Shown here: positions 1 to 60,283 of the stretch, piece by piece
How positions within the stretch are numbered: the first letter of the stretch is position 1
Layout: every line of letters begins with the position of its first letter
From: a virus
Reading direction: 5' to 3' (one strand)
Virus record (IMG/VR): IMGVR_UViG_3300043436_002761
Location: 1 to 60,283 of that record
Length of the DNA stretch: 60,283 nucleotides
Notes under the pieces: model-generated
What the model saw: the letters and a program-made list of their open reading frames with translations, nothing else
Told to the model about the DNA's origin: nothing
The model's database searches: none
Program-made: the position numbers and the translations under genes

Positions 1-37
1 ATCCTAGTGTTACTGAAACATTTGTTGTTTCTGACAT
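1..37 (-). CDS. 5' end of an unidentified gene (runs off the window)
   Basis: An ATG at 35-37 follows an AGGAG six bases upstream, the clearest ribosome site at this end. It encodes MSETTNVSVTLG before the window ends. The site overlaps the stop of the HTH gene upstream, so it is the next gene of the same operon. Too little is visible to assign a function. No terminase gene is seen anywhere in the window, so terminase may lie here or further left; that is inference only. Confidence 0.6.
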   Translation of the reverse strand, partial: MSETTNVSVTLG

Positions 38-46
38 TTTGGTCTC

Positions 47-559
47 CTACCATGTCTCTTCTTGCCAAGTCGGAATGAAACGCCCATCCGATGTCTTCGT
101 ATAAAGCATTATAGCATCTCCCATTCTGGAACGCAAGTCTTGCTCTGTTAGTACGTTTCTAGGGGTAATCCTACCATCTTTTCTAGGTCTACCACCATGA
201 ACTGTTGTCATAATTTCTCTAATTTCAAACACATGGTCTTCAGAATAATAAGCATTAATTTGAAAACCTCTTTCTCCACCAATACTATCACCTATAGGTT
301 CAGGAATCAAGCCATTAGCAATAATTCTTTGAAACTGAACTCTTGATCTATTTAAAAGTCTTGCAGTATTTGCTATCGTGTAAGCCCTTTTTCTATGTTT
401 CTTAAAATCAGAATATAGCATACTTTGTTCCTTATCCTGAGTTACATTAAAAAAGTTTACAATATTGCTACTTTTATTAATATGAAATACTTTTATTAGA
501 TCCCCATTTAAAAAGAATATTTTTTTACAAGGATTTATTTTATCCTGTGGCTGTGACAT
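47..559 (-). CDS. helix-turn-helix DNA-binding protein
   Basis: The 170-residue protein carries a MerR/excisionase-like helix-turn-helix at about residues 59-90 (YTIANTARLLNRSR, then a turn and NGLIPEP), the usual pattern for recognising DNA or a promoter. A basic GGRPRKDGR stretch follows at about residue 122. The N-terminal 50 residues match nothing I recognise. It closes the visible tail operon, nine bases after the structural gene at 569-1003, which is an odd place for a regulator. It could be a late-gene regulator or a small terminase subunit, since TerS proteins also carry N-terminal HTH domains and often sit next to the structural block. The HTH call is fairly safe; the role is open. 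Confidence 0.6.
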   Translation of the reverse strand: MSQPQDKINPCKKIFFLNGDLIKVFHINKSSNIVNFFNVTQDKEQSMLYSDFKKHRKRAYTIANTARLLNRSRVQFQRIIANGLIPEPIGDSIGGERGFQINAYYSEDHVFEIREIMTTVHGGRPRKDGRITPRNVLTEQDLRSRMGDAIMLYTKTSDGRFIPTWQEETW

Positions 560-568
560 TTTATCTGC

Positions 569-1003
569 CTAAGAACTAATTCTTTCACCAATTACCAAGA
601 TGGAAACATCTGCAGAAAAAGCACCACTTGTTGAAGATGAGAAAACATTTACCTGGCAAGAGTTTTGTGTAACTCCACTCAAAACTGCATAAAGATTGGA
701 AACACCAAGTACAGAGGTTACTGAACAAATAACGATTGGAGTGGTTCTAAATATTCCAGAGTAGTCAAATGAGGCTGGAGCATTTGGCTGAACAGACAGG
801 TTAGCATCAATAATTTTTTGTGTTTCTGCATAAAAAGTTAAGCTTGATGTTGGTACGAGAGATGGAGTAGCCGTATCTCTGTACTTAATTTTTGAAATAG
901 TTCTGCCAATTAATGAAGAAACATTGTTTATTTCATTAACTATTCTATATAGATAAGATATGTCAAGTGGTTGACCTCTATCTGGTGTTTCAATTTGTGC
1001 CAT
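569..1003 (-). CDS. putative minor virion protein
   Basis: This 144-residue protein begins at an ATG preceded by AGGAG (spacing about 7). The sequence is Ser/Thr/Val rich, with alternating hydrophobic residues in its second half (TPIVICSVTSVLG, SADVSILVIGE) that suggest a beta-sandwich ending in a hydrophobic strand. No signal peptide or enzymatic motif is visible. It follows the tail-tip genes and precedes the HTH gene in the same operon. Phage genes of this kind often encode small tail-tip or fibre-tip proteins, so a structural role is inferred from position and composition, not from homology. Confidence 0.45.
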   Translation of the reverse strand: MAQIETPDRGQPLDISYLYRIVNEINNVSSLIGRTISKIKYRDTATPSLVPTSSLTFYAETQKIIDANLSVQPNAPASFDYSGIFRTTPIVICSVTSVLGVSNLYAVLSGVTQNSCQVNVFSSSTSGAFSADVSILVIGERISS

Positions 1004-1025
1004 TTTTTTCTCCTACTTAATTATA

Positions 1026-1640
1026 TCAGCTTAGTGACTGAACTCCTGTATCAAAAACTTTAAACAAATCATAGACTCCTTGAGTTGATCCAGATATTCC
1101 AAGATACTCGTCAAGTCTTTCTTGATAACTAGCAGATGCTTCAAAGGTGTATGGCTGAGGTATATCTTTTAAAGCAACTACGCCAAAAACTCTTACAGAA
1201 GCAGACTCGTTTGGAATAACAATGCTAGTAGTATCAGCAGAAACTCTGTCGTGATATTGAAAATTACCCATTGCTGATCCTCCCCACTGAACAAAAACAT
1301 CTGTATCGTGCTGTTTATAGTTTTGAGAATGATTGTGAACAACAACTGATGCAGAATTTACAAGAACGCTTTCGTCTTCCTGTATTACAACTGCATCTGA
1401 AGTTCCATCGTAATTATATATAGTTGGAGTATCCCAAGTTAAAGTAACTTCATCATCAGAAATAATTGCAACAATATCTGACTCTAAAGGTCTATATTGC
1501 CCAATACTTTTAAGAATATAAAGTTGAGACCAAGCTGACCACTGGTTTTTATCTACAGATATTACTCTAAATTGAATTGCATGGTCTCCATTCTTATCTG
1601 GAGGAGGCAATTTTTCTACAGGAATTCTTATTTCTGCCAC
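1026..1640 (-). CDS. putative tail protein with Fn3/Ig-like character
   Basis: A 204-residue protein that opens with a sequence typical of fibronectin-III edges (residues 18-40, HAIQFRVISVDKNQWSAWS, and later DDEVTLTWDTP near residue 62). Fn3-like domains decorate tails of many siphophages and are thought to help surface attachment. The start codon overlaps the stop of the 388-residue gene upstream (1640), so translation is coupled. No catalytic motif is visible. The C-terminal part (residues 150-204) contains a short helical segment. Assigned as structural from context and the Fn3-like signatures. Confidence 0.5.
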   Translation of the reverse strand: MAEIRIPVEKLPPPDKNGDHAIQFRVISVDKNQWSAWSQLYILKSIGQYRPLESDIVAIISDDEVTLTWDTPTIYNYDGTSDAVVIQEDESVLVNSASVVVHNHSQNYKQHDTDVFVQWGGSAMGNFQYHDRVSADTTSIVIPNESASVRVFGVVALKDIPQPYTFEASASYQERLDEYLGISGSTQGVYDLFKVFDTGVQSLS

Positions 1641-2806
1641 TAGGAAACTCCTATGCCAAACCTATACTCTATATAACTTATAGAGTTTTCTTTCTTTAAA
1701 ACTGGATTTTGATCCAATGTTTTGATATATTCAGCAGCTACCAAGGAGTAAAGGGGGTTGTAACTAGAAGTATTTTCAAATCTTATACCGTCATATAAAA
1801 CGTAGTGTTCTCCAGTTTCAATATTTTCATCATCATGAATACATGTATATATTCTTATACCAGTTATTGATGACCATGAGAAATTTTCAGTAGTAGTAAA
1901 TTCGGAAAGATTTTTTGTAACAACTTGATATCTCATTTCTCTATCTTCATCAAGAGCTTTTAAATCTTCATCTGTTAGCACAATATTTACATAAGACTTT
2001 GCTATAGAAGGTCCTAAGTTATTTAAAAATTCTAATCTAATTTTAACATTGCTTGGAGGAAGAGCTTCTACCTCTTCTCTTGCAATGCTTACTACTGAAA
2101 ATGCTAATTTTATTTTATCAGTAGGAAGATTTTTTCCCAAGTTTAAGTTAATGGAATTGTTTTCAATATAATAAGAAGTACTGCTAGAAACGTTTATTAA
2201 AGAAGCTGATCCTGAAGTTCCTGTAACAGTAGAGGTGTCTCCAGAAACCATCATACTTCTATTCAGATATCTTGGCTGCTCTCCTCTATTAATTCTATCT
2301 GAGTATTCAAATATTGAAGAGTTGCTATTTATAAAAACAAAGTCATCCCAGGACTCATTAGAAACATTTATGTCTCCAATATTTACTGGATCAATGGGAA
2401 CTGGTCCAATGTAAAGAATAGTTCCAGAGTCATTAACACTATTAGAGTATGTCCATGGCTCAGTGTTGTTAAAAGTTGAAATAATTCTACTGTCAAAATT
2501 TCCTGCCACAGCATTTTTAGCTGCTGGATATAATCCAATTTCAGTAATTTGATATCTTTGCTCAATAGGAAGCTCTGCTTTAAAAACAATTTTTTCTTGT
2601 CCATCTTCTCTTAAGAGACCTTTTGACAAAATTGGAACTCTTGCAACCTCAAATTCTAAAGACTCTGCAGTTGGAGAGAAAGTAGTCTCTGTATCTGATG
2701 TAGCAATAGCATTTCCACCAACTCCTATCGCAATGTGACTTGCAAATTCTGGAGCCTGGTTTAAAAGATATTTAGCTACAATATTTTTTCCATCTGTTGT
2801 AATCAT
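1640..2806 (-). CDS. putative tail fibre / tail-tip protein
   Basis: The 388-residue product starts with a module seen at the N-termini of many tail fibres: a helical start (MITTDGKNIVAKYLL), a SHIAIGVGG strand and, near residue 90, an ITEIGLY motif. Fibre proteins use this module to dock to the tail tip. The rest is beta-rich with no enzyme motif. It overlaps its neighbours at both ends (2803-2806 and 1640), indicating tight translational coupling with the flanking tail-tip genes. Host-contact function is inferred from family resemblance and position. Confidence 0.55.
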   Translation of the reverse strand: MITTDGKNIVAKYLLNQAPEFASHIAIGVGGNAIATSDTETTFSPTAESLEFEVARVPILSKGLLREDGQEKIVFKAELPIEQRYQITEIGLYPAAKNAVAGNFDSRIISTFNNTEPWTYSNSVNDSGTILYIGPVPIDPVNIGDINVSNESWDDFVFINSNSSIFEYSDRINRGEQPRYLNRSMMVSGDTSTVTGTSGSASLINVSSSTSYYIENNSINLNLGKNLPTDKIKLAFSVVSIAREEVEALPPSNVKIRLEFLNNLGPSIAKSYVNIVLTDEDLKALDEDREMRYQVVTKNLSEFTTTENFSWSSITGIRIYTCIHDDENIETGEHYVLYDGIRFENTSSYNPLYSLVAAEYIKTLDQNPVLKKENSISYIEYRFGIGVS

Positions 2807-3369
2807 GATTCCACCCTATATATTGTACCATTTGTGTCTATTAAAATTTCTACCTGTTGATTTTTTTCTAGATTTATAAGGTCTATAACAAGATCTCCAT
2901 TCCTATCAAAGTAATAGTATCCTTTTTCACGAGAAACAACTAGGTTATTCTCGTCTAAATATTGATACTCTGCATTAAGATCTTGCAAAATTATATAATC
3001 TTCTTGAGGAATTTTATCTTGAATATTTATTGTATAAATTCCTGTCAATGGCTGAAACTTATCCATGATGGTAAGCTGCTTTGTTGCTTCGTACTTTTTT
3101 CTTATTTCAGATAGATTAGAAATAATTGAATATCTTTGATTAATTCCTTCAATAGTGTCGTGTCTTTCAACTCTTGACAATTCTATAGCTGAAAGATTTT
3201 CAAAAAGTACTTGTTGTATATATTCTGCATCATATTGTGGAACTAAGGAAGCTATGTCAGTAATATTTCTAGTTGGAGTTTTTACAGCATTTTGACCAGA
3301 TGTTGAGCTTGTAGTTGTTGGCGAAGGGTTGGCTGACATAGGGGATGCAGAGTTTACAGAAGTTGACAT
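2803..3369 (-). CDS. conserved-context hypothetical tail-region protein
   Basis: A 188-residue protein with a low-complexity Ser/Thr/Pro N-terminus (residues 1-30) followed by a predicted helical segment (residues 45-95, with YIQQVLFENLSAIELSRVE) and a beta-rich C-terminal half ending in repeated short strands. I do not recognise the family. It lies two bases after the large hub-like gene and overlaps the next gene by four bases, so it is made with the tail-tip proteins. A linker or chaperone-like role is possible, but nothing in the sequence proves it. Confidence 0.45.
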   Translation of the reverse strand: MSTSVNSASPMSANPSPTTTSSTSGQNAVKTPTRNITDIASLVPQYDAEYIQQVLFENLSAIELSRVERHDTIEGINQRYSIISNLSEIRKKYEATKQLTIMDKFQPLTGIYTINIQDKIPQEDYIILQDLNAEYQYLDENNLVVSREKGYYYFDRNGDLVIDLINLEKNQQVEILIDTNGTIYRVES

Positions 3370-3371
3370 GT

Positions 3372-6300
3372 TTAAACCTCCATCAACCTTAATTGACTTT
3401 GAACATCCGAAGAAGATCTGTTGTATGTAGCAGATATTACTACAAACTTCTTGTTCTCATCCACTAGCTTAACTCCTTCTGGTAAGTCAAAATCTATCTT
3501 AACGATATCTCCAAGTTGTATATGAGAAGTTCCAAAAGTATCTATTTCAAAAACCTTTCTTGGTTTAATAGTTTTATCTAGAATCCACTTCATAACATCT
3601 TTTGCAGAGTCTTCATTTTGAATATAAACAGAATCTAAAGAAAATGATTTGTTTCCATAAATAGCCCTACTGTTCTTAATGTTATCATAAATTTTTTCTG
3701 ACCTTTCTGGAGAAATTATTAAATTATTTTCTGTAATAACTGGATCAGAGAAGTTCGATAGTTCCTTAAAGTAATCGTCTACAGTAAGGACATTTGATAT
3801 ATTTTGAGTAAAAGTTATTCCTTGAATCATAATTCTATTGGTAGAATTTTCACTCAAGTCTATTGCCTTGTCTGTTGTATTGAATAATAAAAACTCTGCT
3901 CCATATGATCCTGGCAAAAATCCAGAAATTTCATATGATTTTTCAACAGTAAATGGGGGAACTATTTTTGCAATTAATGCTGGATAAGCTTGGTCATACT
4001 TAATATTAAAATATGCACATTCTCTTAAAATTGTGCCAAACTCTTCAAAATAAAAATCTACAGTTGGTCTTGTCTCTGTTCCAATGGAAGACATGTATGT
4101 TCTTTGAATTGCTGCTGGAAGGGAATACTTTCTCAGAGATTCTGCAGAAAATGCTCCTTCAATTTTTTCAAGCAAAGGGGTGTCGTTTTCTTTTATATTC
4201 TTTAGGGCATAAATATTTTCAAACATACATCTGCTTGAACCTCTAGTAAATAGTCCAGTTTTTAATCCATCAACTGGCATTTGTAATGGAGTTTCGTCAC
4301 TTACTATTCCAATTAATACATTGTTTAAGTATATGGAAAAATCTATTCTTGATATTCTTGATCCATTTCTAGAAATTTGTACATCCAAAGATAGATCGTA
4401 CACTGGAATTTCTTGAGAAGTTGCCCTGTCAGATCCTATAAACTTTCCTTCATCTACAAGAATTCTTGCAAGAGACCCCCAAAGCTTTTTAGGAACTGCA
4501 ATATTTGTTTTTCCAGTTTTCTGTCTAAGGTATGGTCTATTTTCAACTTTATAAAAAATTATGTTTTCAATAACTGGTTCATATGATACTGAGCCAGAAG
4601 ATACTGAGCCAGAAGATACTGAGCCAGAAGATACTGAGCCACTATTAGTAAACTCTTTTAAAACATCTGAAGAAAGGGATGCAATTTCAAGGTAGTATCC
4701 AGAGTTTGTTATTGGATCTAGCATGTATCCAATTCCTCCAGCTCCACCAGAAAGCTCTTTTACATTTAATCCTCCTGTGGAACTATTTTGATCAATATCA
4801 AATAGTTTTATAGAATTTAAAGCAGACTGAGTATCGTCATCTTTTTGTTTTCCAATAATTCTCATTCTAGTTCCAACATGAGTATAATCTGTATCTAAAC
4901 TTTTATAAACATAGTTTACTAAATCTGTTTCAGTAGTAGCAGATAGTTCTGTTCTGTTAAATACTGGGTTTGCTAAAGATGGTACTGGATATGGTCCTGA
5001 AAAAACTAAAGCTGAGGACTGAATTCCAGCAGTGTCTTGCTGACTATAGCTAGAAAATCCTTCTGTTCTTGTTGATTGTTTCATAAAGTTTGCAATTTTT
5101 CCATGAACTAGGGATTGGCTTTTAGAAATTGGATCATCTCCAAGTGGCATGGCGTAGTTGTACCTTGGTGGCTCATCAGAAATTTGAGTCATATTAAATC
5201 CTGACATGTATCCAAAAACATTTTGTGTACTAGAATTAGCCCTTATTATCATTCCAGTAATTACATTTTTTCTATAAGGGCTTAAATTTCTATATACCCC
5301 TACCATTTCTGCAGCCCTTACGCTGTATGCTAATGGATCAGTGTATCCCATTGCTTTGGCAATATAGTGCTGCTCACTTCCTCTTCCATAGGATAGTCTA
5401 GGATTTAAAATACCTTGAACAAACTCACTGTCTGTATAAAATTCATAAGGTATTATAGTTGTAATTGGCACTTCAAGTTCCAAGTTGGGAAAAAATTTTG
5501 CAGGAATAGTGCTATAAATATTTCCTGAGTCCATTCTAAAAGACCTTCTATTGTCTGGATCTTCCCAGTAAGGATTTAGTCCTGCAAAGTGATTTACTAT
5601 TCCAGTACCAAACTGACCTCTACCATGAGACCTAACATCTCCGTTTTTATATCTAACATTTTCTTCAAGGTTCTCAAAATTTGATCCAGAAGCATTCTCG
5701 TAGTAAGGTTCTGTATAGATTCTAAGCAGCCCTGTAAGAGTCATTTTTCCATTAAATACCAAGTTTGAAAAATACTTTTGATACTCATTATTACTTGTTA
5801 TCCAAACAAGACCATTTGTAGCAGAAGCAGACGGGGCATCAACGTGATACTGTTGAGCATCATATCTTATAATTTCTCCATTTGCATACAAGTATCCTTG
5901 AAACCTTGGTAGCCAAAACGCACTTTCTCCAACATCAATTGTGTTGTTTACAATTTGATGATTTCTTACATACGGAGCAAAGTCTGGTAAGCTTGTATTT
6001 AAAGTTACAGCTCCAAGTGCATACCCTGTATTAGCGGTTGGCTGATTTATAGTTCTTAATTCTTTTTGATCTCCAAGCTCCCAAAGGATAGAGCTCTTAT
6101 ATCCATAGGTTCTTTCACTTAGGCTAAGACTTGCTTGCTCTAGTCTTGAAACTTCTCTTTGAATATATCTAGTAGTGTAGTTAATTTGACCATCGTTTAA
6201 AATGTTTGTTTCAAATCCTGCAATAGCCTCAATATTTGGAACAAAGTTATCAGTTTTTTGACCATATAAGTTTGTGAGTCTTTCTGATATTGCTAAATTA

Positions 6301-8228
6301 TTATCTCTAATAGAGATGTCTGGCATCAAATATTCTTTTGGCATGATAACAAAGTTATTGTACTCGTCAAAAAACATTGCAGTTTGAGTAGACTGTGCTA
6401 GTCTTTGTAAAATTTCTGAAACTGAAGTGTCTGGTTCAACAAAGAAAAAAGGTATTACAGGATCGTTTACAGAGGTTATATTTTTAAAGACATAGTTACT
6501 AAAACCTATGTTATCAAGAAGAAGTGCTGCTGCCATGGTTAGGGTACAATTTTGTAAAAATATTGGTGCAGCTTTATTTGATTCTAGAATAAAATATGCA
6601 TCTCTTAAGTCTAAAGATATATCTTCCATGCCACTGGTTGCAATAGCTGCATTTTCTGAGTAAAATGTTTTTAGTGGAATAAATTTATCATATCCATTAA
6701 CATTAAGAACTGCTTCATAAAAGTCAAATTTAATTTGTGGCTTAAGATTGTTTGCAATAATGCTCCCAGTTTTATCCTCTTCGTCAAAAACATTTAACTC
6801 TGTAAAAGATCCGTCATGGTTTGACAAGGATACGTTTCCAGTTGAAGCAACAAGACCTCCAACGGGAAGACCATAGTCTGTTGCCATAATGTTTTTAGTA
6901 ATTTCATAATCTAAAACATAATCAGTTATGTTAACCTTTAGTCTTGGAGATATTTCAATTAAATCAAAAGTTTTATTTGGAGCATACATAGTTTCAACAA
7001 CTAGCCTAATTCCCTTAACAAAGGCAAATTCTCTATAGATGTCAGTACCTTCAATGTTAAAGTATTCTGGATTTAATATTTTTTTAACTAGTCCAAGCCT
7101 TTTTGTATCGTCATCTTCTAATAGTGAAAATCCATATTCTACATCATAGTCTGCCCACTCTTCATCTTCCTGGCTCCAAACATAAAGAGTTCCTGCATTA
7201 GTTGATGAGGCTCCAACTATATATGCATCTCCATCTCTTGTATTGTTAGAAAAATTGTACAAACTAGTGTCTGGTAATTGATCAAAAGAATCTAAATAGC
7301 TATATAGGTTAAAGTTTGTTCTAAATCTTTCTGGAATTTTTATTCCATAATATACTTCTACATATCCATCCCAAGGAACAATTCTTGACCCATCTCTTCT
7401 AGTAGACGTTTCATCAAACTGTATTGCGTCAGCCCAGTTATTGTTTTCATCAAGGTATTGTATTTTCCATTTTTTTGGAACAGAAGATTTTGATATATCT
7501 TTCATTGGATCTGCTATTAAAGAATTGTTTCTTCTAATTTCTTCAGGAACTAGAGAGTCTCCATTAACACCAACTGCTGCTGGATCAGCTAGATTAGTTT
7601 GCATCTTTACGACTATTCTATTTGTAGCTACCTTGTTTTTGTAAGTAACAAATGGGGCACAGTCTTTTATTTTGTAAGAAGGATTATCAGTGGTAAAAAA
7701 TGTAGCAACCTGACTAGATATTCCAAACTCTTGACCAGATTCTTTTCTATAAGAGTTCCAGTATTTAAAGTTGTCAAACCTTGAAGAAAAATAATACCTT
7801 GGTCTTCTTCCAGATCTAAAGCTGTCAACAAACTTGGTATTATTAATATTAGACTCTCCAAAATACAACATCTTGTTGATTCCAGATCTAGGTCTAAAAG
7901 GCTTAATGCAATCCTTTAAAGAGTAGTAAGATTCTCTATCACTTTCTTTTGTAATAAAAGTAACTGGCTCATCTGGGTCTTCTGTTTTATATTCAGAAAT
8001 GTAGTTTGAATCCAAGGCATTGGTATAAGAATTTACAACATCTTGTGGATCATATTCTGGATAAATATTTCTATATACTACATCTGATCCATCTGGTCTA
8101 AACCTATAGTTACCATAGTTTTCAAGGTTAGTAAAATCATTTTGATTCCACTCTGCAATAACCAAGGAATCTATGGATACACTATTCTTTGTTTTAAGAT
8201 GGTTAATTAAATCATTATCTGAAAACAT
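3372..8228 (-). CDS. large tail-tip / hub-like minor tail protein
   Basis: 1618 residues. Position two genes after the tape measure, and a C-terminal pattern (FGTSHIQLGDIVKIDFDLP, then strands to the end) that recalls the tail-associated hub proteins of siphophages, support a baseplate hub/minor tail role. Visible parts: beta-rich N-terminal half; a domain at about residues 926-998 with SYGRGSEQHYIA and VYRNLS that recurs in the tape measure C-terminus; a Gly-Ser-Val repeat at about residues 1196-1215 from a 15-bp tandem repeat; and the hub-like C-terminus. A strong GAGGAGG site lies four bases before the ATG. No peptidase motif seen. Confidence 0.65.
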   Translation of the reverse strand: MFSDNDLINHLKTKNSVSIDSLVIAEWNQNDFTNLENYGNYRFRPDGSDVVYRNIYPEYDPQDVVNSYTNALDSNYISEYKTEDPDEPVTFITKESDRESYYSLKDCIKPFRPRSGINKMLYFGESNINNTKFVDSFRSGRRPRYYFSSRFDNFKYWNSYRKESGQEFGISSQVATFFTTDNPSYKIKDCAPFVTYKNKVATNRIVVKMQTNLADPAAVGVNGDSLVPEEIRRNNSLIADPMKDISKSSVPKKWKIQYLDENNNWADAIQFDETSTRRDGSRIVPWDGYVEVYYGIKIPERFRTNFNLYSYLDSFDQLPDTSLYNFSNNTRDGDAYIVGASSTNAGTLYVWSQEDEEWADYDVEYGFSLLEDDDTKRLGLVKKILNPEYFNIEGTDIYREFAFVKGIRLVVETMYAPNKTFDLIEISPRLKVNITDYVLDYEITKNIMATDYGLPVGGLVASTGNVSLSNHDGSFTELNVFDEEDKTGSIIANNLKPQIKFDFYEAVLNVNGYDKFIPLKTFYSENAAIATSGMEDISLDLRDAYFILESNKAAPIFLQNCTLTMAAALLLDNIGFSNYVFKNITSVNDPVIPFFFVEPDTSVSEILQRLAQSTQTAMFFDEYNNFVIMPKEYLMPDISIRDNNLAISERLTNLYGQKTDNFVPNIEAIAGFETNILNDGQINYTTRYIQREVSRLEQASLSLSERTYGYKSSILWELGDQKELRTINQPTANTGYALGAVTLNTSLPDFAPYVRNHQIVNNTIDVGESAFWLPRFQGYLYANGEIIRYDAQQYHVDAPSASATNGLVWITSNNEYQKYFSNLVFNGKMTLTGLLRIYTEPYYENASGSNFENLEENVRYKNGDVRSHGRGQFGTGIVNHFAGLNPYWEDPDNRRSFRMDSGNIYSTIPAKFFPNLELEVPITTIIPYEFYTDSEFVQGILNPRLSYGRGSEQHYIAKAMGYTDPLAYSVRAAEMVGVYRNLSPYRKNVITGMIIRANSSTQNVFGYMSGFNMTQISDEPPRYNYAMPLGDDPISKSQSLVHGKIANFMKQSTRTEGFSSYSQQDTAGIQSSALVFSGPYPVPSLANPVFNRTELSATTETDLVNYVYKSLDTDYTHVGTRMRIIGKQKDDDTQSALNSIKLFDIDQNSSTGGLNVKELSGGAGGIGYMLDPITNSGYYLEIASLSSDVLKEFTNSGSVSSGSVSSGSVSSGSVSYEPVIENIIFYKVENRPYLRQKTGKTNIAVPKKLWGSLARILVDEGKFIGSDRATSQEIPVYDLSLDVQISRNGSRISRIDFSIYLNNVLIGIVSDETPLQMPVDGLKTGLFTRGSSRCMFENIYALKNIKENDTPLLEKIEGAFSAESLRKYSLPAAIQRTYMSSIGTETRPTVDFYFEEFGTILRECAYFNIKYDQAYPALIAKIVPPFTVEKSYEISGFLPGSYGAEFLLFNTTDKAIDLSENSTNRIMIQGITFTQNISNVLTVDDYFKELSNFSDPVITENNLIISPERSEKIYDNIKNSRAIYGNKSFSLDSVYIQNEDSAKDVMKWILDKTIKPRKVFEIDTFGTSHIQLGDIVKIDFDLPEGVKLVDENKKFVVISATYNRSSSDVQSQLRLMEV
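4585..4641. repeat. 15-bp in-frame tandem repeat (3.8 copies)
   Basis: The unit GATACTGAGCCAGAA is repeated 3.8 times without change. On the coding (minus) strand it adds repeated Gly-Ser-Val-Ser-Ser units to the hub-like protein. Identical copies imply recent expansion by slippage; copy number would be expected to vary between relatives. Confidence 0.9.
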
Positions 8229-8866
8229 TATACCTCCTCAATAGAAATAGATATGTCCCATAGATCGTGATTAGACCCACCTCTTTTGACAACGTTGTAA
8301 CTAAAGTCTGAGAAAAATACTTCTAACACTTCTGAATACTTATTTAAACTAGTATATTTTCCAACAGTAAAACTTTGAGGCTTGTCGTAAGATAAAAATG
8401 CATAAAATGATCCTGGATTTGTTTTGTACCATTCTAATAGCTCTGATCCTCCAGCACCGCCATCTGCTGTATATTCTATCAAGGTGTGCTCTGCTGGAAA
8501 TAGTCTTGGATTTTTTGGAGTATCTGGAACCAAAGAGTCTGATGTTTGAATTCCATTTTCATCAAACTCTGGATCTTTGCTGTAAGATCTTGAAGGAAGC
8601 ATGTCATAAGAAAAAGATATCTCCATCTTATCTGCAATATGATAAGAACGCATATGACCATTTACCATTCTTTTTTTACTTTCAATTCTATTAGCATTAA
8701 AAGAAATGTCACTTCTATTATGGTCAGAAAGTATTAAGAAGTCTTGTCCTTCAACTCCAGAAATTTGTGGAACACCATTTAAAATTCCTCCAGAGTTATT
8801 TGAAAAAATAATTGCTTGTGGTCTTTCCCACTTTTTTCTAGAATTTAAATATGCACTACTAACCAT
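8228..8866 (-). CDS. distal tail (Dit-like) protein
   Basis: A 212-residue protein encoded directly after the tape measure, with the start codon overlapping the tape-measure stop. In siphophages that position is held by the distal tail protein, which forms a ring at the tail end and carries the hub. The sequence is beta-rich with a central disordered Pro/Asp segment (residues 95-125) and a last third typical of Dit/minor tail proteins (FYAFLSYDKPQSFTVGKY, then DLWDISISIEEV at the end). Call rests on gene order plus fold-like pattern; sequence identity to known Dit proteins cannot be judged here. Confidence 0.6.
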   Translation of the reverse strand: MVSSAYLNSRKKWERPQAIIFSNNSGGILNGVPQISGVEGQDFLILSDHNRSDISFNANRIESKKRMVNGHMRSYHIADKMEISFSYDMLPSRSYSKDPEFDENGIQTSDSLVPDTPKNPRLFPAEHTLIEYTADGGAGGSELLEWYKTNPGSFYAFLSYDKPQSFTVGKYTSLNKYSEVLEVFFSDFSYNVVKRGGSNHDLWDISISIEEV

Positions 8867-11800
8867 TAGTATCTATTGCTCCTTAAATTTCCTCTATTTT
8901 GCTGTGAAAGCTTTGCCATAACTACATTTGCAATATCGTCTGGTGAGGCATCTGTTCCAGCAACATTAACATTTAAGTTATATACATTATTATACATTGT
9001 TTCAGTAACTCTTGCATCACTAATTCCAGTATCATATCTTCCAGAATCACTAAAGCTAAACTTAGGCTCCTGCATGTTTGGCATTTTAAAAGCACCCATA
9101 TTTATTGCTTCAAGCAGTGACATTCCATATTTATCCACCATAGATCTTCTTACTACAAATTCTCCAGGGGTGAGCATTGCAGATATACTGTCAGTATTTC
9201 CAGGTCCTGCAACAAGACCTCCACTGTTATATCCAGAAAATGCTTTTGATGTAGAGGCTCTTGCTTCTTTTACTAACTCTGTAATCTCTTGCCTTCTTGC
9301 TTCTGAAAGAGCCCAATAAACATTGTCCATCTCGTCTGCTTTTACTGTTCTAGCAGTTGGATTCGAATAGCCCAACTTTCTGGCTATGTAATGCTGCTCA
9401 CTTCCATTTCCATAAGAAACTTTTGAGTCTTTTATTCCAGCATTGAATTGAGCTTTTGTATAATAGCTATAAACAGGTGGTGGTGGCGGTGGTGGCGGTG
9501 GAGGTGGTGGCGGTGGAGGTGGTGGAGGAGGCGGTGGTGGAGGAGGCGGTGGTGGTGGAGTTACTGGAGTTACAGCAGCTACAGGAGTTGGAGCAGCAAT
9601 TACTGCAGCAGCTCCTCCTCCGCCACCAGCACCCAATGTTGTATTTGCAGCAGCTCCAGGATTTCCAATGTCAGCTGCTGCAGCTGCTGCCTGAAGGGTA
9701 TTATAGGCATCAATATAATTTTGAAAATCTATTAAAGCTTGACCAGTTAACCCCTGTGCTCTTAAGGCTTCAATATTTTGTCTCATTTTTATTAACAAAA
9801 CTTGCTGTTCTAACTTCATTCTTTGATCATCTAGTACTTTTTGTGCAAGAGAGTTAGCATAAAGTTGGTCTTGAATTAAAATCATGTCTTGTTCATTTTT
9901 GTAAATAGTCTCACCAAACTGAGATATTTGTTCTGTAATTTGCTTTCTTGTCATCATTACACCATTTACAGAAACTGTTAACGATTCAAGTTCTTTTTGT
10001 CTTTTTGCTTCAAGTGCTGCCCTTGCGTCCTCAATTCTAAACTGTGCCTCTTCTTGTTGCATTGCACTTGCTGCACCTGCTGCAGCAGAAATATCTCCAG
10101 ATGCAAGTGCTGAAGCTAGGTCTAATCTTGAACGATCTTTTTGAGCAATTCTATCATTTGCATTAGCAACCTTATCAAGAGCCTTTACTCTATCATCATA
10201 AGTTGTATTAATCTTTTCTTCTTCTTTTGCTAACAAATCAAGAGCATGGTTTCTTAAACTTATTTGACGTTGTATTAACTCATTTTCTCTTTCCATTCCA
10301 GAAAGGGAGTTTTGTAATGCAGAATTCTTAATATTTATTGCTGAAGATTCTGCATCTATTGCATCCATTGTTCTTTCTTGAGAAGTCTGTGTTAAATAAT
10401 CAAGTGCTCTTTGAACATTTAGCTGAGAAGTTAGCTGTTTTACATATTCCTCCCTTTGTGTAGTAGTCATTGCAAGATACTTTTCTGTATCTATCATTCC
10501 CAAAACTTCTGCCCCAGCAGCAGCAGCGATTGGAGAAATTGCATTAAAGTAATTTTGCATTTCTTGAGTTTGTTGTTGCATGTCTGTAATTTCCATTGCA
10601 GCTGCTAGCTTAGCCTGTGCCAAAGTCTGCTTATTTAGCTCTGCAATATATGCTTTTCTTTGAGCAGTGTTCATAGCAAGGAATGCTTTTTGATCAATCA
10701 TTCCTTCAATGTCTGAGCTTATTGCAACACCTAGTCCACCTAGTGCAGCAGAATATTTTTGCATATCGCTAGTTTGTTTTTTGGCATCTGCAAGTGCCAT
10801 AGTTGCTGCTAGCTTAGCTTGTGCTACTGATTGTTTATTCAGCTCTGCAATGTATGCCTTTCTTTCTTCAGTAGTCATAGCAAGGAATGCTTTCTGGTCA
10901 ATCATTCCTTCGATATCTGAAGTTATTACAACACCCAAAGAGTTAAGTGCTTTTGAATATTTTTTCATATCTGCTGTAGCTTTTTGAGTTTCTGCTAAAA
11001 CTGTTACTGCATTTAATCTTTGTTGATACGCAATTTGCTTTTGCATTTCTTTAATCAATTTCTTTCTATTTTCAGTAGAAAGATTCATGTATACATCTTG
11101 AGGAATCATGCTAAGGGCTTCTATATTGTTAGCTGTTGCAGCACCTTTAACTAGGTTTGTGTAATTTTTAAGAACTTTGTTATTCGTAGTAGCATCTTTT
11201 AAGAAAGTTTTTGCTTGAGCCTTTTTGCTAGGAGGCTTTGTTCCGCCAGAGCTACTACCGTTGTCATCAGTATTAACAACTGTCTGAGGAATTACTGACT
11301 GGATAGCTTTTTGTTGATCTGCTACAGCTTTTTTCCAAACCTCTAGTCTCTTGTAGTAGGCTGACATTTCTGCAGGAGCTCCTGACTGAGGAATAGTTGG
11401 TGCATTTCCAACTGACATAGTTGCAATGGTAAATGATGCTAAATATGATTTTTGCTCACTTGCAGGAAGTGCACCAAAGGCATCTACTTCTGCCTGTGTC
11501 ATGTCGTACCCAGTACTTTCAAATACAACGCTCTTTACTTTAGCTTCATCTCCACCTAGAGAATCAAACATTTCTTGAGCTTTTTTATTTGCAGCCTCTA
11601 ACTCTTTAACTGGATCTTTTCCAGGTCCTTTGAGTGCGGTATAGATTGCCTGAGCATCTGCTCCCTTTGGCATAAGTTCTGCAATTTTATCAATAGCATC
11701 TTTTTGTGTTTTATAGAATGCATCTACATCTTGTTCTTTATTATCTCCAGAGAAATATTCCATTGCTAGAGATAGGTCATATCCTTCTGGAAGACTATTT

Positions 11801-14800
11801 AAAAGCTGTGCAAATTTTTCAACATTAGCAGTTGACTCTGTTATCTTTGCTTGATCTTCTGCACTTACCCCTGAAATTCCACTTACTAGTTGAGAAGTAG
11901 TGACACCCATCTTATTTACATTAGGAAGTGCAGCACTAACATTGCTTGCCATAGTATTTGCTCTTGCAGCCTGTTGTTCAGGAGTTAGGTTCACAAGATT
12001 AGATGCTGCAGATTCAGCAAACTTTCTAATTTGTTCCTTTTCTGCTTCAGCCCTAATTTCTTCTGAGGTTAAGCCATCTGCTGCTGCTGTAACTAGTTCA
12101 TCTGCTATTTTTGCATAGATGTCTGTTATGTCTCCAATTTTTGCTCCAGCATTTTCTTCAGTTATTCCATCCAAAGTGCTTGCCATAATTCCAGTTACTA
12201 CATCTTTTTGAGCTTGATCTAGCTTGTCCATATCTTTTTGGAACAGCTTATTTGAAATACTATCAGTTGTTACATTAGATGCAACTGCCTGAGCAGTATC
12301 TCCCTTAAATCCAGAAAGCACTAACTGGTCTTTAATTCCTTGTGCCTGTGCATCTGCACTTGCTCCAATGTCTATAGCCTTCTTAACTCTTTCATACTCA
12401 ACTTGTCTCATTTCATTAATTTGTTTTAAAGAAGATTCGAACTGAGTATCTGTTATTAATCCTTTAGACCTTTCTTCATTTAATAAAGATTCGGCATTGT
12501 TTAATTCTTTTAATGTTTGAATAGTTGCTCCAAATGATTTGGATGACTCTGCAACCTGTTTTTGTTGATTTTTTATTGCTAGATTGTAAACTGCTATACC
12601 AGCCACTAATCCAACTACAGCACCAGCTACAGCACCAACAGCAGTTCCAACAACTGGAACTACTGATCCTATTGCACCACCCATTGCTGCTAGCTTTGCA
12701 GTTGATGCAGCGATTGCAACTCCTGCACCTAAACCTGCAGCTAACCCAATTCCTCCATACTTTACATTGGAACTAGTTCCAGCAGTATTATTTCTTTTTG
12801 CCTCTTCAGCTTTTGCTTTTTCAAAATCTGAAACCGTTGAAGAGTCTGCAGCTGCCTGTCTTTTAGAAATTTCACTAATCATTGCTTGAGATCCACTTTG
12901 AAGCCTTCCAGATCTAATAAGAGCTACTGTTTTTGATTTTAATAATGAATCGTCTAATGCAAAAGCTATTGCAGATCCAAAAGACTCTGCTTTTTTAGGA
13001 TCCATTCCATCTGCTATTGCAAATGTTAGCATTGATGCAACTTTCTCATACCTTTCTTCAGAAGAAGCACCCTTTAAGTCTTCTACAAGCTTTTTACCCT
13101 CATCAGTATCAAAGAAAGGCATCATTTCAGCAGCACCTTGTGACTGCTCTTCTGTAAATCTAAAGTCTTGTACTGAAGATCTTGTTGACGCAAATCCATA
13201 ACCAGTTGCAGCACTAATTGTTTCCATTCTATTTGCTGCCCCACCAAGGTTTGACCCAAATTCTGCAGCTGATTTAGCAGTATTATCCATATCCTTTTTA
13301 AACATTAAGAATCCTGCAGCAGCAGCTCCTACTGCTAGGGTTAGTCCTCCTAAAATTGGACCAAACTGTTGAAGCATTGGAAGAATAGCCATAGCACCTC
13401 CAGCAGCCATCATCATTTGCTGTTGCTTTGGATCTTCTACAAAACCTGAAGCCATCATTGGAATCATTGAAGCCATCATCATTCCTTGACCAGCTTTTTG
13501 CATTCTTTCTGCTCTAAGAGCCTTTGCTTCAGGAGTTCCCATAGCTGCCCTTGTGTTTGCCACAGCCTGTTTTGCATCTTGCATTCTTGGAACAACATTC
13601 CATTTTCCATAATCTTTAATAGAATTTTTTAAATTATTTGCTCCATTTGCAACAGACTTACTTGTATCTTTAAAAGAAGTTAACATTGGTTTGGCTGCAT
13701 CTGAAATTGCTTTTCCAGATTCTTTATATGCGTCTAATATATATTTTGGACCTGTTTTTAATGCTGCCTGGACTGGTGCAATTTTTTCAGCAGAACCCAT
13801 TCCACTAAAGACATTGTATCCAGTGGCGGATCTTGATTGCTGGTATGATGCTGAAGGTCTAATTCCTTTTATTCTTTGAGCATTTGTCAATGAACCAAGA
13901 GGGTTAACATAGTCTCCAAGACCATACCTTCTTGTTTCTCCGTTATTAATTGCCTGTAGCAAAGGAAGATTTTTTGCAGTAGCATCTTTATTAATTACAA
14001 ACTCTCCAGGAGTTAGCATTGCAGGAACTGTATCAGTATTTCCTACACCTGGAACAAGAGTTCCACTATTTGCCTTTAGCACTCCTTGGAATCTTGAAGC
14101 ACTTGTATATATCTCTCCACTTAAACCTCTAATTGAAGTAAGGTCTCTAAGCATAATTGCAGAGTATGCTTCATCTGCATTTTTATATCCAGATGCTCTT
14201 GCTAACTCATCTAATTTTGATCTATCTCCAATTCTAGAAGGTAGTTTAAAGGAAGACACTCTTGCAATAGCTGACTCAACAGCATCATCATACATTTTTG
14301 TAAATTGTGCTTTAGTTAATTTTTCACGAGCAATAGAATCTCCAAGCATTTTAACAAAGTCTTTTGATGCCCCTGTTTTTTCAATAACCTGTGTAATTGC
14401 TTTTGCTGTATATGCTCCAGTATTTGTTGCTTCATTTCCAAAACTAATTTCAGATCCAGTAGCTCTTCTAAATACACCTTTTGAATTTCTAATTAGCTTA
14501 ACACCTGCAGCACCAGGATCAATTGTTGCAAGTCTTCCTCCACGAGTTGAAATAATATTTCCAGCTGTTGCATCCATATCTCCAAGCATTGATGAGGCAG
14601 GAATTTGCTTGACAAGTTCTTTAGTAGAAAGAGTTGATCCTGATTTCATTCCTGGAATCATTGGAGCAGTTGTTGCAAATATTTCTCCTTCAGGACCGTC
14701 CATTCTTACAATTCTTGATCCAGGGGTTGCAGTTCCTGCAATTGCTCTTCTTGCCGCATTTCCAATTAATTCTGCCTGAGCTTCTTGAAGAGTTTGAAAT

Positions 14801-17800
14801 GGCTTAACAAACATTTTTCTGCCATTAACCTCATAAACTCCAGCTAGGCTTCTAAACCTACTACTATGTCCTTCTGACTCTGCAATCTTTGTTCCAGAGA
14901 ACTTTTCAAATTGGTTTTTTGCAACAACACGATTTGGCATCATTCTGCCAAAATATTGCATACCTCCAACAGCTCCACCAGCATTAAAATCTTGAACTTC
15001 TGCATGTGCATTGTTATATGTGCGACCTGCATTATATCTTTGATTTGAATACGATAATCTTCCAGGTATAGGTCGTGACTGTCCTGCATTTATTTCAACT
15101 CGTGTTCCATCACTTGCAGTATATATGTATGTACCACCTCTAGGAGCATTTGGAACAGGTTCAAACTTTGGATGTATGCCACCAGTATCACTAAATCTAA
15201 TAGAATCCTTAATGTATGGTTCAAACCTTTTCATTGATCTTGAACCAATTTCTGTATTCATTATTCTTGCTGTAGACAACAATCTTTCTTGAAGAATAGT
15301 TGAAAGATTTGCTGCCCTTAATGAGTCAACAATAATTCTTCCGTATTCAGGATCTGAAAATTTATGAGATTCTGGAGACCTTTTAACAATTTCTATAGCC
15401 TTAGATCTTAGTGCTGAGTCAATTCTTGAATAATGAGCAGGATCAAGGTTAGCTTCATCTAATATGTGTTTAAATGGAGAGACTGGAGTTGAGGTTCCAT
15501 GAAGTTGAGGATTTAGTGCAAAAAGATCTTCCATTTCTTTTCTAGCAACGCCAAGATTAGGGTTGCTCACTCCACGCCTCAGACTATTATTAAAGTCAAA
15601 CTCTTTTCCATAGCTGGTATCACCCTCAAGTGCTGGACCCTCTCTTTTATATCTTGGTGTTGGAGTGATAAGTCTTGCCTTTTCACCCATAACATTAGCT
15701 GGAGCTCCTAGTGCTACCAAGTCTGCCGTTAGTTCATCTATAACACTCTGTGGTGCGTTACCAACGCTTTGAACATTTCGAATAGGTCCTTCCTGTACAT
15801 CTTGTTGAGCTCTTTGTTGGTTGGGCGATGTTCGTCTTGCTGTCACATTTTTTGGTTTTAAAGCTCTTTGGTTTTTAATACGATCTTGTCTTGATAGCAG
15901 TGAAAGATTTCCAAATCTTTCTTCAAGACTTATCCCTTTAGCCTGAGCTTCAGGTCCAAACATTCTAAGATATCTTTCCTTAATAGCCTGATTTCTTGCT
16001 TGACTATTTCTTAAAACCATTGATCCAAGATTGTATCCAGGAATCATTCCGCCCTTATTAAATTTATTTCCACTATTGATTGCATCAAGAAGTGCATAAT
16101 TTTTTGCAGTTGCCTCTTTGTTTACAACAAACTCTCCTGGAGTAAGCATTGCTGGAACGGTGTCAGTATTTCCAACTCCTGGAACCTGTGTTTCTCCAGA
16201 TACAAATATTGGTCCACCAGCATTTCTTCTAAGGGCTCTAACTGTAACAGAACCAGTTTTACCTGCACCTGCTGCAGCTCCTGCCATACCTGCAGTTTTA
16301 AATGCTGGATTAAATGCTGCTGCCTGTGCCTGTGCTGATATAAGAGTTCTGTACTCTGCAGTAAGCTTTGCCACAGCTATTCTTGCAATATCTGTAGAAG
16401 TAGCCTGTTCTAGCATTGCTGCTTTAGCAATATGTGTAGCAGATGACAATTGCTTTGCAGCAGTTGCTGCTTCTAGTTCTTCAATTGATAAATATTTGGT
16501 AGATTGCGTAAGTGTTCTTATTGCTGCTATTGGACCACCCTTAATAAGTGACTTTACGAAAATTGCAATTCCATGACTAATTTTTCCAAGTGTTCCAAGC
16601 AAGTTAATTAAAAGACCAAGAAACATTGTTCCAGCAGGAATTACGACACCAACAAGGACTGCTGCTATTGCTGCAAATTTCTTTTGACCATCAGATAGCC
16701 CATTAAATTTTTCAACAATAGTTGTAAGAAAATTTACAAAAGGAATAGCAAGTTTAACAAATATCTCTCCAATTGGTTCAAGAGATAGCTTTAATCTTTC
16801 TACTGCTCCAATAAGCTGTGTTCCTAAAGCATTTTCTACAGCACTAAGTTCTTTTTCTGCTGTAGTTTTTAATGCTGCAACATCATACTCCATTAATTGT
16901 AAAACTTGACTTGCTTGAGATCCATCTCTAACAATATTTTCAAACAAAGCTCCAAGTCTTGCATACTGATACTTTCCAAAAACTTTTTCTAATGCCTGTT
17001 GCTTTGAAAAATCATCCAAGCCTTTAAGTGCCTCACCAAAAGCAAATACTGTTCCCATCAAATCTCCACGATTTGTAGAAATTATCTTATCTAGATTAAT
17101 TCCAAAACTTCCCAAAGTTTCTGTTGCTGCTTTTGTTGGATTAATTAAAGATGCAAGACCAGACTTTAGTGCGTTAGCACCCTGTTCTGCACTAACACCA
17201 CCTTCTTGCATTGCTGCAAGGAATACTGACATGTCTCGTACATCTCCACCAAGACCTTTAATAACTGGGGCAACTCTTGGAATTGCTGCAGACAAGTCTT
17301 GCAAAGAAACTACTGTTTGATTTTCAACCATATTTAAAAAGTTAATTGTATCTGCAAGGTCTTCTCCAGAAAGTCTAAAAGCAGATTGCAGGGCTATTGT
17401 AGTCTTTAAAGCTTCTTGCTGCTCCATCTGACCAAGAGTTGCTAGTCTTGTTGCTTGTCTTGTTGCATCTATTAAGTCTGCATTTCTTGCACCAGAAGCT
17501 GCTGCATTTGCAGCCATTCCAATAGTATCTTTTACTGCAATTCCATATTTTGTATATTCTTCAGCAAGTTGTCTAACTTGTGCAATATTTTGATTTACTT
17601 CTTCTGGAGTTGTAAAAGCATCTCCATAAACCTTTTTAAGATTAACTAATTCTTTTTCAATATCCATAAAGGTTTTACCTGCGACTGTTCCTAAAACAGT
17701 TAAAGGTACGGTAAAGCCAACCATAAGCTGACGACCAGCCCACTGAACATTTTTACCAAAGTTAATCATGTGGGTTGTTCCCTGTCTAAACATTGTATTT

Positions 17801-18273
17801 AGAAGGGCTTGTCTTTCTGCTGCAATTGCTGCTTTAGAGGCATAGGCATCTAGAGGTCTAATTGCAAGAGCTTCACCCATACCTTGTGCAGAAGCACCAG
17901 TTGAAATAAATTGTGTTTGCAAGGTAGAAGCTCTTCTAGCTGCAAGAGACATTGTTTCTGCAAACGCTGCACTATTTCTATTAAATGCAGAACTAAAAAA
18001 TTGACCTAAAGTTCCTCTTCCTCTTTTTAAAGTGTTGTCAAGATTTGCAGCAGCGGAGTTTAACTTTACAAACTCTGAAGTAAAAACTCCAGTTGAATTT
18101 ATTGCTTTTGAAAGATCTCTTGTATAGTCAGTAGCAAATTTAGCTTGGGCTAGATTTCCCTTGGAAAGGGCTGAATTAAAGGAGTTAATTTGTAGTTGGA
18201 GCTTTTTTAGCTCAGCAGCAGCAGACCCAGTGTTTATCTGGATATCAATAATGCCTTTAGCTACTCCAGCCAT
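8866..18273 (-). CDS. tail tape measure protein
   Basis: At 3135 residues this is the longest gene; it fixes tail length, and at roughly 0.15 nm per residue would give a tail near 470 nm (less if inserted domains do not count). The phage tape-measure core lies at about residues 170-420 (VNFGKNVQWAGRQL, LQDLSAAIPRVAPVIKG). A GNTD-x3-AMLTPGEFVV motif occurs three times, near residues 698, 1406 and 3019. Residues about 1115-1300 look like an embedded kinase-type domain. Four 68-residue repeats start at residue 2389. A poly-proline run near residue 2910 is followed by a domain shared with the hub-like protein. Hydrophobic helices occur near residues 535-570 and 1870-1900. Confidence 0.95.
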   Translation of the reverse strand: MAGVAKGIIDIQINTGSAAAELKKLQLQINSFNSALSKGNLAQAKFATDYTRDLSKAINSTGVFTSEFVKLNSAAANLDNTLKRGRGTLGQFFSSAFNRNSAAFAETMSLAARRASTLQTQFISTGASAQGMGEALAIRPLDAYASKAAIAAERQALLNTMFRQGTTHMINFGKNVQWAGRQLMVGFTVPLTVLGTVAGKTFMDIEKELVNLKKVYGDAFTTPEEVNQNIAQVRQLAEEYTKYGIAVKDTIGMAANAAASGARNADLIDATRQATRLATLGQMEQQEALKTTIALQSAFRLSGEDLADTINFLNMVENQTVVSLQDLSAAIPRVAPVIKGLGGDVRDMSVFLAAMQEGGVSAEQGANALKSGLASLINPTKAATETLGSFGINLDKIISTNRGDLMGTVFAFGEALKGLDDFSKQQALEKVFGKYQYARLGALFENIVRDGSQASQVLQLMEYDVAALKTTAEKELSAVENALGTQLIGAVERLKLSLEPIGEIFVKLAIPFVNFLTTIVEKFNGLSDGQKKFAAIAAVLVGVVIPAGTMFLGLLINLLGTLGKISHGIAIFVKSLIKGGPIAAIRTLTQSTKYLSIEELEAATAAKQLSSATHIAKAAMLEQATSTDIARIAVAKLTAEYRTLISAQAQAAAFNPAFKTAGMAGAAAGAGKTGSVTVRALRRNAGGPIFVSGETQVPGVGNTDTVPAMLTPGEFVVNKEATAKNYALLDAINSGNKFNKGGMIPGYNLGSMVLRNSQARNQAIKERYLRMFGPEAQAKGISLEERFGNLSLLSRQDRIKNQRALKPKNVTARRTSPNQQRAQQDVQEGPIRNVQSVGNAPQSVIDELTADLVALGAPANVMGEKARLITPTPRYKREGPALEGDTSYGKEFDFNNSLRRGVSNPNLGVARKEMEDLFALNPQLHGTSTPVSPFKHILDEANLDPAHYSRIDSALRSKAIEIVKRSPESHKFSDPEYGRIIVDSLRAANLSTILQERLLSTARIMNTEIGSRSMKRFEPYIKDSIRFSDTGGIHPKFEPVPNAPRGGTYIYTASDGTRVEINAGQSRPIPGRLSYSNQRYNAGRTYNNAHAEVQDFNAGGAVGGMQYFGRMMPNRVVAKNQFEKFSGTKIAESEGHSSRFRSLAGVYEVNGRKMFVKPFQTLQEAQAELIGNAARRAIAGTATPGSRIVRMDGPEGEIFATTAPMIPGMKSGSTLSTKELVKQIPASSMLGDMDATAGNIISTRGGRLATIDPGAAGVKLIRNSKGVFRRATGSEISFGNEATNTGAYTAKAITQVIEKTGASKDFVKMLGDSIAREKLTKAQFTKMYDDAVESAIARVSSFKLPSRIGDRSKLDELARASGYKNADEAYSAIMLRDLTSIRGLSGEIYTSASRFQGVLKANSGTLVPGVGNTDTVPAMLTPGEFVINKDATAKNLPLLQAINNGETRRYGLGDYVNPLGSLTNAQRIKGIRPSASYQQSRSATGYNVFSGMGSAEKIAPVQAALKTGPKYILDAYKESGKAISDAAKPMLTSFKDTSKSVANGANNLKNSIKDYGKWNVVPRMQDAKQAVANTRAAMGTPEAKALRAERMQKAGQGMMMASMIPMMASGFVEDPKQQQMMMAAGGAMAILPMLQQFGPILGGLTLAVGAAAAGFLMFKKDMDNTAKSAAEFGSNLGGAANRMETISAATGYGFASTRSSVQDFRFTEEQSQGAAEMMPFFDTDEGKKLVEDLKGASSEERYEKVASMLTFAIADGMDPKKAESFGSAIAFALDDSLLKSKTVALIRSGRLQSGSQAMISEISKRQAAADSSTVSDFEKAKAEEAKRNNTAGTSSNVKYGGIGLAAGLGAGVAIAASTAKLAAMGGAIGSVVPVVGTAVGAVAGAVVGLVAGIAVYNLAIKNQQKQVAESSKSFGATIQTLKELNNAESLLNEERSKGLITDTQFESSLKQINEMRQVEYERVKKAIDIGASADAQAQGIKDQLVLSGFKGDTAQAVASNVTTDSISNKLFQKDMDKLDQAQKDVVTGIMASTLDGITEENAGAKIGDITDIYAKIADELVTAAADGLTSEEIRAEAEKEQIRKFAESAASNLVNLTPEQQAARANTMASNVSAALPNVNKMGVTTSQLVSGISGVSAEDQAKITESTANVEKFAQLLNSLPEGYDLSLAMEYFSGDNKEQDVDAFYKTQKDAIDKIAELMPKGADAQAIYTALKGPGKDPVKELEAANKKAQEMFDSLGGDEAKVKSVVFESTGYDMTQAEVDAFGALPASEQKSYLASFTIATMSVGNAPTIPQSGAPAEMSAYYKRLEVWKKAVADQQKAIQSVIPQTVVNTDDNGSSSGGTKPPSKKAQAKTFLKDATTNNKVLKNYTNLVKGAATANNIEALSMIPQDVYMNLSTENRKKLIKEMQKQIAYQQRLNAVTVLAETQKATADMKKYSKALNSLGVVITSDIEGMIDQKAFLAMTTEERKAYIAELNKQSVAQAKLAATMALADAKKQTSDMQKYSAALGGLGVAISSDIEGMIDQKAFLAMNTAQRKAYIAELNKQTLAQAKLAAAMEITDMQQQTQEMQNYFNAISPIAAAAGAEVLGMIDTEKYLAMTTTQREEYVKQLTSQLNVQRALDYLTQTSQERTMDAIDAESSAINIKNSALQNSLSGMERENELIQRQISLRNHALDLLAKEEEKINTTYDDRVKALDKVANANDRIAQKDRSRLDLASALASGDISAAAGAASAMQQEEAQFRIEDARAALEAKRQKELESLTVSVNGVMMTRKQITEQISQFGETIYKNEQDMILIQDQLYANSLAQKVLDDQRMKLEQQVLLIKMRQNIEALRAQGLTGQALIDFQNYIDAYNTLQAAAAAADIGNPGAAANTTLGAGGGGGAAAVIAAPTPVAAVTPVTPPPPPPPPPPPPPPPPPPPPPPPPPPPPVYSYYTKAQFNAGIKDSKVSYGNGSEQHYIARKLGYSNPTARTVKADEMDNVYWALSEARRQEITELVKEARASTSKAFSGYNSGGLVAGPGNTDSISAMLTPGEFVVRRSMVDKYGMSLLEAINMGAFKMPNMQEPKFSFSDSGRYDTGISDARVTETMYNNVYNLNVNVAGTDASPDDIANVVMAKLSQQNRGNLRSNRY
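9476..9562. repeat. GGN-rich tract encoding poly-proline
   Basis: A run of GGT/GGC/GGA triplets on the plus strand encodes about 30 consecutive prolines on the minus strand, a stiff linker between the tape-measure rod and its C-terminal module. The same kind of tract occurs at 35879-35935 in the Fn3 protein. Confidence 0.85.
10390..11109 (-). repeat. four 204-bp coding repeats in the tape measure
   Basis: Copies begin at 11109, 10905, 10701 and 10497, an exact 204-bp period, and encode 68-residue units that start MI-x-Q/T and carry FLAM-T-x2-R-KAYI-ELNKQ. The middle two copies are closest. The last is truncated. They look like internal duplications lengthening the ruler. Confidence 0.85.
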
Positions 18274-18940
18274 TAATTAACCACCTCATAATCCAAGCCA
18301 TTTCCAATTCCAAAGCCAGCACGTTGTGCAGCTTTGCCTTGAAGGGCAAGAATGTCTCTAGGATTCGATGTAGCACCTTTGCTAAAAGCTCTAGCCTTTA
18401 TCTCTTCCCATTTATTCTTAGACGTATCTGAACTATCTAAATCAACGCCCTGTAAAGCTGCCATGAATTTTCTACTTTCATATTCTTGACTATTTTTAGC
18501 TTCTAGTATTGCTACCAGTTCGGGCATTGATATAGAGTCCTCCAGTTCAGAATAGTTCTTCCAGAATCCCAGAAGAAATACTCTTGATTCTATCTCAGCA
18601 AGATCTAGTTCGTCCCAACTAGAGCCGCTGCCAGTGCGTTTGGGTCATTCAGCTTAATTCCTGCAGCCACTTCAATAACCTTGTACACTGTTGGCAAGTC
18701 AATGAGCTCTTCTAGCTGCTCTTTGGTTGCCAGTTCTGGGTTGTATTGCTTCATAGCAATTACAGCACAGTTTAATAAAAGATCCATAGACTTTACATTG
18801 TCTTCTGCAATTTTTGGATCACTAATTTTTTGAAACTCTTTCATAAAATCTCTAAGTAAAGAGATTTTTAGGGGTTTCATAGAAATAGCAGAACCATCTA
18901 ATAGTTCTACTTCTACAACTTCATATACGCTAGTTGCCAT
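18273..18940 (-). CDS. tail assembly chaperone, frameshift product (GT-type)
   Basis: Reading the 111-residue upstream chaperone, ribosomes can slip back one base at CCCAAAC (18638-18644) and continue through RTGSGSSWDELDLAEIESRV to the stop at 18273. The fusion would be about 222 residues: 101 from the first frame and 121 from the second. The second frame is open across the first stop, and its WDELDLAEIESRVFLLGFW stretch has no start codon of its own, so it is only sensible as a fusion. Such G/GT pairs load the tape measure and major tail protein in tail assembly and are nearly universal just before the tape measure. The tape-measure ATG overlaps this stop. Confidence 0.8.
18605..18940 (-). 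CDS. tail assembly chaperone (G-type)
   Basis: 111 residues, mostly helical, with a Leu/Lys-rich central part (ISLLRDFMKEFQKI). It starts at an ATG six bases after AGGAGG and has its own extended -10 promoter 26 bases upstream. Position between major tail protein and tape measure is diagnostic of the tail assembly chaperone. Ends at TAG 18605; a programmed -1 frameshift produces the longer form. A hairpin terminator separates it from the major tail protein, so chaperone and tape measure can be transcribed apart from the head-tail genes. Confidence 0.8.
   Translation of the reverse strand: MATSVYEVVEVELLDGSAISMKPLKISLLRDFMKEFQKISDPKIAEDNVKSMDLLLNCAVIAMKQYNPELATKEQLEELIDLPTVYKVIEVAAGIKLNDPNALAAALVGTN
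18638..18644 (-). other. -1 ribosomal slippery site CCCAAAC
   Basis: In the chaperone frame this reads C-CCA-AAC, a canonical X-XXY-YYZ heptamer. Slipping back one base gives CCC-AAA and enters the frame of the second chaperone part. It lies 31 bases before the first-frame stop, and the -1 frame is closed by TGA just upstream of it, so the shift must occur in this short interval. No clear downstream pseudoknot was identified by eye. Confidence 0.75.
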
Positions 18941-18965
18941 TTATTCCTCCTATAGAATATACTCA

Positions 18966-18974
18966 ATTATATCA
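18966..18974 (-). promoter_or_regulatory. extended -10 promoter for tail chaperone
   Basis: TGATATAAT, a TGn-extended -10, with the hexamer at 18966-18971 and a 25-base gap to the ATG of the chaperone gene containing AGGAGG. No convincing -35 is seen, as usual for extended -10 sites. It lies just after a terminator. Confidence 0.6.
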
Positions 18975-18984
18975 TAGAAGCCTT

Positions 18985-19024
18985 GTTAAAAGAAATTACC
19001 CACCCTCAAATTAATGAGAGTGGG
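18985..19024 (-). terminator. Rho-independent terminator after major tail protein
   Basis: On the minus strand CCCACTCTCA pairs with TGAGGGTGGG (ten pairs, one G-T) around a six-base loop at 18999-19024, followed by TAATTTCTTTT. It lies 21 bases after the major tail protein stop. Confidence 0.75.
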
Positions 19025-19044
19025 CAAGATCTATTATTCAGTTA

Positions 19045-19725
19045 TTATACTGTAGTTCCTACAACACGATCAACGATCTTGCCGTATGAGCCATTACCAG
19101 CTGGAAGCAAACGGAACGATACTTCGTACATAGAAGGAGTATCACGCTTTGCTGAAACTGTTACGCTATCAATAGATAGAGCACGGTTAGCAACGTATAC
19201 ACGCTCTACTGCATCTTCACCAGTTGCGTTTGGATCACCAGAACCTGGACCTACAGCGATAAGTGCACGTTCCAAAGGAACCTCACCGATATCACCTGCA
19301 GATAGATTTAGAGTTAGCTCGTCTGCGTCATCATCATTGTAGTTAGCATCTGAAGTTGCAACTGCAACAACAAGGTTTTCAAGAGTAGCTTCAGCAAATG
19401 CTGTTACCATGTTAACCTGCATACCTTGCTTGTAAAGCTTAGCAACGTCAAGAAGCTGATCAACCTGTACCTCACCAAAATCTGGCTGGAATTGTACTTC
19501 CAGACCGTTCATGGTGTAGCCTACGTTTCTCCATCTTGCTGAGTCATTCAACTCAAGAGTGTCTGCAAACTTCTGTCCTGGAACAAAGTCAAGAACACCT
19601 GCTGAGGCACTTCCGTTAAATGCATAGTATTCTTCAGCACTGTCCCATTCTAGAGGACCTTGTGTTGAAACGAACAACTGTGCTGCACCAACGATAATTT
19701 GATTGGAATTTCCACGATTAGCCAT
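19045..19725 (-). CDS. major tail protein
   Basis: A 226-residue protein that builds the tail tube. Its place after the tail terminator and before the chaperone pair is the standard one. The sequence is beta-rich and acidic (pattern DTLELNDSARWRNVGYTMNG near residues 55-75, then SVTVSAKRDTPSMYEVSF near the C-terminus) with no cysteines, as expected for tube subunits. Base composition is less AT-rich than most neighbours and codons are C/G-ending more often, which fits high expression. GAGGTG precedes the ATG, and a terminator follows the stop, so this abundant protein has a defined transcript end. Confidence 0.85.
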   Translation of the reverse strand: MANRGNSNQIIVGAAQLFVSTQGPLEWDSAEEYYAFNGSASAGVLDFVPGQKFADTLELNDSARWRNVGYTMNGLEVQFQPDFGEVQVDQLLDVAKLYKQGMQVNMVTAFAEATLENLVVAVATSDANYNDDDADELTLNLSAGDIGEVPLERALIAVGPGSGDPNATGEDAVERVYVANRALSIDSVTVSAKRDTPSMYEVSFRLLPAGNGSYGKIVDRVVGTTV

Positions 19726-19782
19726 ATTTTTTCACCTCAATTTTAGTCTTAAATTTGTAGGGCATTGGCGTTTCCTAACTTA

Positions 19783-19788
19783 ATTATA
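19783..19788 (-). promoter_or_regulatory. possible -10 of major tail protein promoter
   Basis: TATAAT within GTATATAAT, 57 bases before the ATG in an 83-base gap. No convincing -35 and no TGn extension, so this is weak. Confidence 0.35.
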
Positions 19789-19808
19789 TACTATGTTTAT
19801 GAAAGTTA

Positions 19809-20408
19809 TTAAACTGACCTTTCTCCAAATTGTGGAGAATGGTAATCATACTTAATAATTAGATCTCTTGTGGGATTATATTCCATAAAGTCAGCCACAT
19901 CTTGCTGATTATCTGTAAATCCAGATTGATATACATTTACACAATGAAAATAGTATTGATTTAAGTCTTTGCCATTTTTAGACTCTGCATATCCTGGCAA
20001 AGTCTTAGCAAATTCATTAATATCTCTTCCAGCATCGTCTTCTCTATCTAAGATATTTTGTATTAAAGAAGTTAGATTGTATGTAGTCTCAAACCTGTCC
20101 TGTTCGAACTTGTTAATGCCCCACAGAGAGCCACCATGGATCGTATACCTCATCTGGTCAGTCTTTATAGGGTAGAAATATTTATAGCCTCCACGGACTC
20201 TACTAAACTTATCAAATACAATATATGGCAAATCATTTTCAAGAACTGGAGTTGGAAGATTTGATGCAGGAGATGGAAAGAAAGGAACTATTGCAAGATT
20301 TTGATTTCCAACTACAGGGGCATACATTCTGTGAAATTCTGGAGCATAAGTTTTAAACTGCTCCCACACATAAAGGTTTATAATTTGTTCTGGTCTATAC
20401 ACTACCAT
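19809..20408 (-). CDS. tail terminator / tail completion protein
   Basis: 199 residues, starting at an ATG that overlaps the stop of the preceding gene. It is the fourth gene after the capsid and directly before the major tail protein, the slot of the tail terminator that caps the tube and joins it to the head. The N-terminal helix (PEQIINLYVWEQFKTYAPEF), a mid-protein beta pair (YKYFYPIKTDQMRYTIHG) and a helix around residues 105-120 fit the mixed alpha/beta fold of that family. Assignment is by synteny with partial fold support. Confidence 0.65.
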   Translation of the reverse strand: MVVYRPEQIINLYVWEQFKTYAPEFHRMYAPVVGNQNLAIVPFFPSPASNLPTPVLENDLPYIVFDKFSRVRGGYKYFYPIKTDQMRYTIHGGSLWGINKFEQDRFETTYNLTSLIQNILDREDDAGRDINEFAKTLPGYAESKNGKDLNQYYFHCVNVYQSGFTDNQQDVADFMEYNPTRDLIIKYDYHSPQFGERSV

Positions 20409-21091
20409 TAAATCACTTCTCCTGGGGCTCTAGAAATCCAAGAAAGTGCTGCTGCTTTTCCTAGAGGATAGCCCCCACCATTTACGCCTGAAGCAAAACC
20501 ATTCTCGTATGCCTTAGCATTTGAAAAATAGTCATAAAACTTTATTGCTTGTAGATAAACATTTGTAAAGTAAGATCCATAAAATTCATTAAACGCTTCT
20601 ACAAAAGATCCTCTAGTTGCTTCTCCACCAGGATTTGCAATTGTAATTGGACCAACTCTAAAGTATTCCTGTCCATCAATTGTAAAGGCTAGGGCTTGTG
20701 CATTTTTTTCATTAATAGTTACAGGGATTCCTTCTTCCATAATAATGGCTTTATTGTAAAAAGGCTCTTGTCCATCTTCTGAAGGAATATTTGATTGTAA
20801 AAATTCTGCATCAATTACTGCTGAAGTATTATTAACTTCAAGACTTAAGTCATACAATCTTTCCATTGGATCTCCAATGCTTCCCCACTCATACACATGA
20901 TGAAGCATTCCTGGATGAGATCTTGCCAGACCATCTAGATAGTCATAAAATGCTGAAATAGATGTCATACCTACTTTTTGATTTAACAAAGACTTGTTTT
21001 TATTTAATTCAGTAACAAATCCATTAGAATATCTTACTGTATTATTTAACTTTTTAATTAAATCATCTGCTTTTATTCTCGATCTTATCAT
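20408..21091 (-). CDS. neck protein (Ne1/HK97 gp10-like)
   Basis: 227 residues encoded between head-closure and tail-terminator genes, with overlaps at both ends (20408 and 21088-21091). N-terminal residues 1-20 form a basic helix (RSRIKADDLIKKLNNTVRY), as in gp10-like neck proteins; a central VYEWGSIGDPMERLYDL and a Gly-rich C-terminus follow. Neck proteins join the portal-connector stack to the tail. No alternative function is suggested by motifs. The call depends mainly on the conserved gene order of siphophage head-tail modules. Confidence 0.55.
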   Translation of the reverse strand: MIRSRIKADDLIKKLNNTVRYSNGFVTELNKNKSLLNQKVGMTSISAFYDYLDGLARSHPGMLHHVYEWGSIGDPMERLYDLSLEVNNTSAVIDAEFLQSNIPSEDGQEPFYNKAIIMEEGIPVTINEKNAQALAFTIDGQEYFRVGPITIANPGGEATRGSFVEAFNEFYGSYFTNVYLQAIKFYDYFSNAKAYENGFASGVNGGGYPLGKAAALSWISRAPGEVI

Positions 21092-21564
21092 AACTCATCT
21101 TCCCACTTTTGGTTTGCAGATCTTGAAATAAACATTCTATACATTCCAACATTATGAAACATATCAAAGCTTGGAACTATTGTCTTAACTTCATATTTTG
21201 TTTTTGTAGCACCTTGTTCATACTTAAGATTGTCTCCATTAATCCATACTGGTTCTCCTGATGGATCTTTTATGTTTGTAATAGCTATTGCAGTTATTGG
21301 AAAATACTTTCCAGAAGAGGATTTTCTTACATCTTCTTGTGTTCTAAATGCAACTCCAGAGCTATAATCAAAAGATTTATTTCTTACCTTTAATTCTGGA
21401 GCAATCATGGCATCAACTAGTTCACTAATTGCAGAACATTTTACAGTTCTGTCAAGTGCCCATCTTCTGACCATGTTTCCATAAGATGATTGAATTTCTT
21501 CTGCATAATAAATATCTGCAGTCATAGGAAAAAGTATGTCATCAAGTGTTGAATTGAAAAGCAT
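21088..21564 (-). CDS. head closure / connector protein
   Basis: 158 residues. Contains YYAEEIQSSYGNMVRRWALD (residues 19-38), then beta-rich sequence, resembling head-closure proteins that seal DNA in the capsid and dock the tail. Begins one base after the stop of the head-tail adaptor gene and overlaps the neck gene by four bases. The order adaptor, closure, neck, tail terminator, tube matches siphophages with HK97-type capsids, which is the main support. Confidence 0.6.
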   Translation of the reverse strand: MLFNSTLDDILFPMTADIYYAEEIQSSYGNMVRRWALDRTVKCSAISELVDAMIAPELKVRNKSFDYSSGVAFRTQEDVRKSSSGKYFPITAIAITNIKDPSGEPVWINGDNLKYEQGATKTKYEVKTIVPSFDMFHNVGMYRMFISRSANQKWEDEL

Positions 21565-22437
21565 TTATAACACCCCAACACGGATGCTATTCTTGTACTT
21601 TGTTAGGATTCTATCAACTACAAGATTTCCAGTTGATGCATTAAAGTTCTTTGCAAACTTAATTTTAAAATCAGCATTATCAAATGATTCAATGTACTTG
21701 TTTAAGTATTTCATATTGTCACTAGATATATCTGAGCAAAGAAGTTTTGTTGCCTCTTGAATATCTTGTGGAACTACTTTATATCCAAAGTCTGCATCAA
21801 TTACATAATCATATCCGTCAGCGAATGCTCTAGAAAGATATCTATCTCTCCATACTTCTGGATATTCTGTTTTATTATCTTGTCCATATACTGGAACTAT
21901 TGAAGTTTTATCTTTGCTAATTGCAAAATTTGTTTCATTGTTTTCTGATTCTGAGTCATAAAGTAAAGTTCCATTTTCATATACCTTGTAAAGCTTATTA
22001 ATCTTTTCATTAACCACTAGGTAGTCAGAGCCATTTCCAACAATCTCTTTTTCTTTTCTAGTATATCCAAATCCTTCAGAAACTTCTGAATCAATAATGT
22101 ACCTTGCAATTCTTTCCATCTCTGTTACTTGAGTAGAAGTCTTGTTTAAATAAGTGGCAAGACTAGATATGTCTGTGTATGGTCTAACAACGTCAATATT
22201 TGTAGAAATAACAACTTCTTCTAGATAGTCATAAACGTTTGCTTCTAGTGTTGCATCATATCCTATGTATGATTCATTTAGTAAAAAGGTTACTGACCCA
22301 TTACCATCAGATTCTTGCAAAACTGTGTAATCTTGCTCTGTATTTAAATCTGTATAAACTAAAGTATATTCTGAACTAGGTAGTAGTCCAGAGAATGTTA
22401 TGTATGGTCTTTGACCATTAATTCTTAAAGCTTCCAT
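21565..22437 (-). CDS. head-tail adaptor with N-terminal beta domain
   Basis: 290 residues, longer than the usual 100-150 of gp6-like connectors. Residues 1-75 look like an added Fn3/Ig-type beta domain (PYITFSGLLPSSEYTLVY). The rest matches the helical adaptor pattern: LATYLNKTSTQVTEMERI at about residues 92-110, then IIDSEVSEGFGYTRKEKEI. These adaptors form the dodecameric ring below the portal. The extra N-terminal domain is unusual and could project outward at the neck. Its start overlaps the stop of the 63-residue gene. Confidence 0.6.
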   Translation of the reverse strand: MEALRINGQRPYITFSGLLPSSEYTLVYTDLNTEQDYTVLQESDGNGSVTFLLNESYIGYDATLEANVYDYLEEVVISTNIDVVRPYTDISSLATYLNKTSTQVTEMERIARYIIDSEVSEGFGYTRKEKEIVGNGSDYLVVNEKINKLYKVYENGTLLYDSESENNETNFAISKDKTSIVPVYGQDNKTEYPEVWRDRYLSRAFADGYDYVIDADFGYKVVPQDIQEATKLLCSDISSDNMKYLNKYIESFDNADFKIKFAKNFNASTGNLVVDRILTKYKNSIRVGVL

Positions 22438-22628
22438 TATTTAACACCGAATGCTTCGGCTACCTCCTCTGGAGATGCTATCTTAATTTGTGAGAACTTG
22501 CTAACCCATACATCAGCATCTTTCTTGCTTACTATATTATAACCTCTGTTAAGTCTGCCAAGCTCTTTATTGTATGCACCTGCACCTTTAATAAATAAGC
22601 ATACTAGTTCATCTTTAACTTTTTCCAT
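22437..22628 (-). CDS. small hypothetical protein between capsid and connector
   Basis: 63 residues with a basic, helical sequence (ELGRLNRGYNIVSKKDADVW) and a C-terminal SPEEVAEAFGVK that looks like a small helical protein-binding tail. Phages often encode such a protein between the major capsid and the first connector, but no function is established that I can cite. It has its own extended -10 promoter (22643-22651) after the capsid terminator. Start at ATG 22628; no strong ribosome site is visible, and the transcript leader would be short. Confidence 0.5.
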   Translation of the reverse strand: MEKVKDELVCLFIKGAGAYNKELGRLNRGYNIVSKKDADVWVSKFSQIKIASPEEVAEAFGVK

Positions 22629-22642
22629 AATATATCTATCTT

Positions 22643-22651
22643 ATTATATCA
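22643..22651 (-). promoter_or_regulatory. extended -10 promoter after the capsid gene
   Basis: TGATATAAT, the same sequence as the site at 18966-18974. It lies 14 bases before the ATG of the 63-residue gene and directly after the capsid terminator, so it restarts transcription of the connector genes. Confidence 0.6.
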
Positions 22652-22664
22652 TTTATAAATAGAT

Positions 22665-22694
22665 GAAGGGGAGACAAGTTAATGCCTCCCCTCC
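22665..22694 (-). terminator. hairpin terminator after major capsid protein
   Basis: Minus-strand GGAGGGGAGGCA (22683-22694) pairs with TGTCTCCCCTTC (22665-22676), twelve pairs with two G-T, around a six-base loop. The following sequence is T-rich but lacks a long U-run. It lies 14 bases after the capsid stop. Confidence 0.65.
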
Positions 22695-22708
22695 AATTTT
22701 GACTATAA

Positions 22709-23704
22709 TTAGTCTTGCATGAATGCTACTGCATCGGTTTCTTCGATAGCAATACCAAAGCGTAGGAATACTGTATATTCTACAGTGTCCTTCTTCGGCT
22801 TGAATTCACGGTGTACTGTTACGTCTCTCTGGAAGCCCCAAATGCGGTTTTCTGGGAATGTAAGTGATACATAACCAGCTGGCATCAAAGGAACTTCAAC
22901 TAATGGAAGACCTAGAACACGATACTGAATTGGTGCACCAAGGGTCTGCGGAGCAGAGCCATCAATAACACGTTCAATAATACGCTCGGAATTCAAGTTA
23001 CCAGAAGATCCAAGACCGTTGATAATTGAAGCAACGGTTTCGGTGTCTGCATAGAACTTCATGTTCGAACGTGAACCACGGTACTTACGAGGCATTGCAA
23101 GGATTAGACCCTGCAAGTCTTCGATAGTTGTACCATATGTTGCTGAATTACCATCAGATTCGATTGATACGAAGCCTTCAAGGATGTTAAGGAAGTTGTT
23201 TGTACCAGTTCCTGTACCATTGATTGCTAGATCTTCAAGATCGTTTGCGAATGCACGGGTCATTGTACGGACCAAGTGATCCTCAAGACCTGAACCTTCG
23301 ATATTATCTTCAAGAGCTTCAGTCGAAACTTCCCAATCAAGACGAATCTTCTTAGTGGTAAGTTGTACCTTAGTAAATTGAACATCAGCATTTGTGTAGG
23401 TTGCATCAGCCTGGGCTGCTGCACGGATTACACGCTCTCCAACATTCATCTTTTCAAGTTCGGTTGTATTAGCTCTCATAGTAACTCTACGACCATCTTG
23501 TGCTAGTACCTGCTGTTCAAAGATATACTCAATAAACTGACGTGACTGTTCAGGCTGCAAAATACCGCCATCAGACACTAGATCACCAACTGGGTTCGTA
23601 TTGTCAAGAATTCCAGCTACTGGTGTATCTACACCACCAATTCCACCAGATACGATAGAACCTGCTGCAGCCGACTTTTCTAAAATTTCATTGTTTTCTG
23701 TCAT
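22709..23704 (-). CDS. major capsid protein (HK97 fold)
   Basis: 331 residues. The order protease, capsid, connectors and the sequence pattern (residues 100-150 TKVQLTTKKIRLDWEVSTEA then HLVRTMTRAFANDLEDLAING; C-terminal HREFKPKKDTVEYTVFLRFG) fit HK97-type major capsid proteins. Residues 1-50 are Gly/Val-rich and may be a flexible N-arm. A strong GGAGGTGAAA precedes the ATG. Composition is less AT-rich than neighbouring genes, as in the major tail protein, consistent with high expression. Maturation would be by the adjacent protease. Confidence 0.9.
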   Translation of the reverse strand: MTENNEILEKSAAAGSIVSGGIGGVDTPVAGILDNTNPVGDLVSDGGILQPEQSRQFIEYIFEQQVLAQDGRRVTMRANTTELEKMNVGERVIRAAAQADATYTNADVQFTKVQLTTKKIRLDWEVSTEALEDNIEGSGLEDHLVRTMTRAFANDLEDLAINGTGTGTNNFLNILEGFVSIESDGNSATYGTTIEDLQGLILAMPRKYRGSRSNMKFYADTETVASIINGLGSSGNLNSERIIERVIDGSAPQTLGAPIQYRVLGLPLVEVPLMPAGYVSLTFPENRIWGFQRDVTVHREFKPKKDTVEYTVFLRFGIAIEETDAVAFMQD

Positions 23705-23728
23705 TTTTTATTTCACCTCCAGTTTCTC

Positions 23729-25126
23729 TTAATGATATAGGTCAGCGGAATTTAGGAAACGTCCACCCCACATAGACCCTTTTCTTATTGTATTGCCCTG
23801 AACGACCCCGCCAAGATCGCCAGACTTACGGACAGCTGTATCGTCTTCTAGACCGTCTACACGCTTTCCAAACTCTTCAAGATTGCCTTTTACCGCAGAA
23901 ATTTCTTCATTGGTTGTATCAACTGACTTTTTGATACCTGCAATTTCTTCGTTTAGTGATTTAATTGTTGAAACAAGTTCACTCACTGCCTCTGTTACTG
24001 AAACCTTAATTTCGTCAACAGCTTTTACAAGCTCAGAATCGGTTGTATCTTCTGCAATAACAGACTTTTCAACTTCAACGTCATCAGAAGCAACTTCTTC
24101 TGCAACTTCTTCTGCAGATGCTTCTTCTGGATCAGCAGACTTAGCTACTGTTTCCTCAACAGCGTCAACTGCGTCAACTGACTTTTCTACGGTTTCTTCG
24201 GCAGGAGCTTCAGCAACAGCTTCTTCAGCTGCAACTTCTTCAACGGTGTCTTCTACTACTGTATTTTCTTCTGACACGTTGTTCTCCTCCTTTATATTGT
24301 TTTCCGCAATTGACGCATTATTGTCAATCGCTGTTTCAGACGTTTCGCCTGAAGATTGTGGGGTTTCGGAAACTTCATCAGATTTTACTAGGTCTGTTAC
24401 ACCAATAAACTTATTTAAGAGTGACTTAACTGTCATAGCTTTCTCTGCATCCTTCGTCTCTACAAAACCAATATTTTTCATGCTAACTTCACATGAAGGA
24501 CAGCTTGAATCTTCAACCTCTGAAAGTCTGACGAGACCGTCATTCTCACACCAGTAGACATTTTCAAGATCTGCTTTTGCAATTATACCATCATTTTGTT
24601 CATCCTTATTAATCTTCTGAATAGACACAACATTTGCAAACTGATTTGCAGGATTGTCTACCAAGGATAGCTCATGAAGTTCATAATCTTTTACAATTCT
24701 TACTGTCTTATCAATGTTTTCATCCCAAGAATTTTCTGCATCTTTAATTACTCCGCCAATTGAAAATCCTGAAAGAGTACCATCAAGAACCTTTTCCCAA
24801 GTATCTTGAGCACCCTTAGAAATGTAAGCATCTACATATACACCATTATATAGTTTTTCTGTAGACTTGTCAAAAAACTTTTCTTGTCTAAAATTAATTA
24901 CTTTTCCAACTGCAATTGCCTGATGCATTTCTCTCAAATTACCACGGAATGTTTCAAAGGCTTTTATACTTACATTTGTTGGAACAATGTCAGACTGCTT
25001 ATCAATATTATCAAGCGTAGCAAATCCAGAGACGAGTCTACGCTCTTCATCTATCTTGGCTATTGGCATAGATAACTTTATATCATCGTTATCCGAAGTC
25101 CAGTAAGCCTTGTTTAAAGCAGTCAT
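23729..25126 (-). CDS. prohead protease fused to scaffold-like region
   Basis: 465 residues. Residues 15-160 match the HK97/XkdF serine protease fold: H68 in REMHQ, the GTLSGFSIGG motif with S122, and HELSLVDNPAN ending near residue 161. A short zinc-ribbon-like piece (YWCEN and CPSC, about residues 195-220) follows, then a very acidic low-complexity stretch (residues 250-370, repeated Val-Glu-Glu) and a coiled coil (residues 370-430). The long tail probably acts as scaffold and is released by self-cleavage, which would explain why no separate scaffold gene is seen. Confidence 0.8.
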   Translation of the reverse strand: MTALNKAYWTSDNDDIKLSMPIAKIDEERRLVSGFATLDNIDKQSDIVPTNVSIKAFETFRGNLREMHQAIAVGKVINFRQEKFFDKSTEKLYNGVYVDAYISKGAQDTWEKVLDGTLSGFSIGGVIKDAENSWDENIDKTVRIVKDYELHELSLVDNPANQFANVVSIQKINKDEQNDGIIAKADLENVYWCENDGLVRLSEVEDSSCPSCEVSMKNIGFVETKDAEKAMTVKSLLNKFIGVTDLVKSDEVSETPQSSGETSETAIDNNASIAENNIKEENNVSEENTVVEDTVEEVAAEEAVAEAPAEETVEKSVDAVDAVEETVAKSADPEEASAEEVAEEVASDDVEVEKSVIAEDTTDSELVKAVDEIKVSVTEAVSELVSTIKSLNEEIAGIKKSVDTTNEEISAVKGNLEEFGKRVDGLEDDTAVRKSGDLGGVVQGNTIRKGSMWGGRFLNSADLYH

Positions 25127-25176
25127 GTTACTTCCTATTATATATGTATTTTTTATATATTTATAATATTGTTATA

Positions 25177-26733
25177 TTATACTACAGATCTTCCTTCACC
25201 ACCAGGATTTCTTCCTGTTGTAGTTGAAGTAGAGTCAGATGCCTGATCAGTTCTTTGCTGATCTCTTTGCCTTGTTCCAGACATTTGAGCATTCTGTTCT
25301 GCACGTTGTTGAGGGGTCATAACTACTGGAATATCTCCTTGTGGAACTACTGGGAGTCCAAGTCTAGGTCTGATATCATTTGGAACAACAACTTGTGCCC
25401 TTAGATATCTTTCATCAATTTGACTTTGAGTATTTTCATCAGTCAAAGTTAGTTCATTAAACTTTAGTAAAAGGATGTCTGTCTTTTCTTTAATAAGCTT
25501 GTTTATTGTTTTCTCTAAATTCTTTTGAGATGGTCTAGCAACCTGCTCTTTAAAAGTTCTGTCTGAAACTAAAGCAGAGGCAATTGAACTTCCAGGGTCT
25601 GACCCAACTTTAGAAATAGGAACTTGATGTGCCATCAAAATATCATGAACGTTGGAAGTTCTGTACTTATCAAAAGATCCTTCTTGAATTCCATTTTCAA
25701 CTGGCTCCATTTTAAATTCAACTTTATTATCTGCTGCATCTCCAGGGAGTGGGATATAAAGAGTTCTATGATTTTGTCCACGAAGACCAGACTGTAGGAA
25801 TCTAAACAACTTGTCTTCTGCATCTGCAGAAAGTTTTGCACCCTTTAGTGTAACAATATATCTTGGAACAGCTTTGTTTTCAAAATAATCAATGTTATAC
25901 CTTGCAGCAAGCTGATCTCCAACAACTGATGTTGCAGCAGAAACTACATCTGGAACACCATAGTAAGTATTCTTTGGGCTATACTTTTTAATATGTATTA
26001 ATTCATTAGGTCTTTGATCTGAAGTAACAGGGTTTGCTGTTGAACTATCTTGAAAGTTTCTAAAGTATACTACTCTTTGATTTACAATCTGAATATATCC
26101 ATCACGCATACGTCTTACACGAACTGTTGTGGCAGGAATGTGACCAATGTAGCCAATTTCTCCAGTATTTTTTCTTCCAATTTCAATATATCCGTTACCA
26201 GTTGCTTCATAGTCTGTCATTGCTTTTTCAAGAACATGAGTAAAAGTATCTTCATCATTTAGTTCTTCAAGCCAATTAGTTAATTCAGACTTTGCTCTTT
26301 CAACTTTTCTTTGTGCTCTAACTCTTTGATTAACATCTTCAATTTCTTCAATTCTTGCCTTAACAATATCAGACATTATAAAGTTGTAACCAAGACCAAC
26401 GGTATTAGCAACCTTTGCATTAATTGCAGCGTGGTTTGCAAAAGAGTTGTCAAAGAAAAAAGCCAATTCATCAAGATTGTATGGTGGCAAAACCACATCA
26501 AAAAGACCGTAAGCTGTAGTGATATCTTGTTCTGGAAATAGCTGCTTTGACTTTGCACCATCTTGACCAGTGTAAGCCTTGCTCATTCTAGTTATTCTTC
26601 TTTTAAAATTTGCATCAATACCATCAAAAGCTTTTACTACGTCTGCCTCATTCATAAAATCATCAGACTTGTTTGCTGATGGTTTATTTTTGTCTAGATT
26701 GTCCAGTCTGGCAATTGTTTCAGTCATCTCCAT
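25177..26733 (-). CDS. portal protein (HK97/PBSX type)
   Basis: 518 residues from ATG 26733, chosen because AAGGGG lies ten bases upstream and the longer reading begins inside the preceding gene. Recognised by ARYNIDYFENKAVPRYIVTL, followed by FRFLQSGLRGQNHR and MAHQVPISKVG, the conserved portal core. Portals form the dodecameric DNA channel at one capsid vertex. The last 60 residues are Gln/Arg/Thr-rich and probably disordered. It overlaps the small upstream gene by 14 bases. Terminase, usually next to portal, is not adjacent here. Confidence 0.85.
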   Translation of the reverse strand: MEMTETIARLDNLDKNKPSANKSDDFMNEADVVKAFDGIDANFKRRITRMSKAYTGQDGAKSKQLFPEQDITTAYGLFDVVLPPYNLDELAFFFDNSFANHAAINAKVANTVGLGYNFIMSDIVKARIEEIEDVNQRVRAQRKVERAKSELTNWLEELNDEDTFTHVLEKAMTDYEATGNGYIEIGRKNTGEIGYIGHIPATTVRVRRMRDGYIQIVNQRVVYFRNFQDSSTANPVTSDQRPNELIHIKKYSPKNTYYGVPDVVSAATSVVGDQLAARYNIDYFENKAVPRYIVTLKGAKLSADAEDKLFRFLQSGLRGQNHRTLYIPLPGDAADNKVEFKMEPVENGIQEGSFDKYRTSNVHDILMAHQVPISKVGSDPGSSIASALVSDRTFKEQVARPSQKNLEKTINKLIKEKTDILLLKFNELTLTDENTQSQIDERYLRAQVVVPNDIRPRLGLPVVPQGDIPVVMTPQQRAEQNAQMSGTRQRDQQRTDQASDSTSTTTGRNPGGEGRSVV

Positions 26734-27091
26734 GCTTATTAAGCCCCTTTGCTGCATCTGCAAAAGCATCAGTATCAAATTCACTAGGAATATATCCCTG
26801 TTTCATTCTATCAATCTGTACAGAATGCTCTTCGTCTGTAATTCTTGTAACTCCTGGCATAAAAACTGCCTTACCTTCTCCAGCACCATAATGTGCTGCA
26901 GCCTGTGTAAGCCTGTTAATTGCAGTTAAGTCATATTTTCTGGCTGGGATGTTCATAAAATTTCCATCGTCATCACCAAATATTTTTCCAGTTTCTAGTT
27001 TCCAAACATACAGTCCGTAGTCAGCATTGTTCTCTACGACCTTTACTTTTGGCTTGTTTGGCAGTTTTTGTAATCCATCAATATATTCCAT
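26720..27091 (-). CDS. hypothetical protein next to portal
   Basis: 123 residues from ATG 27091. I do not recognise it. It has a basic beta start (KVKVVENNADYGLYVWKLE), a mid-region NRLTQAAAHYGAGEGKAVF and a polar C-terminus. The chosen start lies six bases after a TACAAT -10 with a TTGGTT at 17 bases, a leaderless arrangement; the longer reading would begin inside the upstream gene without a ribosome site. It overlaps the portal start, so it may serve packaging or head assembly, but that is only context. Confidence 0.55.
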   Translation of the reverse strand: MEYIDGLQKLPNKPKVKVVENNADYGLYVWKLETGKIFGDDDGNFMNIPARKYDLTAINRLTQAAAHYGAGEGKAVFMPGVTRITDEEHSVQIDRMKQGYIPSEFDTDAFADAAKGLNKHGDD

Positions 27092-27097
27092 GACATC

Positions 27098-27126
27098 ATT
27101 GTACCATAATTTGACGGTTAAACCAA
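27098..27126 (-). promoter_or_regulatory. promoter for portal operon, leaderless start
   Basis: TTGGTT (27121-27126), 17-base spacer ending in TGG, TACAAT (27098-27103), then six bases to an ATG (27091). Transcription would begin at or next to the ATG. Both the -35/-10 spacing and the TG extension are present. Confidence 0.65.
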
Positions 27127-30100
27127 ATAGGTGTCCCAAGATATGTCATTTAATATTACAACAGAATCAAAACTGACACTAATTACGCTATTATCGTCTC
27201 CAACTCCAGAAGAAAGACCTGCATATGTGTTAAAAATTTCTTTTCCATCTAAAGACAAAACAGTAACTTCAAGAGATTCTTCATTTAATATCTGTTGCCA
27301 ATTGAAAGATGTAGACCCAGATCCAGACCAGTATTCCCAAGTTCTATTGTCAACAAGATCCCATTCGTCAAAAACAATTAAGTTTTGTTTAATAGGATTT
27401 AGTTCCATAAAGCTTGCAACATTGTCAACTTTAACTCCAGAATATATTTCAATCTGAGCAAGAATTCCATTTAAAGGTATAGAGTTTTCCTGCAAAGCTA
27501 TTGCTATATAGTTCCAGGTAAGTGGCTCAATTACTATATCATTTACAAGCTTTCCATTTAAAAATGATTTTGCATCTAAAAACTGATCTCCAGTAACAGA
27601 ATCAACTATTGAAAAGAATGCTCTTTTTCCATCTTCTTCAGGAATTAGAATTATGTCGTAAGAGTTGTTTGAGCTAAATATCTTTCCAATCTTTTTTCTT
27701 TCAGTAAAAGAGCTTGCCTCATCATACATTAAAAACATTTGAATTCCTACCATTTCTTGATTAACCTTTAAAGTTTGGTTAACTGGAATTGACAACCCTT
27801 TTATTAAATTTTCGTCAACTTCTGGCAATACCTGTATTCCAGAGTCTCCTGCTAGATACAAATATGGAGATGATTCTGTGTCAATCACTACTGGAACATT
27901 TCTTTTGTAAACATACTGATTTTCATTTTTAACTATTGGATAAAACTTACCTGCAGTAGGAGTATTTATTGAATAAAATTGTCCTTCATCAAACGATAGA
28001 CCTGCAATCCCCATATTTTTAACATTAACATTTTCTGTTTTTATACCTTTAGAGGAAATTTCAATATGAATTGTGACATAATAATTTGAAAATCCTGCAA
28101 TATTTTTTGGAACATACATAACTGTTTTATCATTAATTTTATACTTTGTGTTATTTGGAGAAGTAATTTTTCCTAAATCTAAAATTTTATCAATTCCAAT
28201 AATCTCTGTATTAGCAAACTGTGTATATGTGGTTTTTCCTATTTTAGAAACATCCTGCAAGGTTACAAAAACTTTTGTAGATAATGATTCTTGATACAAA
28301 GAAGACAGTTCACTATGTTTTGAAAATGTTGAAGATGGTGTATCTATATTAAACTGTAGCATATCTAAGTCATACTTTAAATCTCCATTATTTTGAGTTA
28401 TATATCTTCCAAAGTAGGAAAGGGGGATGGAATTTTCCCAGTAACCAGATACTCCTATGTCTAAAACCATTGAGGTATTGGTAGCTTTAGGAAGAAGTGT
28501 ATAGGATCCAATATAGTCATAAAATTTTGAATTAAAGTTTTTGATAGCAAAACCGTAAGAGTCAAACATTTCTGACCCATCTTTATCTGTAAAGAAGTCG
28601 CTATTTATTGTTAAAGAAAATATTTTTCCTAAAAACACATCTTCATCTTTTCCTGCAAAATTTAAAGACAAGGTATCTGGTCTTGAAAAGAATGATCCAA
28701 CTACAGAGTTATAAGCCTGTTCTATTTTATTAAAATCAATTCCCACTGCAAAAAAAGAATTTTGAGAAATTGTTTCTGATTTTAATACAGTTTCGTTATA
28801 AGAATATTGAACACTTGCAGAATCAATGAAAACTTCAAAAACATCTGAGCTAGTATTATTTGATATATATAATATAGACTGTCTACTTGTAACATCCTCT
28901 GATGTTTTTAAAACTGAATATAGCGATCTTGTTTGATAGTTTGTCTGATTTAGCTTTGAAAAATATACTGTTCCAAAAGATTCATTAAATAAGTATTCAT
29001 AGCTTGGAGCCATGCAGATAAAAGGATAATTTTCATCTTGAAGTTCATAATTATCTTCATAGAAATTTATACTAGCCAGTGACTTTTGATATTCTGAACC
29101 AATTCCAGTGTTAGTAAATAAAACCTGTGGAAGACTATATTCAGGCAAAGATATTCCTTTTGAATTTGCAACTATATTATTGTAAAATCCATCTTCCCAC
29201 TTTGTTCTATCAGGATACCTTATTGTAGAGCTGTAGCCAGAAAATGGGAAGTCTACATAAGAAAGATTTCCGTTTGATGATGAAACTATGTTATCTTGCT
29301 CTTGAACTCCTTGTCCAAAAACGTATCTCTTTTTTGCAACCTGCTCTGCAACAGCATATGGGAATATTGAAAAAGAGTCAATCTCGTATAAATATATTTC
29401 TGCGTCTGTGTAAAATCCTAAGAAGTCTTCATCTTTTATTGGGAATGTTTCAATATTTAAAGATTCTATTGGTATAGATATAACCTTTTCTCCATTTATC
29501 ATTAAAAATATTTCACTTGGACTTTGACAAAAATGCATAAGCATTGGTCTATACCATTTTCCAATAAAATAAGACTTTGTATAATTTCCTACAACGATAG
29601 AAATAAATTCTTTATCTATGTATATGCCATCACTGGATGTTAGTGGTCCAAATATTCTATTCTTTTTAGTTTTTTCTGGATTAATTCTTAACCAAAACTC
29701 TGTTGTCAAAGTTTTATTATTTCCTGATTGATTTAAAAATCCTTTTCCAGGAAATATAAGGGAAGGAAAGTTGTAATACTGATCTTCTGTTAAATACAAA
29801 AATTCATACGAAGCTCCTCCGTCTATAGAATACATATACTCTGTTGAAGAAGATCCTCCATCTATCAATATTTCTTCTAAAGAAGATCCGTCAAGAATTT
29901 CAGTTAGGACTATAGCATCTTTATTTATTCTTATATTTCCGCTTGACCCATAAACCATTGGAACTCCTGCAAGTTTTGCAAAGAGAGAATTGCTTATTGA
30001 TGTCACATATCCATTTTCTGACTCTGTACTAAGACCGTAGGGGTCTAAAACTGTACACTCTATAGATTCTGGAAAGTCTATAAGACTTCTAATATTTGAT

Positions 30101-30717
30101 GGAAGAGGTTGTGGAGATATTCCAGTGCTTACTGAATTATAAGGTTCTGACCATTGCCCAACAGATACTCCATTTATATATACAGATGATTCATCTTCTA
30201 AAGCATCTACACTTGGATAAAATCCAACTCTTATAAAGGGAGTAAAAGTATCTTCCGAAAACTTAACTGTATGAGAAATTTTTTCCCAGTTATTCACCTT
30301 TAATGACAAATATCTTTTATAAACATACTCTCCATCAACAATAAAACCAATATCTAAATAAAGAACATCGGTTTCTCCAGGAATGTAAATATAGGAAGAA
30401 ACGCAAACGCTTCCTTTTCCAAGATCTAATTCTGAATAAGAAATAGCAGAAGAAAGCGAAACTTCCATTTCTTTTGGAGAGTCTGTAGAAAGATAAATTT
30501 TATTAACATCTAAATCATCAAAAGGATACCCTGAAAGTGTGAACGTTGCAGATGCATTTATAGTAGCATTATCAAAGTCCCAGTTGGATTCCGTAACCTC
30601 TTTTTCTGCATCTGAAATTAAAGAAACAAAATAGTTTGGCTCATCCATTGACCACAAAGCTACAGGATGCTCAGCATATATTCTGGAAGCATAAAGATTT
30701 GAACGTGTGTAGGACAT
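27118..30717 (-). CDS. very large LamG-like virion protein
   Basis: 1199 residues. Two concanavalin/LamG-type jelly rolls are visible: residues about 322-430 (TTEFWLRINPEKTKKNRIFG, later MLMHFCQSPSEIFLMINGEK) and about 990-1075. The N-terminus begins with YAEHPVALWSMDEP, typical of such phage proteins. LamG folds bind sugars, so it may be a receptor-binding or head-decorating protein. It has its own extended -10 promoter and AGAGGT ribosome site. Placed between ribonucleotide reductase and portal, away from the fibre cluster, which makes a head-fibre role possible. Confidence 0.6.
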   Translation of the reverse strand: MSYTRSNLYASRIYAEHPVALWSMDEPNYFVSLISDAEKEVTESNWDFDNATINASATFTLSGYPFDDLDVNKIYLSTDSPKEMEVSLSSAISYSELDLGKGSVCVSSYIYIPGETDVLYLDIGFIVDGEYVYKRYLSLKVNNWEKISHTVKFSEDTFTPFIRVGFYPSVDALEDESSVYINGVSVGQWSEPYNSVSTGISPQPLPSNIRSLIDFPESIECTVLDPYGLSTESENGYVTSISNSLFAKLAGVPMVYGSSGNIRINKDAIVLTEILDGSSLEEILIDGGSSSTEYMYSIDGGASYEFLYLTEDQYYNFPSLIFPGKGFLNQSGNNKTLTTEFWLRINPEKTKKNRIFGPLTSSDGIYIDKEFISIVVGNYTKSYFIGKWYRPMLMHFCQSPSEIFLMINGEKVISIPIESLNIETFPIKDEDFLGFYTDAEIYLYEIDSFSIFPYAVAEQVAKKRYVFGQGVQEQDNIVSSSNGNLSYVDFPFSGYSSTIRYPDRTKWEDGFYNNIVANSKGISLPEYSLPQVLFTNTGIGSEYQKSLASINFYEDNYELQDENYPFICMAPSYEYLFNESFGTVYFSKLNQTNYQTRSLYSVLKTSEDVTSRQSILYISNNTSSDVFEVFIDSASVQYSYNETVLKSETISQNSFFAVGIDFNKIEQAYNSVVGSFFSRPDTLSLNFAGKDEDVFLGKIFSLTINSDFFTDKDGSEMFDSYGFAIKNFNSKFYDYIGSYTLLPKATNTSMVLDIGVSGYWENSIPLSYFGRYITQNNGDLKYDLDMLQFNIDTPSSTFSKHSELSSLYQESLSTKVFVTLQDVSKIGKTTYTQFANTEIIGIDKILDLGKITSPNNTKYKINDKTVMYVPKNIAGFSNYYVTIHIEISSKGIKTENVNVKNMGIAGLSFDEGQFYSINTPTAGKFYPIVKNENQYVYKRNVPVVIDTESSPYLYLAGDSGIQVLPEVDENLIKGLSIPVNQTLKVNQEMVGIQMFLMYDEASSFTERKKIGKIFSSNNSYDIILIPEEDGKRAFFSIVDSVTGDQFLDAKSFLNGKLVNDIVIEPLTWNYIAIALQENSIPLNGILAQIEIYSGVKVDNVASFMELNPIKQNLIVFDEWDLVDNRTWEYWSGSGSTSFNWQQILNEESLEVTVLSLDGKEIFNTYAGLSSGVGDDNSVISVSFDSVVILNDISWDTYLV

Positions 30718-30733
30718 AGATTACCTCTAGTCT

Positions 30734-30742
30734 ATTTTATCA
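30734..30742 (-). promoter_or_regulatory. extended -10 promoter before the LamG protein
   Basis: TGATAAAAT, TGn-extended -10, ending 16 bases before the ATG of the 1199-residue gene and containing no clear -35. It lies after the stop of the ribonucleotide reductase. Confidence 0.5.
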
Positions 30743-30748
30743 TAGAGA

Positions 30749-32689
30749 CTATCTTGTAATATCTACAATTTCACAAGCTCCAGCAACACAGGATAGTTCT
30801 TGGCTTCCAGTTGTTCCATCAGTTGTTTCATACAAAGAAAGCATGTCCCAGCGAATTGAGTCTGGCATCTTACTTAGCCAGGAATCGTACTCTTCTTTAG
30901 ATATTTCCTGATAAGGAGCTTGCTTGTAAGAGTGTTCAACTGATGGAAGAAATGAAACTCCGCCAATTGAGTCAAAGTTGTCAAATACCCAAGCACCAAC
31001 ACGCATCCACTCATCTTCTTCAACATTGATAGTTACACTTGGATTATGTTCTGTCCAGTGAGTTCTATATGTCTTCCACATTTCAAGATGATCAATTGCT
31101 GTTAAATCTTTTGTAAGTACTGCATTTTTTGGAGCCTTAATTGGGAAGTAGAATACAGTTGTAACTTCTGGCTTCATAACATCTGGCTCAAAAGGAATTC
31201 CAGAATCTTTTAAAAACTGAGTTAAAGGATCTTTGTTATCTGCTCTAACACTTCTTACATAGTATTCTGAATACCATGGGTGAATACCAGAAGACACTCC
31301 TGTAAGCTGTGAAACAGTTCCTGAAGGCTTTACACAGGTAATTGATACTGAAGGATTAATGTTTAAAGACTTAGCCTCTTTTTCATTTACTGAAACAGAT
31401 AGATCTCTCATTTCATCAAGAAGTGACTCAAGAGCTTTTCCATTTGTAGCAGTAATTTTATTTCCATAGATACCAGTTAAGGATACTCCAAGAAGTCTTT
31501 CTTCTTCACAGTTATCTCTCCAAGTTTTTCTAATATACTTAAAATTAGTCAAAGTTGATTGCCATGTTCCAAGAATTGTTGCAAGTCTAACCTTTTCAAG
31601 CAAGGTTTCTTTTGTATCAGTTGCATCAATTACAACTTCTGTTAAATTGCAAAATTCATTTGGACGAAGAAGAATTTCTCCACAGGGATTTGTTCCACCA
31701 ACTAGGCTTGAATCTCTACGACCAAACTTATCAATATGTTTACGAACAGAATCAATGTTGTAAATTCCACGCTCACCAGACTTTGACTCGTATAGGTTTC
31801 TCCATTCACGAAGGAACTGTGCAGTGTTTGGCTTAGAATTATAAACAGCAGAGTTATTTGCTAACGCTCTCTGACCATTACCTTCCCACCATTGACCACT
31901 CTTAGCTTTTGCCATTTCAAAATCATCTAGGTTAGATAATGAAATTAAAGCACTTCTGCGAACTCCACCAACTACAACAACTTCTCCAATCTTACACATT
32001 AAATCATGTGCCTCAATTGACTTCATTCTTCTTCCTGAAGCAACCTTAAATGTTTCAATTGTAAAATTAAAAAGATCTACAAGTGGATCTGGACCAGATG
32101 CTCTTCCACCAAATACCTTTAGTCTTGCCCCAGCAGGACGAACCTTTGAAACATCCCAGTTTGGAATTTGACCCTGATAGAGAAGTGCAATCAATTCCTT
32201 GTAAGCCTTTGCCCATCCTAGTTTTGAGTCGTCAACAACAATTGTAGTATCTGTTTGAAAAAATGATTCTGAAATAACTGGGAGTTGATTAATATATTTT
32301 TGCTCAACACTAAATCCAACACCAGTTCCATTCATTAAAATATACATAGCCTCATCAAAGGCTCTAGGGCTGTCTACGGCAATAAAAGAGCAATTGTATG
32401 CTGCGATATGGTCTCTTTCTAAAGCAGGTCCAGCGGTCATCAGTGCCCTCATAGATGGCATTATGTGGTGGTTCAGGATTGCTTCTCTAACTTCAGTAAA
32501 CACTTTTGCATTTGGACTGTATCCATGATTAAGTACGAGATGATCTCTCATGAAGTTACAATATCTGTCAACGGTTTCCTCCCAAGTTTCTCTACGATTT
32601 TCGTTTTCAATCCAGCGAGCATACCTTGAGATATGAATAAAATTGCGGTATGGATCTGTTATAGATCCGTTGGAGTCAATAAATGACAT
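30749..32689 (-). CDS. nrdJ: B12-dependent (class II) ribonucleotide reductase
   Basis: 646 residues from ATG 32689 (AAGGA lies upstream). Converts ribonucleotides to deoxyribonucleotides using adenosylcobalamin; monomeric triphosphate reductases of the Lactobacillus leichmannii type are about 739 residues. Matching residues: C100 (AAYNC) and C347 as the disulfide pair, C336 and E338 in NPCGE for the active thiyl radical, spaced exactly as in that enzyme, and C634/C639 in SCVAGAC as the C-terminal shuttle. The enzyme supplies dNTPs without oxygen or metal cofactor. It lies in the late region between tail and head genes, an unusual place for a nucleotide gene. No intein or intron is seen. Confidence 0.92.
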   Translation of the reverse strand: MSFIDSNGSITDPYRNFIHISRYARWIENENRRETWEETVDRYCNFMRDHLVLNHGYSPNAKVFTEVREAILNHHIMPSMRALMTAGPALERDHIAAYNCSFIAVDSPRAFDEAMYILMNGTGVGFSVEQKYINQLPVISESFFQTDTTIVVDDSKLGWAKAYKELIALLYQGQIPNWDVSKVRPAGARLKVFGGRASGPDPLVDLFNFTIETFKVASGRRMKSIEAHDLMCKIGEVVVVGGVRRSALISLSNLDDFEMAKAKSGQWWEGNGQRALANNSAVYNSKPNTAQFLREWRNLYESKSGERGIYNIDSVRKHIDKFGRRDSSLVGGTNPCGEILLRPNEFCNLTEVVIDATDTKETLLEKVRLATILGTWQSTLTNFKYIRKTWRDNCEEERLLGVSLTGIYGNKITATNGKALESLLDEMRDLSVSVNEKEAKSLNINPSVSITCVKPSGTVSQLTGVSSGIHPWYSEYYVRSVRADNKDPLTQFLKDSGIPFEPDVMKPEVTTVFYFPIKAPKNAVLTKDLTAIDHLEMWKTYRTHWTEHNPSVTINVEEDEWMRVGAWVFDNFDSIGGVSFLPSVEHSYKQAPYQEISKEEYDSWLSKMPDSIRWDMLSLYETTDGTTGSQELSCVAGACEIVDITR

Positions 32690-32756
32690 TGTGTAACACG
32701 TCCTTCTGATAAAATGGGAATAGTTATATTCTACACTAATATTCAAGGAGAATCAA

Positions 32757-32990
32757 ATGAACGTTACCATACAAGAGGTAAACCTATATAACGAACTAGT
32801 TAAAGTTAACAAAGCAGTAGAAATTATTTGTCCATTTAATGAAAACGAAGAATTTCCAGATCTTGTTATCTCACAAGTTGATAGTAGTGACAAGGTATAT
32901 TTTTATTGTTTATCTTGCCAAACTTCTTTTTACCCAGGAATTGACATGATTGAAAAAATTAAAGGATATATATCTTTAGCTACTTCTTAA
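32757..32990 (+). CDS. small zinc-ribbon-like protein (opposite strand)
   Basis: 77 residues, one of only two plus-strand genes in the late region. AAGGAG lies six bases before the ATG. A Cys in IICPF and a CLSC pair at about residues 50-53 could hold a zinc ion. It is divergent from the reductase across a 67-base gap and converges with the next gene, overlapping its end by 11 bases. Looks like a moron with its own promoter. No family is recognised. Confidence 0.6.
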   Translation: MNVTIQEVNLYNELVKVNKAVEIICPFNENEEFPDLVISQVDSSDKVYFYCLSCQTSFYPGIDMIEKIKGYISLATS

Positions 32991-33510
32991 AAAGAAGCTT
33001 TGTGTTGTTGGTAGGCTGTTGAATAAATTGTCTATTAACAAAACTTTTATCCCCTGGCTTTTTAATTTTATCTTTTACTGAAAATGTATCAAACACAGTT
33101 CCAGGATTTAAATAAGAAACTATTCCTTGACCAACTACAAGTGCATAAACCTCTTCATCAATTTCTATTGAATCATTTGTTAAATTTATTGTTAGTGTAG
33201 GACATTTAAAATCTATGTCATATTGATCTTTTGGCATAGACTTTTTCTTTAATTCTCTAACCTTGATGTCTGCTTTTGAACATTGATAATATATTTTAGA
33301 AGCAAGCTCTTCCATATTCTCAACATTGTTATAGATATAAGCATTTAGTTTTGAATCCGATGGAAATTCTGGTATCTTTAAACTAATGCAAAAGTCAGCA
33401 TTAGACTCATGAACAGATAGATTATGAACAGTTTCTTGTCTAATATATTTTTTTAATAGATCTGCAACTAATTCAGAATTACTGTCATTTTTTATATATA
33501 TTTTAGCCAT
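32980..33510 (-). CDS. hypothetical protein
   Basis: 176 residues from ATG 33510, chosen because a TATAAT lies six bases before it and the longer reading starts within the preceding glycosyltransferase. Begins AKIYIKND, then a mixed alpha/beta sequence and a C-terminal EEVYALVVGQGIVSYLNPG-type beta stretch. No motif is recognised. It sits directly after the GT4 enzyme, so a link to glycan modification is possible but unproven. Confidence 0.5.
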   Translation of the reverse strand: MAKIYIKNDSNSELVADLLKKYIRQETVHNLSVHESNADFCISLKIPEFPSDSKLNAYIYNNVENMEELASKIYYQCSKADIKVRELKKKSMPKDQYDIDFKCPTLTINLTNDSIEIDEEVYALVVGQGIVSYLNPGTVFDTFSVKDKIKKPGDKSFVNRQFIQQPTNNTKLLFKK

Positions 33511-33516
33511 ACATAT

Positions 33517-33522
33517 ATTATA
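33517..33522 (-). promoter_or_regulatory. -10 element with leaderless start
   Basis: TATAAT followed by six bases (ATATGT) and the ATG of the 176-residue gene. No ribosome site is present, which is the expected layout of a leaderless transcript. The -35 is poor. Confidence 0.5.
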
Positions 33523-34612
33523 ACGCAAGAATTTCTTTGCAAACTCTATCCCAGTCATACCCTGTTTGTTTCATTGAAAACTTTTCAGATATAATTTGAA
33601 AATTCTTATCTCTTTCTTCAAGCCTTACTTTTGGATCTAACAACTCTTCCATATGACTAGTCCATTCATCTGGAGTATTTGCAATTCTTCCAACACCAGC
33701 ATCTGAGAATAATTGATACTCTGGAAGTCCTCCAGAAGCAATGAATGGAACTCCTGCTGCTGCATTCTCAAGACCTTTTAAATAAGACTTTGCGTGATTA
33801 AATGGAACGTTTCTTAACGGGACAATGCCAACATCCATTTTTCTAAATAGTTCTGGAACATGAAGCATTGTTTTCATTGGTTCAACTGAGCAATATTTTT
33901 TATCAATACCAATTTGCTGAGCTGCTGTTGGGGCATTAATAATGTTTCCTGCATGATGAAACTTCAGATGTTTCTTTTTTAAGAACTCTCCAAAGAAAGG
34001 CTTTAAAGTTTCAAGGTCTCCAGATCTCCAAGGAGTTGCACCAACCCATCCAAACGTTGGAAGACGACCAGAAAAATCTTTTCTTTTTATACCCCAGCGT
34101 TCAATGTCTATTCCATTTCTAACTAAATATACTGGCTTTTCTGGATACTTGTTTTGGTAGAAGTCTTTTAAAAATGGAGTAGAAGTTATTAATGCATCTG
34201 CTTGATTAATAATTGCAATGTAGTGATCCCTATTGTTATTTGGATTTGAATCTGGATGAGTAGTTTTGTATGCAAGATTTGTTTCTTCAAGACCTTCCAT
34301 ATGGTCATCAATATCAACTACAATTTTTTGACCAAGCTCTTTAGCCTGTCTTACTTGATCAACAACTCTTTCAAGCATAATAAGTTTTAAAACAATAATG
34401 TCCCAGCCATGTATTGCTTTTTCATCTGGAATTAAAATACCAAATCCATGATCTGGATTAAAACCTGGAAGACCTATTCCAGTTTCCCAGCCATGCTCCT
34501 TCAATTGCTTCATTGGAAGATATGCTCTATACCAACCACACCCATTTGGCTGTAATGGTTTTATACCAAAAGTCCAGTCATAAGTTAAAAAAGCAATTGT
34601 TGGAGATGGCAT
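33518..34612 (-). CDS. glycosyltransferase, GT4 family
   Basis: 364 residues with the two-Rossmann layout of GT-B enzymes. N-terminal half: CGWYRAYLPMKQLKEHGWE and VDIDDHMEG. C-terminal half: GWVGATPWRSGD (phosphate-loop-like), then HAKSYLKGLENAAAGVPFIA, where the E-x7-like acidic pattern and Gly-Val-Pro bind the sugar nucleotide. It transfers a sugar from an activated donor to an unknown acceptor, probably virion protein or cell-surface glycan. It follows the holin-like gene in the same operon. Confidence 0.8.
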   Translation of the reverse strand: MPSPTIAFLTYDWTFGIKPLQPNGCGWYRAYLPMKQLKEHGWETGIGLPGFNPDHGFGILIPDEKAIHGWDIIVLKLIMLERVVDQVRQAKELGQKIVVDIDDHMEGLEETNLAYKTTHPDSNPNNNRDHYIAIINQADALITSTPFLKDFYQNKYPEKPVYLVRNGIDIERWGIKRKDFSGRLPTFGWVGATPWRSGDLETLKPFFGEFLKKKHLKFHHAGNIINAPTAAQQIGIDKKYCSVEPMKTMLHVPELFRKMDVGIVPLRNVPFNHAKSYLKGLENAAAGVPFIASGGLPEYQLFSDAGVGRIANTPDEWTSHMEELLDPKVRLEERDKNFQIISEKFSMKQTGYDWDRVCKEILAL

Positions 34613-34618
34613 TGGGTC

Positions 34619-34897
34619 TTACTTCTTTGTTGTCTTCTTTGCAGCAACCTTTTTTGCTGCCTTAACTACTTCTGTAGCGACTTCTTCAGAAGTTGAACTT
34701 CCAGAAATTTTTCCAAATGCAATGTCATTCTTATTAAAGTAACGAATTGCAACTGGTGCAAATGCAGCTACAAAAGCATATAGATATGTATAAGCATCAG
34801 TATTACCTGCCATATATAGTGCGAGTGCTGCACCTAGAAATGAGCGACCATAAGATTGCAAAATTTCTGTTTGTGATTTTGTTAACTTGAGTACCAT
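34619..34897 (-). CDS. holin-like membrane protein
   Basis: 92 residues with two hydrophobic helices (about residues 18-32 and 36-52), a short turn between them, and a Lys/Ala-rich C-terminal tail (VVKAAKKVAAKKTTKK). This is the class II holin shape, and holins open the membrane for lysis. The gene has the strongest promoter of the late region (TTGACA-N17-TATACT) and an AGGAG site seven bases before its ATG, fitting precise timing. No endolysin lies next to it, which weakens the case. It could also be a small membrane-anchored virion or superinfection protein. Confidence 0.55.
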   Translation of the reverse strand: MVLKLTKSQTEILQSYGRSFLGAALALYMAGNTDAYTYLYAFVAAFAPVAIRYFNKNDIAFGKISGSSTSEEVATEVVKAAKKVAAKKTTKK

Positions 34898-34928
34898 GTT
34901 AATTCTCCTGTCTATAGTACTTGGTAAA

Positions 34929-34957
34929 AGTATATACTAAAAATGGAATAATGTCAA
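34929..34957 (-). promoter_or_regulatory. sigma70-type promoter for holin-like gene
   Basis: TTGACA (34952-34957), exactly 17 bases, TATACT (34929-34934), 31 bases before the ATG. The same TTGACA-N17-TATACT combination heads the late region at 57979-58007. Confidence 0.8.
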
Positions 34958-34961
34958 TGCT

Positions 34962-36335
34962 TTATATTCCATACTTCCATTCTGTGCCATTCCAAACTCT
35001 TGCCTGAGCATTTACCCAAGATGTTCCATTCCAAACTTTAGGAAGTGCTGTCACATAAGAAGTTCCATTCCAAACTTTAAATATTCCTCCAAGACTTCTT
35101 ATATTACTACTAAATGAGGTTCCTTGACCATTAATATTATTAGCTGTTATTGAATATGTATAAAGAGTGTATGGAGAAAGACCAGTATCTACAAATGAAA
35201 GCTGATTTATATTATTTAAAATAGTTACGCCATCTCTTTTTAAAGTGTATCCAGTAATACTGGAGCCTCCAGTATTTGTTGGTGCACCCCAAGATACAGT
35301 TATTTGTCCAAAAGTTGAATTATCAAATACTATTGAAGAAACTTGACCTGGAGTAGTACTTGGGGTCTTAGTAGTATTAGATGAAGCTCCTCCACCAACA
35401 GCATTAACAGCACGAACATACACTGTTATAGGGGTTCCATTAGTGCCATTAATATTAAATGGATTAGAAGGAGTTGTTACCCAAGTGCTATTATCTAAAG
35501 AGTACTGGTAAGAAGTTATAGTGCTTCCTCCATTACTTGATGGAGTTGAATAACTTACAGTTATAAATCCATTCCCATAAGTTGAAGAAATTCCTGGGGC
35601 TGATGGAAAATTTGGTGTAGTAGCACTAGCAGTATTAGATACAGCAGACCATCCAGCAGAGTTATTTGCATATACTGCATATGAAGCAGTTACTCCATTT
35701 CCAACATTATCTCGTAAAGAAAATACATTTGAAGCATATTGATTAAAGTATGCACCATTTTTATAAACATGGAAATAATTAATTCCAGCTCCACCGTTAT
35801 TTGAAACTGACCATCCAACATCAATAAATCCAACACCAGCTGCGGCAGTTGTAGTTCCCATAGTAGGAACAAATATTGGTGGCGGAGGTGGTGGTGGTGG
35901 TGGCGGAGGAGGAGGTGGTGGAGGAGGAGCTGGTCGTGCTGGAATAGCAGCACTTATAGATACAGTAGGATTGGTTCCATCATCCCAATAATGAAGAGTT
36001 AATTCTGCTGTAAATGTTAGGCTTCCAGGACTAGTACCATAAGAACCAGCTGGATATGTGTATGTAGCAGTTTTAGTAGCACGTTTTGTTGTGGTTCTAG
36101 TACCTTGATTATTTGTATAGTCTGTAGTTCCAGAAAAGGAACCTCCATAAGTTAGTCTTTGAGTATCTCCACTATGAGCAAATTCATTTTCAGTCCAAAC
36201 ATCAACTGTAGCAGTTACAGTTGTTGAGCCAGTAGTAACGGCAGACCAAGAAATAAAGTCCATGCCAACACGCATTCCGTTTTTGCTGGATTGACCAATA
36301 TTACCATATCTCCAAGTACCCCAAGTAATAGCCAT
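34962..36335 (-). CDS. Fn3-domain tail protein with poly-proline linker
   Basis: 457 residues: an N-terminal beta domain (residues 1-130), a run of about 17 prolines near residue 140, two or three Fn3 domains (residues 150-415, with GFIDVGWSVSNNGGAGINYF and SITGYTLKRDGVTI), and three C-terminal repeats of VWNGTSYV/VWNGTSWV/VWNGTEWK. Fn3 domains and such Trp-Asn-Gly tails are frequent on siphophage tails and are thought to bind surface polysaccharide. Last gene of the second fibre cassette. Structural role is well supported; receptor binding is inference. Confidence 0.7.
   Translation of the reverse strand: MAITWGTWRYGNIGQSSKNGMRVGMDFISWSAVTTGSTTVTATVDVWTENEFAHSGDTQRLTYGGSFSGTTDYTNNQGTRTTTKRATKTATYTYPAGSYGTSPGSLTFTAELTLHYWDDGTNPTVSISAAIPARPAPPPPPPPPPPPPPPPPPIFVPTMGTTTAAAGVGFIDVGWSVSNNGGAGINYFHVYKNGAYFNQYASNVFSLRDNVGNGVTASYAVYANNSAGWSAVSNTASATTPNFPSAPGISSTYGNGFITVSYSTPSSNGGSTITSYQYSLDNSTWVTTPSNPFNINGTNGTPITVYVRAVNAVGGGASSNTTKTPSTTPGQVSSIVFDNSTFGQITVSWGAPTNTGGSSITGYTLKRDGVTILNNINQLSFVDTGLSPYTLYTYSITANNINGQGTSFSSNIRSLGGIFKVWNGTSYVTALPKVWNGTSWVNAQARVWNGTEWKYGI
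35879..35935. repeat. GGN-rich tract encoding poly-proline (second copy)
   Basis: About 17 proline codons in the Fn3 protein made from near-identical GGT/GGA/GGC triplets, matching the tape-measure tract at 9476-9562. Confidence 0.8.
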
Positions 36336-36343
36336 TTTATGTC

Positions 36344-37087
36344 CTAAAAGTCAAGCCAAATATCACCAATGTTAGCAGCTGTAGGCTGTGCTGCTTGAAC
36401 AAAAATATTTCTTCCCACAGCAACTCCTTCATAGGTTAATGTTGGCTTTAGGTTAATTTGTGTTTGAATAGAAGATGTAACTCCATCAACGTATCCAATC
36501 TCAGTAGCAGACACTGTGCCAATAGAGGTATTAGATGGAAGAACTACTGTTCCAGTAAAGGTAGGACTAGCACTAGGAGACTTAGAATCTAGCTGTGTCT
36601 GAATTGCAGAAGTAACACCATCAACATAGTTAAGCTCAGTTGCAGTGGCAGTTAAAGCCACATTTTCATTTATCTTTGGAGAAGTCAAAGTTTTATTTGT
36701 TAAGGTTTCAGTTCCAGCTATTGTAGAAAAATCAGCGTCTGACAAAGCTATATTAAATTGAGCAACTGTTCCAGAAAGAGTGTTGTTTAAAAGATTTATA
36801 GTTTTATTAGTCAGTGTTTGAGATGTTCCAGTTCCAACAACTGAGTTTCCTGTACCAATAGTTGACAGCAGTCCATTAATTGTAGAATCACTTGCATCAA
36901 TTCTTGAATCAAAATTCAACAAGTGTGCATAAATACTATCTACTTCATCGTAGGAACTTCCAGCTGAAGAATCTCCAAAATAAAAAATTTCAAAAGCATT
37001 TTGAATATTAGCATCATCTTCTAGCTCTGGAACGTGTGTATTAAACTGTGGTACAAATCCTTTAGTTATACTAATTAAGTCTGACAT
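36344..37087 (-). CDS. tail fibre protein
   Basis: 247 residues from ATG 37087, chosen because GGAGGGG lies ten bases upstream; the longer reading starts inside the previous gene. Contains two copies of a fibre motif with LTNKT and ATELNYVDGVTSAIQTQLD (residues about 105-160), a triple-stranded fibre repeat known from many tail fibres, and ends with AANIGDIWLDF. It is the third gene of a fibre cassette that mirrors 49388-51624. Function is attachment; ligand unknown. Confidence 0.7.
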   Translation of the reverse strand: MSDLISITKGFVPQFNTHVPELEDDANIQNAFEIFYFGDSSAGSSYDEVDSIYAHLLNFDSRIDASDSTINGLLSTIGTGNSVVGTGTSQTLTNKTINLLNNTLSGTVAQFNIALSDADFSTIAGTETLTNKTLTSPKINENVALTATATELNYVDGVTSAIQTQLDSKSPSASPTFTGTVVLPSNTSIGTVSATEIGYVDGVTSSIQTQINLKPTLTYEGVAVGRNIFVQAAQPTAANIGDIWLDF

Positions 37088-37088
37088 T

Positions 37089-37676
37089 TTATTCAACCCC
37101 TCCAACGCTTATAAAAAAACTTATAGGAGTAGCAGAAGAAGATATTGAAGAAACTGATCCTGAAACAAACTTTGCACCTTTTAACTCTACAATAAACGTT
37201 CTAGATCCAGAGACATCTTGAATATCTTTATTAGATATAGAAATAAAAGCTGGATCATCTATTTCTGGAGTTGCTTGAACTAAAATAGTTTCTGGATTTA
37301 AACTTTCTGGAGCATTGTTATAAAAATCTGCTAAAGGTATGGATATAGATCCAGAACCAGATACAAAGTCTACATTTTTTCTAGCAGCATAAGATGTTGG
37401 TTGAAATCTTAAAATTTCTGTCCAGATGCTACCTCCAGGAGTTGCATCTAGTTTGTAAATTACTCCGTACTTTGAACCAATTCTATTATTAATATATAAA
37501 TCATTAATTTTTGCATTTGTTAATATAGAAGCGTTATCAGGAAGTGGTGGACCTACCCCAGAAAAGAACTGAGAGCCTCTTTCTCCTTGTGGACCAATGT
37601 CAACACTTACAGATACTGAAGCAGGTGGTCCAACTACAACTAATTCATCATTAGATATGATTGTATCTATTGCCAT
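37089..37676 (-). CDS. collagen-motif tail fibre protein
   Basis: 195 residues with a short collagen-like Gly-Pro-Gln-Gly-Glu-Arg-Gly at about residue 28, followed by LPDNASILTNAKINDLYINN and a beta-rich C-terminus. Same build as 50834-51280 (GPQGARG, GDFFLNTT), and second in the same gene order. The Gly-x-y stretch favours a trimer. Starts one base after the stop of the preceding gene. Confidence 0.65.
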   Translation of the reverse strand: MAIDTIISNDELVVVGPPASVSVSVDIGPQGERGSQFFSGVGPPLPDNASILTNAKINDLYINNRIGSKYGVIYKLDATPGGSIWTEILRFQPTSYAARKNVDFVSGSGSISIPLADFYNNAPESLNPETILVQATPEIDDPAFISISNKDIQDVSGSRTFIVELKGAKFVSGSVSSISSSATPISFFISVGGVE

Positions 37677-37677
37677 A

Positions 37678-38058
37678 CTACGTTACCGCCACATCTTGAG
37701 TTACAGTTATGGTTCCAGTTAAAAGAGTAAACACCTTTCCAAAAGATTCGGATTCTTCGTCAGTATTTTTAATTTCTAAATCATAAAAGTATCTAGCCCC
37801 AGACAGCTGTCTTCCACCCTCTGGCTTAATTGTGCAAGAGACGGTATCTCCACCTTGAATTGTCGCAACAAGTTCTGAACTATCAGCAGAAGTTAATACT
37901 GATGCAGATGCGGAACCTCTAGCTGTTGCAACTATAAAAGTTGGTGTGTAGTCAGAAAGGTCGTCAAAAGCTTCACCAGTTGAACCTTTAGGCTTTACAA
38001 GAAACTCAAAAGTATCACCTGCATAGTAGTTAAAATTGTATGTACCTGGAAATGCCAT
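37678..38058 (-). CDS. baseplate/fibre N-terminal beta-sandwich protein
   Basis: 126 residues of one beta-sandwich (AGDTFEFLVKPKGSTG, then YFYDLEIKNTD), matching the build of 51280-51624 and of the N-terminal domain of BppU-type baseplate proteins. These hold fibres on the tail tip. An extended -10 promoter (38077-38085) and GAAAGGTG site lie just upstream, so it opens the second fibre cassette. Confidence 0.6.
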   Translation of the reverse strand: MAFPGTYNFNYYAGDTFEFLVKPKGSTGEAFDDLSDYTPTFIVATARGSASASVLTSADSSELVATIQGGDTVSCTIKPEGGRQLSGARYFYDLEIKNTDEESESFGKVFTLLTGTITVTQDVAVT

Positions 38059-38076
38059 AGTTAATCACCTTTCAAT

Positions 38077-38085
38077 ATTATACCA
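38077..38085 (-). promoter_or_regulatory. extended -10 promoter of the second fibre cassette
   Basis: TGGTATAAT, TGn extension plus perfect -10, 18 bases before the ATG of the beta-sandwich gene, with GAAAGGTG between. Confidence 0.65.
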
Positions 38086-38118
38086 TGTTTAGTATATTTG
38101 CCACAAAACATTAAGATT

Positions 38119-38829
38119 TTACCACTTGGTTACAAACTGGTCTTCGTGCTCTATGAGATTATTTATAGGATGAAAGTCATATGCTGACTTATTATGTAAC
38201 TTTATTTTTGCTATCCAAAATTCAGCATCTTGCCTATACTCGTTTTTACAAGGATCTAGAGTTTTTATTGCATCTGTTGTTGTCCACCAAAAGTTTCCTA
38301 AATAAAAGCCATCATATTTTTTCACATATTCATACTTAGTTTCCCCTGGAAGATCTAGCTCATTTCCATAGGCATCTTTAAGAAGGTACATTTGACAATA
38401 GTGAACCCCAGCTAAATCGTGACCCTCATCTATTTTTTCTAAGCATTTTTTCCAGTTTACAACATTAAAGTATGTCATTGACCTTCTATGCTTTACTCCA
38501 TAAAGGTTGTGATTATTTGAAGCTTTTGTATGAGCATAAAATATATATCCGTCATTTTTTAAAGAAAACTCATATAATGGCTTAAGGGTAACTTGTTCCC
38601 ATCCTTCATCAGCCTCTGCAACAATATTAAATTCTTTAAGCTCTTTAGACAAATATTCTTTTACAGCTTTTCTATTTTCATATAATCCAATAATTCCAAA
38701 ATTTAAACTATAAAGCTCATCTAAAAGACCGTATCTTTTTAAAGCATGAATGTGCTCAGATAGAGGTTGAAGCCATTGTCCTGAAGATCCTATATGATAA
38801 AAATGATGTATTTTTTTTACATCATTCAT
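38119..38829 (-). CDS. glycosyltransferase-like protein
   Basis: 236 residues. Motifs YIFYAHTKASNNHNLYGVK (about residue 94) and MTYFNVVNWKKCLEKI, then GNFWWTTTDAI, recall the rhamnan-synthesis (RgpF)-like and related GT-A proteins of bacterial polysaccharide loci. A nucleotide-sugar binding acid pair is not certain. Its stop-start overlap with the phosphatase-like gene, and the dehydratase and glycosyltransferases upstream, point to a glycan role. Called transferase-like only because the catalytic residues cannot be confirmed by eye. Confidence 0.5.
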   Translation of the reverse strand: MNDVKKIHHFYHIGSSGQWLQPLSEHIHALKRYGLLDELYSLNFGIIGLYENRKAVKEYLSKELKEFNIVAEADEGWEQVTLKPLYEFSLKNDGYIFYAHTKASNNHNLYGVKHRRSMTYFNVVNWKKCLEKIDEGHDLAGVHYCQMYLLKDAYGNELDLPGETKYEYVKKYDGFYLGNFWWTTTDAIKTLDPCKNEYRQDAEFWIAKIKLHNKSAYDFHPINNLIEHEDQFVTKW

Positions 38830-39239
38830 TAAAAATCTCCGTAGTTAACTTGAAGACATTTAAGACCAAGATCTCTCCACATATCAACTACTGACTGACG
38901 ATCATCTAATACACATAAAACATTAAACTTATCCTTAATATAATTTTCATATATTTCTTTTTTTACTTCTGAATCTTTGCGATAGTCACCAGTTTTACGC
39001 ATATATAATTTGGAAAATGGTGGACAGTTTTCTACCAACCATTTATAAGTTTCTTCGTAACAAGAGTCTTCACGACCAGTTATATATATTATAGTTTTGC
39101 TGGACTTCCACAAACAGTTAACAATTTCAATAACAGCACTGTCTGGAAAATCTGTTCCAACCTTGTCATATTCGTAAGGTCCTCTGTCACACCTATGTGC
39201 AACAGTGCCATCAATATCTACCAACACTACTTCGTTCAC
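38829..39239 (-). CDS. HAD phosphatase, polynucleotide 3'-phosphatase-like
   Basis: 136 residues from a GTG at 39239, chosen because AAGGA lies nine bases upstream; TTG 39317 and ATG 39248 have the site too close. HAD motif I is VDIDGT (residues 7-12, D8 nucleophile), motif II lies in YITGRED, motif IV in LDDRQSVVDMW. This matches the C-terminal phosphatase half of T4 polynucleotide kinase. The kinase half is missing, so it may repair 3'-phosphate ends, or act on a sugar phosphate in this glycan cluster. Confidence 0.75.
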   Translation of the reverse strand: MNEVVLVDIDGTVAHRCDRGPYEYDKVGTDFPDSAVIEIVNCLWKSSKTIIYITGREDSCYEETYKWLVENCPPFSKLYMRKTGDYRKDSEVKKEIYENYIKDKFNVLCVLDDRQSVVDMWRDLGLKCLQVNYGDF

Positions 39240-39264
39240 AAAAATCATTCCTTTATACAAACTA

Positions 39265-39402
39265 TTATCTAAAACACTTGCAATTGTTGCACTTGCAGTT
39301 TGGATTATTTTTTTCAACCTTTTTTGCTTTTTTAAAAAACTTTGAAATAGAATCTATACATAAGTTGCAAGTACTTACCACTGAAAACTTTTTACTAACC
39401 AT
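39265..39402 (-). CDS. small cysteine-rich protein
   Basis: 45 residues from ATG 39402 with GGAGG six bases upstream; the longer reading lacks a ribosome site. Pattern: CNLC at residues 12-15, a basic helix KFFKKAKKVEK, then NCKCNNCKC at the end. Six cysteines could bind one or two metal ions. Not recognised. Lies between dehydratase and phosphatase genes. Confidence 0.6.
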   Translation of the reverse strand: MVSKKFSVVSTCNLCIDSISKFFKKAKKVEKNNPNCKCNNCKCFR

Positions 39403-39416
39403 TATTCCTCCTGTAT

Positions 39417-40322
39417 TTAAAAAAATCCATTTATTTCTTCTCCAGAGTACCATTGTTTATTGTTACTACTGTTGTAAGAAAATCCGCTACTTGCATTATC
39501 ATTATTTAATATATAGAATTCCCCCATATCCTCAACAGATCCTAGTTCTAAATTAGATAAAATATCTTCATCAAGTTTTTCACCAGGTCTAGTTCCAGTA
39601 ATATCTATTCTAGACTCATCTATAAATGACTTAGCTATGTCGTAGATATTTGCACTTTTCATTTTTGGAACAAATACTTCTTTGCCGTTCATAATTTGCA
39701 TAAATTTAATTGACCAAAAAGCAGCCTCGGAGCTTCTGATAAAAAACCTAGTCATTTTTTTATGGGTAACAGATATCTTGTCACTATCGTTTTTCATAAT
39801 TTTCCATTTTTGAAATATTGACCCATTGCTGCCAATTAAATTACCAAATCTTACTACAGAAAATTTTGTATCAGAAATATCATTAGAAAGAATAGCATTC
39901 TTTTCAGAAAGTAGCTTGCTAACCCCATAAATGCTTGTTGGAATACATGCTTTGTCTGTAGATATTAATAAAACCTTTTTTACATTATTTTGAATTGCAG
40001 CATTAATAACATTGCTAGTTCCTAAAACATTTACTTTAATTGTTTCATCAGGAGACTTTTCTGCCAGATCTATGTGCTTTAAGGCTGCAGCGTGAAATAC
40101 ATAGTCTACACCCTTCATTATGCCAAATAGCGAGTCATAGTTTTTTATATCTCCAACTACATACCTAACTCTTTTGTCATTGATAGACATAGATGCCTCA
40201 AACTGCTTTGTTTCATTTCTAGAAAACATAATAATCTCTTTAGTGTCACAAAGGCTCAGAAGGCTATTGCAAATTTCTTTTCCTAAAGATCCTGGACCAC
40301 CTGTTATAAGGTACTTTGACAT
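39417..40322 (-). CDS. UDP-GlcNAc 4,6-dehydratase-like (PseB/CapD family)
   Basis: 301-residue extended short-chain dehydrogenase. TGGPGSLG (residues 7-14) binds NAD(P); VVGDIKNYD follows; STDKA (121-125) and YGVSK (Y132, K136) form the active site of PseB/FlaA1-type dehydratases. These make keto-deoxy sugar nucleotides for flagellin, capsule or O-antigen sugars. With the neighbouring transferases it could supply a rare sugar to coat virion or cell surface. Full-length for the family's catalytic core. AGAGGAATA precedes the ATG. Confidence 0.85.
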   Translation of the reverse strand: MSKYLITGGPGSLGKEICNSLLSLCDTKEIIMFSRNETKQFEASMSINDKRVRYVVGDIKNYDSLFGIMKGVDYVFHAAALKHIDLAEKSPDETIKVNVLGTSNVINAAIQNNVKKVLLISTDKACIPTSIYGVSKLLSEKNAILSNDISDTKFSVVRFGNLIGSNGSIFQKWKIMKNDSDKISVTHKKMTRFFIRSSEAAFWSIKFMQIMNGKEVFVPKMKSANIYDIAKSFIDESRIDITGTRPGEKLDEDILSNLELGSVEDMGEFYILNNDNASSGFSYNSSNNKQWYSGEEINGFF

Positions 40323-41047
40323 TATTCCTCTTCTTTCTTAAATACTGGAAGGATTACTTTCTTGGTATGATTAAGTATATCAAATTCTTTTTCATATAGC
40401 TTTCCTTTTAAATATGCCCCAGAGTCTTTTGTTTCTTTTCCAGACTGCTGGTATTCTCTTAAATCTGAGTATTTTAAATAATCTTCATAAAATTCTTTAT
40501 CTTTATATAGCAACCCTTCTCTTGTTTCAAAGCTTTCTATATAACCTCTTTCTATTGGAAAAAAAGTAAAAAGTGGCTGATCTTTATTTATTGTTAACCT
40601 TCCAGGTTTTAAAAACTTATAGTTAAATGTAAAGGTAAACGGAAGCCAGTCTGTCTCTACGATTCCATCAAATGGCTGAAGACCCATTGCTATTTGATTT
40701 GGAATTCCTCTAACATAAAGTGAAACATTTTTTGATGTTCTTACTATAAAATCTGGAACTATAGAAAGTATGCCATGACCAAACTCCGATGCTGCAAATT
40801 GAAATGCGGTATCTTTTCCAAATTCTACTCTAAGGGAATTTTTTGATTCACCACCATCCCAAGTTGCAGAAAATTCACCTGGAGACAAAACTGTCCATCC
40901 GTATGAGTTTGCAACGTTCATAGGGACACACCGATAGGCATTCCCTTCTGTTTTATCCATCCATTTTCTTTTAACTTTGTTTGGAACAATTTCAAATATG
41001 TTTTTTTCTGAAACTCTACTTATTTCTATGTATTTTTTATTAAACAT
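40322..41047 (-). CDS. DUF6065-like protein (paralog 2)
   Basis: 241 residues. Shares with 56454-57212 the order: AYRCVPMNVANSYGWTV, FSATWDGG, GIVETD, FNYKFLKPGRLTI and PLFTFFPIER. The fold appears to be beta-rich. I recall this family as DUF6065; no activity is established. It lies between dehydratase and methyltransferase, overlapping the latter by eight bases. The invariant Pro-Ile-x-Arg end and Asp pair may form a ligand site (inference). Confidence 0.65.
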   Translation of the reverse strand: MFNKKYIEISRVSEKNIFEIVPNKVKRKWMDKTEGNAYRCVPMNVANSYGWTVLSPGEFSATWDGGESKNSLRVEFGKDTAFQFAASEFGHGILSIVPDFIVRTSKNVSLYVRGIPNQIAMGLQPFDGIVETDWLPFTFTFNYKFLKPGRLTINKDQPLFTFFPIERGYIESFETREGLLYKDKEFYEDYLKYSDLREYQQSGKETKDSGAYLKGKLYEKEFDILNHTKKVILPVFKKEEE

Positions 41048-41783
41048 TGTTAATACTTCTCATTATCTCTATTCTTTTATTTGATATATCTGTTTGCTCT
41101 TGCGAAATATCAACACTTATTCCGTTTCTATTTAATTGATAGGCTATACATGCAACGGTTCCACTTCCTCCAAATGGGTCTAACACTGTAAAACCTTCTT
41201 TTGTGTACATCTCTATAAATCTTTCTGGTATATCTTTTACAACTGCATAATGAATAATTTTAGGATAATTAAAGCTTAAAGCTTTGTCTATCATGTCATC
41301 CTTATTTGAAAGGGGAAGTTGCCACAAAGGATCTTTAAACTTTTTTACCTTAAAAGGATTTTGGTAGTAATGATTAGGATCTTTTACTAGATGAAACCAT
41401 AAATACCAGTCCTTATAGATAGCCTCGTCCTTGTTTGACTTATTTTCATCATCTACAACCTTATGGATAATTGTGTTTGGGTGATGCAACTTAGTTTTTT
41501 TTAAAACTTGGTTAATATACTTGTGCATTAAATCTTCTTCTGGAGAAATTTCAATCCATATACTTCCTGTAGGCTTTAAAACCCTTTCCATCTCTTTTGT
41601 ACTTTTTACTAATAGCTTTAGCATTTTTTTAGAATTAAAATGTATTTGTTTTTTAGGATTACCACCGTATCCACTAGCATCTCTATTGATAAATGGTGGA
41701 GCTGCAATTATTAAGTCTACTGAATTACTCTCAATAAAAGATAAATTTGTTGCATCTCCCGTTATAAACTCTACTTTAGTCAC
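41040..41783 (-). CDS. DNA N4/N6 methyltransferase-like protein
   Basis: 247 residues from a GTG at 41783. Contains the beta-class order: catalytic APPF (28-31, where most have DPPY or SPPY), then the AdoMet site DPFGGSGT (202-209). Such enzymes methylate adenine or cytosine amino groups and can protect phage DNA from host restriction. The Ala in place of Asp/Ser is rare and may alter activity. No restriction partner is beside it. It overlaps neighbours on both sides inside the glycan cluster, so a non-DNA substrate cannot be excluded. Confidence 0.7.
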   Translation of the reverse strand: MTKVEFITGDATNLSFIESNSVDLIIAAPPFINRDASGYGGNPKKQIHFNSKKMLKLLVKSTKEMERVLKPTGSIWIEISPEEDLMHKYINQVLKKTKLHHPNTIIHKVVDDENKSNKDEAIYKDWYLWFHLVKDPNHYYQNPFKVKKFKDPLWQLPLSNKDDMIDKALSFNYPKIIHYAVVKDIPERFIEMYTKEGFTVLDPFGGSGTVACIAYQLNRNGISVDISQEQTDISNKRIEIMRSINNV

Positions 41784-42094
41784 TATTGATCTTTCTTGTA
41801 GTCAAATTTGTTTTCGTCTAGATCTATTCTATCCCATTTTGAAAGTGGGCACTCTGCTTCAAAAAGTCTGGTCTTTGCATCCATAAAGCAGCCACACTCT
41901 TTGCATTGACGAGTTGATTTAATTAGTCTAGGACATTTCAAGCAAATGCTCATTCTTTCTTTCTGAACCCTATCTGTAACCTTTTCAATATTTTTATTGA
42001 ATATGTCCCACGGTCTAACGGGTCTGCTTGAGTCTTTACTTGTTTTTTCTGGATTAGGATAAATTAAATCTGGAACTTCAGGTAAGTCACTCAT
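41783..42094 (-). CDS. small zinc-ribbon protein (DUF6171-like)
   Basis: 103 residues from ATG 42094; AGGAG is six bases before it, while ATG 42100 directly touches the site. The C-terminal part has CLKC, CKEC and a Cys in ECPLSKW, a zinc-ribbon seen in many large phages. The start DLPEVPDLIYP resembles the start of 44763-45023 (DLPDVPDLVAP), an odd shared leader. Function unknown. Confidence 0.6.
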   Translation of the reverse strand: MSDLPEVPDLIYPNPEKTSKDSSRPVRPWDIFNKNIEKVTDRVQKERMSICLKCPRLIKSTRQCKECGCFMDAKTRLFEAECPLSKWDRIDLDENKFDYKKDQ

Positions 42095-43067
42095 ATTCAT
42101 CTCCTACAATAAAATTTTTTGGAACATATCTTTTTAAAAGAGGTCCTTTTCTAACGTCCATTTTAGCATATTTTTCATACTTTTTAATTTTTTCACTGTT
42201 TTCTGGGTCTAGAATAAAATTTAAATAATTAGATACAGCCTTGTCTGCAACAACCATTTGTTTTTTTGAACTTAAAAGATCTCCAAAGTAAGTTCTTTCT
42301 CCACCAAATTCATTAATGTCGTCCCCATATAAATGAGCTATTGGAAAATCTTTTACGTTTAAAAATACCAAGGAAAATCCGTCTCCTATTAAGTTAATCC
42401 CCTGTATAAGCTCTTCGTCATAAAATATAGCATCTTTAAAAACACCAGTATTTTTTATAAAATTTTTATCTCCAAACGCAAAGGCTCCATTAAACTTTAC
42501 GCATGGCACAAATTTTTGTGAATCAAAGTCTTTTGAAATTAGTCTATCTTCCCACTTTGGAAGGTACTGTAAGAAAAACTCATCAACAACAAAGTATGGG
42601 TATCTTGGTAGAGAGGAGTCTCCCTCATGTCTTTTTCTTTTTCCTTCTGGACTATATGAGTAATAAGGTATATATGAAGTTAGTACAAATTTTTCTATAT
42701 TAGTTTCTTTTTTAAATTCTTTAAATGATTTTATTAGATAAGAATCCCAGTTTTTATCAAAATATGTATGTGAGTCTACTTGAAGCATATAGTCTTCACC
42801 AGAGTACATCTGCTGGGCTCTATGTCTACCGTCTCCAGTTCCGTATTCAGAAACTTTTCTTTTTTTAAGTTTAATAAACTCTACAGAAATATTTGGATAT
42901 TTCTCCTTAAGATCTAAAACTTTTTTGTATTCTTTTTTATTTAAATCTTTAAAGGATACTCCAATAAACACTCTGTCTGAAAACTCTGCAGACTCAATTG
43001 CATTTTTTATAGTGGCACTTGTTTCAGTATCAGCCATTGAAGGTATGGCAAGGTAAATACTTTCCAT
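42087..43067 (-). CDS. GlcNAc-type glycosyltransferase (PF11397-like)
   Basis: 326 residues of GT-A fold. GDGRHRAQQMYSGEDYMLQV leads to the metal-binding DSH (98-100), as in the UDP-GlcNAc:hydroxyproline transferases that modify eukaryotic Skp1. That activity acts on hydroxyproline, so the presence of a prolyl-hydroxylase-type oxygenase at 57213-57791 in the same window is suggestive: hydroxylation followed by glycosylation. The pairing is inference; the substrate here is unknown. Adjacent to two DUF6065-like genes. Confidence 0.75.
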   Translation of the reverse strand: MESIYLAIPSMADTETSATIKNAIESAEFSDRVFIGVSFKDLNKKEYKKVLDLKEKYPNISVEFIKLKKRKVSEYGTGDGRHRAQQMYSGEDYMLQVDSHTYFDKNWDSYLIKSFKEFKKETNIEKFVLTSYIPYYSYSPEGKRKRHEGDSSLPRYPYFVVDEFFLQYLPKWEDRLISKDFDSQKFVPCVKFNGAFAFGDKNFIKNTGVFKDAIFYDEELIQGINLIGDGFSLVFLNVKDFPIAHLYGDDINEFGGERTYFGDLLSSKKQMVVADKAVSNYLNFILDPENSEKIKKYEKYAKMDVRKGPLLKRYVPKNFIVGDEYE

Positions 43068-43732
43068 TAAGAATATACCTTTCTAGTCCACCATCTTCTT
43101 TTATACCAATTAAATGGAGGATTCTCTACTTCATGAGCTTCTGGATGCTCTTTAAATGGTTTATCGTCAACTACGTTCATAGACCAATTATCTCTTTTAA
43201 ATGGAATAACTTGAATTATAGGAGTTCCTGCTGGGATAATTCCAGAAAAATCTTTTTTCATAACAAAGGGGAAGTTGATTACGATTGGATGCTTGTCTGT
43301 GTCAACCACTCCAGTAAAAGACCTAAATGGCAAGTCCATCCTATTTAATGGATGAACAAATAGACAGCTGTAACCTTTTGGAGTTTCAATAAGCCATTGA
43401 TTAATCCATTTATGAGGCTGTTCGTCAAACTCATCTCCAATGTTAACCCCTTGAGTTTGTGATAAATAGTGATCTGAATTTATTTCAAAAGGGCAGTCGT
43501 ACCAAAAAGAGTTTTCATCTTTATTAAAATATACATCAACTGGTAAAGTTATCATATATCCAGAAGTTAATGCATCTAAAACGGGTACACATTTTTTAAC
43601 CGTTTCAACCTTATCTACCGCCCCCAGTAATTTTCTATACCACTCTGGAACAGCCTTAGATGAGGGAATTGGATGAGGAACTTCAAAGTCTGGAATAGAG
43701 GATATAAATGTAATAGATTTACTTTTCATCAT
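43067..43732 (-). CDS. DUF6065-like protein (paralog 4)
   Basis: 221 residues (start at 43732, or 43729 by ribosome-site spacing). Shares with 44043-44750: AVPEWYRKL, CVPVLDALTSGYMITLPVDV, GYSCLFVHPLNRMDLPF, GVVDTD and GTPIIQVIPFKR. The same end motifs (acid-Thr-Asp, then Pro-Ile/Phe-x-Arg) are in the two other DUF6065-like proteins. Second half of a duplicated two-gene unit; overlaps its partner by four bases. Confidence 0.6.
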   Translation of the reverse strand: MMKSKSITFISSIPDFEVPHPIPSSKAVPEWYRKLLGAVDKVETVKKCVPVLDALTSGYMITLPVDVYFNKDENSFWYDCPFEINSDHYLSQTQGVNIGDEFDEQPHKWINQWLIETPKGYSCLFVHPLNRMDLPFRSFTGVVDTDKHPIVINFPFVMKKDFSGIIPAGTPIIQVIPFKRDNWSMNVVDDKPFKEHPEAHEVENPPFNWYKRRWWTRKVYS

Positions 43733-44043
43733 TCTCCGTTGATGAATTCTTTATCTATGTAAACCCACCCAATATCTGGTCTAACTTTATCTGGATCAAA
43801 TTCTACTATTAGTGGTTGGCTAAGTAGTAATGCAGCAAGTCTATTTTCAGCTCTCATAATTTCTTGCACCTCTCCATCTAAAATAATAGCCAGATGATTA
43901 ATTTTAGACCCAGGAGGCATCGGTGGGATAGCGTTAGAATTTAAAGAAATTTTGCTTTTATATTTTCTAGTAAAAAAGTCTCTAACAATTTCTCTAGTAG
44001 TTAAAACTCTTATATTTTCACCATGATCGTGACTACCTGACAT
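43729..44043 (-). CDS. small partner protein of the duplicated cassette (copy 2)
   Basis: 104 residues from ATG 44043; AAAGGA lies nine bases upstream and the longer reading lies inside the previous gene. Shares with 44763-45023: LAIILDGEVQEIMRAENRLA / ALIVDDTVFQIMNVDGQQAA, then LSQP and IGW-YID-KF. The N-terminal SHDHGENIRVLTTREIVRDF is absent from copy 1. Function unknown; always before a DUF6065-like gene here. Confidence 0.6.
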   Translation of the reverse strand: MSGSHDHGENIRVLTTREIVRDFFTRKYKSKISLNSNAIPPMPPGSKINHLAIILDGEVQEIMRAENRLAALLLSQPLIVEFDPDKVRPDIGWVYIDKEFINGE

Positions 44044-44750
44044 TAAAAATATTCCTTTCTGTGCCAATATTTTTTCTTATAGGTTCCTTCTTTTTTTCTA
44101 ACATCGTGTCCATGTTTTTGAATAGCATCTTTTAAAGCAGGGTTATAAATCATTTTCCATCTCTTTCTTTTGATTGGAATAATTTGAGCAAAAGGAGTTC
44201 CTTTTTCTATAACTCCTACAAAGTCTTCTTTTATAAAAAACGGTATGTTTCCATTTCCAAAGAACTTATCACTATCCATTATTGCAGAAGATGTTGTAAA
44301 AGGCAAATCTTGTCTATTTAAAGGATGTGTTACCAATACACTGTATCCTCTTGGAGCTTTAATACCCCACCTACCTGACCAAACCATATGATTAGGGGCA
44401 TGTCCTGCTGGTCTTGGCATTGTAGCCCCAGACTGTCTTGGTCTTTCTTCAACAAAATTTTCCCAACCTTGTGGAGCATTCCACTTAATGTCAAGATCTC
44501 CATTTTCAGTCTTTCCAACATATATATCAAATGGAACTACTAATGCATATCCAGATACCATTGCATCTAAAAATGGAACACATGTCTTTAATCCAGCACT
44601 TGTTTTCTGAGTTCCTTCTTCAATGGCTAAATCTTCTTCTGAAGAAAAATGTGTTTCTGCTTTCTTGTACCATTCGGGAATAAATTTTTTAATTAAATCT
44701 GGTTTACCAATTTCCATTGATTCTGAGCATATAAAATGTATTAGTTTCAA
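44043..44750 (-). CDS. DUF6065-like protein (paralog 3)
   Basis: 235 residues from a TTG at 44750 with AGGGG six bases upstream. Motifs: FIPEWYKKA, TCVPFLDAMVSGYALVVPFD, GYSVLVTHPLNRQDLPF, AIMDSD, FVGVIEKGTPFAQIIPIKR, and an aromatic basic end KKKYWHRKEYF. Strongly resembles 43067-43732. I suspect that all four such genes in the window are one family. No activity known. Confidence 0.6.
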   Translation of the reverse strand: MKLIHFICSESMEIGKPDLIKKFIPEWYKKAETHFSSEEDLAIEEGTQKTSAGLKTCVPFLDAMVSGYALVVPFDIYVGKTENGDLDIKWNAPQGWENFVEERPRQSGATMPRPAGHAPNHMVWSGRWGIKAPRGYSVLVTHPLNRQDLPFTTSSAIMDSDKFFGNGNIPFFIKEDFVGVIEKGTPFAQIIPIKRKRWKMIYNPALKDAIQKHGHDVRKKEGTYKKKYWHRKEYF

Positions 44751-44762
44751 AATACGCCCCTA

Positions 44763-45023
44763 CTAGAATCCTTCTATATTAGATTCACCTGGATAAGAAA
44801 ATTTTCCGTCAATATATTTCCAACCAATTTTAGCAAGATCTCCAGGAAGAACTCTTACAAATCTTGGCTGAGATAAAAACTGTGCAGCCTGTTGACCGTC
44901 AACGTTCATTATTTGAAAAACAGTGTCATCAACAATTAAGGCAATATCATAAGGAAATGCAGTTACATCATGCTTTGGTGCAACTAAATCTGGAACATCT
45001 GGTAGATCATTTTGCTCTGTCAT
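44763..45023 (-). CDS. small partner protein of the duplicated cassette (copy 1)
   Basis: 86 residues; AGGAG nine bases before ATG. Begins DLPDVPDLVAP, then a beta-type DIALIVDDTVFQIMNVDG, and IGWKYIDGKF. Paired with the DUF6065-like gene 12 bases downstream. The same two-gene unit repeats immediately after. Function unknown. Confidence 0.55.
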   Translation of the reverse strand: MTEQNDLPDVPDLVAPKHDVTAFPYDIALIVDDTVFQIMNVDGQQAAQFLSQPRFVRVLPGDLAKIGWKYIDGKFSYPGESNIEGF

Positions 45024-45035
45024 AACAAGCTTCTC

Positions 45036-46079
45036 CTAGTTGGTCTCTATAGTTATTTCATCAATGGTTGTTCCCTGAGAATAACTTGAAGGCTTAACCA
45101 TTATACCATATTTTGCATTAATTGCAACTCCAGTTGGTGTATAAGTTAGGTCTGCCCCAATTTGTGAAGAAAGATTTGCATCTGAATACGGCTTTATTGT
45201 AGCTGTTGCAGAAGTTTTTGCTGGATTTACAGAAGATATAATTACTCTAAAAGACTGAATAACACTTGCCACTGTCCAACTTGTTAACTGTGTAACGGTA
45301 TTTGCAACAGATCTTATAAATCTAATATATTGTGGATAACATGTTTGACAGTTGCAAGTAAAAAAAGTTGTGGCATTAAATGATGCACATGGATATGAGG
45401 CTGAGTTGCACACAGTGGACCATGTAGAGCATGGGGTATTTCCTGCATTACAAGGACTACTCCATGTTGTACACATAAAACTTGAGTTTGAACCATTGCA
45501 GTTTCCAGTATTATATCCACCATTACATACTCTAGACCAAGCAGTGCATGGACTAAATGGCGTACTCATCATATTGCAAGGGCTAGTGTAGGATCTACAA
45601 AATCTATTTCCTACAACATCGCAGAAATAATTACCTCCATTACAAGGACGGCTCCATGTAGTGCATGAAAAAAATGTAGCATTGCAAGGATAGTTTGCCG
45701 CATTGCAAACATAGTTAGTAGAAGCACAGTTTCCTGGGGTTGAGCAAGTTTGACAATTACAAGTTACACTCTCCTGGTCAATTCCAACTCCAAACCAGTT
45801 TCCACTATCTGTAACCCACAGAGCTGCAGTAGATCCTTGAGTTACACCACTTAAACTAATGGTAACGGTGTCTTTTGGCATATCAACTGAAGCCAATGGA
45901 TAATTTGAAGGAGTTTGTCCATCTGCTTTATTGGAAGTAATATTAAAAGATCCTCGAATTATGCTCCAAGTAGAACCATCAGAGGAAGTACCAAGACCAG
46001 TCTGATTAGCTCTATTAAAGGTATCTCTAAATATTTTTCTTGCTGCAGATGCTATTGAGCCAAAATTAACTAATCTCAT
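45036..46079 (-). CDS. tail protein with cysteine-rich insert
   Basis: 347 residues. Residues 17-100 and 250-347 look like one jelly-roll/glucanase-like domain of the type seen in tail proteins (FRDTFNRANQTGLGTSSDG, TSWTVASVIQSFRVII). Residues 107-247 are an insert with 22 cysteines, mostly as Cys-Asn and TTWS-x2-CN units, bounded at both ends by TCNCQTC. The rest has no cysteine. Start at ATG 46079 lies six bases from a TATAAT, so it looks leaderless. A disulfide- or metal-stabilised head group exposed on the fibre is possible. Confidence 0.65.
   Translation of the reverse strand: MRLVNFGSIASAARKIFRDTFNRANQTGLGTSSDGSTWSIIRGSFNITSNKADGQTPSNYPLASVDMPKDTVTISLSGVTQGSTAALWVTDSGNWFGVGIDQESVTCNCQTCSTPGNCASTNYVCNAANYPCNATFFSCTTWSRPCNGGNYFCDVVGNRFCRSYTSPCNMMSTPFSPCTAWSRVCNGGYNTGNCNGSNSSFMCTTWSSPCNAGNTPCSTWSTVCNSASYPCASFNATTFFTCNCQTCYPQYIRFIRSVANTVTQLTSWTVASVIQSFRVIISSVNPAKTSATATIKPYSDANLSSQIGADLTYTPTGVAINAKYGIMVKPSSYSQGTTIDEITIETN
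45100..45108 (-). promoter_or_regulatory. possible internal extended -10 promoter
   Basis: TGGTATAAT inside the 3' end of the cysteine-rich gene, 76 bases before the duplicated cassette. Could be coincidence in coding sequence. Confidence 0.35.
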
Positions 46080-46085
46080 AATTTT

Positions 46086-46091
46086 ATTATA
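46086..46091 (-). promoter_or_regulatory. -10 element with leaderless start of cysteine-rich gene
   Basis: TATAAT then six bases (AAAATT) then ATG 46079. The element overlaps the stop of the fibre gene upstream. No ribosome site is present. Confidence 0.5.
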
Positions 46092-49000
46092 CCGTAAGGT
46101 CTCCCATCAACAACCAGGTATTTGCTGCAGTTTTTACAAGTACTGCAGAAGACCACTGTGCCCTAAGCTTTCTTCCAGGAGTAGCATTTACTGTAGTTGT
46201 AGCTGGAGTTACTGCTGCTACGGTAATCAAACCAGTTCCTGCCTGAACAATATTAATTTGTGTTCCAATAGGAAAGTTTAATGAAGCATCTGTTGGAATT
46301 AAAAGATTTCCAGCAGTAGTTGAGTTATTTAGCATTAACAAGTCTCCATCATCTCCAATTGTCAAAGTATAAGAATTTGTTACAAATGTAGGATTTAAAA
46401 TATCAATATGGCTAATTACATTTCCAGTTGTATTTAAAGAAGTTCCAGTTGCTGCCCCAATATTTGGAGTAGTTAAAGATGGACTAGTTATTGTTGCATA
46501 TGTAGTAGAAGCATTAGATTGTGTTAGATACGTTGAAGAAGCAGAAGACTGTGTTAGATATGTGCTAAAAGCAATTGATTGTTCTAAATATGTACTGGAA
46601 GCACTTGACTGTGTTAAGTATAAAGATAAGTCTAAAGTTTCCCAAGAAGCGGTAGATCCATCAGTTGAAAGATACTTTCCATTATTTCCAGACTGGGATG
46701 GTAGTGCATCAATTGTTCCCCATTCAAGACCATCTTCTAGTGAATTAATTTTAAGTACTTGTCCAGCACTTCCTAAAGTTGAAAGACCAGTTCCACCATA
46801 TTGATATCCAATTGTGGAGGCATTCCATTCTCCAGAAATTAAAGCTCCTACAGAAACGCTTCCAGAAAATGATCCATTATTTAATGTAACATCGTTTGCA
46901 TAAACATCTGCTAAAGAAAAAGATATATGACCTGTATCAATATTAACTGCCTCATCTGGTTCTGGAGTATAACCCTTAAAGAATTTAAAGATACCATCAG
47001 ATGCATCTCTAAACAAACCTGCGTGAGCATATCCTGCATCATAATATCCACCTGCAAAACCTAAGTCTGGATTAGCTTCTTCCTTTGCATGAGAAGTACC
47101 ACCAGATATGTAAGTGTCTGTAGTAGTACTTTCTACAACGAAAGATGAAGCTGTAGCAGAATAAACTGTTTTTAAATCTCCTGTTGAAATATTAAAACTT
47201 GAAGGGTCTACTCCAGTAACTCTAATATCCATTCCAACTGTATATAAATTGTCTGCAATATATGTTACATATGTTCCATCTCCAGAAGCCCCTGTGATTT
47301 CTGAATCAAGAGCAGCATTTAAATAAATTAAATTATCATGAGTTGCAACTGTTCTAGTATTTTCAGTTGTTGTAGTTCCAGCTACATGTAGATTTCCATC
47401 TACCCAAAGATCTTTTGCTACCCCCACTCCACCAGATACGATCAAAGCACCTGTAGTAGAGTCTGTGGCTTCTGTTGTATTACTAATTGTAATGGCATTT
47501 GATGAAGTTGCTCCACGACCAGTCACTGTTTCAAGTGTGTCTGATTCTGAAGATAAGTATGTCAAAGATGCAGACGATTGAGTTAGATAAGTTGAAGATG
47601 CAGAAGCTATTGTAAGATAGGAAGAAAGATCTACTGCCCCACCACCAGAAACTTCAATCCAATATAAAGAATCGAATATGAATAGCTCTAAAGTATCTGA
47701 GTCAAACCACAAGTCTCCTTCTGACGGAGAAGTTGGTGCACTAGAAGAAATGGTAACACTAGAACCACCTCCACCTTCTATGATCTGATTTATCCATTTA
47801 GAAGATGCTGAATTCCAAACTATAGAATCACCATCAGAGAGTGATGATATTTCAACATTTGAAAGACTATCTATAGTATGATTATGATCTATTTGAGAAT
47901 ATAAAGCAGATGCACTTGATACTGTTAAATAATCTTGAAATTCTACCCATTCTTGTGTAGCAACAAGTTCATCATATATTTTTACAAATTCGTCTGGTTG
48001 AAGAATTATACTTCCATTATTTGTATGAATATATAAATCATCAAATACGTCTATAAATAAACTGTTTGCACTTGCAGAAAAAGTATGATATTCAAGATCC
48101 CCATTAAATGTCAAATTTCCATGAATAATAGGGGAGCTAATGGTTTTATTTGTTAAAGTTTCTATTCCATCAATTGTTGCATAATCTCCAACTGGCTGAT
48201 ATATTTCACCAGCATCAAAAGTAGTTAGGTATGTATTGCTATCTATTACCCATTCATTAAAAATATTCTTCTTTAAGAATCCTGGAGATCCTGAAGATAG
48301 TTCTACAATTGCAGTTAAATTTCCATCTAATGGTTGATAAGCAGAAGCACTTGCAAGACTTTCAAAAGTTAGAAAAGTATTTAATGCATCTATTTGAGTT
48401 AAATATTCTTCTTGTGCATCTACTTGAGTTAAATAAGTTGAAGATGCACTGCTAGTTGTTAAATACGTTGCAGTGTCTACGCCCCATCCAAGACCCCCAT
48501 CTGTTCTTAAAAATCCTTCTACATTTTCTAAACCAGTTAAATTAAAAAGTCTTACACTTATTGGCTGATATAGCAAAGTTGCATCACCAGTTGTTAAGTA
48601 ATCATATAAGTCTTCTGTTGTTGCAATACCTGACTCTGATGCTGTTTGGTTAAGCCAAAGTCCAGAGGCACTATTATATGCCAATAGTTCATTATTTTGA
48701 ACAGATCCAGAAATTAAAACATCGTGCATCCATTCTAAATGATTATTTCCTGGAACAATTCTTACTGCAATTTGTCCAGTGGATGCGTGACGAACGGTAA
48801 TAAAAGCAACAGCCAGGTCGTGCTGTGGTCTTACCTTAGTAAGTTTTCCAGCAACAGTTGGATGAGCAAAAAGAATATCTCCTGCAGCCCATGTTTCATC
48901 GCCAACAGCTATACTACTAGCAACGTTACCTCTAGTATCTAGTCCAGTTAAAGTTCCAAAACTTATCACTTCTCCATTAACACCGTTAGAAATATTTGCA

Positions 49001-49326
49001 GTAGCCATACCCATAACAGTTAGTTCTGAGTTAATTCCACCAACTGCTGCAAAAGGCTCTACGTCTATTCTTCCACTAGGCTCTGCTCCTGAAGCAGAAA
49101 CCAAAGTTCCCTTTAATATTGTTGATCCAGTATTATTTCTAACTAAATAAACAGAACTAGTTGACTTAGAATCAACGTCACCTGCACCAAGGACTGACCA
49201 AGCTCCTGCTTGGTAAATCTTTGCAACAGATGCTGAAGAATTAAAATATAGCTCGCCTTCAGAGCCAGTAGCTGGATCTGTATCCAACACTACTAAATTT
49301 AATCCTGTTAAAAATTTCTTTGCCAT
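46087..49326 (-). CDS. large tail fibre protein
   Basis: 1079 residues. N-terminal residues 1-40 (TGSEGELYFNSSASVAKIY) are the common start of fibre proteins that attach to the baseplate. It contains many 10-residue SSASSTYLTQ-like repeats, LTNKTISSP (a fibre-trimer motif), and near residues 600-720 a DHDNLIYLNAAL-like module found in cyanophage and T4-type fibres. The C-terminus is beta-rich. AAGGAA precedes the ATG after a strong hairpin. It probably recognises the host surface. Confidence 0.75.
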   Translation of the reverse strand: MAKKFLTGLNLVVLDTDPATGSEGELYFNSSASVAKIYQAGAWSVLGAGDVDSKSTSSVYLVRNNTGSTILKGTLVSASGAEPSGRIDVEPFAAVGGINSELTVMGMATANISNGVNGEVISFGTLTGLDTRGNVASSIAVGDETWAAGDILFAHPTVAGKLTKVRPQHDLAVAFITVRHASTGQIAVRIVPGNNHLEWMHDVLISGSVQNNELLAYNSASGLWLNQTASESGIATTEDLYDYLTTGDATLLYQPISVRLFNLTGLENVEGFLRTDGGLGWGVDTATYLTTSSASSTYLTQVDAQEEYLTQIDALNTFLTFESLASASAYQPLDGNLTAIVELSSGSPGFLKKNIFNEWVIDSNTYLTTFDAGEIYQPVGDYATIDGIETLTNKTISSPIIHGNLTFNGDLEYHTFSASANSLFIDVFDDLYIHTNNGSIILQPDEFVKIYDELVATQEWVEFQDYLTVSSASALYSQIDHNHTIDSLSNVEISSLSDGDSIVWNSASSKWINQIIEGGGGSSVTISSSAPTSPSEGDLWFDSDTLELFIFDSLYWIEVSGGGAVDLSSYLTIASASSTYLTQSSASLTYLSSESDTLETVTGRGATSSNAITISNTTEATDSTTGALIVSGGVGVAKDLWVDGNLHVAGTTTTENTRTVATHDNLIYLNAALDSEITGASGDGTYVTYIADNLYTVGMDIRVTGVDPSSFNISTGDLKTVYSATASSFVVESTTTDTYISGGTSHAKEEANPDLGFAGGYYDAGYAHAGLFRDASDGIFKFFKGYTPEPDEAVNIDTGHISFSLADVYANDVTLNNGSFSGSVSVGALISGEWNASTIGYQYGGTGLSTLGSAGQVLKINSLEDGLEWGTIDALPSQSGNNGKYLSTDGSTASWETLDLSLYLTQSSASSTYLEQSIAFSTYLTQSSASSTYLTQSNASTTYATITSPSLTTPNIGAATGTSLNTTGNVISHIDILNPTFVTNSYTLTIGDDGDLLMLNNSTTAGNLLIPTDASLNFPIGTQINIVQAGTGLITVAAVTPATTTVNATPGRKLRAQWSSAVLVKTAANTWLLMGDLTV

Positions 49327-49344
49327 TTTTTCCTTCTAATATGA

Positions 49345-49368
49345 GGGGCTAGGGTTTAATCTAGCCCC
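49345..49368. other. strong hairpin between two fibre genes
   Basis: GGGGCTAG pairs perfectly with CTAGCCCC around an eight-base loop. Neither side is followed by a long U-run on the minus strand, so it may be a processing or stability element in the leader of the 1079-residue gene instead of a full terminator. It lies 18 bases before the ATG. Confidence 0.55.
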
Positions 49369-49387
49369 CCACATATTATATTATATT

Positions 49388-50815
49388 TTATCCAATTACT
49401 ACAACACGGTAAGTATCAGCAGTGATTGTTGAACCACTGTTAATTTTTACTGTTACAGCAGATGTTGATGTATGTTGTACATCTACTTCTACCTGTGCAT
49501 AATCAGCAGCAACTTCATATACTTGAACTGTTACATCCTTGGTTCCAAGGTTATGTGTTACAGTCCATGTGCATAATCCGCCAGTTGATGTTAGAGATCC
49601 ATTACCTTCTGCATACTTTCTTGGGAATCCATCAGAAACAAGAGCTGTTTCTAAATCAGACTTGTTTACTGCTAGACCACCTGTAGTTGTAAGGTATGAA
49701 CTTGAACCTGATAGTAATGTGATATCAATTGATCCTGAAGAAACAGAAATTGAATCGCTACCATTTAGGTATGCATCAATCTCATCATCTACAGCACTAT
49801 TAAAATCAGTAATATCAGTTGCAACATGTGAATGACCTTCCAAAGAAATAGTTGTTACACTACCCGATACTCCAGCCTTCCATGCATCAATATTCTCATC
49901 CCAAACAAGTTCTGCGTTAGTTAGATCACCACGCTCAATCTCAATACCTGCATTGACTGTAGGAGTTCCAGTTACGTTGCTGTTAAGAGTAATTTGATTA
50001 TCCTCAACTAGCAAAGTTTCTGTATTTAGCGTTGTTACGCTACCACTTACGGTCAAATCTCCAGTTACAATAAGGTCTCCTCCGATTGTTACATCGTCTG
50101 GAAGACCAATTGTTACTAGACCTGTTGATGCTGATACAGTTACCTGATTTGCAGTACCTGACACAGATGTAACACCAGTGTTTTCAATTGTTACAGACGC
50201 ACCTTCTCCAGTTCCAGTAACACTAATACCGTCACCAGATCCAGAAACACTTGCAACATAATCACCAGTTGTATCCGATCCAAGAGCTACTGCATCCGCT
50301 ACGATATCTGCAGTAATAGTTACATCAGAAGATCCATCAAAGCTTACGCTTCCACTTAAAGATCCTCCTAAACTAATTGTTCTGCTAGTTTCAAGAGCAG
50401 TTGCAGTATCTGCATTACCAGTTAAATCACCAGTAACGTCTACTGTTATTGACTCTGGAAGGCTAATTGTTACTGCACCAGCAGAGGCACTTACTGAAAC
50501 TTCGTTTTCTGTTCCAGCAACGCTTGTTACTCCAGTATTTTCAATTGTAAGAGTTCCTTCTTCATCATCATAAGACAATGAAATTCCAGTTCCACTTTCA
50601 AGCAAATCACTTACTGCATCTCCAATAGCTTCGATAGAGCCAACAGCTTCCCACTGACTTGTCGTTCCATTGTAGAATTTTAGTACTTGATCAACAGTAT
50701 TGAAATAAAGTTGACCAGCAGCTCCAGTTAATGGATCTGTAGCCAAATTGTGGATTACACCATTGCGTAATTCATTTGAATTTAAATCAATATTTGTTAA
50801 AAATTTTCTAGACAT
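49388..50815 (-). CDS. tail fibre protein
   Basis: 475 residues; starts FLTNIDLNSNELRNGVIHNL, then TGAAGQLYFNT as in the 1079-residue fibre. A VEDNQITLNSNVTGTP module near residue 270 and repeated TSVSGTANQVTVSAS beta repeats (three copies) indicate a trimeric fibre. Third gene of the first fibre cassette (beta-sandwich, collagen motif, fibre). AAGGAGGTG lies nine bases before the ATG. Confidence 0.7.
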   Translation of the reverse strand: MSRKFLTNIDLNSNELRNGVIHNLATDPLTGAAGQLYFNTVDQVLKFYNGTTSQWEAVGSIEAIGDAVSDLLESGTGISLSYDDEEGTLTIENTGVTSVAGTENEVSVSASAGAVTISLPESITVDVTGDLTGNADTATALETSRTISLGGSLSGSVSFDGSSDVTITADIVADAVALGSDTTGDYVASVSGSGDGISVTGTGEGASVTIENTGVTSVSGTANQVTVSASTGLVTIGLPDDVTIGGDLIVTGDLTVSGSVTTLNTETLLVEDNQITLNSNVTGTPTVNAGIEIERGDLTNAELVWDENIDAWKAGVSGSVTTISLEGHSHVATDITDFNSAVDDEIDAYLNGSDSISVSSGSIDITLLSGSSSYLTTTGGLAVNKSDLETALVSDGFPRKYAEGNGSLTSTGGLCTWTVTHNLGTKDVTVQVYEVAADYAQVEVDVQHTSTSAVTVKINSGSTITADTYRVVVIG

Positions 50816-50833
50816 ATATATTCACCTCCTTCA

Positions 50834-51280
50834 TTATGATAAATACGCCCTTCCCGAAAATGCTCCGATAAAGGACAAAACTACAGTATTTGAATTTGGA
50901 TAGTTATATGACCCCTCAACAACTGTTCCTGCTGTGTCAACTACTGTAATATTAGGGGTAAACCCTAATCCATGTGTAATGGTCCAAGTTGCAGAAGATA
51001 CTTCTTGAATATGAACATACCCAAGCTCCTGATTTCCAACAAGGTCTGTAGGATTTCCCCAACCAGACAATGTTTTTGGACCATACAAATTCATGTTTGT
51101 TGTATTTAAGAAAAAGTCTCCAACAATGCCAACATTGCTACTTGGAGCACTTGTACCATTAAGAATACCAGTTCCTCTAGCACCTTGTGGACCAGAAGTT
51201 CCTAATTCAATTACAACATTTTCTTCATCAATTGTTACATTGTTTACAATTTGATCAATTTCTACTTTTAATTCTGCCAT
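50834..51280 (-). CDS. collagen-motif tail fibre protein
   Basis: 148 residues with GTSGPQGARGTG near residue 28, then VGDFFLNTTNMNLYGPKT and a beta-rich TWTITHGLGFTPNITVVDT. Parallel to 37089-37676 in motif, order and size class. The last strand segment SFIGAFSGRAYLS is typical of fibre tips. Start overlaps the stop of the beta-sandwich gene. Confidence 0.65.
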   Translation of the reverse strand: MAELKVEIDQIVNNVTIDEENVVIELGTSGPQGARGTGILNGTSAPSSNVGIVGDFFLNTTNMNLYGPKTLSGWGNPTDLVGNQELGYVHIQEVSSATWTITHGLGFTPNITVVDTAGTVVEGSYNYPNSNTVVLSFIGAFSGRAYLS

Positions 51281-51624
51281 TATCTTGTTACCTCTGGTGT
51301 AACAATAAATGTTCCTTCAATAAGTCTATCAACATCAAATGATGGACTAATAATTTCTAAATCATAAACATGACTACCTGGAGGTAAATCAGATGTATCA
51401 CTATTTGATATATAGATATCAATAGTTCCTGCTGATCCACTAATTGTAATTCCAGATCCTGATACTAGTGAAATAAGTGGCTCTGTAGAATAATATGCCT
51501 GTCTTACTTGTAATCTTGAAGAATATCCTGATAAATCAATAGGTAGGTCATCCAGAGTGTATGTTAAAGTCCTTCTAAAGGTACTACCTTGAGGACAAAC
51601 AAAGTTTACAAGCCCTGGGGTCAT
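51280..51624 (-). CDS. baseplate/fibre N-terminal beta-sandwich protein
   Basis: 114 residues from ATG 51624 (AGGAG eight bases upstream; GTG 51633 has the site overlapping). One domain: CPQGSTFRRTLTYTLDDLPI, SGYSSRLQVRQ, GSHVYDLEIIS, EGTFIVTPEVTR, a well-known phage baseplate-type beta-sandwich. Same slot as 37678-38058. Extended -10 promoter 33 bases upstream. Confidence 0.65.
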   Translation of the reverse strand: MTPGLVNFVCPQGSTFRRTLTYTLDDLPIDLSGYSSRLQVRQAYYSTEPLISLVSGSGITISGSAGTIDIYISNSDTSDLPPGSHVYDLEIISPSFDVDRLIEGTFIVTPEVTR

Positions 51625-51656
51625 GTTGGGCACTCCTATTTATTTCTTACTTTCCT

Positions 51657-51665
51657 ATTATACCA
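51657..51665 (-). promoter_or_regulatory. extended -10 promoter of the first fibre cassette
   Basis: TGGTATAAT, identical to the site opening the second fibre cassette (38077-38085). The two cassettes thus share gene order and promoter type. Confidence 0.6.
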
Positions 51666-51672
51666 AACTATT

Positions 51673-52002
51673 TTATTTCTTATCTGCAATATATGCTACT
51701 AAAACATCGTGAATTACTTTTACTTCTCCAGTTAATTGCTTAACATCTGCTTTAATTTCACTTTGATTATCTCCTAGACAATTTACCTTGTCTGCCATGC
51801 TTGATCCACCATTTGGAAATATTTGATGCTCTACACGGTCTAGCCTATCTGCAATAGTTCTACCCTGAGCATCTTTACCAAGAATTCTTTCAAACTTTCT
51901 TACTGTTGCATATCCAACGCCAAATATGGCGGTAAGTGATAAAAACATTTGCCAGTTTTCGACAAACATAGATATTGAATTATTCACGATTTTATGGTAC
52001 AA
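51673..52002 (-). CDS. membrane-anchored holin-like protein
   Basis: 109 residues. One hydrophobic helix (about residues 13-32, WQMFLSLTAIFGVGYATV) followed by a polar coiled-coil C-terminus (DRLDRVEHQIF, IKADVKQLTGEVKVIHDVL). One-helix proteins of this kind in actinophages are often annotated as holin-like. The start is uncertain: TTG 52002 touches AGGAG, GTG 51987 is 16 bases away. Could form a pair with 34619-34897, but they are 17 kb apart. Confidence 0.45.
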   Translation of the reverse strand: MYHKIVNNSISMFVENWQMFLSLTAIFGVGYATVRKFERILGKDAQGRTIADRLDRVEHQIFPNGGSSMADKVNCLGDNQSEIKADVKQLTGEVKVIHDVLVAYIADKK

Positions 52003-52003
52003 T
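51975..52003 (+). promoter_or_regulatory. plus-strand promoter for the DUF7455-like gene
   Basis: TTGAAT (51975-51980), 17 bases ending TGG, TACAAT (51998-52003), 54 bases before the ATG at 52058. It lies inside the start of the opposite gene. Layout equals the minus-strand site at 27098-27126. Confidence 0.6.
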
Positions 52004-52024
52004 CTCCTATAAGACTTAATGACA

Positions 52025-52033
52025 ATTATAACA
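52025..52033 (-). promoter_or_regulatory. minus-strand extended -10 for the holin-like gene
   Basis: TGTTATAAT, 22 bases before the TTG start, on the opposite strand to the promoter at 51975-52003; the two face across the divergent gap. Confidence 0.55.
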
Positions 52034-52057
52034 TATGAATAACATAAGGAGTAATAT

Positions 52058-52270
52058 ATGACTGAAACAAAAGAAAAAGTATTAAAAATTGCAGATCGTT
52101 GTGACAGATGTGGTGCTCAAGCTTTCATACTTGCTACTGGAGTTTCAGGGGATTTAATGTTTTGTGGTCATCATTATCACAAATATGAATATGCAATTAC
52201 TCAATGGGCTTATAAGATTATTAATGAATTAGATACTATTAATGAAAAGTCTGCAAGTAGTCCTATTTAA
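52058..52270 (+). CDS. DUF7455-like actinobacterial zinc protein
   Basis: 70 residues on the plus strand inside the minus-strand fibre region. ADRCDRCGAQAFILATG then FCGHHYHKYE give CxxC and CxHH ligands, the signature I know from a small protein family of actinobacteria and their phages. Function unknown; the family is a host marker. AAGGAG lies six bases before the ATG and it has its own promoter. It converges with the collar fibre gene, overlapping by four bases. Confidence 0.8.
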   Translation: MTETKEKVLKIADRCDRCGAQAFILATGVSGDLMFCGHHYHKYEYAITQWAYKIINELDTINEKSASSPI

Positions 52271-53238
52271 GTTTTAATTATATAGTTAATAGTTATATAT
52301 GGTTGTAAGTTTCCAGAAGATGCAGAAGCACTAGACTGACCAGATGTGCCAGTAAGATTAGGAACGTCAATTGCTGTAGTGTGTGTATGTGCAGCACTGC
52401 GACCACCAGTTCCATCTATATATCTACTAACACCACCTCCGTAATAAATTCCAACATTTAAAATTTCTCCAGTAACTGGAGTTCCATCACTATGAACAAT
52501 GTTTAAATCAAATCCGTGACCGTGATCAGCACTCTCAGTTCCAGATGTGGCGTTAAATGAGCCATGATCGTGTGAAATAGAGTGATCATGGGGGGCTGTA
52601 GATGTCTTACTTCCACCAGACTCACCAAGTAAATCAAATTCAGTTTGTGAAGAATCTTTTCCTACTGGAACTCTTCCTTTAAAATTTGGAATTCTAAAGT
52701 GTGTTGATCCAGCTCCCCCAGATCCATTTGTATTTGCTCCATATGGAAAAATGGTTCCATTTGAAGTTAAAGAATTATAAAGATTTTGATAAGTTGTAAT
52801 TAAAACTTCTTGACCATCACAAAATAACCATCCAGTTGGTGATACAGATGAAGATCCAGCATATTGATTAATGACTCCTGGAACTATAGTGAGTTTAGTT
52901 GAAATTAAATTTGTAATAGTGGTAGCAAAATTTGGATCATCTGATAGTGCTGCTGCAAGTTCATTTAAAGTATTTAGTGTTGATGGTGCAGAATCAACAA
53001 TTGCTGAAACTGCTGCTGCAGAAGCGGAACTTAAATCAATATTGTTTAACTCTATTTTTGTTGCATATGTTGTAGAGGCAGAAGCTTGAGTTAGATAATT
53101 TGTTGATGCTGAAATTTGAGTTAAATAAGTTGTTGAAGCGGATGCTTTAGATAAATATGTGGCAGATGCAGAAGATTGACTAAGAAGAGATCCAATTTGA
53201 GAAGATGAAGCTGTTCTAAATACTGTTACTTGTGCCAT
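52267..53238 (-). CDS. tail collar fibre protein
   Basis: 323 residues. Residues 15-60 are SSASTTYLTQ-like coiled repeats. The tail-collar domain spans about residues 130-215: GWLFCDGQEV, FRIPNFKGRVPVGKD, followed by a His-rich tip (DHSISHDHGSFN, HTHTTAID), which in related fibres binds iron along a needle. Ends NLQPYITINYIIKT, the classical collar end. Start lies eight bases after a TGATATAAT, so nearly leaderless. Confidence 0.85.
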   Translation of the reverse strand: MAQVTVFRTASSSQIGSLLSQSSASATYLSKASASTTYLTQISASTNYLTQASASTTYATKIELNNIDLSSASAAAVSAIVDSAPSTLNTLNELAAALSDDPNFATTITNLISTKLTIVPGVINQYAGSSSVSPTGWLFCDGQEVLITTYQNLYNSLTSNGTIFPYGANTNGSGGAGSTHFRIPNFKGRVPVGKDSSQTEFDLLGESGGSKTSTAPHDHSISHDHGSFNATSGTESADHGHGFDLNIVHSDGTPVTGEILNVGIYYGGGVSRYIDGTGGRSAAHTHTTAIDVPNLTGTSGQSSASASSGNLQPYITINYIIKT

Positions 53239-53246
53239 AATATTTA

Positions 53247-53255
53247 ATTATATCA
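53247..53255 (-). promoter_or_regulatory. extended -10 promoter of the collar fibre
   Basis: TGATATAAT, then eight bases to the ATG (53238). A start seven bases downstream leaves almost no leader. Confidence 0.55.
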
Positions 53256-53265
53256 CTTATGATAT

Positions 53266-53484
53266 TTAAGAAATTCCGCCATCAATAGTTAATACAACTT
53301 CTGCAAAAGCAGTTCCTCCATCAAGGACGGTATCAATTCCTAAAATTGCAGTAGGAAGATTATCTATTGTAACAAAGTCTTCTATATCTATATCTTGACC
53401 TTGTTTTTTCCAAAATTCTCCATCCCAAAAATATCCTTGAAAGGTATCATTTACTTCTGGATCTAAAGGGAATATAGTAGACAT
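53266..53484 (-). CDS. small fibre-associated protein
   Basis: 72 residues; FPLDPEVNDTFQGYFWDGEFWK resembles short phage tail proteins with an aromatic Trp-Asp-Gly motif, and the C-terminal half is beta-rich ending in DGGIS. Starts at the stop of the Ig-like gene. Probably a fibre accessory. No family recognised. Confidence 0.5.
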   Translation of the reverse strand: MSTIFPLDPEVNDTFQGYFWDGEFWKKQGQDIDIEDFVTIDNLPTAILGIDTVLDGGTAFAEVVLTIDGGIS

Positions 53485-53996
53485 TATGCAGCACCATATT
53501 CTGTTATAGTCATATTTCCAGATTGTGATGCTGAGAGTGTTCCTTCAATATTTCCATCAAAAATTGCTACAATGTTGTCTCCATTTAAATAAGGAATCCA
53601 TTGTGGTGGATTAAATGTTTTACTTATTTGACCATTAGAGTCAGTAATCATTGTTGAGCTACTTGGGGGATCTTCAGATAAAGAGGATTGTCCAAAAATA
53701 GTTCCTCCAATATTAAAATATACAGACTGTCCAACAACTGGATTTGAATAATAATCTTCATCTAATCCAGATGTTAGTGTTGCTGTTAATGTAACTGAGA
53801 ATAATTCATATGGGGAATTAATTGAAATGTTGTTATTATCACCTGGAAATGCTGAATAGTTAGAAACTACAGGAGTTCCATAGGCATCAAGAGATGGATA
53901 ATATTCATAACTAGTTACCTGAGAAGATAAAACTATCTTTGTTGGAACTGCTGTTACACCTGCACCAGCAGCTGATACAATGCCTAGAGGGATCAA
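53484..53996 (-). CDS. Ig-like virion protein
   Basis: 170 residues from a TTG at 53996 after GGAGGGGG. The pattern GQSVYFNIGG, DSNGQISKTFNPP, GDNIVAIFDGN resembles bacterial Ig-like (Big_1) domains on surface proteins. Such domains decorate heads or tails and may bind cell walls. It starts two bases after the stop of the large Mtd-type fibre gene and precedes a small accessory gene. Confidence 0.6.
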   Translation of the reverse strand: MIPLGIVSAAGAGVTAVPTKIVLSSQVTSYEYYPSLDAYGTPVVSNYSAFPGDNNNISINSPYELFSVTLTATLTSGLDEDYYSNPVVGQSVYFNIGGTIFGQSSLSEDPPSSSTMITDSNGQISKTFNPPQWIPYLNGDNIVAIFDGNIEGTLSASQSGNMTITEYGAA

Positions 53997-53998
53997 TT

Positions 53999-56239
53999 TT
54001 AACCCCCTCCTCCACCAATGGATGCTACTGCACTAGAAAACTTTCCAACAATTACCCATCCAAAGCCTGTCCTGACAAGTGTTGCTGCTGCATACTGATC
54101 TATTGTAACATAGCCACTTGTAATTGTATCAGTTTCAGTAAAGTATGCAGGACCAATAGTTAATGGATTTCCTGCTATTGAAAGAACCGTTATCTGAGTT
54201 CCAACTGGAACCTGCATACCACCATCTACTATTATGTATGCCTGACCACCTTGATTTCCAAGAATAGTTCTTCCAGCATCTTCTTCTGATAGACTGTATG
54301 TATATGAATTACCAGAATCAAAAACTGGAGTGATTGTTTCTGGAGTAGCAAGTTGATATTCTACTGGCTTTTGTCCTAAAGATAATTGCCAATCATTGTA
54401 AGTGTTTTCAGCAGCAACTGTCCATTCAGATACATCTGATACTTCAATTGAATTAACAAAAGAGTTAGATGCAGATCCTATTTCAGTTATCTCACCGTAA
54501 AAAGCTGCAGTTGGTTCTGACTTAGAAACTGCCCTTACAAGATTTCCAACTTCAAACAATCCTGGGTCTCCAACAATTGATACAACATCTAATATAGCTG
54601 GTTTTGCAAAAGCTGTTGTAGGTGAAAGTGGTGCAGGTGGAATATCTACTGCATCCCAAGGTAGTGGTAGTGGATTAGTTAACTTATATTCTTTTTTAGG
54701 AGGGGAAGCAATAGATAGTGTCCAATCATTAAATGTATCTTCTTCACTAGCATCCCAAGTTAATACTTCAAGGGGGTAGATATAGAATTGATCTGCAAAG
54801 TTTGCATATCCAATAGATCCAATATAAGCAAATACTTTAATTCCTGGATTTGATCTAGATGAAATAACTACATAGTCTCCAGGATTATAAGATCCACGAT
54901 GGTATCCTTCAAAACTTCTTGAAGTTCCATATTGAATATCAGAAAGGAATGTTGAATAACTAATGTTGGTAAATGGAGCTTGAACCATTCCATCAGATAC
55001 ACTTATTCTCCTATCAAAATTATATCCAGGCTCAAAATGTGCTGAAAATATTGGAACTATTGCAGCAGCACTTGCAACTGTAGTAGACCAGTCACTATTA
55101 TTTGACCATCTTTGAACAACTATTCTTGCAAATGTTGGATCTAATTGATAAATCCATCCTTCAATATAAGGACTGGCTGGTAGAGAAGGATCTTCAAAAT
55201 GGAATTTTACATAATCTCCAACTCTATAGGAACTGTTTGAAAAATCTCCTGGAACTGTATACTGCATTCCTTCTGCCCAAGATGTGACACTATAAGCATT
55301 CCATACATAGCTTACATCGTCATAAAGCATATGAACATTTGAATCATATGTTACTTCATATCCTGGACCTTGTGGTCCATCTGAGGCATGAAGGCTAAAT
55401 GATAAAAAATAAGGAATGCTATTAATATCAACATAAACTTCTAAGCATTTTACCTCAAGACCGTCTGTTTGAGTTCCTTCTATATATTTTTGAATACCAA
55501 GAACTTCAAGTATTGCATAATCTTCAGGAATTGCTACACCAAATTCGTCTAAGGATTGCATTCTAATTTTTTGTCCAACTTGATAAAGTCCAGGCTGCCC
55601 TTCAATTACATACTCTTCTCCTACACTTGCTGGTTTTGCAGGAGGTGCTGTCCTCACACCTGCTAAAGAATCTCCAACAGGATATATAAAAGGTGGAAAT
55701 TCATATGTTGCCTTTGGTTCTGGTAAAAGTCCAGTAGTCCATTCACCCAGGGTATTGCCTTCTTGAGACCCACCATTTATTCTTGTAGCAGTAAATCTAT
55801 ACTCGTTGTAATTATATTCAGGGTATTTTGTAATATCCCAGATATATCCTTCAACAAAAACATCTGGATATATGGTATTTGCTGTTCCTATTGATCCACC
55901 ACGATCAACATATACTGCTTTTATCCAGTCTCCAGCTTTAAATAATGTATCTGCTCCAAAGATATAATATGAAGCACCAATAGAAGTATTGTTCATAGTT
56001 ATTCCAGAGTTGATTGGGGGTAAATTTCCTTGGCTGTCAACAGTTGGATATATATCGTAGCTTAGACCGTCATCTCCTGCAACCTGTGCATATTGAAGAG
56101 AGATCCAAGAGGTATTTGATTTACCTATTTTAAATTTTCCAGTATCTGTTTCAAATCCAATTTCACCATCTGAAAGGGTGGGATCGTTTGCTGTCCAATT
56201 TGCAGCAGTATCTCTTCTAACTTGGATTCTTGTTGCCAT
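53999..56239 (-). CDS. large tail fibre with Mtd-type N-terminus
   Basis: 746 residues from ATG 56239; the longer reading adds 32 unrelated residues. Residues 1-45 (TRIQVRRDTAANWTANDPTL, GFETDTGKFKIGKS) match the N-terminal module of the major tropism determinant, which fixes fibres to the baseplate. The body contains repeated GQKIRMQSLDEFGV/GNLVRAVSKSE beta units. No C-type-lectin variable repeat or reverse transcriptase is seen, so it is not a diversity-generating system here. Ends in a Gly-rich SIGGGGG. A TGTTATAAT lies nine bases before the ATG. Confidence 0.75.
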   Translation of the reverse strand: MATRIQVRRDTAANWTANDPTLSDGEIGFETDTGKFKIGKSNTSWISLQYAQVAGDDGLSYDIYPTVDSQGNLPPINSGITMNNTSIGASYYIFGADTLFKAGDWIKAVYVDRGGSIGTANTIYPDVFVEGYIWDITKYPEYNYNEYRFTATRINGGSQEGNTLGEWTTGLLPEPKATYEFPPFIYPVGDSLAGVRTAPPAKPASVGEEYVIEGQPGLYQVGQKIRMQSLDEFGVAIPEDYAILEVLGIQKYIEGTQTDGLEVKCLEVYVDINSIPYFLSFSLHASDGPQGPGYEVTYDSNVHMLYDDVSYVWNAYSVTSWAEGMQYTVPGDFSNSSYRVGDYVKFHFEDPSLPASPYIEGWIYQLDPTFARIVVQRWSNNSDWSTTVASAAAIVPIFSAHFEPGYNFDRRISVSDGMVQAPFTNISYSTFLSDIQYGTSRSFEGYHRGSYNPGDYVVISSRSNPGIKVFAYIGSIGYANFADQFYIYPLEVLTWDASEEDTFNDWTLSIASPPKKEYKLTNPLPLPWDAVDIPPAPLSPTTAFAKPAILDVVSIVGDPGLFEVGNLVRAVSKSEPTAAFYGEITEIGSASNSFVNSIEVSDVSEWTVAAENTYNDWQLSLGQKPVEYQLATPETITPVFDSGNSYTYSLSEEDAGRTILGNQGGQAYIIVDGGMQVPVGTQITVLSIAGNPLTIGPAYFTETDTITSGYVTIDQYAAATLVRTGFGWVIVGKFSSAVASIGGGGG

Positions 56240-56248
56240 AATAAAACT

Positions 56249-56257
56249 ATTATAACA
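56249..56257 (-). promoter_or_regulatory. extended -10 promoter of the Mtd-type fibre
   Basis: TGTTATAAT, nine bases before the ATG, same sequence as the site at 52025-52033. Leader would be two or three bases. Confidence 0.55.
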
Positions 56258-56290
56258 TATATTCTTTACTATATCTTTACCATTGAAAAA

Positions 56291-56326
56291 TTCCGCAAAA
56301 AATAAAAACGCAAAAAATCGGCGGAA
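56291..56326 (-). terminator. possible terminator after the oxygenase operon
   Basis: TTCCGC and GCGGAA can pair across a 24-base loop, followed by TTTTT on the minus strand. The long loop makes it weak. It lies in the 214-base gap between the DUF6065-like gene and the Mtd-type fibre; the remaining bases of the gap show no other signal. Confidence 0.35.
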
Positions 56327-56453
56327 ATAGTACACATTTCATCACTTTATAACTACGTTATTCTATGATAGATAAAAAGTTTTTTTAAACATTTACTATT
56401 TATTAAAATAATACGGGGTAAACATTATATGCAGATAGTCCCTAATGTGAAGA

Positions 56454-57212
56454 CTACAATCTCTTTTGATGATCTTTAAACTTTTCTCCGAAGGCATGTA
56501 TTCCATTAAAATATCTTCTACCTGCAAGATGTGCTTTTTCTCTATCTTCATTTAATCTTTGACGACCAAATTCGTGGGAATCATTTCTTTCATTATTAAT
56601 AAGTTCTTCTGAAAAATATTTATTAGCAGCAAGTAATTCAAATTTATCTACAAAGTATCTTTGAATAGGAATAAAGGCAGCTAGGGCATCACCTTTTTTA
56701 ACTTTAACTACCCTGCCTGGATCTGTAAGCTTTAGATTAAAGGAAAAGTCTCTTCTCATTTGATCTGCCTCAATTACTGCTGTCATTGCAACCATTCCTG
56801 GAATAAACATATTTGGTGGCTGAATTGTCATTAGGTTTATGCCTATTGGGGTTTTTAACTGAAAGTTGTTTTGTATAGTTAGGACACCCTCAGCAAATCC
56901 TGGATGAATGTTTTGCATATTTAAGTTATCATCACTATATGTTTTTACTTCTATGTCTTTTGGATTTCCAGATGAACCATCCCAAGTTGCATCAAAGTCG
57001 TATGCTGCCTTTAGGATAAAACCGTATTGATTACCTATGTTAAGGGGTAGACAATAATAGGCATGGTTATTAAACCAGTCTCTTTTAATATTACCCTTTA
57101 AAGATTCTATAATTTCTGGATATCTTTCATACTGTTCATCTCTACCAGTAAAAGGAATAACTACAATTTTATTTCTAGGAACTTCAAATCCATAATCATT
57201 TATGTAATTCAA
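56454..57212 (-). CDS. DUF6065-like protein (paralog 1)
   Basis: 252 residues from a TTG at 57212 next to the oxygenase stop. Order of motifs: AYYCLPLNIGNQYGFILKA, FDATWDGSS, AVIEAD, FNLKLTDPGRVVKVKKGD, AAFIPIQR, then a polar helix. This is the family I recall as DUF6065. Coupling with the oxygenase suggests that both act on one substrate. Closest paralog by eye is 40322-41047. Confidence 0.65.
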   Translation of the reverse strand: MNYINDYGFEVPRNKIVVIPFTGRDEQYERYPEIIESLKGNIKRDWFNNHAYYCLPLNIGNQYGFILKAAYDFDATWDGSSGNPKDIEVKTYSDDNLNMQNIHPGFAEGVLTIQNNFQLKTPIGINLMTIQPPNMFIPGMVAMTAVIEADQMRRDFSFNLKLTDPGRVVKVKKGDALAAFIPIQRYFVDKFELLAANKYFSEELINNERNDSHEFGRQRLNEDREKAHLAGRRYFNGIHAFGEKFKDHQKRL

Positions 57213-57791
57213 TTACAGAGTCCAACCATCAAAGTATTGCTTATCCTTAGTCCAGAATGAAGCTAGGGTATATCTGATACCATCTTCTATTTTAGAGACT
57301 CCATGGAGGTGCTCTGGGTCTCCTGGGTGCACTGCAAGTTTTCCAGCAGCTGGGGCAATGTCAAAATTATAATTTGGATAATATGTATGTCCACCAGAGT
57401 AATCATCATTTAAATATATGATTGCTCCATAGTGTCTATGATTAAACCATTCTAATGATTCTTTATGATCTTCATGAGCATCTGTCATATCGTCACAATG
57501 TGGATGTTGTTCCATACCAGGAAACCATCTAACTACTTGGAATAAGTCTGGATATACCTCAGATAGGTTATACATATCCTTTATTTCTTTTTCCACTCTT
57601 TGACGAATTTTATATAGCATTCCCCCGATTTCTTTGCTATGTAAGTTGTATATGTTTATAGCATTAAGACTTCTATTATCCCAAAAGTCTGATCCGCCAG
57701 ATTCCCATGGCTCTATTGCCTTAACAAAATTAATAATAGTTTGTGATTCTTCTTTAGTTAAGAAATTATCTACTGTTTTTGCTTTAAACAT
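57213..57791 (-). CDS. 2-oxoglutarate/Fe(II) oxygenase (prolyl-4-hydroxylase type)
   Basis: 192 residues. Iron ligands H98 and D100 (PHCD) and H163 (EHLHGV), and 2-oxoglutarate-binding R173 (GIRYTL), give the full double-stranded beta-helix signature. It hydroxylates an unknown substrate, likely a peptide proline or a sugar. AAAGGA precedes the ATG. It is the first sizeable gene of the late operon, coupled to a DUF6065-like gene. The same window encodes a PF11397-type transferase, which in eukaryotes glycosylates hydroxyproline. Confidence 0.85.
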   Translation of the reverse strand: MFKAKTVDNFLTKEESQTIINFVKAIEPWESGGSDFWDNRSLNAINIYNLHSKEIGGMLYKIRQRVEKEIKDMYNLSEVYPDLFQVVRWFPGMEQHPHCDDMTDAHEDHKESLEWFNHRHYGAIIYLNDDYSGGHTYYPNYNFDIAPAAGKLAVHPGDPEHLHGVSKIEDGIRYTLASFWTKDKQYFDGWTL

Positions 57792-57815
57792 TTTTATCCT
57801 TTCAAAAATAAAAAA

Positions 57816-57896
57816 TTAGCTACCAGATAGTGTTGACAATAAGATTACTGTTATTGTAATCCAAAAGATGTATCTAGCATATTCTTTGTTACTCAT
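57816..57896 (-). CDS. possible small membrane peptide
   Basis: A 26-residue reading frame: MSNKEYARYIFW, then a hydrophobic ITITVILLSTL and SGS at the end. AAGGA lies very close to the ATG (two bases), so translation is uncertain. It is the first frame after the late promoter. A single-span membrane peptide is plausible. Confidence 0.35.
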   Translation of the reverse strand: MSNKEYARYIFWITITVILLSTLSGS

Positions 57897-57978
57897 TTTC
57901 CTTAATCCTTGTTTTTTCAATAATTTCATCCCCCTGCCCCCTGCAAATTTTTACACTTTTTTGATTCATTGCATTCAT

Positions 57979-58007
57979 AGTATAAGAGTGTTTTTAATGC
58001 TTGTCAA
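57979..58007 (-). promoter_or_regulatory. sigma70-type promoter heading the late region
   Basis: TTGACA (58002-58007), 17 bases, TATACT (57979-57984), about 190 bases before the oxygenase and 80 before the small peptide. It lies after a terminator on the same strand, so it starts the long leftward late transcript. Confidence 0.8.
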
Positions 58008-58042
58008 ATTGAGTTCCACCAAACATTGAACTATTAAATTAT

Positions 58043-58082
58043 TTGTAACACAATTGTAACATATCATCTCACATATTGAGAT
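58043..58082. promoter_or_regulatory. candidate operator: spaced TTGTAACA repeats and inverted repeat
   Basis: TTGTAACA occurs at 58043-58050 and 58054-58061, eleven bases apart, one helical turn. ATCTCA/TGAGAT forms an inverted repeat at 58066-58082. They lie 36-75 bases upstream of the late -35, where an activator or repressor would bind. Confidence 0.4.
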
Positions 58083-58100
58083 ATATATTTATATACCCGC

Positions 58101-58161
58101 AAAATCTGAATATTTTTATATTTGCAGCTAGATCCCATTTTGAAGAAAATCTGAATATTTT
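58101..58161. repeat. 16-bp direct repeats AAAATCTGAATATTTT
   Basis: Identical copies at 58101-58116 and 58146-58161, 45 bases apart, between the late promoter and the terminator of the small-gene operon. Possible regulator sites or iterons. The rest of the 57792-58233 gap, apart from listed sites, shows nothing. Confidence 0.6.
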
Positions 58162-58180
58162 GTTAAAGTGTATGATGCGT

Positions 58181-58215
58181 AAAAATAGAAAAAGCTCACT
58201 TTTTTATTAGTGAGC
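58181..58215 (-). terminator. Rho-independent terminator of the small leftward operon
   Basis: Minus-strand GCTCACT pairs with AGTGAGC around an eight-base loop, then TTTTTCTATTTTT. Perfect stem and U-run, 19 bases after the stop at 58234. Confidence 0.9.
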
Positions 58216-58233
58216 CCATCCTATTAGATAATA

Positions 58234-58419
58234 CTAGATGAATTCGAATTCTGCAACCTCTTCACAGTTCAAACAATTGTCTAAATCTTCACAATAACAA
58301 CCGTGAAACTCTCCAGCACAATCTTGACAATAGAGAACACTCTTTGACTTTGAATTTCTAGAATTGAAAGCCTTTCCAATTCGATGTCCTTGATGTTCTA
58401 AAATTATAGAATTAATCAT
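58234..58419 (-). CDS. small cysteine-rich protein
   Basis: 61 residues. Cys pattern: CQDC, GCYC, CLNC, with acidic end EEVAEFEFI; N-terminus is basic. Probably binds zinc. Third gene of a leftward operon of tiny genes behind the damage-type promoter, ending at a perfect terminator. Not recognised. Confidence 0.6.
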   Translation of the reverse strand: MINSIILEHQGHRIGKAFNSRNSKSKSVLYCQDCAGEFHGCYCEDLDNCLNCEEVAEFEFI

Positions 58420-58422
58420 TTC

Positions 58423-58611
58423 TTACCCCTCTAACATTTCACAGATAACAGCACCTATGGCAGATGCTAAGCCAATAATAAAAGTAACTAGCATAACTGT
58501 TGGAGTCATCCAACTAAAGCCAATCACTAAAAGTTGTAGTTGTAGTAGTAGTGCAGGTAGTGAGAACACTGCAATGAATACTAATGGTGCAATTAGATTG
58601 TAAACAAACAT
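58423..58611 (-). CDS. small membrane protein
   Basis: 62 residues with two hydrophobic helices (about residues 5-28 and 36-57), short polar turn, no charge until the end. Might be an early host-membrane effector; nothing proves this. Its ATG directly follows the stop of the first gene (TAAATG). Confidence 0.6.
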   Translation of the reverse strand: MFVYNLIAPLVFIAVFSLPALLLQLQLLVIGFSWMTPTVMLVTFIIGLASAIGAVICEMLEG

Positions 58612-58737
58612 TTAGAATACCTCGTATTCGTCAGGCTCACAGATGATACAGTAACCGTTAGTTTCCCAATCGGTTAGTTTGTCACCACACTCTACACACT
58701 TTGTAGTAGTGATGTTCTCGTATGCTAGTTCAGTCAT
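58612..58737 (-). CDS. small zinc-ribbon protein
   Basis: 41 residues: CVEC at 14-17 and CIIC at 30-33, the two knuckles of a zinc ribbon. The ATG follows GAAAGGAAG. First gene behind the exact TTGTCAGTG-N8-TAAGTT promoter. Too short to name. Confidence 0.65.
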   Translation of the reverse strand: MTELAYENITTTKCVECGDKLTDWETNGYCIICEPDEYEVF

Positions 58738-58771
58738 TTTGTGACTTCCTTTCGTTTGTTTCTATGTTCTA

Positions 58772-58794
58772 AACTTAGCAGATACCACTGACAA
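58772..58794 (-). promoter_or_regulatory. DNA-damage (PafBC / RecA-NDp type) promoter, exact match
   Basis: TTGTCAGTG (58786-58794), eight bases, TAAGTT (58772-58777). This equals the known mycobacterial damage-promoter consensus TTGTCRGTG-N8-TAnnnT in every defined position. Drives the leftward three-gene operon. Confidence 0.8.
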
Positions 58795-58839
58795 AATCAA
58801 GCCAGAATCGCCTTTTTTAGGTTAACATTGGGTGAACAA

Positions 58840-58985
58840 TAATTCACAGGTTATCCACAGGATCCAGGCTGCGCCCCGTTTTCCACAGGTTATCCACACC
58901 CTGTTAAGAAGGTGTTAATGAGTCCCCATTTTCTGTGTATAAGTATGGTAGTTATGTGTATAAGTTGTTAATAAGATGTGTATAA
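58840..58985. other. putative replication origin: DnaA-box cluster
   Basis: Perfect TTATCCACA at 58851-58859 and 58890-58898; perfect TTATACACA on the minus strand at 58934-58942, 58955-58963 and 58977-58985; one-mismatch boxes at 58840-58848 and 58879-58887. They fill the noncoding 58738-59158 gap between divergent operons, the usual place of an origin. Confidence 0.75.
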
Positions 58986-59042
58986 CTAATGTGATGAGGG
59001 TCACAAAAATAATTCTAAAACACCCCCCAAAAAGGGGCAAAA

Positions 59043-59065
59043 CTGTCAGACCCCTCTGCTAAGAT
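59043..59065 (+). promoter_or_regulatory. damage-type promoter, rightward operon 1
   Basis: CTGTCAGAC (59043-59051), eight bases, TAAGAT (59060-59065), with TGC before the -10. Same layout as the exact site on the other strand; three of nine upstream positions differ from the consensus. Confidence 0.7.
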
Positions 59066-59086
59066 GAAATCATAAAGCAGTTGAGA

Positions 59087-59130
59087 GTGAGCCTAGCAAA
59101 TAATCCCGAAAGGGTGAGCCTAGCAAATAA
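59087..59130. repeat. direct repeat GTGAGCCTAGCAAATAA in an early leader
   Basis: Two identical 17-bp copies at 59087-59103 and 59114-59130, 27 bases apart, in the transcribed leader between promoter and the 49-residue gene. Purpose unknown. Confidence 0.6.
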
Positions 59131-59158
59131 ATCTCACACAAACGAAAGGTAAACCAAA

Positions 59159-59308
59159 ATGGCTTACACTAAAATAAAAAATGCAAGACTGCTAGTAGAT
59201 GCAGTCAATGGCTTAGAGTTAATACTCAAGCACGACCCAACCAATCAACGAATGATTGACTACTACAATCTACAAATAAAACTTTTGACTAGACGTGTCT
59301 ACCGTTAA
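59159..59308 (+). CDS. small basic protein
   Basis: 49 residues: AYTKIKNARLLVDAVNGLEL, then HDPTNQRMIDYYNLQI and a basic end. Helical throughout. GAAAGG lies about nine bases before ATG. Not recognised. The stop overlaps the start of the next promoter repeat. Confidence 0.6.
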   Translation: MAYTKIKNARLLVDAVNGLELILKHDPTNQRMIDYYNLQIKLLTRRVYR

Positions 59309-59310
59309 AA

Positions 59311-59333
59311 CTGTCAGACCTCTATGCTAAGAT
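59311..59333 (+). promoter_or_regulatory. damage-type promoter, rightward gene 2
   Basis: CTGTCAGAC (59311-59319), eight bases, TAAGAT (59328-59333). Second copy of the rightward promoter, followed by GAAAGAAAGG. Confidence 0.7.
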
Positions 59334-59365
59334 AAAACTAATAAACGAAAGAAAGGTAAGACAAA

Positions 59366-59575
59366 ATGACTTACACTGAAATAATGGAAGAGGTAGTTAC
59401 CCCAGCAGGTAACACTTTCTACAATACCATTCGCTACTATGACGAATGCGAGATTTGCCAATCTGCTATGGCTAAAGGTGAGATGCCTTTCATCTCTCAC
59501 GATAACTGCCTATACAAGGGTAAGCGTATCATTGGTCACTCACTAGGTCACTGTACCGCAGGGAGTTGCTACTAA
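59366..59575 (+). CDS. small zinc-binding protein
   Basis: 69 residues. CEIC at 28-31, with HDNC and a C-terminal HCTAGSCY, enough for a zinc site. Followed directly by another Cys-rich gene at TAATG, so the pair is coupled. Not recognised. Confidence 0.6.
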   Translation: MTYTEIMEEVVTPAGNTFYNTIRYYDECEICQSAMAKGEMPFISHDNCLYKGKRIIGHSLGHCTAGSCY

Positions 59576-59706
59576 TGAATAGATGCGAAAACTGTGATGA
59601 GTGGTCAGAGTGGAAATCCTGCCCTGCCTGTGATGAATCTATCTGTGGCTATTGTGTCTACTATGTAGAGCAAGACCTAACTAGTTGCGACAGATTAGGT
59701 CACTAA
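59575..59706 (+). CDS. small zinc-ribbon protein
   Basis: 43 residues: CENC, CPAC and CGYC, three Cys-x2-Cys knuckles in the first 30 residues. Start overlaps the previous stop. A third promoter copy begins just after its stop. Confidence 0.6.
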   Translation: MNRCENCDEWSEWKSCPACDESICGYCVYYVEQDLTSCDRLGH

Positions 59707-59709
59707 AAA

Positions 59710-59732
59710 CTGTCAGACCTCTCTGATAGTAT
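59710..59732 (+). promoter_or_regulatory. damage-type promoter, rightward operon 3
   Basis: CTGTCAGAC (59710-59718), eight bases, TAGTAT (59727-59732). Followed by an A-rich leader with CGAAAGG. Confidence 0.7.
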
Positions 59733-59767
59733 CAACTTAACAAACAAACAAACGAAAGGTGGTCACA

Positions 59768-59992
59768 ATGACTACACTAAACACCAAAGACTTTCTAGAG
59801 TCTTACAAGGCTTTGCACAATGCAAAGTATTCAACACTAAATGCAAATGAGCATCTTGTTCTTGCAACAATTCTAACCGTTTCTATTGAGTGGTCAAAGT
59901 CACTTGATGAGGTTCAGAAATTACTAGACAAGAAAACTCAAGAACAAAATCTTGAACTACAATTCTTCCAAAATGCAAAGGCAGGAAAATAA
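59768..59992 (+). CDS. small helical protein
   Basis: 74 residues from ATG 59768 (AAAGG upstream; GTG 59759 overlaps it). Helical with TLNANEHLVLATILTVSI and a Lys/Gln-rich C-terminal helix. Not recognised. First gene of the third rightward operon. Confidence 0.6.
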   Translation: MTTLNTKDFLESYKALHNAKYSTLNANEHLVLATILTVSIEWSKSLDEVQKLLDKKTQEQNLELQFFQNAKAGK

Positions 59993-59993
59993 A

Positions 59994-60176
59994 ATGATGA
60001 CACGCAAAGACTACATAGCAACTGCAAAGATTTTTAATTCTTATGCAGAAGCAGGACAAGACAACCTTTTGATTTCTTCACTTGTAAAAAGTATGGTAGA
60101 AGATTTTGCAGACTTATTCGCAAATGATAATCCAAACTTTGATGAGCAAAGATTTCTAGATGCGGTAGGTGTGTAA
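59994..60176 (+). CDS. small acidic protein
   Basis: 60 residues from ATG 59994 (or 59997) after AGGAAA. Begins MMTRKDYIATAKIFNSYAEA and is acidic after residue 35 (VEDFADLFANDNPNFDEQRF). Similar short proteins of the form TRKDYxxxA occur in many actinophages; role unknown. One base after the previous stop. Confidence 0.6.
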   Translation: MMTRKDYIATAKIFNSYAEAGQDNLLISSLVKSMVEDFADLFANDNPNFDEQRFLDAVGV

Positions 60177-60283
60177 TGAGATTTGCACATAGCAAAATTG
60201 ACGGTACTTTCGTAATTGGAATTAGTTTTTCAAATTACTACAATTCAAAACTAGGTTACAAAAATACTTCCCTGATTTTTGAC
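60176..60283 (+). CDS. partial unidentified gene at the right edge
   Basis: Starts at an ATG overlapping the previous stop (TAATG). 36 codons visible, MRFAHSKIDGTFVIGISFSN and on, with no stop in the window. Too short to name. Confidence 0.55.
   Translation, partial: MRFAHSKIDGTFVIGISFSNYYNSKLGYKNTSLIFD

Follow-up and report, generated by a model that had tools for sequence, protein, structure and literature searches.

The window, which is the whole 60,283-nt (60-kb) virus record from IMG/VR that we analysed, contains genes for portal, capsid, and ribonucleotide reductase proteins. Near its right end lie four similar sites that look like promoters, one facing left and three facing right. Which factor would bring RNA polymerase to these sites? 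They resemble the mycobacterial DNA-damage promoters that are activated by PafBC, and we propose that the PafBC of the host, which we assume to be present, reads them.

Four sites of one form

The four sites are present where the initial annotation placed them:

58772–58793, minus strand: leftward promoter P_L, TTGTCAGTG-N8-TAAGTT with the extended −10 TGC; predicted start near 58765
59044–59065, plus strand: rightward promoter P_R1, CTGTCAGACCCCTCTGCTAAGAT, which fits the family logo (see below); predicted start near 59072
59312–59333, plus strand: rightward promoter P_R2, CTGTCAGACCTCTATGCTAAGAT, which fits the family logo; predicted start near 59340
59711–59732, plus strand: rightward promoter P_R3, CTGTCAGACCTCTCTGATAGTAT, which fits the family logo; predicted start near 59739

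On the minus strand, positions 58793–58772 read TGTCAGTGGTATCTGCTAAGTT. Because a T precedes these letters, TTGTCAGTG-N8-TAAGTT agrees at every defined position with the mycobacterial consensus tTGTCRgtg-8nt-TannnT (quoted in PMC5656591), as had been claimed for the leftward copy. The rightward sites share the reading TGTCAGACC[C/T]CT[A/C]TG[C/A]TA[AG][GT]AT. All three are exact matches that keep TGTCAG, the spacer, and TAnnnT, again as first described, and they depart from the consensus at weakly conserved positions only (the first t is c, and the last t and g are replaced by a and c). Two features had been missed: all four sites have an extended −10 (TGn), and the rightward sites share a longer conserved core, CTGTCAGACCYCTnTGnTAnnAT.

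The window has four exact matches to TGTCAGN7TGNTANNNT, versus 0.12 expected, and none of 100 dinucleotide shuffles reached four. So the density differs from that of shuffled sequence, which is the comparison that the initial annotation had called for. All four matches lie at 58.8–59.7 kb, with none elsewhere in the window. If the looser mycobacterial pattern is used and one mismatch is allowed, then the window has 9 matches versus 9.6 expected, which is the chance level; the signal in the window is therefore the four exact sites.

Genes and other elements around the sites

Each rightward site stands before one or two small open reading frames (ORFs), and P_L stands before a small operon:

58234–58737, minus strand: small-gene operon under P_L (ORFs at 58612–58737, 58423–58611, and 58234–58419)
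58192–58217, minus strand: intrinsic terminator that ends this operon (fold of −18.1 kcal/mol, z = −6.2)
57979–58007, minus strand: canonical-type sigma promoter for the next leftward genes, TTGACA-17-TATACT (11/12 consensus), a contrast that lies outside the set
58851–58985, no strand assigned: five sites that resemble DnaA boxes, between the divergent promoters (TTATCCACA twice and TTATACACA three times)
59159–59308, plus strand: small ORF (49 amino acids) under P_R1
59366–59706, plus strand: small ORFs under P_R2 (59366–59575, 69 amino acids; 59575–59706, 43 amino acids and Cys-rich)
59768–60176, plus strand: small ORFs under P_R3 (59768–59992, and the next ORF, to 60176)

A Pfam search gave no match for the small ORFs of the leftward operon. 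From the position of the promoters and the type of genes, we infer that they act early. The DnaA-box cluster is a possible replication origin; a related phage locus (L003) has six DnaA boxes near the orthologous gene, and some other relatives have such boxes too. The initial annotation's view that all early promoters seen here are of one kind needs correcting, as the site at 58007–57979 looks canonical and adjoins the set, although matches to the canonical consensus are not above shuffle numbers in this AT-rich stretch.

Farther left, positions 56454–57791 (minus strand) encode a 2OG-Fe(II) oxygenase and then a DUF6065 protein.

The element is widespread in related phages

Some 60 related phage contigs contain the same element, 2–26 times each; the copies almost always share a strand and a block of small genes, and controls with the reversed pattern are near zero. 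We collected relatives with two baits. The first, a strict pattern of the rightward form, gave 42 stretches in IMG/VR; their whole records have 1–26 sites each, mostly on one strand, and the reversed pattern had no match in virus records of this set. The second bait, which combined the mycobacterial consensus with TGn, gave at least 120 stretches. Three or more sites were present in 40 of the 84 loci examined, among the matches listed.

The gap between the box and the −10 is fixed. At the loci from the second bait, TGTCRGTG-N8-TANNNT occurs in at least 125 further cases that were not baits, versus 0–2 cases at gaps of 4–7, 9, 11, and 12. There are smaller side peaks among the matches listed (36 at gap 3, 8 at gap 10, 20 at gap 13, and 12 at gap 14), and we attribute those at gaps 3 and 14 to TA steps that adjoin the −10. 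When the TG was not required, four near-complete relatives had 15, 18, 8, and 16 sites, versus 1–3 for the controls. That the element is real and widespread is virtually beyond doubt.

Two relatives have dense arrays: 27 such promoters in 8.7 kb (G002:26422–35137, locus L116) and 22 at G031:180–5130 (locus L105). In each of these two genomes, an ATG follows the −10 of 10 sites at a distance of exactly 6 nt, which predicts leaderless mRNAs.

Anatomy of the element

Roughly 670–700 distinct sites show one fixed gap and no consistent −35, and relative to the predicted start their box lies at −26. The logo from 333 sites is AAAA-w-TGTCAGACC-YYT-n-TG-n-TA-nRn-T, followed by six bases and then a conserved A that is preceded by a pyrimidine. 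This A is presumably the transcription start (+1). Since TGTC begins 28 bases before the predicted +1, the hexamer would be centered near −26. A −35 with at least 4/6 matches at 17 bp is found in 18% of sites, versus 12.5% after shuffling columns, so there is no general −35. Nor do the sites in general have the TTGACA-like hexamer 16–18 bp before the −10 that marks canonical sigma-A promoters. Instead, TGTCRG or TGTCAC stands exactly 10 nt before TANNNT, and the logo and the −35 scan predict a box near −26 without a required −35. We consider it very probable that these sites are promoters.

At the working gap, the dinucleotide after TGTC is AG in 615 cases (control 1.4), GG in 36 (0.6), or AC in 17 (0.3); the next best is TG, with 9 cases versus 1.0. 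The counts for AG and TG are raised by the baits, while those for GG and AC are free of bait selection.

The GTGG and GACC forms of the box belong to one promoter class. TGTCAGTGG, TGTCGGTGG, TGTCAGACC, and TGTCAGTCC alternate inside single genomes, and the forms also swap at orthologous promoters. Upstream of the gene for the MAHNLE.. protein, which we take to be DUF932, three loci with near-identical flanks have TGTCAGTGCCCTATGTTATACT (L146), TGTCAGACCCCTATGTTATACT (L190), and TGTCAGTCCACTATGTTATACT (L165). Similarly, the promoter of the leftward gene has TGTCAGTGG in the window, TGTCGGTGG in one relative (G033, locus L050; G instead of A at the R position), and TGTCAGACC in others. The rightward sites are therefore of the same class as the leftward site.

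Who reads the box?

PafBC is the established regulator of the RecA-NDp motif, which is said to extend beyond mycobacteria to other Actinobacteria (PMC8223512). Single-stranded DNA (ssDNA) activates it, and it reads a motif at −26 and cooperates with SigA through sigma adaptation (PMC11804915). In Mycobacterium tuberculosis, the motif is TGTCGG, TGTCAG, or TGTCAC, then N10 and TA-N3-T (PMC8151990). We favor host PafBC mainly because AG, GG, and AC after TGTC are the three published M. tuberculosis variants. As a description of the sequence, the PafBC-type assignment of the initial annotation is strongly supported (core, gap, −26 position, no consistent −35, and allowed variants); PafBC as the recognizer is a prediction. 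We put the probability that host PafBC, with housekeeping RNA polymerase, reads these promoters at about 0.68.

WhiB is encoded in 22 of 57 records scanned (9/23 and 13/34; the incomplete window lacks it), and the window encodes a DUF7455 protein, a family whose occurrences in cultured records were in actinophages. Together, WhiB and DUF7455 point to actinobacterial hosts. The DUF7455 protein is zinc-ribbon-like and widespread in actinophages; its gene (52058–52270, plus strand) is on the opposite strand from the leftward genes that surround it.

The four sites would be promoters for host RNA polymerase with its housekeeping sigma factor, having a good −10 and extended −10, and with the PafBC-motif box at about −26 in place of a −35. 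After DNA entry, ssDNA would activate host PafBC. Positioned between the box and domain 4 of sigma (sigma adaptation), PafBC would then start transcription of the small-gene units, leftward and rightward, that flank the presumed origin.

Several observations count against PafBC. Many phage sites have GACC instead of GTG after TGTCA, and the extended −10 is far more regular than the PafBC consensus demands. The exact phage form, searched as a narrow pattern (TAAGAT only) in 257 Gb of bacterial and archaeal genomes, has 10 matches in unrelated taxa; we estimate that this is near or below chance, so it gives no link to a host. None of 23 actinophage records outside the group uses the motif, and some of these phages infect M. 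smegmatis, which is known to have PafBC. Specifically, eight cultured Streptomyces or Rhodococcus phages that have the family's small helix-turn-helix (HTH) protein had 0–4 sites, similar to the controls; and in 15 other actinophage records, the motif was near the control level. BLAST of the motif against cultured phages gave no match. Finally, PafBC needs its ssDNA ligand (PMC11804915), which is not obviously there at the very start of infection.

We also considered that the phages might encode their own activator. A MotA-like protein could bind the box and replace the −35 contacts (sigma appropriation), in which case the likeness to PafBC would be due to convergence or chance. The MotA layout is similar, with a box at −30 that is 12 ± 1 bp from the −10 and with TGn in about half of promoters (PMC2988021). 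The motif-bearing phages in our comparison have a single core gene set in common, which would allow for a factor specific to the lineage, and in the window's clade the box (ACC) varies less than a host regulon would require. A 48-amino-acid HTH protein is encoded in all seven of the near-complete motif-bearing genomes that we checked. But the same protein is found in NootNoot, a Streptomyces relative whose promoters we read as TTGnCn/TAGACT, and in roughly another 100 records, most of them from Streptomyces phages. Because it is family-wide and also occurs without the motif, it is a weak candidate for the activator. Furthermore, the motif-bearing records searched yielded neither a sigma region 2 nor a WYL protein, and it would take a large coincidence to converge on TGTC plus AG, GG, or AC with exactly N10 before TANNNT. 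We consider a phage activator to be unlikely.

The searches for phage regulators bear on two other candidates. We rejected a phage-encoded PafBC because our search for WYL proteins, which covered the window and other virus records with the motif (many are fragments), found none. We rejected a phage sigma factor because 16 motif-bearing records had no region 2, and the weak matches that resemble region 4 are to the 48-amino-acid HTH protein, which also occurs in Streptomyces phages that lack the motif. Several conserved small proteins that we checked matched no DNA-binding family, and most of the small proteins are unannotated.

A quite improbable alternative is that these are ordinary extended −10 promoters of the housekeeping sigma factor, with TGTCAG as a spacer preference or as the operator of a phage repressor. 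TGn-TAnnnT is strong, conserved A-rich bases lie just upstream, and the weak −35 at 17 bp in 18% of sites includes TTGATT at the leftward site. In several relatives, an inverted repeat (GGGGTCTG..CAGACCCC) spans the box. However, the repeat is limited to a few sites. The box has a direction and keeps a constant register to the −10. And among sites that were matched solely downstream of TGTC, 554 of 611 have TGTC (partly a bait effect), which is far above a spacer preference. Least probable, with only a slight chance, is another host regulator with PafBC-like specificity: actinobacteria have around five WYL proteins each (PMC6789036), and PMC5656591 cites a report that ClgR recognizes the P1 motif in M. 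smegmatis, but the regulator established for the motif is PafBC (PMC8223512).

Repeats of the GGGGTCTG..CAGACCCC type overlap the −26 box in one type of promoter (L005:7650–7700, L010, L020, L024, and L042) and may be an extra operator.

A conserved leader RNA and a conserved protein

A conserved leader RNA lies just downstream of P_R1:

59080–59142 (approximate limits), plus strand: leader RNA with two identical TGAGCCTAGCAAATAA strands

It is also present at L003, L005, L006, L009, L011, L015, L149, L169, L217, and other loci. In most of 22 distinct copies, it lies 23–34 nt past the −10 of a TGTCAG-type promoter, and there is usually one TGAGCCTAGCAAATAA pair per phage. The invariant TGAGCCTAGCAAATAA strands face each other, and the inner hairpin varies in sequence. 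The outer stem covaries: all 7 pairs have two-sided changes, and none of 500 shuffles reached the covariation score. The RNA has no match in Rfam.

Another phage protein is conserved across the family (G004:99326–99889, locus L104; G005:3580–4098, L110; G002:40292–40807, L117; G072:75922–76479, L280). The G005 copy matches a proteasome-subunit family in Pfam, barely above the cut-off.

What PafBC control would mean

A large group of uncultured aquatic actinobacterial phages, in which most of the small genes sit behind promoters of this form, probably relies on a DNA-damage activator of the host to express its takeover genes. Our literature search, which was incomplete in coverage, turned up no paper on phages with PafBC promoters. 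It is possible, though somewhat doubtful, that in infected cells expression is linked to DNA damage or to ssDNA. More tentatively, and on balance unlikely, a radiation of aquatic actinophages may have put its takeover genes under the ssDNA sensor of the host. Incoming, replicating, or degraded DNA would be the ligand, up to 26 promoters would be switched on at once, replication would feed back via more ssDNA, and the array would draw PafBC-bound polymerase off host repair genes.

Control by PafBC would explain gene regulation in a common group of aquatic actinobacterial phages, and would be a case of phages exploiting a DNA-damage activator of bacteria. It would also make hundreds of PafBC promoters from nature available for the study of sigma adaptation. 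The proposal is directly testable in the published in vitro system from M. smegmatis.

Comparison with known systems

The Stanwilliamsviridae that infect Streptomyces (NootNoot and kin) have related capsid, portal, ribonucleotide reductase, and replication genes, and small genes with their own promoters. The major capsid protein of the window is 40% identical to those of Streptomyces phages of this family. But those promoters are TTGnCn-N17/18-TAGACT, and the TGTCRG motif is at chance there. The middle promoters of phage T4 are also similar, in that the host −10 (often with TGn) is kept and an activator box near −30 replaces the −35 at many promoters. However, the T4 box has a different sequence, and T4 encodes MotA and AsiA, whereas we found no activator that is specific to the motif-bearing phages. 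The sites also resemble the RecA-NDp/P1 promoters of the mycobacterial PafBC regulon, which share TGTC[A/G]G or TGTCAC, N10, TANNNT, and a directional box at −26, with no consistent −35. Unlike those promoters, the sites described here are in phage genomes, with many per genome and mostly with an extended −10; their dependence on PafBC is putative; and in the window's own clade, TGTCAGACC dominates.
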